From the NCBI GenBank assembly GCA_030620115.1, contig JAUXFG010000016.1, forward strand, positions 1 through 38,864: 38,864 nt of DNA, in the 5' to 3' direction. Source of the DNA: Candidatus Fermentibacterota bacterium. GTDB taxonomy: Bacteria; JAFGKV01. A program made the translations under genes and the position numbers. Shown piece after piece: positions 1 through 38,864 of the stretch. Position 1 is the first letter of the stretch. Every line of letters starts with the position of its first letter. Under the pieces are notes generated by a model. The model saw only the letters and a list, made by a program, of their open reading frames with translations, was not told where the DNA came from and did not search any database.

Positions 1-13
1 ACCAGAATCGTCA

Positions 14-61
14 TCAGATAATACTCTAGTAAATCCATGGATTTACTAGAGTATTATCTGA
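14..61. repeat. 48-bp perfect palindrome
   Basis: The sequence reads the same on both strands from 14 to 61, centred between 37 and 38 on CCATGG. Each arm is 24 nt and AT-rich, with no mismatch. Symmetry stops abruptly at 13/62, and the outer flanks do not pair. It could extrude as a cruciform or form a long RNA hairpin, but no T-run follows on either strand, so it is not a typical terminator. Being so close to the window edge, it could also be an assembly fold-back artefact. Confidence 0.9.
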
Positions 62-129
62 ATGCCAAAATGCCGGTGGTATTGAGACGGAATACAGCCC
101 GTTGGTGCACTGTATCCCGCTGGTAGCGA

Positions 130-330
130 TCGGATCTTTGATCAGAGGGGGAGTAGGGGCGTGTCTTCCCTCGGTAAAGCGCTTTCTGCACCAACGTCCC
201 CCAAAACACTCAAGATCGCGCTCCTTGACCAACTGCTCTCCGCGGGCAATCGCTCGAAACATGATAAGGTGCAATGCACCAGGCTTGCCTCCGCGTAGTC
301 AGGCGTCAAGCGACGAAGACGGGCGCATCT
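130..330 (-). pseudogene. Decayed N-terminal fragment of a RAYT-type (Y1) transposase
   Basis: On the minus strand the codons from about 290 down to 190 read KPGALHLIMFRAIARGEQL and then KERDLECFG. This resembles the start of the RAYT/Y1 transposase domain (PGALHHxxxRGIxRxxxFxDDxDRxxF). A TGA lies in frame just upstream at about 300. The likeness then continues in another frame (GDVGAESALP) before a stop, so at least one frameshift is present. The HUH catalytic motif and the catalytic tyrosine cannot be found. The remainder of 62-487 holds no gene I can support. The family call is from remembered motif patterns, not from a search. Confidence 0.5.
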
Positions 331-487
331 ATCCGTCCATTCGTGACATGAAACCAACCTATGACCCTCAAACTCAGAATGAAAGGAATAATCTCAGCAA
401 CGTCCCCAAGTCCCCCAGAACACGCTTGATGAACGTCGTCGTTCGAAAGGAGTTGCACCCAATCCTATTGACCGTGGAACGCGACAC

Positions 488-859
488 TCAGGCAACATGC
501 TTTGAGGCAAGCTCGCCAATCAACTTCGATGTTCTGATGTGTCGTTGCTTCGCCTCGGCCTCAAGCCGCTCATAAACAGACTCAGGAATTCGGCATTTCA
601 CCTGGCGTGTTGGTTCCTTCGCGGGGCGTCCCCTCTTGAGCCCAAGAATCTGGCGCACAATTCGATGAACCGCGTCCAGATGTTTCTTTCCGCCATCAAC
701 CGGAACTCTTGAGACGGAGTACCCGATCTTCCCAGCTTGGTCAGCAAAGAGCCTTACCGAAGCATCGATTCCCTTCGATTTCAACTCTCTGTTCACCATG
801 CTTTGAAAGCGCTGCAACTCCTTCGAGGAGGAGAGTTCGTAGAATTTCACTTTCGCCAT
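488..859 (-). CDS. Putative AT-hook/ribbon-helix-helix DNA-binding protein
   Basis: This 123-residue protein is the second gene of a two-gene operon. Residues 1-70 form a predicted alpha/beta domain that I do not recognise. Residues 75-82 (KRGRPAKE) look like an AT-hook or basic linker. Residues 85-123 begin with a beta-strand-like RQVKCRIPES followed by two helices, the pattern of the Arc/MetJ ribbon-helix-helix fold. It starts at ATG 859 with GGAG close upstream and lies 17 nt after the stop of the upstream gene. A perfect palindrome overlaps the operon promoter, so autoregulation by this protein is a natural inference. An antitoxin-like role is possible but not shown. Confidence 0.7.
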   Translation of the reverse strand: MAKVKFYELSSSKELQRFQSMVNRELKSKGIDASVRLFADQAGKIGYSVSRVPVDGGKKHLDAVHRIVRQILGLKRGRPAKEPTRQVKCRIPESVYERLEAEAKQRHIRTSKLIGELASKHVA

Positions 860-876
860 TTCTCCGCCCCTTTTCC

Positions 877-1233
877 CTATGAGCCGTCCGGAAGAAGGAG
901 GAACCCATCAGCCGACGAGTACGCGATCACAGCCATCCCTTCCTGGTCCAGCAGATCGCCGACCTCCGAGACGATTCCAGCGACTCGCTCCCGATGCTTG
1001 AGAAAAGCCTCTCTCGTTGTCATCGAAACGACGACCGTTTGACCTCTGTCTACGGCCAGCCCCGACCCATCGAGCATCTCCCAAGTACCTAGGCACGGCA
1101 TCGCAGTCGCCCCCCCGAACATCTCGCCGAAGGCCTTCAATAGAAGTTCGGTCGCCCTCTCAAGCTTCCTCTTGGACACCGCTTTGTTCGTGCGCGTCAG
1201 CGACGGGAATGGAACAGCCACCACGTACGACAT
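877..1233 (-). CDS. Conserved-looking hypothetical protein, first gene of the RHH operon
   Basis: This 118-residue soluble protein has no signal peptide or membrane segment and I do not recognise its family. The strand-helix pattern, with FGGAT near residue 40 followed by G-x-W, a variable loop and an Asp-Arg-Gly turn, then two helices and a last strand, suggests a small ferredoxin-like alpha/beta fold. ATG 1233 (MSYVV) is preferred because GGGAAG lies 8 nt upstream; a TTG at 1248 in frame is the alternative (123 residues). It is co-transcribed with the RHH gene 17 nt downstream. In toxin-antitoxin operons with the regulator second, the first gene is the effector, but nothing here proves toxicity. 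Confidence 0.7.
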   Translation of the reverse strand: MSYVVAVPFPSLTRTNKAVSKRKLERATELLLKAFGEMFGGATAMPCLGTWEMLDGSGLAVDRGQTVVVSMTTREAFLKHRERVAGIVSEVGDLLDQEGMAVIAYSSADGFLLLPDGS

Positions 1234-1261
1234 GCGAATTCTTCCCAAACCGGAGCTCCCT

Positions 1262-1312
1262 TTTTGGGTACTAAGTACCCAAAATTATAACACGCAACTG
1301 GCTTTGACGCAA
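1262..1312 (-). promoter_or_regulatory. Promoter with overlapping palindromic operator for the RHH operon
   Basis: Read on the minus strand: TTGCGT (1312-1307), a 17-nt spacer, TATAAT (1289-1284). Immediately downstream is a perfect inverted repeat, TTTTGGGTACT / AGTACCCAAAA, with a 1-nt centre (1284-1262). The expected transcription start falls inside the palindrome, so a bound dimer would block initiation. The site lies about 30 nt upstream of the first gene's ATG. This is a classical layout for an autorepressed operon. Confidence 0.75.
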
Positions 1313-1833
1313 CCGAACCGCATCCACCGGCTCATGTCCATACATCGCCAATCTGGAAACCCAATCATGGGGGCTGGGGTCGGGGTACCAGGAAGAAGTC
1401 GAGGGAAAAGCTATGAGCTCCGATTTCGACAATATTCCTCCGTTGCCGATCGGTGTCGGTTTTTGAGAAACGAGTTGTTCAGGACCAGAGCGTCACGACA
1501 CCAAGTGCTCGAGGACCGACGTAGTCCAGCTGGAAGGCGGGACGAACACTGCCCTTGTCGCCCGACTTTGGCAATCTGGTTTGACGAGATCTCTTGGTTC
1601 ATCCCAGGATCAAGGCACCTTGGAGCCGTCTCACTCACTCCGCCCAACACGTCCAGGGCATGTCCGGATCAGCTCCATACATCTCCCACCACCACCATGG
1701 TGTCATCCCGTCTCAGACCAGAAAACGTCCTATAGAAGCCCCATGGCACCCCACATTGCCTACCGAGGCCCTCGGCGTGGCGCGAAGAGGGCTCCGACCA
1801 ACACATTCTATCCCAAATGCCTCTTGATGATCC
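1313..1833. other. Intergenic stretch without a recognisable gene
   Basis: About 520 bp between the divergent RHH operon and the DUF2283 gene. Open frames exist on both strands (for example 1411-1650 minus and 1581-1901 plus), but their translations are rich in Arg, Ser and Pro, lack ribosome binding sites and match nothing I know. No tRNA, CRISPR-type repeat or strong hairpin was seen. Confidence 0.5.
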
Positions 1834-1861
1834 TTGCTCCATTGGAAAAACCGTGTATACT
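1834..1861 (+). promoter_or_regulatory. Candidate promoter for the DUF2283 gene
   Basis: TTGCTC (1834-1839), a 16-nt spacer and TATACT (1856-1861) fit a sigma-70-type promoter. The predicted start lies about 60 nt upstream of the ATG at 1930, leaving a short leader that carries the AGGAGAG ribosome binding site. Confidence 0.5.
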
Positions 1862-1929
1862 CGGAGTGGCTGAGACGAAATGCCATTTAGGCGTAGAATG
1901 ATGGATGACCGGAGATTGAGGAGAGCGAA

Positions 1930-2130
1930 ATGAGAATCAAAGTGGACAGAGAGAGCGATGCGCTCTACTTCCGACTCGATGAGAGCAGGATCGTCGAGTC
2001 CGAGGAAGTCCGCCCTGGTGTCATTCTCGACTTCGATGAGAATGATCGGGTTGTGGGTGTTGAGTTCCTCGAAATCTCGAGACGAGCCACCCAGGAGGAG
2101 CTCTCAAACATGCGGTTCCAAACCGCATGA
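1930..2130 (+). CDS. DUF2283 family small protein
   Basis: A 66-residue protein that fits the DUF2283 pattern: MRIKVDRESDALYFRL, an acidic middle, then PGVILDFDENDRVVGVEFL. Members are small beta-rich proteins of unknown biochemistry and are often found next to DUF4258-type or other toxin-antitoxin-like genes. No such partner is adjacent here, so this copy may be an orphan antitoxin-like gene. AGGAGAG lies 5 nt before the ATG. The last codons form a hairpin (ATGCGGTT / AACCGCAT, 2110-2128) that ends at the first base of the TGA stop. The decayed RAYT fragment lies antisense immediately downstream, and its open frame continues antisense through this gene, which is coincidental. Confidence 0.85.
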   Translation: MRIKVDRESDALYFRLDESRIVESEEVRPGVILDFDENDRVVGVEFLEISRRATQEELSNMRFQTA

Positions 2131-2133
2131 AAT

Positions 2134-2184
2134 GAATGTCGAATGTGAATGTCGAATGGGGTCAGGCCTAGATATTTGGTCATC
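2134..2184. repeat. Short tandem repeat and RAYT-element tail
   Basis: GAATGTCGAATG occurs twice with a 13-nt period (2134-2145 and 2147-2158) and is followed by GGGGTCAGGCCT (2158-2169). It lies at the 3' boundary of the decayed RAYT gene read on the minus strand. From memory, GACCCC-type tails often accompany such transposase genes in environmental genomes; this was not checked. It plausibly marks the edge of the mobile segment. Confidence 0.5.
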
Positions 2185-2734
2185 TGTTCGATACTTCCAT
2201 GAAGCGTTGTACCCACCCGTCGCTGATCACGTCGCTGAAGGCCGGAATCGGTCGTCAGTCGCCTTGCGACTCGCGTCGCGGCCACACTCAATGTCGCATC
2301 GCTCTGTTCTCTCACGGCCCATGCTGCCAAACTCCGCGCCTCTGACATCCTCCGCTCATTCCCTCCAGTCGCCAACGCCTCCTCTCGGACATTATACACC
2401 TCACATACCGCTCCCAGTACGGCATCCACGCTCACCAAGGATCTATCTTTCTCTTCCGTTCTTTTGAGTACTTCTTCTATGAATACATCATCACCCAGAA
2501 TCCTACCACCACGTACTCCTGTCAGGTCTTCGGCATCTTCTTCTCCTATTCCATCAAAGATGAACCGCCGATACGAACGCCGCGAAGTCTTGACGTCATC
2601 TCCAAACTGTGACAACACCCACTCCGTAGTGAGCCACGGAATCTCCCAATCTCCCACGTACGCTCCGTAGCTGCTCCAATAGCGCTGGCCTGGATTCGCT
2701 GCCAATCCTGCTCGTACGGGATTCAGATCTATTT
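2160..2734 (-). pseudogene. 5'-truncated RAYT-type transposase (C-terminal half)
   Basis: From 2734 down, the minus strand reads IDLNPVRAGL, then the WSSYGAYVG block and WLTTEWVLSQFG. These are typical of the region after the Y1 transposase domain in RAYT proteins. It continues into a C-terminal DnaA-like helix-turn-helix region (VDAVLGAVCEVYNV, SEARSLAAWAVRE). A TAA stands in frame immediately before IDLNPV, and no Y1 domain with HUH motif or catalytic Tyr lies upstream, so the N-terminal half is lost. After about 2240 the likeness fades, and the frame then runs antisense into the DUF2283 gene. It is probably a dead mobile-element remnant. Confidence 0.75.
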
Positions 2735-2763
2735 ATCTAATGTGTGACGCCACCCACCATACA

Positions 2764-2816
2764 CTTGCACGAATCTTGAGACTTGAAATTGACCGTAGTA
2801 GATGGTATAGTGCAAG
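2764..2816 (+). promoter_or_regulatory. Promoter and possible operator of the Phd/VapC operon
   Basis: TTGAAA (2783-2788), a 17-nt spacer and TATAGT (2806-2811) form a good sigma-70-type promoter about 50 nt upstream of the antitoxin ATG. A 7-bp inverted repeat, CTTGCAC (2764-2770) and GTGCAAG (2810-2816), brackets it, and a small palindrome AACTT-G-AAGTT lies at 2826-2836. Operator use by the antitoxin is inferred from the usual autoregulation of these modules. Confidence 0.6.
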
Positions 2817-2865
2817 GTGAAGGTGAACTTGAAGTTGTCAGGCATGCTGTCCTGGGAGGTGATTT

Positions 2866-3102
2866 ATGAGAAAAGTATCGGTTCTGGAGTTTCGAAAAGA
2901 TGCAAAGAAGATCTTGCGCTGGGCCAGTCAAGGTCAGAGGATGATCATGACATATCGCGGCAAACCGGTGTGTCGTATCGAACCCATTGATGATGAGACA
3001 CCGAGTGAGAATGATCCATTCTACAGATTGGATCAAATCGCTCAGACTGCAGGTCGAGGTCTGAACAACCAAGAGATCGATAGGATTCTGTATGAAACCT
3101 GA
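2866..3102 (+). CDS. Phd/YefM-type antitoxin
   Basis: This 78-residue protein begins MRKVSVLEFRKDAKKIL and continues with a YRGKPVCRIEPI block, the N-terminal DNA-binding and dimerisation pattern of the Phd/YefM antitoxin family. Residues from about 45 onward are acidic and likely disordered, which is the part that normally wraps and inhibits the toxin. GGGAGGTGATTT before the ATG gives a strong ribosome binding site. The gene overlaps the PIN-domain toxin gene by 11 nt, so the two are translationally coupled. By family analogy it should neutralise the toxin and repress the shared promoter upstream. Confidence 0.88.
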   Translation: MRKVSVLEFRKDAKKILRWASQGQRMIMTYRGKPVCRIEPIDDETPSENDPFYRLDQIAQTAGRGLNNQEIDRILYET

Positions 3103-3505
3103 CAAGTTTGTGGACACGAGTGGGTTTTATGCTCTGCTTGTCAAGCGAGATGACAGGCATCTGAAAGCAAAAGAGATTCTGAATCAGGCATCGCGGCGCA
3201 GAACTTGCTTTGTGACGACGGATTATGTGTTGGACGAGACTGCCACATTGCTCCGCGCGAGAGGGCTGAACCACATCGTACAAGCTTTGTTCAATACTAT
3301 CTTCGAATCGCGAGCATGCCGCGTTGAATGGATGGATCAAGATCGCTTTCTCGAGACAGTATCCTTTTTTGCAAAACATGCCGATCAATCATGGTCTTTC
3401 ACCGACTGTTTCAGTTTCGTTGTGATGAAGGAATTGAATCTCACGGAAGCGCTGACCAAAGATCACCATTTCAAAGAAGCCGGCTTCGCGTCACTGCTTG
3501 TCTAG
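3092..3505 (+). CDS. vapC: PIN-domain ribonuclease toxin, VapC family
   Basis: This 137-residue PIN-domain protein has the acidic metal-binding residues expected of an active RNase: Asp8 (FVDTSGFYAL), Glu49 (DYVLDET), Asp105 (SFTDCFSF) and Asp124 (TKDHHF). VapC toxins cleave tRNA or rRNA and stop translation when the antitoxin is degraded. The target of this one cannot be read from sequence. Length and motif spacing are normal, so it looks intact. Its ATG lies inside the end of the antitoxin gene. The stop falls at the left arm of a REP-like inverted-repeat element. The pairing with a Phd-type rather than AbrB-type antitoxin is common. Confidence 0.9.
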   Translation: MKPDKFVDTSGFYALLVKRDDRHLKAKEILNQASRRRTCFVTTDYVLDETATLLRARGLNHIVQALFNTIFESRACRVEWMDQDRFLETVSFFAKHADQSWSFTDCFSFVVMKELNLTEALTKDHHFKEAGFASLLV

Positions 3506-3634
3506 TAGCCGTTCATGGGTTGAAAGGTTCAGGGGTTCAGGGTTCTTCAGAAATCTGAACCTCTGATTCGTGGGATCTGATGGGTAACCTTGAATCCCGC
3601 TTCCAGCGGGAAACCCTGAACGGTGAACGGCTAC
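3505..3634. repeat. REP-like nested inverted-repeat element (130 bp)
   Basis: Perfect 11-bp outer arms GTAGCCGTTCA (3505-3515) and TGAACGGCTAC (3624-3634) enclose a 10-bp inner pair (3535-3544 with 3612-3621). An 8-bp pair AGGTTCAG/CTGAACCT (3525-3532 with 3555-3562) and a small CCCGC/GCGGG hairpin (3596-3610) also lie inside. GGTTCAGG-type words recur. The whole folds as an extended palindrome, as REP/BIME elements or small MITEs do. A RAYT relic adjoins it, which fits the known RAYT-REP association. Confidence 0.7.
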
Positions 3635-3639
3635 CCTTT

Positions 3640-3790
3640 CGATGTTCAAGCTGAAAGCCGAGCTCCCGAATAGCCCAGTAACAGAAAACGCTGCGTGCCT
3701 GCGGTCGTCCTCGCCGTATCGCAGCGGATACGCCTGCGCGGTCCACTGTCGCAAGCCTTGCAGACAGAGCCATATCGGTCATCTCGTTAC
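3640..3790 (-). pseudogene. Fragment of a RAYT C-terminal DnaA-like helix-turn-helix
   Basis: On the minus strand 3782 to 3642 translate to a segment with RRGRPQARSVFCYWAIRELG. This closely resembles the C-terminal helix-turn-helix block (ARSVFCYWAVRELG) seen in RAYT-type transposases. Nothing upstream resembles the rest of the gene, and downstream the frame enters the REP-like element. It is a third, short relic in the first 4 kb. Family assignment is from remembered motif similarity. Confidence 0.5.
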
Positions 3791-4017
3791 GAAGGTCGGC
3801 AAGAAAACCGCGCTGGCTTCGCCTCGATCGCGAAATCCTCGATGTGGCTTGGGCTACACCTCCCGGCTACGCCAAGGCTTCCGTCTATGTATGACAACGA
3901 CGTGACAAGCCGCCGTGACAAGCCGGTGGGCACGGCATGCCATGCCCCTACATGGGGAAAACCAATTCTGTGGCAAATCTGTGCGCCAAAACTGCGAACC
4001 TATTCCTGTGCGAACCC
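3791..4017. other. Intergenic remnant with small repeats
   Basis: No gene is supported here. A 12-nt direct repeat, CGTGACAAGCCG, occurs twice near 3901-3925. A 20-bp near-palindrome (GGGCACGGCA / TGCCATGCCC, one mismatch) lies at 3928-3947. The stretch is downstream of the ABC permease gene, but no hairpin followed by a T-run is visible on the minus strand, so no intrinsic terminator is called. Confidence 0.5.
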
Positions 4018-5214
4018 TTAGCCTTTCAGGCCGGTCAGGGTCACGCCTTTGACAAAGTACCGCTGCGCAAAAAAGAAGATGGCCACCACGGGCACCACCA
4101 TGATAGTGCTTGCAGCCATCAGCAGATTCCACTTGCCCGTAGCAGTCGCTGAATAGCTCCCGCCCCCCGCATACGTACTCTTGAATGTGGCAAGACCGAG
4201 GGCAAGAGTGGATTTCTCAGGTGAGAACAAGTAGATCAAGGGTCTCATGAAATCGTTCCACACGCCCATGAACACGAAAATCGCCACTGCTGCCAAAGCG
4301 GGTTTGGAAAGCGGCAGAATGATTCTCCAGTAGATGCCGAATTCGGAACAGCCATCTATACGGGCTGCATCCGAAAGCTCAATAGGAATGCCCCTGAAGA
4401 ACTGGCGGAGCATGAAGATGTAGAATGCGGTTGCGGCGGACCCAAGGTAGTAGGGAAAAACCAACGGCCAGTACGTATCCAACGCGCCAAGATACTTCCA
4501 GATATGGAAGTTGGGGATCATGAGCACAATGCCTGGAAGCATCATGCTTGAGAGGAGTATCATGAAAAGCGTATCCCGTCCGGGGAACTGAAGGCGTGCG
4601 AATGCATAGGCGCAAAGGGTTGATGACAGGATGACACCGACAATGCTCAGTACAACCACAAGTGTGGTATTGAGAAAGTATCGAAAGAAATCGAAAGCAG
4701 TAAAGACCTCTTGGAAGTTCCTCAGAGAGAACCCGTATCGCTCGCGGTAGTCCCCTCCCTTGACGATCATTCTGTCGTTCTCGACGAGACCACTGGTATA
4801 TAATTCGAGCACATGCTGCACCGGCTCGATGGTCGCGACGACATGACACCGCACAAATGTCTCGATGCCGGCTTCGGGCACCACCACGAGATCCCCATCC
4901 AGTTTCTCGGTGCTCACGGAGTGGATCGTCCCCTTCTGTGCCCCTTCGAGGATCTCCACCGAAACAATCCCCGGGATCACCTTCTGCACTTCCCCCTCAA
5001 CCCATCGCCCATCCACCAACGCATACTGGCGCTTTGGCATCACATAATCCACCATGCTCGCCGGAGTGGGCCTTCTCGGAAAGCTTCGAAAAAGCTCATC
5101 GGGCTTCTTGAACGACGTGTTCACCAGCCATCCGAAGGGCAGAATCATCAGAATGGATCCAGTGATGAGCAAGACCCAGACAAATACTGAACGAAGCCGA
5201 TGCCGATGAATCAT
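4018..5214 (-). CDS. MalG-like sugar ABC transporter permease with extra extracytoplasmic insert
   Basis: This 398-residue inner-membrane permease belongs to the CUT1 (MalG/UgpE) family and is expected to form the channel together with the MalF-like half encoded just upstream. TM1 is about residues 9-31. The conserved five-TM core starts near residue 160. The ATPase-coupling EAA loop is near 279-305 (SDAARIDGCSEFGIYWRIILP), with the key Gly present. Between TM1 and the usual NFQEVF segment lie about 100 extra residues (roughly 50-155), beta-rich and expected on the periplasmic side; typical relatives are about 275-300 residues. The gene follows the fusion gene after 9 nt, with only a weak ribosome binding site. 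The substrate is unknown but probably a carbohydrate. Confidence 0.88.
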   Translation of the reverse strand: MIHRHRLRSVFVWVLLITGSILMILPFGWLVNTSFKKPDELFRSFPRRPTPASMVDYVMPKRQYALVDGRWVEGEVQKVIPGIVSVEILEGAQKGTIHSVSTEKLDGDLVVVPEAGIETFVRCHVVATIEPVQHVLELYTSGLVENDRMIVKGGDYRERYGFSLRNFQEVFTAFDFFRYFLNTTLVVVLSIVGVILSSTLCAYAFARLQFPGRDTLFMILLSSMMLPGIVLMIPNFHIWKYLGALDTYWPLVFPYYLGSAATAFYIFMLRQFFRGIPIELSDAARIDGCSEFGIYWRIILPLSKPALAAVAIFVFMGVWNDFMRPLIYLFSPEKSTLALGLATFKSTYAGGGSYSATATGKWNLLMAASTIMVVPVVAIFFFAQRYFVKGVTLTGLKG

Positions 5215-5223
5215 AGTCGATAA

Positions 5224-7590
5224 TTATCCCGTTTCATAATACACACGTTTGCCTGCCGTCTTGAACAGGATCAGGGTCATGATAAGAATGATGACGAATA
5301 GAATCCATGCCAGCGCCGACGCGTAACCCATCTTGAGATAGTGGAACGCGTTCCTGTACAGATAAAGGACATAGAAAAGCGTCGCATCGCGCGGTCCTCC
5401 TCCAGTCATGAGGTACCCTGCAATGAACACTTGGAAAGAACCTATTGTCCCCATAATGAGATTGAAAAAAATGACGGGAGATATCATGGGAATGGTTATG
5501 TGCCGGAACTTTCCCAGCCAACCGGCGCCATCCAGGTCGGCGCATTCATAGAGATGTTGGGGAATCCCTTGCAGTCCCGCAAGATAGATGATCATCGCGC
5601 CCCCCGCGCCCCAAAGCCCCATGATCCAGAGGGCCGGCATCACCAGGGTTGGATCCTGCAGCCATTCAAGATGATCGTTCAGGTGCAATGGCGAGCCGCC
5701 GAAGACCACGAAACAAAGATCCAGCAACGTATTGATGCCTTTCATTATGGAATTCAGAAGCCCATACTCCGGATTGAATACCCATACCCAGAGCACTGCC
5801 GTGGCCACGGCGGGAACAATGGATGGCAGGTAATAGATCGTCCGAAAAATCCTCATTCCCCTGACTTTCGTATTGAGAAGAATAGCCACAAGAAGACCGG
5901 CCAGCGTTCCGAGAGGAACATTGATCACCGTGTAATAGAACGTGACCCAGAGGGCCTTCAATACCGTGCGATCCTGAGCAATTTGACTGTACTGCTCGAA
6001 GCCGACGAAGCGCGGCGGCGTTACGATGTCCCATTGCGTAAGACTGATGAATAGACTGAAAAGAATCGGCCCGAGACTGAATACCAGCAGCCCGGCAATA
6101 GCCGGAAGCACAAAAAGATATCCCGCCATGGCTTGTCGCTCACGGAGGGTCGCCCGCGGCCGCTTGAGCCTGAGCATCGCCCACCCAATGAACAAAACGA
6201 ACGGGAGAGCCACCGCGGTGATAACTGCCTTCCTATGCGCAAAGACGCCACCCACCCGGGTGATGAAGAGATTCTTTGATCCCTGCCGCTTTTCCTCACG
6301 AGCACGGCTATCGAATTCCTGGAGGAAGCCATCAGCGTCATCACACATGTTTAATACGATCTGTCGGACTTCATCCCCACTCTCTGCGTACACGAGATCC
6401 TCGTAATGCCTCCTTTGGACCTCGAAGTAGAGTTGATCTCCCCCGGAGAATGGCCGGGTATACCGCGCGTACAGAATCGGCTCGACGCATGCGAATGTAT
6501 GGTTGGGGGGATGCACATTTGGTTTCTGCCAAAGCCTCCGACCTTCAGGGGTGAAAAGAAGCCACTCGTAGGTCGGCATCACCAATCCGCTGCTCGAGAG
6601 AAGAATCTGTCCCTTCTCCCCGCTCAGGAACTTGTACGCCTCCCACGCTTCATCCGGGTGCTTGGTGTGCGCATAGATCGAGAAGTTGGAGGAGATCAAG
6701 ATGTTCGATGGCTCGTCGATGGTAGGGAATGGGGCAACATCGAAAGGGAAATTCGCCCCTGCCAACGTGGCGAGATACCACTGCCCAGTCAGCAGCATGC
6801 CCAGCCTTCCGGTCTCAAGGAGTTGTGACACAGTCTGCCCCTGAGCCATCATCTCCGATCGCGGCGGCATGACCCTGTGCACACGAATCAGATCATTGAC
6901 GAGCTGGAATGCCCCTACTGCGGCCTCCCGATCGGTGTAGAGGTGCAAGAAATCGTGCGTATAATGCTCTCCACCCAACGACCAGATCATGGGATCCACG
7001 GTGCCGTCCCAGAGCGGCACGTAGCACCCATATTGATCTGTGCGCCCGTCGCCATCGGTATCTTTGGTCAGTGCCTTCGCCGTCTCCACGAACTCATCCC
7101 ACGTCCAAACCCGATCAGTGGGGGGCTGAGGGACATTCCATCTATTGAACAGCTCAGTGCCGTAGAACACGACCATAGTCTCAGTGGCGTCGGAGATACC
7201 GTAGAACCGGCCACCGAACATCCTCTTCTCCACTTCCTGGGGGACGAATTCGTCCAAGGATGCCTCCGGGTCTCTCTCATAATAAGGGAGCAAGTCGAGC
7301 AGCACCCCCTTGGCGGCCCATTTGGCCACTTCAGAGTCGGACAAGTGGAATATGTCCGGCGCCATGCCGGCGCCCATCATGGTCTTCAGTTTCCTGTCAT
7401 AGTCATCCGGTGCATGAATCGGCCGAATCTCGATGCTGTCTTGAGACTGGTTGAACCCCTCTGCAAAAGACATTCGGATCTCGCGTTCATCTTCGCCTCC
7501 CCAAAACATGTAGGTCAGTTGCACCTTATCGGAGGCGAGCGATGAGCAGAAACAGAGTATGAGCGCAAGAAGAACACACCACGTTCTCAT
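5224..7590 (-). CDS. Fused solute-binding protein and MalF-like permease, CUT1 ABC importer
   Basis: One 788-residue frame joins two proteins normally encoded separately. A signal or anchor segment (about residues 1-20) is followed by a family-1 extracellular sugar-binding domain (to about 425; the early TYMFWGG and the MMGAGMAPDIFHLSD block are typical). Then come a short charged linker, an extra TM (about 455-473) and a MalF/UgpA-type permease domain of about six TMs with an EAA-type loop (YECADLDGAGWLGKFRHITIP, the first Ala replaced by Cys). ATG 7590 is chosen because GAGG lies 6 nt upstream; a GTG at 7617 is in frame. No lipobox is visible. It is followed after 9 nt by the partner permease. 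No ATPase gene is nearby, so a shared MsmK-like ATPase elsewhere is likely. Confidence 0.9.
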   Translation of the reverse strand: MRTWCVLLALILCFCSSLASDKVQLTYMFWGGEDEREIRMSFAEGFNQSQDSIEIRPIHAPDDYDRKLKTMMGAGMAPDIFHLSDSEVAKWAAKGVLLDLLPYYERDPEASLDEFVPQEVEKRMFGGRFYGISDATETMVVFYGTELFNRWNVPQPPTDRVWTWDEFVETAKALTKDTDGDGRTDQYGCYVPLWDGTVDPMIWSLGGEHYTHDFLHLYTDREAAVGAFQLVNDLIRVHRVMPPRSEMMAQGQTVSQLLETGRLGMLLTGQWYLATLAGANFPFDVAPFPTIDEPSNILISSNFSIYAHTKHPDEAWEAYKFLSGEKGQILLSSSGLVMPTYEWLLFTPEGRRLWQKPNVHPPNHTFACVEPILYARYTRPFSGGDQLYFEVQRRHYEDLVYAESGDEVRQIVLNMCDDADGFLQEFDSRAREEKRQGSKNLFITRVGGVFAHRKAVITAVALPFVLFIGWAMLRLKRPRATLRERQAMAGYLFVLPAIAGLLVFSLGPILFSLFISLTQWDIVTPPRFVGFEQYSQIAQDRTVLKALWVTFYYTVINVPLGTLAGLLVAILLNTKVRGMRIFRTIYYLPSIVPAVATAVLWVWVFNPEYGLLNSIMKGINTLLDLCFVVFGGSPLHLNDHLEWLQDPTLVMPALWIMGLWGAGGAMIIYLAGLQGIPQHLYECADLDGAGWLGKFRHITIPMISPVIFFNLIMGTIGSFQVFIAGYLMTGGGPRDATLFYVLYLYRNAFHYLKMGYASALAWILFVIILIMTLILFKTAGKRVYYETG

Positions 7591-7703
7591 ATCAGACCTC
7601 GGTGGCCGGAGAAACACAGAGCGGGGCCAGCAAAACCGAATGGCTCCTGTGTAGTACCCGCGGCCCTAATATACTGCAGCCATGCCGGAAGCGGATAGTT
7701 CTC

Positions 7704-9683
7704 TCACTCATGGGTCGTTGATGATGGCACGTCGCCTGGTCCATCAATTGCCGTGAGGCTCCCTTCTCCCCGCGCATCTCCATGGGCATAATAGAACCAT
7801 CTTCCCGGCGGAAAAGGATGCACCAATCGTCTGTTTGCAACACCCAAGTCCCGCAATATGAGAGCACCCGCGAAGTCATCCAAAACCATAGCCAAGAATC
7901 CATTGGTATAAGTGTCATGGGGCCACGCTGTTTCATCAAAATCCTGGATCAGTACGGCGGAGCCCTGGAGAGAGGGGTCCCTAAGCATCTGGACAGTCGC
8001 TCGATCAACTTCTCCATACCCACGCGAAATCGACACCAGATCCCCTGGAATCACTACAGTGGCGCCCCAGAAGAAGCTAATCAAGAGGCCCGTCTTGGCC
8101 CAAGACGCGAAACGTGGCCGCCTGATCAGGCCGCCCAGGCCAATCACCGAAGCCAATATGACCGCAGGCAACCCCTCGAAAAGGTAACGCGGCCCGAACC
8201 AGTGCTCATACCACCAGTAGAAGCCTGAACCGACCCACAACAAGAAGAAACCGGCATACAAGAATGCATGCGAGGGCTTCCGAATGCCTACCGAGATACC
8301 CAGCGCCATGATGAGGGCGCCGGGCAGGGGTATGCCAAATGCTCCCCTGCTCAGCCAGAAAAAACGACCCAAGTCATGGAAAAACGCGAGGAGCGGGGTA
8401 TGTGCACCCATACCTCTCTCCCCAAAACCCACGCTTCCCAGAGCACCCAAACGTGAAACATAGCCGGGGAGCCACCAGCACCCAGTGCTGGCATGGTTGA
8501 AGACAGAAACCAGGCCGCCGATGAGAGCCACCCCCGCAATCATAGGTATCCAGAAACATATCCACGCCTTGTGATACAATCGAATCCCGCGCAGACACCA
8601 CCATCCCATAGGAAGCGCAACAGTGAAAGCTGCCCATGGCCTGGTAGCCATGGCCCCACCAAGGGCCACGCCTGCGAACATACCAGCGAAGGGGTTGGAA
8701 CGAGCTGGCCAGTCAAGCACGAGGCTGAAGCTCACCAACAGCAACAACAACGCGGCGGTATGAGACATGAAAGACCCGGACAGTCGAAGGAAAAAGGGCG
8801 ATGTGACCAGCAACAGGGTGGAAAGCCATGCCTCCTGTGCTCCTACTTCGCGGAACACGAGCCTAAATAGCAGGGCCATCAGAAGCCCTGAGAAGATCGG
8901 ATTGACAAGCCAAGGCACTCCCGATATCAAACCCGGCACAAGGAGAGCCGCCCAGCCAGGAGTGTACATGGAGCTCCACGAAGGCTGCGTGATTACCGGG
9001 CTGAAGTCCATGAACTCGGACCAAGACGGCGCGGAGAGGACCAGCTTCCCTTGGGCGAAAATGCCTGCCTGGAACAGGGCAGCTACCTCATCACGTATGC
9101 TGGGGAACATCTTGAAACCAACAACGGCGTAGATGGCTCCAAGAATACACACCACAATCCCCGAAACCAACGCACCACGAAGCATGCCCAAATGAATGAG
9201 TCGCGAAGAAACGCGATCCCACGCGGCACCCACGGTGCTGCGTACACCGGGGCCAAGCCCCCATACAAGCAGAACGAATCCTATGGTCCGGATCAGCATA
9301 CCCGCAGTTGCGTAGAGGTTCCTCCCAAGGTCGATTGCCACAGAGCCATCTGCGGAGAAGAGGGGGAAAGGCTCAAGGCAGATGATGCCCACGGCGGCCA
9401 CCAAAAGTGCTGCAACTGCAGCCCAGGCCGACTGCCCGAATCCCACCGATCGTATGGCGGGAAAATTCCTCCAGAGGGCAAGAGCGATACATCCCAACAG
9501 AAGCCCTAGTCCCGCGAGGAAAACCTTGGCCACAGCAAGCGGCAACGAAAGGGAAATATCGGACGAGCAGGGAAGCACAATGAGGTCTATGGTCGCGCGA
9601 CCCCAGCGCACATCGATCAGCCAAAAGGGAGCCAAAAAGAGAGCGCCCAGAACGAGGGCGATACCCCGAAGGAACCCTTTCAC
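7704..9683 (-). CDS. Polytopic membrane protein, probable GT-C glycosyltransferase
   Basis: This 659-residue protein has about a dozen hydrophobic segments. After about residue 190 comes a first extracytoplasmic loop with FPSIRDEVAALFQAGIFAQG. An acidic pair (DE) in the first large loop, followed by aromatic-rich text, is the hallmark of ArnT/PMT-type GT-C enzymes, which transfer sugars from polyprenyl-phosphate donors. A small soluble tail follows after about residue 560. GTG 9683 overlaps the TGA of the UbiA-family gene (GTGA), so the two are translationally coupled. Together they suggest that the upstream enzyme makes a polyprenyl-linked sugar donor and this enzyme uses it. Acceptor and sugar are unknown. 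Confidence 0.7.
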   Translation of the reverse strand: MKGFLRGIALVLGALFLAPFWLIDVRWGRATIDLIVLPCSSDISLSLPLAVAKVFLAGLGLLLGCIALALWRNFPAIRSVGFGQSAWAAVAALLVAAVGIICLEPFPLFSADGSVAIDLGRNLYATAGMLIRTIGFVLLVWGLGPGVRSTVGAAWDRVSSRLIHLGMLRGALVSGIVVCILGAIYAVVGFKMFPSIRDEVAALFQAGIFAQGKLVLSAPSWSEFMDFSPVITQPSWSSMYTPGWAALLVPGLISGVPWLVNPIFSGLLMALLFRLVFREVGAQEAWLSTLLLVTSPFFLRLSGSFMSHTAALLLLLVSFSLVLDWPARSNPFAGMFAGVALGGAMATRPWAAFTVALPMGWWCLRGIRLYHKAWICFWIPMIAGVALIGGLVSVFNHASTGCWWLPGYVSRLGALGSVGFGERGMGAHTPLLAFFHDLGRFFWLSRGAFGIPLPGALIMALGISVGIRKPSHAFLYAGFFLLWVGSGFYWWYEHWFGPRYLFEGLPAVILASVIGLGGLIRRPRFASWAKTGLLISFFWGATVVIPGDLVSISRGYGEVDRATVQMLRDPSLQGSAVLIQDFDETAWPHDTYTNGFLAMVLDDFAGALILRDLGVANRRLVHPFPPGRWFYYAHGDARGEGSLTAIDGPGDVPSSTTHE

Positions 9684-10567
9684 CTCATGGTGCTCTCTGC
9701 CAGATAAACCATCAAGGCGAGCGTCGCAAACGAAAAAATGAGGAATAGAGGCTTCTTATACGCGTGCTCAGGATCCATCATGATGCTGCCTTTGTCCAGG
9801 GTCAGCTTCAGCACCCATGCGAGATGAAGTATCACGAGAGGAGCTGCAAAAAGAAGATTTGGTGATTTCACAAGCGCGACGACCACGAACAGTCCCAGGG
9901 ACAGCAGCGCGTAGATCGAGGTGAAAAAAAGAAGAGATCGCTCGGTATAGAACCTGTAGGTCACACGGTAGCCCTCGGCCTCGTGTCCCAGAAATCGCCT
10001 CTCTGCCAAACGCTTCGCCGACATGAGGAATGCCCCGTACATCCAGACAAGAAACAACAGAATGAGGGGTGGGAATCCCAGTGGTGCGACGGTTGCGAAC
10101 CAGCCGATCACAAACCGGATAGGATTATTGAGGGATTCAACCAGCACATCGAGGATAGGGACTTCCTTGAACCGAGCAGGCTTCACATTGTAGAGGATGC
10201 CGGATCCGAAAAAAACCATCAGTCCCAACGCGACGGCCCAATTATGAAGCCATGCGGCGGTTCCCACTGCGACCACAAGAAACCATGAAGCCGCAAAAAG
10301 CAGATGCTGAGGATTGACGGCCCCGCTGGGAATCGGTCGATGCTTCTTGCGGGGATGCTTCGCATCTCCCGATGCATCGAGGAATTCGTTCATGACGTAA
10401 TTCACGCTGGAAACGAGACATGAAAGGAAGAAACCTAGAAGGATGAACCAGAACTGCCGGGCAGTGTAGTGCTGATGGCAGAGCTCCACCGCAGCTACGG
10501 CGCCAAGGAGCACAAAAAGGTTCTTATGCCAGTGATCAAGTCTGAGTACTCTAATCGTCTGTCTCAT
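9680..10567 (-). CDS. UbiA-family prenyltransferase, decaprenyl-phosphate phosphoribosyltransferase-like
   Basis: This 295-residue integral membrane protein has about eight or nine TMs. It carries the first Asp-rich motif in variant form (NEFLDASGD followed by AKHPRKKHRPIPSG) and the second region YNVKPARFKEVPILD with NNPIR. The HP-x-K-x-x-RPI signature is typical of the Rv3806c-like branch, which attaches 5-phosphoribose from PRPP to polyprenyl phosphate for cell-envelope arabinose donors. The true substrate here is not proven. ATG 10567 is chosen because AGGGGGG lies 5 nt upstream; the longer open frame has no support and would run toward the terminator. It overlaps the glycosyltransferase gene at its stop. 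It lies downstream of the rplQ terminator, so it needs its own promoter, which I could not identify. Confidence 0.82.
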   Translation of the reverse strand: MRQTIRVLRLDHWHKNLFVLLGAVAAVELCHQHYTARQFWFILLGFFLSCLVSSVNYVMNEFLDASGDAKHPRKKHRPIPSGAVNPQHLLFAASWFLVVAVGTAAWLHNWAVALGLMVFFGSGILYNVKPARFKEVPILDVLVESLNNPIRFVIGWFATVAPLGFPPLILLFLVWMYGAFLMSAKRLAERRFLGHEAEGYRVTYRFYTERSLLFFTSIYALLSLGLFVVVALVKSPNLLFAAPLVILHLAWVLKLTLDKGSIMMDPEHAYKKPLFLIFSFATLALMVYLAESTMR

Positions 10568-10627
10568 TGTGCCCCCCTGATCTCTGTCATGAGCTCGATC
10601 CCAATCGAGGGGTCGAAGACCGAGACC

Positions 10628-10664
10628 AAAAGAAAACGCGGCAGTCCGAGAATGGATTGCCGCG
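10628..10664 (-). terminator. Intrinsic terminator after rplQ
   Basis: On the minus strand an 11-bp GC-rich stem (10664-10654 with 10647-10637, one G-T pair) and a 6-nt loop are followed directly by TTTTCTTTT (10636-10628). It lies about 40 nt past the rplQ stop. It is the only convincing rho-independent terminator seen in the ribosomal supercluster and marks its end. Confidence 0.88.
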
Positions 10665-10702
10665 GCAAACGAACACTTCACGAGAACGCGACCCGCTTTG
10701 GG

Positions 10703-11089
10703 CTATGTGCTTCTCTCTGCCTCTATCACCGGGCTTCTCTCTACCAGTTCGATGATGGCCATTTCAGCGCCGTCACCGTGTCGGGTTCCAAGCTTGAGCA
10801 CCCTCGTGTAGCCGCCTGGTCTGTTCTGGTAACGGGGTCCAATCTCGGAAAACACCCGCTGGATCAGCTTCCTGTCTTGAATATCCCTGGCAAACATCCT
10901 TCGCGCATGTACTGTGTCGCGTCTCGAGAGCGTGATCAGCTTCTCAACATAAGGCCTGATCTCCTTTGCCTTTGCCAATGTGGTCTTCACACGCTCGTGG
11001 CGAAAAATTGCTTCAGCAAGGTTTCTCTTCAGCGCTCGCCGGTGGGCCGCAGTGCGCCCCAATTTTCTGCCGGTCTTTCGGTGCCTCAT
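10703..11089 (-). CDS. rplQ: 50S ribosomal protein L17
   Basis: A 128-residue L17, starting MRHRKTGRKLGR with the conserved AAHRRALKRNLAEAI block and the C-terminal GYTRVLKLGTRHGDGAEMAIIEL. L17 binds 23S rRNA near the polypeptide exit tunnel. The ATG at 11089 is preferred over the longer open frame because L17 proteins begin at MRHR. It is the last gene of the alpha segment, 31 nt after rpoA, and is followed by an intrinsic terminator. Confidence 0.97.
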   Translation of the reverse strand: MRHRKTGRKLGRTAAHRRALKRNLAEAIFRHERVKTTLAKAKEIRPYVEKLITLSRRDTVHARRMFARDIQDRKLIQRVFSEIGPRYQNRPGGYTRVLKLGTRHGDGAEMAIIELVERSPVIEAERST

Positions 11090-11120
11090 GGCTATCGTTT
11101 CCTTTCTCCTCTCACCACAC

Positions 11121-12119
11121 TCACTCGTTCCCCGCCTCTTCTCCCTCTCCATCGGTGTAGGTGGAAATATCCATACCAAAGCAGAGACCGATTTCTTCCA
11201 GCATCTCGGCTATCTCGCCAAGCGACTTGCGGCCAAAGTTCTGATATTTGAGCATCTCCTGCTCGGTCTTTTGTACGAGATCAGCCAGGGTCCGTATCCC
11301 CGCCTGTTTGAGGCAGTTGGAGCTCCGAACGCTCAGTTCGAGCTCTGAAACAGGTCGATTGAGCAGGTCACGCATCCTTCGGCGCTGGATATCATCATGC
11401 TCTCCTTCGCCGTCCTTGTGGCGGCCCACAGAAGTAGCAAGCTGGAAGTGCTCGATGAGAATCGTAGCGGCCTCAACCAGTGCATCACCTGGTGTGAGAG
11501 AACCATCTGTCCAGATCTCGAGCATGAGCCGATCATAATCGGTCCGGTGCCCAACCCTTGCATCCTCAACCGCGAAGTTGACCCGGCTGACCGGTGAGAA
11601 GATCGAATCAACAGGGATGACACCGATGGGATCGGTGGGGAGCCTGTTCTCCCTAGCCTGGACGTATCCCCTCCCATGCTCGACTCTGAGTTCCATGGAG
11701 AGCTTCCCATCCTTGGCCAATGTGGCGAGATAGAGATCCGGATTCAGAATCTTGATACTCTTGTCTCTATGAATGGCATCCGCCTTGATCTCCCCCTCGC
11801 CTGTCGCTTCGAGCCGCATAGTACGCGGCCCCTCGTCAAGGAGTCTGAGCCGAATTGTCTTTACGTTGAGAATGATTTCCGCCAGATCCTCTACCACGCC
11901 CGGCAGAGCAGTGAATTCATGCTGAGCGCCTTCCACCTTCACCGCAGTGACCGCGGCTCCCGGGAGAGAAGAAAGAAGGACCCGCCTGAGGGCATTACCC
12001 AGGGTGGTGCCGAAACCCCGCTCCAACGGCTGCATGACGAACTTGCCATATCGCACGGTGGATCCTTCTGGAACGAACTCCACATGTTTCGGCATGTGGA
12101 GGGGGTGCGCTTTTATCAT
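11121..12119 (-). CDS. rpoA: RNA polymerase alpha subunit
   Basis: A 332-residue alpha subunit of normal length. The N-terminal dimerisation domain holds PLERGFGTTLGNALRRVLLSSLPGAAV-type text split over residues 30-60. The linker is rich in Glu/Asp (about 240-250). The C-terminal domain contains RPVSELELSVRSSNCL and FGRKSLGEI, the helices that contact UP elements and activators. GGAG lies 6 nt before the ATG. In E. coli S4 represses this operon; here rpsD also precedes rpoA, with a 37-nt gap. Confidence 0.98.
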   Translation of the reverse strand: MIKAHPLHMPKHVEFVPEGSTVRYGKFVMQPLERGFGTTLGNALRRVLLSSLPGAAVTAVKVEGAQHEFTALPGVVEDLAEIILNVKTIRLRLLDEGPRTMRLEATGEGEIKADAIHRDKSIKILNPDLYLATLAKDGKLSMELRVEHGRGYVQARENRLPTDPIGVIPVDSIFSPVSRVNFAVEDARVGHRTDYDRLMLEIWTDGSLTPGDALVEAATILIEHFQLATSVGRHKDGEGEHDDIQRRRMRDLLNRPVSELELSVRSSNCLKQAGIRTLADLVQKTEQEMLKYQNFGRKSLGEIAEMLEEIGLCFGMDISTYTDGEGEEAGNE

Positions 12120-12156
12120 AGGTATCTCCAGCCTCTATTGTGGCGCCAAATCGTGA

Positions 12157-12786
12157 TTACTTCGAGTAGAGTTCAACGATCAGCTGCTCGTTGACCTGAA
12201 CGGGAATATCCTCTCTGGATGGATGACCCTCCAACCTCCCAGAAAATCCGCCTTCGTCCAAGTGCAGATATGGAACCATATTATTTCTATCGGTAGCCTG
12301 GATGGAATTCTTGACCATCGGCATATCTCTGGCCTTCTCAGAAATTGTGACGACATGGCCAGGCTCGATCAGGAACGATGGAATCGTCACCCTCCTCCCA
12401 TCAACTTGAATATGACGATGTCTGACAAGCTGTCTGGCAGCCTTGCGAGAAGGCGCGAAACCAAGTCGATAGACCACATTGTCCAATCGTCTTTCGAGCA
12501 GCTTCAGGAGATTCTCACCTGTCACACCCTTCTGCCGGGCAGCCTTATGAAAATAGCCCCTGAACTGCTGTTCCAGAATCCCATAGATTCGCTTGGTCTT
12601 CTGCTTCTCTCGCAACTGAAGCCCATACTCGCTTGTACGGGATCGACGCTGCTGGTTTCGTTCACCGGGCACATAGGGCCGCCGCTCAACGGCACACCTA
12701 TCGCTGCGACAACGCTGCCCCTTCAGAAAAAGTTTCGTGCCTTCCCGCCGGCATAGCTTGCAAGAAGGTCCGACGTATCTAGCCAT
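12157..12786 (-). CDS. rpsD: 30S ribosomal protein S4, zinc-binding type
   Basis: A 209-residue S4 that nucleates assembly of the 16S 5' domain. The N-terminus [16 protein letters not shown] with a second pair in QRCRSDRCA gives four Cys (about residues 9, 12, 26 and 31), the zinc-containing C+ form. The S4 RNA-binding domain ([15 protein letters not shown] to HIQVDGRRV) is intact. S4 is the usual translational repressor of its operon; the repressor site cannot be seen by eye. Confidence 0.97.
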
Positions 12787-12815
12787 ACCTATTCCTTACC
12801 TCCCGTACTCCGACA

Positions 12816-13217
12816 TCAGACCCTGCGACGCTTGGGTGGCCTGCATCCGTTGTGAGGTACCGTGGTTACATCTTTGATAGCGGTAACCTCAAGACCGGCA
12901 GCCTGAAGCGAACGAATGGCGGCTTCTCTCCCCGCCCCCGGCCCCTTCACCCATATGTCAACTTTTCTCAAGCCGAGATCTATGGCCACCTTGGCGGAAT
13001 TCTCGGCCGCTAATTGAGCCGCGAAAGGAGTGCTCTTGCGAGAGCCTTTGAAACCCACTTTGCCACTACTCGCCCAAGCGATGACATTCCCTTTGATGTC
13101 AGTGATACTGATTATTGTATTGTTGAATGTCGAGTGAATATGGGCAACACCATGGATATCCGTGACCTTGACTTTCTTCTTTCTTCCCTTTCCTCTTCTC
13201 CCTTTCGGCTCTGCCAT
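12816..13217 (-). CDS. rpsK: 30S ribosomal protein S11
   Basis: A 133-residue S11 with a basic N-terminus ([13 protein letters not shown]), the core [15 protein letters not shown] and the C-terminus [16 protein letters not shown], which is diagnostic. S11 sits on the platform of the small subunit near the mRNA exit. It follows rpsM after 9 nt and precedes rpsD. Confidence 0.98.
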
Positions 13218-13226
13218 CTTTCCCTC

Positions 13227-13592
13227 CTACTTCCTGCGTCCGGGTGCTCGTTTGGGACCCTTCCGGGTCCTGGCATTTGTTCGTGTCCTTTGCCCTCTGA
13301 CCGGGAGCCCTCTTCGATGTCTAAGACCCCGATAGCAACCGATATCCATCAATCTCTTGATGTTCATGGATATCTCGCCCCTGAGGGCTCCCTCGACCTT
13401 GTGCTCTTTCTCGATAGCACCGCGCAACTGCGCAACCTGTTCCTCGGAGAGATCCCTGACACGGATATCTGGGGAAACCCCGGCCGTCTGGAGAACCTTT
13501 CGCGAGGAAGCTGGTCCTATACCGAAGATATGCGTCAAGGCAATCTCCACACGCTTGTTCCTCGGGAGATCGATACCGGCTATTCGTGCCAC
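13227..13592 (-). CDS. rpsM: 30S ribosomal protein S13
   Basis: A 121-residue S13 starting [20 protein letters not shown], with a helix-hairpin-helix ([13 protein letters not shown]) and the RNA-binding tail [19 protein letters not shown]. It contacts the head of the small subunit and the P-site tRNA. The start codon is GTG at 13592, preceded by GAGGTGAG. The gap to rpmJ upstream is 54 nt. Confidence 0.98.
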
Positions 13593-13646
13593 ACTCTCAC
13601 CTCACTGATAACCATCATTTGCTCCCTGGGGCCCGGTGACCCCGCG

Positions 13647-13760
13647 CTACCCTTGCCTCTGCTTATGCCTGGGGTTCTTGCAGATGATCCGCACGGCGCC
13701 TTTCCTCCGAACCACCCTGCAATCCTTGCAGATCCGTTTGACACTGGCCCTGACCTTCAC
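13647..13760 (-). CDS. rpmJ: 50S ribosomal protein L36, zinc-binding type
   Basis: A 37-codon gene too short for ordinary gene finding. It reads (V/M)[13 protein letters not shown], then [20 protein letters not shown]. Cys11, Cys14, Cys27 and His32 form the zinc site of the C+ form. The GTG start at 13760 has AAGGAG 7 nt upstream, which fixes the start. It lies 38 nt after map; infA, which often sits here, is absent. Confidence 0.96.
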
Positions 13761-13798
13761 GATATACTCCTTCCGCTCCATCGAATATCCAAGACTGC

Positions 13799-14548
13799 CT
13801 ACTCAATCTCAGTCAGGGTATCCGCACGCTCGGCAGTGACCACGACCGTATGCTCAAAGTGCGCAGAAAGACTACGATCCGCAGTGACCACCGTCCATCC
13901 ATCACGCAATGTTCGTACGCTTGCGGTCCCCATATTCACCATGGGTTCTATTGCAAGCACCATACCTTCTCGCAGCCGTCTTCCCCGAAATGGCCCCACA
14001 TAGTTCGGGATCTGCGGTTCTTCGTGGGGATGGTGGCCTACCCCATGACCCACAAGAACACGAACCACATGGTATCCTGCCCCTTCGACAACGGTCTGCA
14101 CAGCGCGAGATATGTCGCGTACCCACCTGCCATCCCTGGCTTCCCTGATTCCCGCGTCAAGAGCTCGCTTCGTGACCTCCAGAAGTCGTTTAGCCTGCGG
14201 CGACACCTTACCAACCAGGAACGTGACGGCCGCGTCCGTATAGAGACCCTTGTATCGCACTCCGATGTCTATCCCCACGATATCTCCATTCAGGAGTTCC
14301 CGTTTTCCGGGGATGCCGTGAACCACCTCCTCATTGATTGAAATGCAGGAAGCCGCAGGGAAACCATTGAGCCCTTTGAAAGCAGGATAGCCGCCCCGGC
14401 TGACTATGAACTCCTCTATGGCCTCATTTATCTCACCCGTCCGGACTCCTGGGACAACGAGCGATCCCGCATGGACAAGCGATTCCGCCAAGATCCTTCC
14501 GCCTTGGCGTAGGATCTCTATCTCGCCATGGCTTTTTACTAGGGCCAA
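13799..14548 (-). CDS. map: Methionine aminopeptidase, type I
   Basis: A 249-residue type I methionine aminopeptidase that removes the N-terminal Met from nascent proteins. The five metal ligands are visible: the two Asp in [17 protein letters not shown], the His in [12 protein letters not shown], the Glu in AIEPMVNMG and the final Glu in HFEHTVVVT. There is no N-terminal SH3 extension. The start is uncertain. TTG 14548 is the only standard start codon at the right place, and it lacks a good ribosome binding site (GAGGGGAAG lies far upstream, in the end of secY). The gene follows secY after 14 nt, with no adk between them. Confidence 0.95.
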
Positions 14549-14562
14549 AATATAAGACGAAA

Positions 14563-15876
14563 CTATGTTCTTCCCCTCATGCGCCCCTTCTTCATGAAGC
14601 TGTCGTAGTGGCGCATCAGGAGATGAGATTCGATTTGTTGGAGCGTATCAAGCACCACTCCCACAACAATAAGCAAACCTGTCCCACCGAGGTAGATGGG
14701 AGCATGCATTTTATATATGAGCATATCTGGAAGCAATGCTATAAATGCCAAGAATATCGCACCAGGAAGCGTAATCCTCGTCAGTACCCTGTCGATAAAA
14801 TCAGACGTTCGTTTCCCCGGCCTGATTCCTGGAATAAAGGCCCCCTGTCTCTTCATGTTGTCCGCGAGATCCACGGGATTGAAGACGATGGCCGTGTAGA
14901 AGTACGCAAAAAAGATGATCAGACCGCTATAGAGGATGGCATAGATCGCCGCGCCGGGTTGAAGGTTGGCGGCGATCCCTTCCATGAACTCATTACCAGG
15001 AAAGAACGTAGTGGCCATTGTGCGCGGAAACATTATCAGAGACTGAGCGAAAATCACAGGGATCACACCTGCGGTATTCACGCGGAGTGGGATAAATGTG
15101 CTATGCCCGCCGTAGATTTTTCTTCCTACAATTCTTTTTGCATACTGAACCGGTATCCGCCTCGTGCCCTGCGTAATGAGTACTATGAGCCCCGTGACCG
15201 AAACCATGATGATCACGAGGAGTACTGCCTGGAAAGGCGAAAAAGTGCCGGCTTTCAAAACGCTTACGGTCCTCAGGAATTGCCCCGGATATCGGGCGAT
15301 GATTCCGATGGTGATAATGAGAGAGATACCGTTCCCTATACCATGCTCCGTGATCTGCTCGCCTAACCACATGACAAAAACGGTACCCGCGGTAAACGTG
15401 AGCGCACAGAGCAAACGGAATCCCCATCCGGGATGAGGAACCACGTGAAGCCCTCCCCCGGTTGTCATGGATTCCAGGAAAATGCTGATACCGTAGGCCT
15501 GGATGATGGATACCAATACGGTTCCATATCGCGTGTATTGATTGATCTTCCGGCGCCCCTCCTCCCCCTCTTTCTTGAGCTTCTCGAAATAGGGGATCAC
15601 CGCGGTCAGCAATTGGAGAATGATCGATGCGCTGATGTAAGGCATGATCCCCAGAGCAAAAATGGTTGCCTTGCTCAGGTTTCCGCCCACGAACATATCC
15701 CACAACCCAAGAAGCGTTCCCTTCTGCTGGGAGAAGAATAGGCTTAGCGCACGGCCATCTATCCCTGCGGTCGGGATATGTCCTCCCAACTGATAGACAA
15801 CCAAGATGGATAATGTGAAGAGAATCCGCCGTCGGAGCTCCGGAATATTGAACGCGCTCTGAAAACCCTTGATCAC
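14563..15876 (-). CDS. secY: Protein translocase subunit SecY
   Basis: A 437-residue SecY with ten TMs, the channel of the Sec translocon. The start IKGFQSAFNIPELRRRILFTL, the plug region after TM1 (GGHIPTAGIDGR), the TM5 loop with GIGNGISLII and the cytoplasmic loop TQGTRRIPVQYAKR are typical. GTG 15876 overlaps the rplO TGA (GTGA). Its partner SecE is also in this window (38.3 kb); SecG is not. Confidence 0.97.
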   Translation of the reverse strand: MIKGFQSAFNIPELRRRILFTLSILVVYQLGGHIPTAGIDGRALSLFFSQQKGTLLGLWDMFVGGNLSKATIFALGIMPYISASIILQLLTAVIPYFEKLKKEGEEGRRKINQYTRYGTVLVSIIQAYGISIFLESMTTGGGLHVVPHPGWGFRLLCALTFTAGTVFVMWLGEQITEHGIGNGISLIITIGIIARYPGQFLRTVSVLKAGTFSPFQAVLLVIIMVSVTGLIVLITQGTRRIPVQYAKRIVGRKIYGGHSTFIPLRVNTAGVIPVIFAQSLIMFPRTMATTFFPGNEFMEGIAANLQPGAAIYAILYSGLIIFFAYFYTAIVFNPVDLADNMKRQGAFIPGIRPGKRTSDFIDRVLTRITLPGAIFLAFIALLPDMLIYKMHAPIYLGGTGLLIVVGVVLDTLQQIESHLLMRHYDSFMKKGRMRGRT

Positions 15877-16322
15877 TTCTTCAATACCCCAATACTGCCG
15901 CCTGCGGTCTTAATCTCCTCCTGCGCGCTCGCACTGAACGCATGAGCCACCACTGTATAGGCCGCCTTGAGAGGACGCGGGCCTGCAAGGATCTTCACAG
16001 GCCCGCCTTTGCGGATCAAGCGCGCCTCTGAGAGCTTCTCGGGATCGATACGTTCCCCCGCAGGGAATCGTTCCAGATCGACGGCATGCACCACCTCGTA
16101 GACAACCCTGAACGGGTTCTTGAAACCACGTTTAGGTAGTCTCCGCTGCAGGGGCATCTGTCCACCTTCGTGCCACGGTTGCATTCCCCCACCTGATCGG
16201 GAGCCTAACCCCTTATGGCCTCTACCGGCTGTTTTTCCGCTTCCTGATCCGGGTCCTCTGCCCAGGCGCCGTTTCGCATGCCGCGCGCCGGACTTGTATC
16301 TCAGGTTTCCTAGTTCATTCAT
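15873..16322 (-). CDS. rplO: 50S ribosomal protein L15
   Basis: A 149-residue L15. The glycine- and arginine-rich N-terminus (RRLGRGPGSGSGKTAGRGHKG) and the C-terminal VVAHAFSASAQEEI are diagnostic. The start at ATG 16322 (MNELGNLRY) has AGGAG 7 nt upstream, inside the end of rpmD; the ATG one codon earlier is the alternative, and the longer frame upstream is not L15. It overlaps rpmD by 8 nt and secY by 4 nt. Confidence 0.96.
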   Translation of the reverse strand: MNELGNLRYKSGARHAKRRLGRGPGSGSGKTAGRGHKGLGSRSGGGMQPWHEGGQMPLQRRLPKRGFKNPFRVVYEVVHAVDLERFPAGERIDPEKLSEARLIRKGGPVKILAGPRPLKAAYTVVAHAFSASAQEEIKTAGGSIGVLKK

Positions 16323-16512
16323 CATCAAGCTCCTGGACCTCGACAAGATGTCGAACCTTCGACACCATACCACGGATAGCCGGGTTATCTCCATGAATAG
16401 CGGTGGCGTTCATCTTGCGTAGGCCTAGCGCTCGCATCGTACGCTTCTGAACCTCCGGTCGCCCAATCGTGCTTCGAATTTGTTTCACTAAAAGCTTACG
16501 CGCCACTGGCAT
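16315..16512 (-). CDS. rpmD: 50S ribosomal protein L30
   Basis: A 65-residue L30, recognised by LLVKQIRSTIGRPEVQKRT and LGLRKMNATAIHGDNPAIRGM. GAGAGGTGG directly abuts ATG 16512, whereas GTG 16506 (two codons later) sits at an ideal distance from the same site, so the true start may be GTG (63 residues). Its end overlaps rplO. Confidence 0.95.
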   Translation of the reverse strand: MPVARKLLVKQIRSTIGRPEVQKRTMRALGLRKMNATAIHGDNPAIRGMVSKVRHLVEVQELDDE

Positions 16513-16538
16513 CCACCTCTCTATCCAAAAACGCTTCC

Positions 16539-17087
16539 TCAGCGACCCATCTTCCTAGATCGACGCTGCTCCCATTCCTCCTCAGAGAGACCAAGCACCC
16601 GAGCAGGAGTCAGCCCGCGGCGACGACATACACTGTTCAGAGAACGAATCCCTCGCAACCCCTGAATACATGCCTTAACCACGTTCTGAGGATTCGGAGA
16701 GCCAAGAGACTTGGTGAGTATGTCCTTCACTCCGGCCATTTCCATCACGGCCCGCACGGCTCCACCTGCAATCACCCCGGTGCCCGGCGCACCAGGTCTC
16801 ATCATGACCCGGCCCGCACCATATCGCCCAACGACTCCGTAGGGGATCGTCCCATGAACCAATGGCACGATAATGAGCGACTTCTTCGCCTTCTCCGAAG
16901 CCTTCCGTATAGCCTCGGATATCTCATTCGCCTTTCCCATGGCCACCCCCACGCGGCCGTGGCCATCTCCCACCGCCACAATAGCGTTGAAACTGAATCT
17001 CCTACCACCTTTGACGACCTTGGCTACGCGGTTGATCTGAACGATCCGCTCATTCAGCTCTTGCTGCTCCTTATGCATGGGCCTCAA
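16539..17087 (-). CDS. rpsE: 30S ribosomal protein S5
   Basis: A 182-residue S5 with the N-terminal double-stranded-RNA-binding-like domain ([22 protein letters not shown]) and the C-terminal domain with [17 protein letters not shown]5 works in decoding fidelity and helicase activity at the mRNA entry. TTG 17087 has GGGAG 7 nt upstream; ATG 17078 (MHKEQQE) is a reasonable alternative. Confidence 0.97.
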
Positions 17088-17109
17088 TCAAGAACTCCCT
17101 TCTCTCAAG

Positions 17110-17487
17110 CTAAAACTCCAGCAGTCCGCCCTCTCGAGCTCCATCCGCCAGTGCTTTCACTCTGCCAATGTACCGAAAACCGCCGCGATCAAATACCACC
17201 CTGGATATCCCGGCCTCCTTTGCCCTCTTGGCCAGCATCTGGCCGATCCGCCTGCTCATCTCTACCTTCCCTTTTGTCTCTTCAAATGCCTTCTGGACCT
17301 CCAGGGATGTACTCGTCACGGAGCATATAGTCCGGTGGGATGTATCGTCGATGATCTGCGCACTAATGTGTCTGTTGCTTCGAAACACGGCCAGACGGGG
17401 GCGTTCCTCAGAACCCTTCAGTTTCTTTCGTACGCGGTTTTGGCGCCTTCTTCGCTGCAGGCGCTTGGCCTTCGCCCGGTCTCTCAT
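17110..17487 (-). CDS. rplR: 50S ribosomal protein L18
   Basis: A 125-residue L18 that binds 5S rRNA. Typical blocks are RPRLAVFRSNRHISAQIIDD and the end VFDRGGFRYIGRVKALADGAREGGL. The very basic N-terminus is of ordinary length. The ATG lies 2 nt after the rplF stop, so the two are tightly coupled. Confidence 0.98.
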   Translation of the reverse strand: MRDRAKAKRLQRRRRQNRVRKKLKGSEERPRLAVFRSNRHISAQIIDDTSHRTICSVTSTSLEVQKAFEETKGKVEMSRRIGQMLAKRAKEAGISRVVFDRGGFRYIGRVKALADGAREGGLLEF

Positions 17488-17489
17488 TG

Positions 17490-18026
17490 CTATGCTCCAC
17501 CCTTTCCAGCTTTACGTCGCACCTGTTCACCCTTGTAACGGATACCTTTGCCCGTATATACTCCAGGAGGTCGGAGGGAGCGAATCTTTGCCGCCACTTG
17601 GCCGACAAGGTGCTTGTCAATCCCGGAAATGATGAGCACCGTTGGGCTCTTGACCTCGATGGAAATATCCTCTGGTGGAATAAACAGAACGGGATGCGAA
17701 TACCCCACCTCGATGACAATGCCCAGCTTCTCCGCTCTGGCCTTGTATCCTATTCCTTCGATCTCAAGTGTCTTCGTGAAACCGTTGGAAACGCCATCCA
17801 CCATGTTCTGCACCAGAGCCCTCGTAAGTCCATGGAGACTCCGTAATGACTTGCTCTCTGAAGATCGCAGAACCTGAAGAGTCCGCCCTTCAATCTCCAC
17901 GGAGATTCCTCGAGGCATCTCCTGACATAGGCTTCCCCTCGAACCGGAGATCTCCAACGTCTGCCCCTTAATGTTGGCTTGGACAGCCTGGGGCAACACC
18001 ACAGGCATCTTTCCTACGCGTGACAC
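17490..18026 (-). CDS. rplF: 50S ribosomal protein L6
   Basis: A 178-residue L6 starting MSRVGKMPVVLP, with two homologous domains and the C-terminal PPGVYTGKGIRYKGEQVRRKAGK. It binds near the sarcin-ricin loop where elongation factors act. The start codon is GTG with a strong AGGAGGGG upstream, which decides the start. Confidence 0.98.
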   Translation of the reverse strand: MSRVGKMPVVLPQAVQANIKGQTLEISGSRGSLCQEMPRGISVEIEGRTLQVLRSSESKSLRSLHGLTRALVQNMVDGVSNGFTKTLEIEGIGYKARAEKLGIVIEVGYSHPVLFIPPEDISIEVKSPTVLIISGIDKHLVGQVAAKIRSLRPPGVYTGKGIRYKGEQVRRKAGKGGA

Positions 18027-18035
18027 AATCCCCTC

Positions 18036-18434
18036 CTACCAGACCTTGAGGATAACCTCGCCGCCGATTCCGAGACGTCTTGCCTGTTTCCCGGCCAAGA
18101 CACCCCGGGAAGTGGATAAGATCGAAACTCCATAACCGCCCGCAACGCGAGGCATATCCTCTTTCCCCACATAGACTCGCAGTCCCGGCGTTGATACTCT
18201 CTTAATTCCTTCAATAACGTTCTCGCCCTTGTCCAAGTAACGGAGATACACTCTCAAGATTCCCTGTTTGTTGTCTGGAATTACACGAAAATTCCTGATG
18301 AACCTCTCTTCCTTGAGGATCTCCGCAATGGCCGTCTTCATTTTCGAAGATGGAATATCGGTACTCCGGTGCCCAGCGCGAGCCGCATTTCGTATACGCG
18401 TCAGCATATCGGCAATAGGATCAGTCATACTCAT
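18036..18434 (-). CDS. rpsH: 30S ribosomal protein S8
   Basis: A 132-residue S8 ([13 protein letters not shown], then the C-terminal [27 protein letters not shown]). It binds the central domain of 16S rRNA and in E. coli represses the spc operon at rplE; that leader cannot be judged by eye here. ATG 18434 or the ATG two codons later (MTDPIAD) could start it. Confidence 0.98.
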
Positions 18435-18452
18435 GGATCTACTCTCCCTTGA

Positions 18453-18638
18453 TCACCAGCTCGCCTTGACAATGCCCGGCACCTTGCCCTCCAAAGCCAG
18501 CTCCCTAAAACAGATACGACAAACCCCGAATTTGCGCATGTAGGCCCTTGGTCTGCCACACCGCCCACATCGATTGTAGCGGCGTACGCGAAATCTCGGC
18601 TTCTTTTTCGATTTCTCAATCAATGACTTCTTGGCCAC
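18453..18638 (-). CDS. rpsN: 30S ribosomal protein S14, type Z
   Basis: A 61-residue zinc-type S14 ([15 protein letters not shown], then [20 protein letters not shown]). The four Cys of the zinc ribbon are present. GTG 18638 is chosen: GGAGG lies 5 nt upstream, and the product then has the usual 61 residues. The GTG at 18644 overlaps the ribosome binding site itself. Confidence 0.97.
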
Positions 18639-18665
18639 GTACACCTCCCGGCCTGGATAGCCGCA

Positions 18666-19265
18666 CTAATCCTCTTTCGTTTCCGCGGAATCATTCCCTT
18701 CAGTGGCAATCCCTACGGGTTTTAGACCTCTGAACGGCACTCCAAGCTCAGCCAACAAGGCAATAGCTTCTTCATCTGTCTTTGCCGTTGTCACCAGGGT
18801 GATGTTCATGCCCCGGATCCTATCGATCTTATCGTAATCGATCTCCGGAAAAATCACCTGTTCGGTGATACCCATGCTATAGTTGCCGCGGCCATCGCAC
18901 GATCTATCCGAGAGACCACGGAAATCCCGGACCCGAGGAATCGCCACCGTAATCAATCTATCCAGAAATTCATACATCCGCGTGCTGCGGAGCGTCACCA
19001 TACATCCAATACGCATACCGGTCCTAAGTTTGAACGTCGAGATAGATTTCTTGGCCACCGTGATCTTCGGCTGTTGCCCGGTGATGGTCCGCAGGTCCTG
19101 AACAGCGGAGTCGAGTTCCTTTCGGTCCTGTATTGCCTCACCCACCCCCATGTTCACCACGATCTTCTCCAGCCTTGGCACTTGGAGGAGATTCTTGTAA
19201 CCGAAACGCTCCTTGAGCTTTGGAACAACAGTCTCCCCATAGTACTCTCTGAGACGTGCCACCAA
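18666..19265 (-). CDS. rplE: 50S ribosomal protein L5
   Basis: A 199-residue L5, which binds 5S rRNA at the central protuberance. [16 protein letters not shown] and [16 protein letters not shown] are diagnostic. A short acidic C-terminal tail of about 15 residues ([10 protein letters not shown] at its end) extends beyond the usual length of about 180. The start is TTG 19265 or GTG 19262; AGGAGG serves either (6 or 9 nt). Confidence 0.97.
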
Positions 19266-19275
19266 CCTAAACCTC

Positions 19276-19656
19276 CTACTGTCCCAGCATTTCGCCGGTG
19301 GACTTCACGTATCGCACGCGTCTTCCGTCGGCCAGCTTCTTCCGCCCGATCTTGACCTTCTGATCGCCAACCACAAACCCCACGTTGGAGATATGGATAG
19401 GCGCCTCCCGCTCCACGATACCGCCCTGCTGGTTCTTCTGGCTCGGCCTGGTGTGTCTCTTGATGAAATTCACCTTTTCAACGATGATCCGTGTGCTCTC
19501 AGTCATTACCCGGAGGACCTTTCCCCTCTTGCCCTTATCATCTCCGCTGATGACTTCCACCAAATCGCCTTTGCGAATCAGATGGTTCATCTTCATCTTC
19601 CGTACCCGCTTGGCACCCTTCGTCCGAAATCCCAGCCCCTCATTTCGTTTCCGCAT
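19276..19656 (-). CDS. rplX: 50S ribosomal protein L24 with N-terminal extension
   Basis: A 126-residue L24 (KOW motif [20 protein letters not shown]; then [16 protein letters not shown]), an assembly initiator at the 5' end of 23S rRNA. Bacterial L24 usually begins shortly before the KOW motif. Here about 20 basic residues ([19 protein letters not shown]) precede it. The long start is supported by GGAGG 7 nt before ATG 19656 and by the TGATG junction with rplN. ATG 19590, with a weaker GGAAG, would give a normal-length protein. Confidence 0.95.
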
Positions 19657-20024
19657 CACAAAACCTCCGGTGCGAGAGAGACAATCTTCGTAAACCTCTT
19701 CTCGCGCAATTCCCTGGCAACGGGGCCGAAAATTCTTGCCGCCGTCGGCTCGTTCTGATCATTGATGAGCACCGCAGCGTTGTCATCAAACCGGATATAG
19801 CTCCCATCCCTCCGTCGATATTCCTTCTTCGTCCTCACCACGACCGCCTTGTTCACGCTTCCCTTCTTTACATTCGATCCCGGGATGGCGGACTTCACGG
19901 TCACGACGATGACATCGCCAACGCGTGCATACCTTCGACGAGTCCCGCCGAGAACTCTGATGCATTGCGCCAGCTTCGCACCGGAATTGTCGGCAATCGT
20001 TAACCAGGTCTCTTGCTGGATCAT
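19656..20024 (-). CDS. rplN: 50S ribosomal protein L14
   Basis: A 122-residue L14 starting [21 protein letters not shown] and containing [15 protein letters not shown] and [10 protein letters not shown]. It forms part of the intersubunit bridges. Its stop shares one base with the rplX start. It follows rpsQ after 2 nt. Confidence 0.98.
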
Positions 20025-20026
20025 GG

Positions 20027-20284
20027 CTATTTGGCCCTCTCGATTATCTCAAGAACGCGCCATCGCTTGGTCTTACTCAAAGGACGCGTCTCGACAATCT
20101 TGACTCTATCGCCAACCTTGCACTCGTTCTTCTCATCGTGTACTGCATAGGTTTTCCTGCGACGAACGATCTTCTTGTATCGTGGATGGACCACGAGTCG
20201 TTCAACCTTCACGCGGACGGACTTCTCGGCCTTATCGCCCACGATGACTCCATCCCGGATTTTCCTTGTACCCTTGTCAGCCAT
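20027..20284 (-). CDS. rpsQ: 30S ribosomal protein S17
   Basis: An 85-residue S17 ([61 protein letters not shown]), an OB-fold primary binder of 16S rRNA. Length and motifs are ordinary. It lies between rpmC and rplN. Confidence 0.98.
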
Positions 20285-20299
20285 TACAAACCCTCTCTA

Positions 20300-20548
20300 T
20301 CATCCAGCGGAGACCTCTCCTTTAGCATGGTCCGCCTCCATCTGTCTCCCTCGCGCAAGTCCGAGTTCTCTTTCACGCTGAAGAGTAAGCGCCCTGGCAA
20401 GATTTCTTCTGGCCACCCTGAGCATCATAGGGTTGTCTAACTGCCCTGTGGCATGTCGAAACCGGAAGTTGAAGAGCTCTTCTCTCATTTCAGCGATCTT
20501 TGCCTTCAGCTCCTCGTCGGGGAGTTCCCGTAAGCTTTCAACCTTCAT
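20300..20548 (-). CDS. rpmC: 50S ribosomal protein L29
   Basis: An 82-residue L29 (ESLRELPDEELKAKIAEMREEL, then RFRHATGQLDNPMMLRVARR). It is all-helical and lies by the exit tunnel, where it helps dock trigger factor and SRP. ATG 20548 has AGGTGG 6 nt upstream. A GTG at 20554 overlapping the rplP TGA is the alternative. The C-terminus is some 15 residues longer than in E. coli. Confidence 0.95.
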   Translation of the reverse strand: MKVESLRELPDEELKAKIAEMREELFNFRFRHATGQLDNPMMLRVARRNLARALTLQRERELGLARGRQMEADHAKGEVSAG

Positions 20549-20550
20549 CT

Positions 20551-20970
20551 TCACCCACCTAGGTCTTGTCTGACCACGATTCTCGACCTCACAGGCAGCT
20601 TTGACGCAGCAAGCTTCAGAGCGGAACGTGCAAGCTCCTCACTCACGCCTTCAAGCTCGAACATCACGCGCCCCGGCTTGACCACGGCTACCCAATGATC
20701 GGGGGATCCTTTGCCCTTCCCCATACGCGTTTCAGCCGGTTTCAGCGTAATAGGCTTGTCGGGGAAAATCCGTATCCAGACCTTACCACCCCTGCGTATC
20801 TTGCGGGTCATCGCCACACGAGCCGCCTCGATCTGCTTGCTGGTAATCCACGCAGGCTCCATTGCTTTCAGCCCGAAATCGCCAAAGCTGACTCTGCTGC
20901 CCCGCATGGACATCCCTCTCATTCGGCCTCTCTGCTGCTTGCGAAACCGCACACGACTTGGCGCTAACAT
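20551..20970 (-). CDS. rplP: 50S ribosomal protein L16
   Basis: A 139-residue L16 ([30 protein letters not shown], the [25 protein letters not shown] region). It positions A-site tRNA near the peptidyl transferase centre. The ATG start has AAGGTGA upstream. The sequence is ordinary in length. Confidence 0.98.
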
Positions 20971-20983
20971 GAGTCACCTTCCC

Positions 20984-21700
20984 TCACGACGATTTTGATG
21001 GGGCCTGAGACGAGCGAGTCCGGCGCCCATCGCCGCCCTGTTTCCTGGGCCTCTCCGTCTGGTCCCCGCTCCCGTCTTTAAGGTGCTCACCCTTATGGAT
21101 CCAGACCTTGACGCCCACCGCACCATAGTTGGTATGGGCGGTAGATCGGGCAAAATCGATGTCCGCACGTAATGTGTGAAGCGGCACCCTTCCTTCCCGA
21201 TACTGCTCACGGCGTGCCATCTCAGCACCACCCAATCTCCCTGCGCACACGACCCTTATTCCCTCGGCGCCCATTCTGATGGATGACGAGATCGCACGCT
21301 TCATGGCTCGACGGGAAGAAACACGCTGCGTGATCTGCCGCGCGATACTATCAGCCACAAGCTGCGCATCTGTCTCCGGAACTCGAACCTCCACAATATT
21401 GATGTAGATTTCTTTCCCGGTGACATGCTTCAGCTCATCACGGAGCCTATCAACCTCGGAACCTCTTCGCCCAATGACTACGCCGGGTCTCGCAGTATGT
21501 ATGTTGACTGTTACTCTCCTCGGCGCCCGCTCAATAGTGACCTTCGAAATAGAGGCTCTCTCCATACGACGACTGATATAACGCCGAATCATGATATCCT
21601 CGGAGAGCAGGTCCTTGTAGTCACGGCCACCAAACCATAAAGAATCCCACGTTTTGGTTACTCCCAGACGGAAACCCGTCGGATGCGTCTTTTGACCCAA
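20984..21700 (-). CDS. rpsC: 30S ribosomal protein S3
   Basis: A 238-residue S3 starting [15 protein letters not shown], with the KH domain block ([17 protein letters not shown]) and the C-terminal domain [20 protein letters not shown]. It lies at the mRNA entry pore. The start is TTG 21700 with GGGGGG 7 nt upstream; MGQK is the universal S3 start, so TTG is confident. A hydrophilic tail of about 25 residues ends the protein. Confidence 0.97.
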
Positions 21701-21744
21701 GAGCTAACCCCCCAAGGTCTCGTCCCTCTTATAGATAGGAGGGA

Positions 21745-22095
21745 TCACTTTTCCCTTACTCCGAGCTCCACATGAAAGTGGCTCGTTCTCTTCCTGATTC
21801 TGACAACGCGACCCCGAGCCCGGGCTCGAAATCGCTTCAACATGGGTCCACCGTCCACCCAGACTCCCGAAACAAATAGATCCTCCAAGTCTAACTTGCC
21901 GGAACCCTCTTCGTTCAGTGCATTCGCCGCGGCTGACATGAGGACCTTGTTCATCACTCGCGCGGCAGATCTATTGCACAGGTCAAGGAGACCAGAAGCC
22001 TCTTCCACACCCTTGCCGCGGATCAACCCGGCAACCTGACGAGCTTTTCTGGGGGAGATGCGAACGTAACTCGCACTGGCCTTGAACATAGCCAT
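21745..22095 (-). CDS. rplV: 50S ribosomal protein L22
   Basis: A 116-residue L22 (FKASASYVRISPRKARQVAGLIRG; later SAAANALNEEG and the KRFRARARGRVVRIRKRTSH hook that lines the exit tunnel). ATG 22095 is chosen: GAGGAG, which overlaps the rpsS stop, ends 6 nt upstream. Longer in-frame starts would reach into rpsS without support. Confidence 0.97.
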   Translation of the reverse strand: MAMFKASASYVRISPRKARQVAGLIRGKGVEEASGLLDLCNRSAARVMNKVLMSAAANALNEEGSGKLDLEDLFVSGVWVDGGPMLKRFRARARGRVVRIRKRTSHFHVELGVREK

Positions 22096-22105
22096 CACCA
22101 TCTCC

Positions 22106-22390
22106 TCATCGAGGGCCAGTACGGCGTTCGCTCTTTCCGGCATGCCCTCTGTAGGTCCGGGTAGGAGCAAATTCGCCGAGCTTATGCCCGACCATGTTCT
22201 CAGTGACATAGGCAGGAACAAAGTTCTTGCCGTTATGAATTGCAAACGTATGTCCGACGAACTCGGGCGGAATTGTGCAACTTCGCTTCCAGGTTTTTAC
22301 GACGCGCCGCTCCCCTGACCGGTTCATCGCATTCACCCTATCGAGAAGCTTGGCGTCAACAAACGGCCCCTTCTTTAACGAACGACCCAT
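22106..22390 (-). CDS. rpsS: 30S ribosomal protein S19
   Basis: A 94-residue S19 ([19 protein letters not shown], then [31 protein letters not shown] in overlapping blocks). It binds the 16S head with S13. The ATG start and length are typical. Its stop codon forms part of the rplV ribosome binding site. Confidence 0.98.
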
Positions 22391-22401
22391 ATCTCCTCCC
22401 C

Positions 22402-23223
22402 CTAACGCCTACGCCGTACTATCATCTTATCGGATAGTTTCGCCCGCCTGGTCCGGAATCCCTTGGTCGGCTTGCCCCAAGGTGTACATGGATGCCGACC
22501 ACCTGAGCTCTTCCCTTCTCCTCCCCCCATGGGGTGATCAACGGGATTCATGGCGACTCCTCTCACCTTCGGTCTCCAACCCATCCACCGAGCTTTGCCA
22601 GCTTTCCCCCATACGATGTTTTCATGCTCCACATTGCCCACTTGACCAATGGTAGCTCGACATTCCAGACGCACCAATCGCGTCTCCCCAGAGGGAAGCC
22701 GCAGGTGCGCGTGTTTTCCCTCCTTCGCCACGAGAACCGCATAGGTTCCCGCACCGCGCGCCATCTGTGCACCCTTGCCGGGCTGCAACTCCACGGCATG
22801 GACGCTGGTCCCCAATGGAAGACTGCCCAGAGCCATGGCGTTTCCTACCTTGGCTTCGCTTTCAGGACCCGACACAAGCACGTCTCCCACCGTGATTCCC
22901 ACCGGTGCAAGGATGTATCGTTTCTCGCCGTCCCTGTAATGCAACAGCGCAATCCTCGCCGATCGGTTCGGATCGTATTCAATGGAGGCGACGTTGGCGG
23001 GTACGCCATCCTTGTTACGCCTGAAATCAATGCGCCGATAGAACCTCTTGTGACCGCCGCCTCTATGTCTGGCGGTAATCCTTCCCCGGTTGTTCCTGCC
23101 GCCTGTCCGCTTCTTGGGCGAGAGAAGCGACTTCTCAGGCTTTGTCCGCGTGATCTCGGCGTTATCCGAGACGGTTCGAAACCGCATGGACGGTGTAACC
23201 GGTCGGAATCTCTTGATACCCAT
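22402..23223 (-). CDS. rplB: 50S ribosomal protein L2
   Basis: A 273-residue L2 starting [15 protein letters not shown], with [17 protein letters not shown], the SH3-like core and the C-terminal loop containing [16 protein letters not shown], whose His is essential for peptidyl transferase function. It is intact and ordinary. Confidence 0.98.
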
Positions 23224-23226
23224 GCT

Positions 23227-23520
23227 CTAGACTCCCTCGAAGATGCTTATGGTCTGCCCCGCCTCAATGGTCACCACCGCCTTTTTCCAGTTCCTTCGTT
23301 TTCCAACGGCGAGGCGGACTCGTCTCGGTTTGCCGCGGACGTGCATGACCTTCACATCGAGCACTTTCGTATTGAATATCTCCTCTACTGCACGCTTGAT
23401 GTCGATCTTGGTGGCCTTCGGATCCACCTCGAATGTATACTTGTTATCACGCTCCCTGAGGATGTTGCTTCGCTCCGTGACAATGGGGCGTTTGAGTATG
23501 CTTTGTGCATGCCCATTCAT
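23227..23520 (-). CDS. rplW: 50S ribosomal protein L23
   Basis: A 97-residue L23 (ILKRPIVTERSNILRERD, then TFEVDPKATKIDIKRAVEEIF), the exit-tunnel protein that anchors trigger factor and SRP. Its ATG overlaps the rplD TGA (ATGA), giving translational coupling. Confidence 0.98.
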   Translation of the reverse strand: MNGHAQSILKRPIVTERSNILRERDNKYTFEVDPKATKIDIKRAVEEIFNTKVLDVKVMHVRGKPRRVRLAVGKRRNWKKAVVTIEAGQTISIFEGV

Positions 23521-24140
23521 GCGCGGCTCCTCTCCTCAAGACGCTCCAACGCTGCCACGGTCATGACCAGCTTATCTGACCTCAGCACACGATACGTAGT
23601 CAACGAGTCCGCCAGCGTCATGTCCAGCCACGGAATATTGCGTCCGGATGCAAGAATATTCATATCCCTGGTGCCAAGCACCAAAAGCGTCTTCGTGCCG
23701 GCCATTCCCAGTGACTCGAATATCTTCACCATATCTTTGGTCTTCGGGGCTTCCATGGCGATATTCTCAAGCAGCAATAGATCACCCGCTCTGGCGCGCA
23801 AAGAAAGGGCTGTTCGGAGTGCCTGTTTCCTGGCCCTCCTATTCATCTTCATGCCAAAATCCCGTGGTCGGGGTCCGAATGTATTGCCCCCGCCCACCCA
23901 TATCGGCGACCTGGCCGATCCTGCCCTCGCCCTGCCGGTTCCCTTCTGCCTCCACGGTTTTCTATTGGTTCTGTGCACCTCACCCCGTGTCTTCGTGCAG
24001 GCGGTCCCAGATCGCTGCCGAGCCAGATAGAGCCTCACCGCCTCATGGAGGAGATGCGGCTTGTGTGCGGCATCAAAGAGCTTCTCATCCAGTGCTCTCG
24101 TCCCGGCCACTCCGCCTTCCTGGTTGTGTATATTCATCAT
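23517..24140 (-). CDS. rplD: 50S ribosomal protein L4
   Basis: A 207-residue L4, with the tunnel-lining loop RNRKPWRQKGTGRARAG-like block and SPIWVGGGNTFGPRPRDF, and the C-terminal domain DKLVMTVAALERLEE. ATG 24140 (MMNIHNQ) is a likely start; GTG 24143 is the best alternative, as GGGAG lies 8 nt before it. The longer TTG frame has no support. In E. coli L4 represses the S10 operon. Confidence 0.96.
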   Translation of the reverse strand: MMNIHNQEGGVAGTRALDEKLFDAAHKPHLLHEAVRLYLARQRSGTACTKTRGEVHRTNRKPWRQKGTGRARAGSARSPIWVGGGNTFGPRPRDFGMKMNRRARKQALRTALSLRARAGDLLLLENIAMEAPKTKDMVKIFESLGMAGTKTLLVLGTRDMNILASGRNIPWLDMTLADSLTTYRVLRSDKLVMTVAALERLEERSRA

Positions 24141-24187
24141 CACTTCAGTAACTCCCTCTGGATGAAAAACCTGACCCAATCATACAA

Positions 24188-24811
24188 TCAGCCGCCAATA
24201 CCCTCGATGGTGACAAACCCGTTCCGCGCTCCGGGTACTGCGCCTCGAAGGAGGATCAGATTTCGCTCCTCATCGATCTGGACGACCCGAAGATTCCTTA
24301 CCGTCACCCTGCGACTGCCCATTCTCCCGGGAAGCTTCCGTCCCTTGAAAGTCCGTGAGGGAGTACTGGCACAGCCCATGGAGCCGGGAGCTCTATGGCT
24401 ATTGCAACCATGAGTTTCGTCGCCGCCAGAGAATCCCCATCTCTTTATGCAGCCGGCGAAACCTCGTCCCTTGGGTTTCCCACTGATCTTCACCCTCTCT
24501 CCCGGGTTAAAAATCGAGACGGTCAGTCTTGACCCCGGCTGGAGTGTCGTTTCATCGGGATCCACGTGGAACTCATTCAGGATCCGCCCGGCGGGAGCTC
24601 CAGACTTCTTGTAATGTCCAATCGTGGGCCTGTTCGCGCGTTTCTTCTCACCAAATGAGAGCTGAACAGCCTCATATCCATCGTGCTCACCGGTCTTCCT
24701 TTGCACAACCACGCAAGGCCCGGCTTCGATAACCGTCACCGGAATGACCCGTCCCAGGTCGTCAAAAACCTGCGTCATACCGATCTTCTTGCCTATCAGA
24801 GCCTTCATCAT
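24188..24811 (-). CDS. rplC: 50S ribosomal protein L3
   Basis: A 207-residue L3 (ALIGKKIGMTQVFDDLGRVIPVTVIEAGPC region; the loop GFSGGDETHGCNSHRAPGS reaching the peptidyl transferase centre; MGSRRVTVRNL). It is an early assembly protein. GAGGG lies 5 nt before ATG 24811, with a second ATG next to it. Confidence 0.98.
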   Translation of the reverse strand: MMKALIGKKIGMTQVFDDLGRVIPVTVIEAGPCVVVQRKTGEHDGYEAVQLSFGEKKRANRPTIGHYKKSGAPAGRILNEFHVDPDETTLQPGSRLTVSIFNPGERVKISGKPKGRGFAGCIKRWGFSGGDETHGCNSHRAPGSMGCASTPSRTFKGRKLPGRMGSRRVTVRNLRVVQIDEERNLILLRGAVPGARNGFVTIEGIGG

Positions 24812-24848
24812 GAGAACCCTCGACTTCCTGAAGCGGCGTAAACCGTCA

Positions 24849-25178
24849 TTAAGGAAGCTTGATTGATACGTCCACGCCCGCAGGCAGATCCAATTTCATC
24901 AATGCCTCAACGGTCCGTTGCGAGGTATCGATGATCTCTATCATTCTCTTATGAACTCTCATCTCGAACTGCTCGCGCGACTTCTTATCTACATGCGGCG
25001 AACGTAAGACGGTATAGACCGTCCTCTCGACCGGGAGTGGGATTGGGCCGGAAATCTTCGCCCCTGTTCGTTTCGCAGTCCGAACGATCTCCCGCGCTGA
25101 CTGATCCAGCACCCGGTGGTCATACGCCTTAAGGCGTATCCGCACCCGTTGGCTGGTCTTCCCCTCTTTGGCCTTCAT
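24849..25178 (-). CDS. rpsJ: 30S ribosomal protein S10
   Basis: A 109-residue S10 ([49 protein letters not shown]). It is also the NusE antitermination factor, contacting NusB and NusG. The N-terminal eight residues (MKAKEGKT) are slightly longer than usual. It lies 33 nt downstream of tuf, joining the str and S10 operons. Confidence 0.98.
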
Positions 25179-25211
25179 CCTATTCCATCTCCCGTCTGGT
25201 TATCCTGGCAT

Positions 25212-26405
25212 CTATTTGATGATTTTGCCGATCACACCGGCGCCAACTGTTCGTCCACCTTCCCGGATGGCGAACCGAAGCCCTTCCTCCATGGCGATGG
25301 GCGTGATCAACTCAATCTCCATCTGTATGTTGTCCCCGGGCATCACCATCTCTACTCCCTCGGGCATACTCACCGTACCCGTCACATCCGTCGTCCGAAA
25401 GTAGAACTGTGGCCGATACCCATGAAAAAACGGCGTGTGCCGCCCGCCCTCTTCCTTCTTCAGCACATATACCTCTCCCGTGAACTTCGTGTGCGGCGTC
25501 ACGCTCCCTACTGCGGCAATCACCATCCCACGCTCCAATAACTCCTTGTCTACTCCGCGTAACAACAACCCCACATTGTCCCCCGCCTCCGCATAGTCCA
25601 ATATCTTCCGAAACATCTCTACCCCGGTCACCACCGTCTGCTTATGCGCGCCAAAACCCACCAACTCTACCTTGTCTCCCATCTTCACCCGCCCACGCTC
25701 TACTCGCCCGGTCCCTACCGTCCCTCGTCCCGTTATCGAAAATACATCCTCTACAGGCATCAGAAACTTCTTGTCAACATCTCGCACCGGCAAGGGTATG
25801 TACGAATCCACCGCCTCCATCAATTCCAGTATCGACTTGCATTCCTCTGCGTCCGGGTCCCCACTCTGCAACGCTTTCAGCGCGCTCCCCTTGATTACCG
25901 GTATCTCATCGCCTGGATAATTATAGCTGCTCAATAACTCCCGTACCTCCAACTCCACCAACTCCAGCAGCTCAGGATCATCTACCATGTCTACCTTGTT
26001 CAGATACACCACCATCGCAGGTACCCCTACCTGCCGAGCCAACAATATGTGCTCCCGCGTCTGCGGCATCGGCCCATCATCCGCCCCCACCACCAGAATC
26101 GCCCCGTCCATCTGCGCCGCCCCAGTGATCATGTTCTTTATGTAGTCCGCATGCCCAGGACAATCCACATGCGCATAATGTCGATTCTCTGTCTCATACT
26201 CCACATGCGCCGTCGCGATCGTGATCCCGCGTTCCTTCTCCTCCGGTGCCTTGTCTATCTCCTCAAACGGCACATAATCCGCGCCCCCCTGCTTCGACAA
26301 TATCAGCGTGATCGCCGCCGTCAGTGTCGTCTTCCCATGGTCTATATGCCCTATCGTCCCTACATTCACATGCGGCTTCCGCCGCTCAAATTTCTCTCGC
26401 GCCAT
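25212..26405 (-). CDS. tuf: Elongation factor Tu (complete copy)
   Basis: A 397-residue EF-Tu that delivers aminoacyl-tRNA to the ribosome. The GTPase motifs are present ([23 protein letters not shown]), as are the domain II block with [13 protein letters not shown] and the domain III block with [22 protein letters not shown] precedes the ATG. It follows rpsG with a 77-nt gap that contains a hairpin; fusA, which usually lies between rpsG and tuf, is missing. The last 107 nt are identical to the partial copy at the right edge. Confidence 0.98.
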
Positions 26406-26460
26406 CTCGTTCCCTCCCTATGGTCTAGGGGATGCTTGATTCTTTGCTCAATCGCCAACC

Positions 26461-26479
26461 CGGGCCGCAGTGTGGCCCG
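26461..26479 (-). other. Hairpin between rpsG and tuf
   Basis: An 8-bp stem (26461-26468 with 26472-26479, one G-T pair, 3-nt loop) lies just after the rpsG stop. No T-run follows on the minus strand. It could be a processing site or weak attenuator at the place where fusA would normally be. Confidence 0.55.
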
Positions 26480-26482
26480 TAT

Positions 26483-26953
26483 CTACCAGCGGTAGTGGGC
26501 AAACGCCCGATTCGCCTCAGCCATCTTGTGTGTATCTTCTCTCTTCTTCACCGAGCTGCCCTCTTTCCTGGCAGCATCCATAAGTTCACGAGCCAGCCGT
26601 TCCTGCATCGTGTGTTCGTTTCTTTTTCGAGCGAAACCGATGATCCAGCGGATCGCCAAAGCCTGACGCCTTGCCGGTGGCACTTCGATAGGTACTTGGT
26701 ATGTCGCACCACCCACGCGCCGTGATTTCACCTCGAGCATGGGCTTCACATTGCTGACGGCTCGCTTGAACGTCTCCACGGGCGGCTTACCACTCTTTTG
26801 CTCGATAATGTCAAAAGCCCCATAGAGAATGCTTTCGCCCACACCCTTCTTGCCATCTCTCATCAATGCGTTGACAAAAGATGTCACCAGGTCACTCCCG
26901 TACTTGGGGTCCGGTTGGACCTCTCGCTTTGCGACTCTTCTTCGCCGTGGCAT
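26483..26953 (-). CDS. rpsG: 30S ribosomal protein S7
   Basis: A 156-residue S7 ([20 protein letters not shown] at the start, [20 protein letters not shown], ending NRAFAHYRW). It organises the 16S 3' domain and contacts E-site tRNA. In E. coli S7 represses the str operon. The ATG lies 3 nt after the rpsL stop. Confidence 0.98.
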
Positions 26954-26956
26954 CTC

Positions 26957-27331
26957 CTAATCCTCAATCCGTTTTGCGCCATACTTGCTTCGCGACTTCT
27001 TGCGCCCCGAGACTCCCGCTGCGTCAAGAGTTCCACGGATAATGTGATATCGAACACCAGGAAGATCCTTGACACGTCCACCACGGACCAGGACCATACT
27101 ATGCTCCTGGAGGTTGTGCCCCTCTCCCGGGGTATAGGCCGTAACCTCGATCCCATTGCTGAGCCGCACCCGCGCCACCTTTCTCAATGCTGAATTCGGC
27201 TTCTTGGGCGTGGTAGTATAGACTCTGGTACACACACCCTTTTTCTGCGGGCATTGCTTGAGTGCCGGCGCTCCGCTTTTTCTCACCCCGGCCTTTCTGC
27301 CAAGGCGAACCAACTGATTCACAGTAGGCAC
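26957..27331 (-). CDS. rpsL: 30S ribosomal protein S12
   Basis: A 124-residue S12 of the decoding centre ([54 protein letters not shown]). The residues that confer streptomycin resistance when changed (Lys in KKPNS, Lys in VKDLP) have the ordinary sensitive form. GTG 27331 with GAGGAGG upstream is the start. It follows rpoC after 59 nt. Confidence 0.98.
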
Positions 27332-27390
27332 AGACTAGCCTCCTCGTCAAAAAAGACACAAATAAGCGGGACGAATGAATGGGGGAACAG

Positions 27391-30300
27391 CTATGCTGTC
27401 AAGTCCTCTGCTCTCTCCTCCCAAGCAGTCTCGTCCTCCTCGGTGTCCTCTGTCTTACCAAGGCCCTCCTCATCCCTGTCTTCAAGGAGTTGAATCCCCT
27501 TGTACTGCAGCATCCCGGTTCCAGCAGGGATCAGATGGCCCATGATTACGTTCTCTTTCAGACCCAGGAGTTCATCCCGTTTGCCATGAATTGCTGCTTC
27601 CGTCAACACACGGGTAGTCTCCTGGAACGATGCAGCGCTGATGAAGCTGTCGGTACTCAGCGCAGCACGTGTGATGCCAAGCAAGAGGGGCTGGAAGCTC
27701 GCAGGTCTTCCACCCTCGGTCTGCACGCGCTGATTCTCGAACCGAAGCACCATCTTGTCGACTTGATCACCCTCCAGGAAAGGCGTGTCCCCAGGATCTT
27801 CGATGCGGACCTTCTGGAGCATCTGCCTGACGATGACCTCGATATGCTTGTCATTGATCTGCACACCCTGGAGCCGATATACCTCTTGTATCTCGTTGAC
27901 CAGATACTCCTGCACCGCGTTGGCGCCCTGAACCCGAAGGATGTCGTGCGGATTGACCGGGCCCTCGCCAAGCTTTTCTCCTGCAAAGACCCGATCACCT
28001 TCGCGAACCTTGATGTGCTTGCCGGGAGGAATGAGGTACTCCCGCGCCTCCCCGGTCTCAGCCGTCACCACCACCTTTCTCATTCCTCGCACCATCTTGC
28101 CAAAGGAGACAACTCCGTCCACTTCGCTGATGACCGCGGGTTCTTTGGGCTTGCGTGCCTCGAAAAGCTCCGCTACCCTAGGAAGACCCCCGGTGATATC
28201 CCTCGTCTTGCTGAACTCTTTGGGTATCTTGGCAAGAACCGTCCCCTGAGTGACCAGTTCGCCATTCTCAACACTGACATGTGCACCCGTAGGGATTGGA
28301 TAGCTCCGAATGGCCTTTGCCTCACCTTCATCATTGGTCTCGAGGATCTGTATATGAGGATGCAGTGCCCGCTCACGGCTATCGATTATCACGAAATGGA
28401 GTTTCCCGGTTCGCTCATCATGTTCTTCGCGGAGCGTGATTTCTTTTTTGATATCCATAAACCGGATCGTACCCCCAACATCTGTCAGGATCGGCTCTGA
28501 GAATGGTTCCCATTCGAATATAATGTCGTCGCGTTTGACCTCCTGGTCTTTCGCGACCCTGACCGTGGCGCCATGAGGAACCATATATCTGCTCCGCCGG
28601 CCTGTCTCCTTATCCAGCACCACGATAGCGCCGCGGAGGCTTACGGCGATTTCATCACCCTCTACATTGGTTACCGTATTCAGCCCAATATATGAGGCAA
28701 CACCGGGTGTTTTGGCGAGGAGTTGTCGATCAGCAATGATCCGCGCTGCCGCACCGCCGATGTGAAATGTTCGCAGCGTAAGCTGAGTGCCGGGTTCGCC
28801 GATGGACTGCCCCGCGATCACCCCCACCGCCTCACCCATCTCAACCATGTTCCCGGTGGCGAGGTTCCTTCCATAGCATTTGGCGCACACGCCCCGCCGC
28901 GCTTCACAGGTCAGCACACTGCGAATTGCAACTTCATCAATGCCCGCGCGATCAATCTCCTCTGCTTCGGCTTCCATGATCTCATTGCCTGCTTCGACAA
29001 TGACCTTGTCGGTCACGGGGTGAATGACGTCTTCCAAGACCACACGGCCGAGTATTCTGTCCGCCAACGGCTCGATAACTTCCTCACCCTCCTTCAGAGC
29101 CCCGGTCATGAGACCACGGATGGTGCCGCAGTCGAACTCATTCACAATGATGTCCTGTGCCACGTCTACCAGACGTCGCGTCAGATAACCTGCGTCCGCG
29201 GTCTTGAGCGCCGTATCGGCAAGCCCTTTCCGCGCTCCATGGGTGCTGATGAAGTACTCCAGCACAGATAAACCTTCTCTGAAGTTGGACGTAATGGGCG
29301 CCTCGATGATCTCGCCGATCTGCCCGGTAATCTTCTTCTGTGGTTTCGCCATAAGGCCACGCATGCCGGCTAGCTGTCTGATCTGATCCTTCGATCCCCT
29401 GGCCCCGGAGTTTATCATCATGAATACGGGATTGAATCCCTCCTTGTGCTTCTCGAGTCGCTCCATCATGGCGGCCGAGACTTCCTGAGTCGCTCTCGTC
29501 CAAGTATCGATGATCTGGTTGTAGCGTTCGCCGTCGGTGATGCTCCCTCGATGGTATCGATCCATGATGAGCTCGACCTGCTTCATGGCGACTTCAAGGA
29601 TCTGCCCCTTCTCCTCGGGGACAATCATGTCATCCATCCCAATGGTGACACCGGCCTTGGTGGCATATCGAAAACCCAGCTCCTTGAGGACATCGAGGAA
29701 CGTGGCGCAGGCTTTAATGCCAAGGAGCTTGTACGCACGCCCCACAAGCTTCTGAATGTCCTTCTTCCCTAACTCTTCGTTGATGAATCCTAATCCCTCA
29801 GGTACGGCCTCATTGAGGATGATTCGGCCAGCCGTTGTGGCGACTGTCTCTCCCTGCCATCGAACTCTGACCCAATCATGGAGCCCTATCTTCCCGAGAT
29901 CCAGCGCCAAAAGCGCCTCTTCCGGTGAACTGAATGCCGGAGGATGTTCGGGGCATTCCCCGCGCGTCTTACTCAGGAAACTCAACCCTACCACCATATC
30001 ATGTGTGGGGGATGCCACAGGAAATCCATTTGCCGGCAATAGGATGTTGTTCATGGAAAGCATCAGAAGCCCCGTCTCGATCTGGGCTTCGATCCCCAGC
30101 GGCACATGAACAGCCATCTGGTCTCCGTCAAAATCAGCATTGAACGCGGCGCACACCAAAGGATGTATCTTGATGGCTTTCCCCTCCACAAGCACAGGCT
30201 CAAACGCCTGTACGCCGAGCCTGTGAAGCGTAGGCGCTCGATTCAAGAGCACCGGGTGATCTTTGATCACATCCTCAAGAATGTCCCACACTTCCGGAGT

Positions 30301-31509
30301 CGCCCGTTCCACCATCCTCTTGGCACTCTTCACCGTCTGGACGAGACCGCGCTTCTCCAGCTTGTGAATGATGAATGGCTTGAAAAGCTCCAGGGCCATG
30401 GTCTTGGGCAGACCACATTGGTGCATCTTCAGTTCGGGACCCACCACGATAACCGAACGCCCTGAATAGTCTACTCGCTTGCCGAGAAGATTTTGCCTGA
30501 ACCTCCCTTGCTTGCCGGTGAGGGCATCGGAGAGCGACTTCAGCGGTCTGTTTCTGGGACCCATGATGGCTCTGGAGCGACGTCCATTGTCAAGAAGCGC
30601 ATCAACTGCCTCCTGCAGCATCCGCTTCTCACTCCTGAGAATCACCTCCGGAGCCCGGAGATTGATGAGTTTCTTCAGTCTGTTATTCCGATTGATCACT
30701 CTTCGGTAGAGATCATTCAGGTCGCTGGTAGCAAACCGCCCTCCCTCCAAGGGAACCAGGGGTCTCAGATCAGGCGGCAGCACGGGAACTACGGTGAGGA
30801 CCATCCACTCCGGCCTATTCCCACTGTGCCGGAAAGCCTCCACCGCGCGAAGTCGTTTCAGGGCTTGCTTCTTCCGTTGAACACTGGTTTCAACTTTGAT
30901 CTGCGCCCGAAGCTCCGCAGCAAGGTCCGCTACATTGATATCGGCCAGGAGCCTCTTGATCGCCCCCGCTCCCATCTCAGCCACAAATGCCTCTGACCCA
31001 TACTCCAATTCGAGCCCGGCAAACTCCTCTTCAGTGATAAGCTGCTTAAACTCGAGCTCGGTCTGGCCTGCGTCCAAGACGATATAACTCTCATAGTATA
31101 GGACCCGCTCGAGCTCACGGATGGTGAGATCCAGCAGCAATCCAATACGGCTGGGAGAGGCCTTGAAGTACCAGATGTGCGTCACGGGGACAGCCAGTTC
31201 GATGTGCCCCAGACGCTCTCTCCTGACACGGGACTGCGTTACCTCCACGCCACACTTGTCACACACCACACCCTTGTAGCGGATTCTCTTGTACTTCCCG
31301 CAGCTGCACTCCCAATCCTTCACCGGGCCGAATATTCGCTCACAGAAAAGGCCGTCTTTTTCCGGCCGATACGTCCGGTAATTGATAGTCTCTGGCTTGA
31401 CAACCTCGCCCCTGGACCAACGACGAATGATCTCGGGAGATGCGAGCTTAATGCGAATCGCGTTGAACTCGATGGATCTGCGATCGCGATCATCGGTAGC
31501 TGGAAACAT
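27391..31509 (-). CDS. rpoC: RNA polymerase beta' subunit
   Basis: A 1372-residue beta' subunit. The N-terminal zinc-binding Cys4 site ([20 protein letters not shown]) is near residues 69-88, and the catalytic Mg-binding NADFDGD near 455-461. The trigger-loop region includes [20 protein letters not shown] second Cys4 site ([13 protein letters not shown]) lies near 860-880. The C-terminal [14 protein letters not shown] is intact. An acidic tail of about 40 residues ends the protein. AGGGGATAG precedes the ATG. The 144-nt gap to rpoB has no strong terminator. Confidence 0.98.
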
Positions 31510-31653
31510 ATCTATCCCCTTGTGGGCATGCCGAAAGCGAACTCGGCGTCGCCTTGCTTCCTACTCTGGAAAAAAAGAAAGTCGAGCCGTGGTCTCACTG
31601 ACCCATCCTCGTCTTTTTCACCTAATGTGTCTGTTGCAGCCAACTTCCTCACG

Positions 31654-34600
31654 CTAGAATTCCTCCAGCTCCACGTCGAGGCAGAGGCTCTGCATCTCTT
31701 TTACTAGAACATTAAATGATTCCGGAATGCCCGGCTCTGACGGATTCTCTCCCTTGACGATTGCCTCGTATATTCGAGAGCGACCCACCACATCGTCGGA
31801 TTTCACGGTGAGCAATTCTTGAAGCGTGTAGGCGGCGCCATATGCTTCCAGCGCCCACACTTCCATCTCTCCAAAACGCTGCCCCCCGAACTGCGCCTTC
31901 CCGCCGAGAGGCTGCTGCGTGACCAGGGAATAAGGACCGATGGATCGTGCGTGGATCTTGTCATCCACCAAGTGCGATAGCTTCATCATATAGAGATATC
32001 CAACCGTAATCTCTTCACAAAAGGGCTCGCCCGTACGTCCATCCCGAAGCATAGTCTTCCCCGTTGCCGGCAGTCCTGCCTCGGTGAGCGCGGCTTCGAT
32101 CTCTTGGAGCGTGGCGCCACTAAAAACCGGCGTGGCGGTCTTAATGCCCAGCTCGTGGGCGGCCCAACCAAGATGGGTTTCAAGGATCTGCCCGACGTTC
32201 ATTCGTGACGGCACCCCAAGTGGATTCAAGACCATCTCTACAGGTCTTCCATCGGGAAGAAACGGCATATCTTCTTCCGGCACGATCACCGAAACAACTC
32301 CCTTGTTTCCATGCCTCCCCGCCATCTTGTCACCTACGGAAAGCCGGCGCTTTCGGGCGACATAGACCTTCACCAGCTTGAGCACGCCGGCCGGAAGCTC
32401 GTCACCTCTGGTGATTCGTTCCACTTCCCGCTCATACCATCGCTCGGTAGTATCCATGGCTTCGGTGGCGGCTTCCAGGATACGATTCACCTCCTCCGAG
32501 ATGCCCGGATCTTTCACCAATTCCGTGCTGGGTTTGATCCGATTTGTGTCGAAGTCCGCGATCTTCTTCGCGGTCAGGAGCTCTCCCTTCCGGAAGAGGG
32601 GCATGCGCGTGCTCTTGTCCAGGAAATCGTTGGCACGCTGCCCGATAAGAGTCTCGCGGATCTGCCCATCCATGATCTCTTTGAGGCGTCGCATAGCCGC
32701 GTTATTTCCCTTGGTCAAGGTGTCGATCTGTTTCCGTTCCGCAGATTTGACACGCTCATTTCTATCCCGTCGCGCAAAAACCTTCACATCGAGGACGATC
32801 CCATCCATACCAGGGGGAGCTTTCAGTGAGGCATCCCGAACATCTCGGGCCTTCTCACCGAATATCGCCCTCAAGAGGCGCTCTTCCGGAGAGAGCTTTG
32901 TCTCTCCCTTGGGAGTCACCTTGCCAACCAGAATGTCTCCATGCGATACTTCAGCGCCCACCCTGATAATACCGTCTTCGTCCAGATTTCCTATGGCCGC
33001 GTCACCCACATTCGGCAGCTCGCGAGTGATCTCTTCGGACCCCTGTTTGGTCTCCCGAACCTGAACCTCGAACTCTTCGATATGGATGGAGGTGAATCGA
33101 TCCTGCTTGACCAGGTTCTCCGATACCACCACCGCATCCTCGAAGTTGTACCCTCGCCATGACATGAATGCCACCCGCACATTCATCCCAAGGGCCAACT
33201 CGCCATCGGCCGTGGCAGGTCCATCCGCAATCACCTGCCCACGCTTGATCTTGTCTCCGACATGAACGAGTGGTTTTTGATCAATGCATGTATCCTGATT
33301 GGACCGGATGAACTTGGTGAGGTGGTACGTGTCCAACCCCAGCAGCTCGGAAGGATCGCCGTGGAGCAAACCCTGTGAACAGTCAATCCTGATAGCATCC
33401 GCGGTTACCCTCTCCACCACGCCGTCACGTTTGGCCACCACCACAGCCCCGGAATCAACGGCAGCTCTGTATTCCATCCCGGTTCCCACGAGCGGCGCTT
33501 CAGTAATAAGAAGTGGAACGGCCTGACGCTGCATGTTCGACCCCATGAGCGCACGATTGGCATCATCATGCTCGAGGAAGGGAATGAGCGCGGCAGCCAC
33601 CGAGACCATCTGCATGGGCGAGACATCCATGTAGTCCACCTCCTCGCGGCGGACCAGTGGGAAATCTCCTCCCCGTCTTGCCTGGACGATCTCGTTCTTG
33701 AGATACCCATTCTCGTCCAGCTCTTCAGTGGCCTGAAGGATGAGCTTGTTCACTTCCATATCAGCGGGGAGATACTCGATGGAGTTCGTGGGCTTTCCGC
33801 CCTTGACCTTGCGATACGGCGTCTCCAGAAAACCGTAATCATTGATCCGAGCGTACGTCGAAAGAGAGGTAATGAGGCCGATGTTGGGGCCTTCAGGCGT
33901 CTCCACCGGGCACAATCTCCCATAGTGCGTATGGTGCACGTCACGGACTTCGAATCCGGCGCGATCTCTCGTCAATCCTCCCGGTCCGAGAGCACTGAGG
34001 CGGCGTTTATTGGTGACCTCTGCCAACGGATTGGTCTGATCCATGAATTGGGAGAGTTGGCTCGAACCAAAAAAAGCATTAACCACTGCCGATACCGTCC
34101 GCGAGTTCACCAACTCGTTAGGCTTTATATTCTCAGGAGTAACCAGACTCATGCGCTCTCGAACGATCCGCGCCATCCTGGTAAGACCCATACTGAACTG
34201 GTTGGAAAGAAGCTCCCCCACCGGTCTTGCCCGTCGATTCCCCAGATGGTCGATGTCATCAACGCTTCCCCGGCCATTCCTCAAATCACGGAGTGCATTG
34301 ATGATATGTACGATATCATCCAGCGTGAGAATCCGCTCGTCCAACGGCGTCTTCATCTTGAGCCGTTGATTGAGCTTGAATCGACCGACGCGTCCTAGAT
34401 CATACCGCTTTGGACTGAAGAACAGCCGGTTGAGGAAGTTCCGCGCGGTCTCCAAGTTCGGAGGATCCCCGGGTCTCATGAGGTTGTAAATCTTGACGAG
34501 GGCTTCCTTCTCACTGGAAGTGGGATCCTTCCTCATGCTATTGAGGATCACCCCTGCCTGATCGCCCTTGAGTGAAGTGATAACTTCAACCGTCGTGATG

Positions 34601-35439
34601 TTGTGGCTCCGCAGAAGATCCACATCTCCCTGTGTAAGTTCGTGTGCCGCTTTCAGCAAGAGATCGCCGGAACTCGACGTCGGATCCGGTACCGGCGCGG
34701 CCAGGACCTTCCCCACAAGCTTACTGCTCTTGCCCACTGCTCCCGTGACCGAAGCTTCTCCTGTCTTATAGAAAAGCTGAAGAATGGAGGTATCGTCGTG
34801 GTAGCCCAATGCCCGCAAAAGGATCGTGACCGATATCTTCCGCTTTCGCTCGCTGTGCACGTACATGATGTCTTTGATATCCAGGCTGAACTCGATCCAG
34901 GGTCCCCGGTAGGGGATTACCCGGGCTGAGAAGAGCCGTTTCCCATTGGGATGGATTTCATCATCGAGGAATATGCCCGGCGACCGGTGTAGCTGACTCA
35001 CCACCACACGCTCGGCGCCATTGATGATAAAAGTACCCTTTTCCGTGATGAGCGGGAGTTCCCCAAGATAGACCTCCTGCTCAACAATCTCCCTCGTTCG
35101 CCTTTGATCTTCCGCGTCCTCATTCACCATGAGTCGCAAGGTCGTCTTGAGCGGGACAGAGTATGTCAAATCCCGTTCGATACACTCCCTCATGGTGTAT
35201 TTGGGGCGTCCGATGGAATATGAGACGAAATCGAGGACATAGTTCTCCCTGGCGTCGGTGATGGGAAAAACCTCCTTGAACACCAGCTGAAGCCCCTTAT
35301 CTGTTCGCTCTGAGGGCGGGACATCAGGCTGCAGGAAGCCCCCATAAGACCGGAGCTGTGCGTCCAGTAGATTCGGCATCTCCGCCACCGGCTTGACTTT
35401 TTCGTAGCTTCTCCTGCTTGTGACGTAATCGCTGTGCAA
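31654..35439 (-). CDS. rpoB: RNA polymerase beta subunit
   Basis: A 1261-residue beta subunit. The early [19 protein letters not shown], the rifampicin-pocket cluster near residue 460 ([14 protein letters not shown], then [16 protein letters not shown]), the [10 protein letters not shown] motif and the C-terminal clamp ([21 protein letters not shown]) are present. Where E. coli has His526 this protein has Asn (codon 34009-34011). TTG 35439 is chosen because AGGGGG lies 8 nt upstream and the family N-terminus begins there; another in-frame TTG at 35499 has no such support. It is preceded by a hairpin-containing gap after rplL. Confidence 0.97.
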
Positions 35440-35521
35440 GACTGAGCCCCCTAGTAACCTGCCGAGAAACGTACTAATACTTACGCGCCAATGGCGCAAC
35501 GATCCAATTGCGGGTCAAGGA

Positions 35522-35544
35522 CCGACCATTTCTTCGATGGTCGG
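35522..35544 (-). other. Hairpin in the rplL-rpoB gap
   Basis: A perfect 8-bp stem (CCGACCAT with ATGGTCGG, 7-nt loop) lies about 20 nt past the rplL stop. No T-run follows it on the minus strand. Its place matches the partial attenuator/RNase III processing region known between rplL and rpoB in E. coli, so a similar role in setting the ratio of L7/L12 to RpoB is inferred. A second small palindrome, GCGCCA-A-TGGCGC, is at 35485-35497. Confidence 0.6.
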
Positions 35545-35562
35545 CCATGGGATTCTGCTATT

Positions 35563-35952
35563 CTACTTCAACTCGACTACGGCGCCGACCTCTTCGAGTT
35601 TGACCTTGATTTCCTCTGCTTCCTCTTTTGTCACCCCTTCCTTCACGGGCTGGGGTGCGCCGTCAACAAGAGCCTTCGCCTCTTTGAGGCCCAGACCAGT
35701 GAGCTGTCTGACGACTTTGATCACCTGAATCTTCTTGTCGCCAATGCTGCTCAGAACAGCATCAAACTCTGTCTTCTCTTCTTCTTTTGGAGCGTCCGCG
35801 GCAACGGGCGCCGCTACGGCAACGGGTGCCATTGCCGATACCCCGAACTTCTCCTGGAGCTCCGACACCAGTTCGGCCAGCTCCATGACCTTCATGTTCT
35901 CTATCGTCTCGATAACGAGATCTTTTGCACTCTTGGAAGCGGTCTCCGCCAT
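35563..35952 (-). CDS. rplL: 50S ribosomal protein L7/L12
   Basis: A 129-residue stalk protein. The N-terminal dimerisation helix pair ([20 protein letters not shown]), the Ala-rich hinge ([14 protein letters not shown]) and the C-terminal factor-binding domain ([24 protein letters not shown]) are complete. It recruits translational GTPases. It follows rplJ after 24 nt. Confidence 0.98.
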
Positions 35953-35976
35953 GACGTTTCCCTTTCCTTTCTATCG

Positions 35977-36495
35977 TTACTCCGTTTTCTCTTTCGCGAT
36001 GCTCTCAAGGGTGCCCACCAAGCTTTGCAGCAGTGATGTCAGGGTCCCGACAAAGCCCGAGAGCGGCCCCCCTATGCCAGCAGTGACCCTCGCGAGAAGC
36101 TCATCCCGCGAAGGAAGATCCGCCAATCGGGCAACCTGTTCCTGCTCGAGGATGGCGCCTTCGATCCACCCGATCTTGACCGTGGGGCGCCCGAATTCCT
36201 TTGCAAAAGCCCGTACAACCCTTGCAGGTGCGACAGGATCCTCCAAGGCGGTCATGATGCCCGTGGGCCCTCGAAAATGACCCGTGATTCCTTGGAGCCC
36301 TGTCTGCTCCACGGCGAGTCGCGCCAATCGATTCTTCACCACGCGATAGTTCACGTTGACTTCTCTGCATCGGCGCCGGAACTCTGTCGCATCCTCTACG
36401 GTGAGGCCCGTGAAATCCGTCAAAACCAGGCCCTTTGTCTCCTTCAAGTAATCAACGAGATCGCTGACCACTCGCTCTTTGGCTTCGGTTGGCAT
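35977..36495 (-). CDS. rplJ: 50S ribosomal protein L10
   Basis: A 172-residue L10 (SDLVDYLKETKGLVLTDFTG, NYRVVKNRLARLA, GPTGIMTALEDP), which anchors L7/L12 to the ribosome. GGGGG lies 6 nt before the ATG. Only 9 nt separate it from rplA. In many bacteria this gap is 100 nt or more and holds the L10-binding leader, so autoregulation here must work differently or use a site inside rplA. Confidence 0.98.
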   Translation of the reverse strand: MPTEAKERVVSDLVDYLKETKGLVLTDFTGLTVEDATEFRRRCREVNVNYRVVKNRLARLAVEQTGLQGITGHFRGPTGIMTALEDPVAPARVVRAFAKEFGRPTVKIGWIEGAILEQEQVARLADLPSRDELLARVTAGIGGPLSGFVGTLTSLLQSLVGTLESIAKEKTE

Positions 36496-36504
36496 ACGGG
36501 CCCC

Positions 36505-37206
36505 CTAGTGGAAGACTTCTGAAAGACTCTGCAGATCCACGGGAACACCTGGTCCCATGGTGGAGCATACCGCGACGTGACGCACATAGCGTCCTTTTAC
36601 CGCAGAGGGACGCGCACGCGCCAATGCCTCGAGGAAGGCCATGATATTCTCCTTCAGCTTCTCAGGCCCAAATGATACCTTTCCAATGGATGCATGGACA
36701 TTGCCCCCCCGATCGACACGGTAATCGATCTTGCCCGCTCTGGCATCGTTGACTGCTTTCGTCACATCCATGGTGACAGTTCCCGTCTTTGGATTGGGCA
36801 TCAGGCCGCGCGGACCGAGAATCCGGCCAAGAGGACCCACTATTTTCATCATATCAGGCGCCGCGATGGCCGTATCAAATTGGAGCCATCCCTCCTTGAT
36901 CTTGTCCGCCAGCTCTTTCCCGCCCACAAAATCAGCCCCGGCTTCCTCGGCCTGCACTGCCGCCTCACCCTGGGCAAATACGACAATGGTGACAGCTCTT
37001 CCAGTCCCTCGCGGAAGGACCACCGAACCCCTCACCTGCTGGTCGGCATGTCGAGGATCTACGCCCAGCCTCACTGCAGCTTCAACAGTCTCATCGAAGC
37101 CGGCATTGGCCAGATCGCATGTCTTCTTAAGAGCTTCGTCCAGCGGGAGAGGCTGCTCAGGATCTACTTTGGAGGTGAGTTCACCAAACCTCCGGCTGCG
37201 TTTCAC
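36505..37206 (-). CDS. rplA: 50S ribosomal protein L1
   Basis: A 233-residue L1 of the mobile L1 stalk. SVVLPRGTGRAVTIVVFAQG, LGRILGPRGLMPNPKTGTVT and the C-terminal ALARARPSAVKGRYVR are diagnostic. The start is GTG 37206, with AAGGAGG 6 nt upstream. L1 is the usual translational repressor of rplKA; no clear binding site could be picked out by eye. Confidence 0.98.
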   Translation of the reverse strand: MKRSRRFGELTSKVDPEQPLPLDEALKKTCDLANAGFDETVEAAVRLGVDPRHADQQVRGSVVLPRGTGRAVTIVVFAQGEAAVQAEEAGADFVGGKELADKIKEGWLQFDTAIAAPDMMKIVGPLGRILGPRGLMPNPKTGTVTMDVTKAVNDARAGKIDYRVDRGGNVHASIGKVSFGPEKLKENIMAFLEALARARPSAVKGRYVRHVAVCSTMGPGVPVDLQSLSEVFH

Positions 37207-37219
37207 GAGAGGCCTCCTT

Positions 37220-37651
37220 TCAACCCTCGAGGGTAATGCCCATGCTCCGGGCGGTACCCATCACCATCCGCTCGGCTGCCTCTATGGATGCAGCATTCAG
37301 ATCCGGAGCCTTCGATTGTGCGATCTCCCGGACCTGCGCGCGAGTAACCGTTCCAACCTTCTCTCGGTTTGGCACGCCCGAGCCCTTTGCCAATCCAGCG
37401 GCCCGCTTCAGCAGTATGGCAGCCGGCGGAGTCTTGGTGATGAATGCAAAAGATCTATCTTTATAGATCGTGATAACCGTCGGAATCACCAGCCCTGCCT
37501 GGTTCCGCGTCTGTTCATTGAAGGCTTGCACAAATGCGCCGATATTGACGCCATGCTGTCCAAGAGCAGGCCCAACGGGTGGGGCGGGGGTCGCGCTCCC
37601 CGCAGGCAGCTGGATCTTCACTACAGCCTGTACTTGTTTTGCCATCTTCAC
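37220..37651 (-). CDS. rplK: 50S ribosomal protein L11
   Basis: A 143-residue L11 ([51 protein letters not shown]). It forms the GTPase-associated centre and is the target of thiostrepton. GTG 37651 or ATG 37645 could start it; GGAAGGAG favours the GTG. The 73-nt leader contains a small hairpin, GCGAC/GTCGC (37679-37694), of unknown role. Confidence 0.98.
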
Positions 37652-37724
37652 CGCGCTCCTTCCCGACTCGCGGGCTTAGCGACAAGATCGTCGCAAAGTG
37701 TAGTATGCAGATCGCCGATTCGGG

Positions 37725-38282
37725 CTACAAGGGTTTGATGTGGGTGAACTCAAGCTCGACCGGGGTTGCCCGTCCAAAGATGGTAACCATGACCTTGGCC
37801 TTCCCGCGCTCCGAATCGATTTCTTCAACAACACCCGAAAAGCCATTGAAAGGCCCGTCTACCACCATAATGCTATCACCCATTTCAAATGGGATTTCAC
37901 GAATAGTCTTCGTGGTCCCCTTTTCTGCCTGCTCGATAATGCGGGCGACTTCGCTTTCCTTGAGCGGCAGGGGTCGGCTCCCACCACCCACGAAACGCGA
38001 CACGCCTGGAATATCATTGACCAAATACCACATCTCGTCATCCAGAATCATTTCAACGATCACATAGCTGGGATAGAACTTCTTCTTGACGGTGATTCGC
38101 CTTCCATTGCGTACCTCCGTCACCTCTTCCGTCGGGATCAGTATCTGCCCGATCTTATGCTCGAGCCCCCGATCAATGATCGCCTTCTCGAGATGCGCTT
38201 TCGCCTTGTTCTCCTGGCAGCTGTATGTCTGCACCGCATACCACTGCAGTGCAGGTTCCTGATGATCGGTCTCTTCGGTCAT
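37725..38282 (-). CDS. nusG: Transcription elongation factor NusG
   Basis: A 185-residue NusG. The NGN domain (LQWYAVQTYSCQENKAKAHLE to DIPGVSRFVGG) and the KOW domain (FEMGDSIMVVDGPFNGFSGVV) are complete. It couples RNA polymerase to Rho or to ribosomes. ATG 38282 overlaps the secE TGA (ATGA). ATG 38303, eight codons later counted upstream and with a G-rich site, is an alternative; the longer open frame reaches into secE and is not NusG. Confidence 0.96.
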   Translation of the reverse strand: MTEETDHQEPALQWYAVQTYSCQENKAKAHLEKAIIDRGLEHKIGQILIPTEEVTEVRNGRRITVKKKFYPSYVIVEMILDDEMWYLVNDIPGVSRFVGGGSRPLPLKESEVARIIEQAEKGTTKTIREIPFEMGDSIMVVDGPFNGFSGVVEEIDSERGKAKVMVTIFGRATPVELEFTHIKPL

Positions 38283-38470
38283 CTCACGCTCGTGAGTACC
38301 CATCCCACCCCCCTGGAGATGATCAGATTTACTATTCCCACAAAAATGGAGAGTACGATCGTTGTGACGATGACTACCCCCGTGGAGTTGATAAGCTCGT
38401 CCCTTGCGGGCCACGTAACGCGGGACATCTCATTTCGGACATCTTTGAAAAAACCCACAACCTTGTTCAT
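38279..38470 (-). CDS. secE: Protein translocase subunit SecE
   Basis: A 63-residue single-TM SecE. The amphipathic helix with FFKDVRNEMSRVTWPARDEL and one TM (VVIVTTIVLSIFVGIVNLII) match the short form common outside gamma-proteobacteria. It clamps the SecY halves. It lies between tRNA-Trp and nusG, as in most bacteria. Confidence 0.97.
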   Translation of the reverse strand: MNKVVGFFKDVRNEMSRVTWPARDELINSTGVVIVTTIVLSIFVGIVNLIISRGVGWVLTSVR

Positions 38471-38495
38471 GAGTCCCCCGAGAATAGAGATATAC

Positions 38496-38572
38496 TGGCA
38501 GGCCTGGAGGGATTCGAACCCCCAACATCCGGATTTGGAGTCCGGCGCTCTACCAATTAGAGCTACAGGCCT
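38496..38572 (-). tRNA. trnW: tRNA-Trp (anticodon CCA)
   Basis: Read on the minus strand from 38572: acceptor AGGCCTG pairs with CAGGCCT. The D arm is GCTC/GAGC, and the anticodon stem CCGGA/TCCGG encloses the loop CTCCAAA, giving anticodon CCA (38538-38536). The T loop is TTCGAAT. The 3' end G-CCA (38499-38496) is encoded in the DNA. All arms fold normally. It lies between rpmG and secE. Confidence 0.97.
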
Positions 38573-38591
38573 GCTCTATGCTCCTAAAACG

Positions 38592-38741
38592 CTATTTAGT
38601 CTGTCGGTGAATGGTATGCTTTCCACAGAAACGGCAATACTTGCGATGCTGAACCCTCTGAGGATGCAAACGCTTGTTCTTCGTTGTCGAATAGTTTCGT
38701 CTCTTACACTCGGTACATGCCAACTGGATGATTTCTCTCAC
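38592..38741 (-). CDS. rpmG: 50S ribosomal protein L33, zinc-binding type
   Basis: A 49-residue gene. It reads [21 protein letters not shown] and ends [15 protein letters not shown]. Cys9, Cys12, Cys36 and Cys39 make the zinc site of the C+ form. The start is GTG 38741 with GGAG 8 nt upstream; the stop is TAG. It lies 16 nt after the second tuf gene, the usual tuf-rpmG-trnW-secE order. Confidence 0.95.
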
Positions 38742-38757
38742 GTCAGGTGCTCCAGAG

Positions 38758-38864
38758 CTATTTGATGATTTTGCCGATCACACCGGCGCCAACTGTTCGT
38801 CCACCTTCCCGGATGGCGAACCGAAGCCCTTCCTCCATGGCGATGGGCGTGATCAACTCAATCT
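38758..38864 (-). CDS. tuf: Elongation factor Tu, second copy (3' end only)
   Basis: The last 107 nt of a second tuf gene, cut by the window edge. It encodes the C-terminal [13 protein letters not shown] end and is identical, base for base, to 25212-25318. Perfect identity including silent positions suggests recent gene conversion between the copies. It heads the tuf-rpmG-trnW-secE-nusG unit. Confidence 0.96.

Follow-up and report, generated by a model that had tools for sequence, protein, structure and literature searches.

Two small neighbouring genes, here called gene 1 and gene 2, are read in the same direction from one promoter in the window, the whole 38,864-nt stretch of DNA that was analysed, and this is the layout of a type II toxin-antitoxin pair (Table 1). 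The window is a complete contig (C104) of a draft genome, 4.1 Mb in size and 98% complete. An earlier note had described two compact genes 17 nt apart, and their coordinates (877-1233 and 488-859) were confirmed; the gap occupies 860-876 and a GGAG site precedes gene 2. A longer gene 1 beginning at a TTG at 1248 is possible, with the ATG at 1233 preferred because of the GGGAAG at 1241-1246. The pair is chromosomal, since the same contig bears a ribosomal protein/rpoB/rpoC region and SecY (rpoB/rpoC and most of the ribosomal proteins were assigned by inspecting translations by eye). The collection holds three genomes from the phylum of this bacterium (G000), and the other two have neither gene 1 nor gene 2.

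Table 1 Features of the two-gene locus, in window coordinates
Feature	Position	Strand	Details
Gene 1	877..1233	-	118 aa; ATG 1233, stop 877
Gene 2	488..859	-	123 aa; ATG 859, stop 488
Shine-Dalgarno-like GGGAAG of gene 1	1241..1246	-	from sequence
-35-like hexamer TTGCGT, 3/6 consensus	1307..1312	-	from sequence; 17 nt from -10
Extended -10 TGTTATAAT	1284..1292	-	from sequence; perfect hexamer 1284-1289
Perfect palindrome TTTTGGGTACT-A-AGTACCCAAAA	1262..1284	.	11/11 pairs, 1-nt centre; probable operator
RGRPAK motif of gene 2	617..634	-	residues 76-81; GRP common to both other loci
Ribbon-helix-helix region of gene 2	497..610	-	residues 84-121; weak profile matches

The same note spoke of one clear promoter, a description that suits the extended -10, with its perfect hexamer, but not the -35, which is so weak that a consensus promoter scan left the TTGCGT/TGTTATAAT promoter off its list. 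Its perfect 11-bp inverted repeat with a 1-nt centre was found as described. The repeat starts on the final base of the extended -10 and spans the expected transcription start, predicted at about 1276-1277. Dinucleotide shuffling of the 100 nt ahead of gene 1, repeated 5000 times, never produced such an 11-bp arm, and a census of perfect inverted repeats (arms of at least 9, loops of at most 6) returned only five in the whole window, this one included. No second perfect copy is present in the rest of the genome, which makes a local operator likelier than a regulon, and only three places in the genome come within two mismatches of the palindrome. As far as the sequence goes, a palindromic operator at the promoter is thus a further trait in common with type II toxin-antitoxin pairs.

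Several other features are found on this side of the contig. A DUF2283 gene (1930-2130) lies between the module and an ordinary toxin-antitoxin pair at 2866-3505, in which a Phd/YefM-type antitoxin gene overlaps a PIN-domain (VapC-like) gene. At the very start of the contig (14-61) is a perfect 48-bp palindrome (24+24, no loop), which could be a product of the assembly or mark a hairpin end.

Family and predicted fold of gene 1

Assigning gene 1 to a family required remote homology. No model in the Pfam, NCBIfam and PADLOC profile searches recognises it, Pfam DUF3574 (PF12098) among them, and single-protein searches with gene 1 or gene 2 found no close relative in phages, plasmids, genome contigs, viral contigs or about 390 genomes. 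The first lead was a match to phrog_3543 (E 0.009), for which gene 1 is the top match across its own whole genome. This trail led to a diverged bacterial relative (L006), and a degenerate DNA motif encoding FGGxT-x5-GxW-x9-ExV recovered 86 proteins from phage contigs. Against a family HMM built from 56 non-redundant phage proteins, with the window protein left out, gene 1 scores 37.5 bits, compared with 6.9 for the best of 2000 shuffles. DUF3574 is matched by 44 of 58 family members and S-AdoMet_lyase by 13 of 58 (best 5e-4). Gene 1 retains the FGGxT, GxW and QE motifs of the DUF3574/phrog_3543 superfamily. Judged by the HMM score and the phrog_3543 match, it is a divergent member of that superfamily, and the earlier description of a protein of unknown family can be dropped. 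Two further matches were set aside as chance: an apparent paralogue (G000:C266, E 0.005) runs antisense within another long reading frame, and a plasmid match (H1, Methylocalor) falls inside a large protein. For the pair as a whole, no profile of known toxin or defence families (PADLOC, NCBIfam) matched at its curated cut-off, and an RNase toxin is unsupported by any family or fold result for gene 1.

The AlphaFold2 model of gene 1 (pLDDT 91.6, pTM 0.83) was made with the family alignment, so what it shows is, strictly, the family's fold; the HMM score ties the window protein to that family. The model has a PII-like fold with SAM-lyase topology: in a Foldseek search of the PDB the top match was the SAM lyase Svi3-3 (6zm9, E 5e-5, TM 0.64), followed by CutA1 proteins, with CutA/PII trimers as the next structural neighbours and the T3 SAMase lower in the list (7ock, E 3e-3). 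Svi3-3 is also the best solved-structure match of the family profile (E 0.07), with its catalytic Glu69 and its Gln104-Glu105 in register. By sequence alone, the T3 SAMase scores no better against the family HMM than its own shuffles; the evidence for the link to SAM lyases is therefore Pfam PF23780, the profile match to Svi3-3 and the fold. The gene 1 protein is probably trimeric and PII-like, with a predicted ligand pocket between subunits.

SAM lyases convert SAM to MTA and homoserine lactone. Their Gly56, Glu69 and Gln104 are strictly conserved and Tyr58 packs against the ligand; in Svi3-3, the E69Q mutation lowers activity 4500-fold (PMC7877911). Gene 1 retains G40-G41-x-T43, G49-x-W51 and Q97-E98. 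It thus has two residues of the strict set, Gly49 and Gln97, with Arg63, adjoined by Asp62, at the position of the catalytic Glu. This arginine makes SAM lysis by the window protein doubtful, and the protein is not filed here as a SAM lyase. In the phage members of the family, the Gln at the SAM-lyase position, which the search motif did not select, is present in 49 of 57; the Gly and Trp of G-x-W and the Glu are invariant, by selection, because these residues are part of the motif.

Comparison with known proteins places gene 1 near several of them. With the phage SAM lyases (T3 SAMase, Svi3-3; PF23780) it shares the predicted fold, the G-x-aromatic and the Gln at SAM-binding positions; it differs in the replacement of Glu69 by Arg63, in a structural alignment of about 9% identity and in its link to a ribbon-helix-helix (RHH) gene. 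CutA1 and the GlnB-like PII proteins share the predicted ferredoxin-like fold of the trimeric GlnB-like superfamily, but their fold match is weaker than that of the SAM lyase, there is no sequence match, and gene 1, again, is linked to an RHH gene. The SAM-AMP lyases of type III CRISPR and of phages (PMC12255297) belong to the same PII-like superfamily and have a conserved Glu/Gln pair, whereas the window protein has lost the Glu and no CRISPR or CorA gene was found beside the pair. Finally, DUF3574 (PF12098)/phrog_3543 is the family to which the phage homologues belong, with the FGGxT, GxW and Q motifs in common with gene 1; the bacterial DUF3574 proteins seen have signal-peptide-like starts and no RHH pairing, unlike window gene 1.

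Gene 2 and recurrence of the pair

The earlier note described gene 2 as an unrecognised N-terminal domain, a basic RGRPAK hook and a C-terminal RHH. The motif lies where it was placed, and the C-terminus is weakly supported as an RHH by matches to Pfam CopG_antitoxin (E 0.025) and NCBIfam BrnA (E 0.0096), both below curated cut-offs, and by a comparison with a small Arc/CopG/NikR HMM in which 4 of 2000 shuffles scored as well. The label of AT-hook was too strong, because only the GRP core, and not RGRP, is shared by the three gene 2 proteins described below: the motif reads KRGRPAK in the window and GGRP only in the other two. The N-terminal domain is alpha/beta and ferredoxin-like in a single-sequence, low-confidence model (pLDDT 68), with no convincing fold match (best E 0.03). 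Gene 2 is the probable autorepressor of its own operon.

Searching 386 genomes with the family alignment yielded members in 11; the alignment included the window's own row, making the window's score there circular. At two places, L101 (genome G152) and L105 (genome G075), a relative of gene 1 is followed, after 4 and 13 nt respectively, by a small gene on the same strand. The downstream proteins carry a GGRP motif and a C-terminus that was assigned as RHH-like by inspection, the test against the small Arc/CopG/NikR HMM having failed for both. Both genes of L101 are homologous to those of L105, and window gene 1 is homologous to the gene 1 of each (0 of 2000 shuffles in all cases). In a tree of 67 proteins, built without the use of gene neighbours, the three gene 1 proteins group as a single clade (97/71; recovered in 98% of bootstrap trees), in which the window row is a long branch. 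In the case of gene 2, the window protein shows a marginal likeness to that of L105 (4 of 2000 shuffles as good) and no detectable likeness to that of L101 (367 of 2000). The phylum of G152 holds two genomes in the collection, and G075 falls in neither this phylum nor that of the window genome, so three phyla are involved. L101 and L105 lie on draft-genome contigs that are short (11.3 and 3.1 kb), and the paired loci number only three among about 390 distinct sampled genomes.

The earlier note made its proposal depend on co-conservation of the two genes in other genomes, and here it stood: gene 1 relatives adjoin an RHH-like gene in two independent, unrelated genomes, with the clade (97/71) behind the first gene and window gene 2 marginal in sequence. 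The same pairing in two other lineages makes this look like a real, undescribed module of a toxin-antitoxin-like or sensor-repressor kind. Beyond these loci, a scan with the paired alignment gave no further pairs, and a scan of viral contigs for an FRGAT-type pair motif gave chance matches only. The phage neighbours of the family include no consistent RHH gene, with one at a distance in L025, and the DUF3574 genes of Bacillota plasmids show no RHH pairing. The L101 pair itself comes directly downstream of an integrase gene of phage type, with an AAA/DUF4143 ATPase gene close by (L131 770-1750 and 3618-4901), surroundings as in a mobile island.

Both of the other pairs have a candidate operator of their own. 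In L101 it is a perfect 8+8 palindrome, CTTTCTATATAGAAAG, placed 15 nt ahead of the start codon (P ~0.004 from shuffles), and in L105 CTTTCGGTGCAGAAAG lies between TTGACT and TATATT hexamers spaced by 17 nt. Both sites, upstream of the pair, read CTTTC-N6-GAAAG, a pattern chosen after both were in view. It occurs nowhere else in the 132 loci compared, all seven listed loci being copies of these two places. Taking the L101 site as fixed, we estimate a chance of the order of 1e-4 that an exact copy would turn up in the 100 nt before L105. The shared site is independent evidence that the second gene of L101 and L105 is a DNA-binding autoregulator. The window contains no exact copy, and its own palindrome has another sequence, in keeping with its divergent gene 2.

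Candidate functions of the module

There is good support for an autoregulated two-gene module at this locus, and the earlier idea of an autorepressed toxin-antitoxin or stress module can be carried forward as an autoregulated module that recurs (L101, L105). What the module does is a matter for more tentative statements. Our preferred, still tentative, reading is an autorepressed effector/repressor module operating as a type II toxin-antitoxin pair does. Its observed base is the two-gene layout, the promoter palindrome, the fold class of gene 1, the recurrence and the site shared by L101 and L105; repression by gene 2, a complex of the two proteins, a ligand and possible toxicity are what it would add. 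The RHH protein would bind the palindrome over the start site and shut off its own operon. In RHH antitoxins, the part that does not bind DNA holds the toxin, and the N-terminal domain of gene 2 would probably hold the gene 1 product in the same way. Gene 1 would be a small PII-like protein with a ligand site of the SAM-lyase type which, when free, could use up or sequester SAM, or a ligand resembling SAM or a nucleotide, and so slow the cell. Type II systems with an RHH antitoxin, such as BrnTA, have the same effector-first, RHH-second order, short spacing and promoter palindrome; the effector is a RelE/BrnT-type RNase there as against a PII-like protein here.

Alternatively, gene 1 may be a non-enzymatic PII/CutA-like sensor of SAM, an adenine nucleotide or a metal, whose ligand state governs DNA binding by gene 2; the pair would then be the counterpart of NikR (RHH plus ligand domain) divided over two proteins. 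In structural likeness, the PII and CutA folds come directly behind the SAM lyase, the window copy has lost the catalytic Glu and kept the ligand-contacting Gly, aromatic and Gln, and gene 2 has an alpha/beta N-terminal domain of its own. This is rather unlikely in our estimate; against it, the genome has only one operator copy, with no sign of a regulon beyond the pair, and L101 and L105 retain the Glu that an enzyme would need. Between the two, the lost Glu and the CutA/PII resemblance favour the sensor, and the toxin appears slightly favoured by the gene order, the single operator, the neighbouring Phd/YefM-PIN pair and the high toxicity reported for expressed SAM lyases (PMC7877911).

Less probable again is a domesticated phage gene, that is, a former SAM-lyase-like or SAM-AMP-lyase-like counter-defence protein placed under a local repressor, acting on restriction or CRISPR signalling and not on the cell. 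SAM lyase is a countermeasure to restriction, and SAM-AMP lyases take part in type III CRISPR defence and are anti-CRISPR candidates (PMC7877911, PMC12255297), roles that would suit such an origin; so would the spread of the family in phage contigs (the 86 proteins) and in a viral structure library, as well as the integrase adjoining L101. However, the paired clade stands apart from phage sequences in the tree, no phage genes lie near the window pair, and the persistence of the pairing in three lineages points to a function of its own. Coincidence, in which an orphan DUF3574-like gene happens to lie beside an unrelated CopG-type regulator and L101 and L105 resemble the window by chance, might be argued from the marginal likeness of gene 2 and from the fact that most family members found do not adjoin an RHH gene. 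We regard it as very unlikely: order, strand and short spacing (4, 13 and 17 nt) are alike in three lineages, the gene 1 proteins cluster in a tree built without adjacency, and there are inverted repeats at all three promoters, two of them identical in half-site and spacing.

These results supply a small protein of formerly unknown family with a fold, a hypothesis about its active site and a partner in regulation, and they link the uncharacterised DUF3574/phrog_3543 family, common in phages, with the SAM lyases. Should gene 1 act on SAM, the system would be toxin-antitoxin-like and aimed at the cell's methyl donor; we know of no described type II system that targets SAM. If it does not, the module would couple a PII-like sensor straight to an RHH repressor. 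Both components, an RHH autoregulator and a PII-like fold, belong to known kinds, and we did not find the combination described: in the open-access literature, nothing joined DUF3574, or a PII-like protein, with ribbon-helix-helix. A broader proposal, on balance doubtful, is that a PII-fold effector derived from SAM lyase, draining or sensing SAM or a SAM-like messenger, forms with an RHH repressor a new class of module across several poorly sampled phyla. Were this true, the whole of DUF3574 would constitute a superfamily of proteins with SAM or nucleotide ligands.

The wider family offers some observations of its own. The IMG/VR loci L012-L098 form a widespread phage family (86 proteins found by the one motif, mostly with DUF3574 matches) that shows FGGxT-GxW-E-Q(E) and retains the residues by which SAM lyase binds SAM; its members are candidate lyases of SAM or SAM-AMP, or candidate ligand-binding proteins. 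The bacterial DUF3574 proteins of L103, L107 and L108, whose starts are signal-peptide-like, likewise retain the G-x-aromatic, Glu and Gln positions, and this points to DUF3574 and the SAM lyases as a single superfamily. In L106, an unpaired member of the superfamily adjoins a PIN-domain gene (189-524 and 851-1444).
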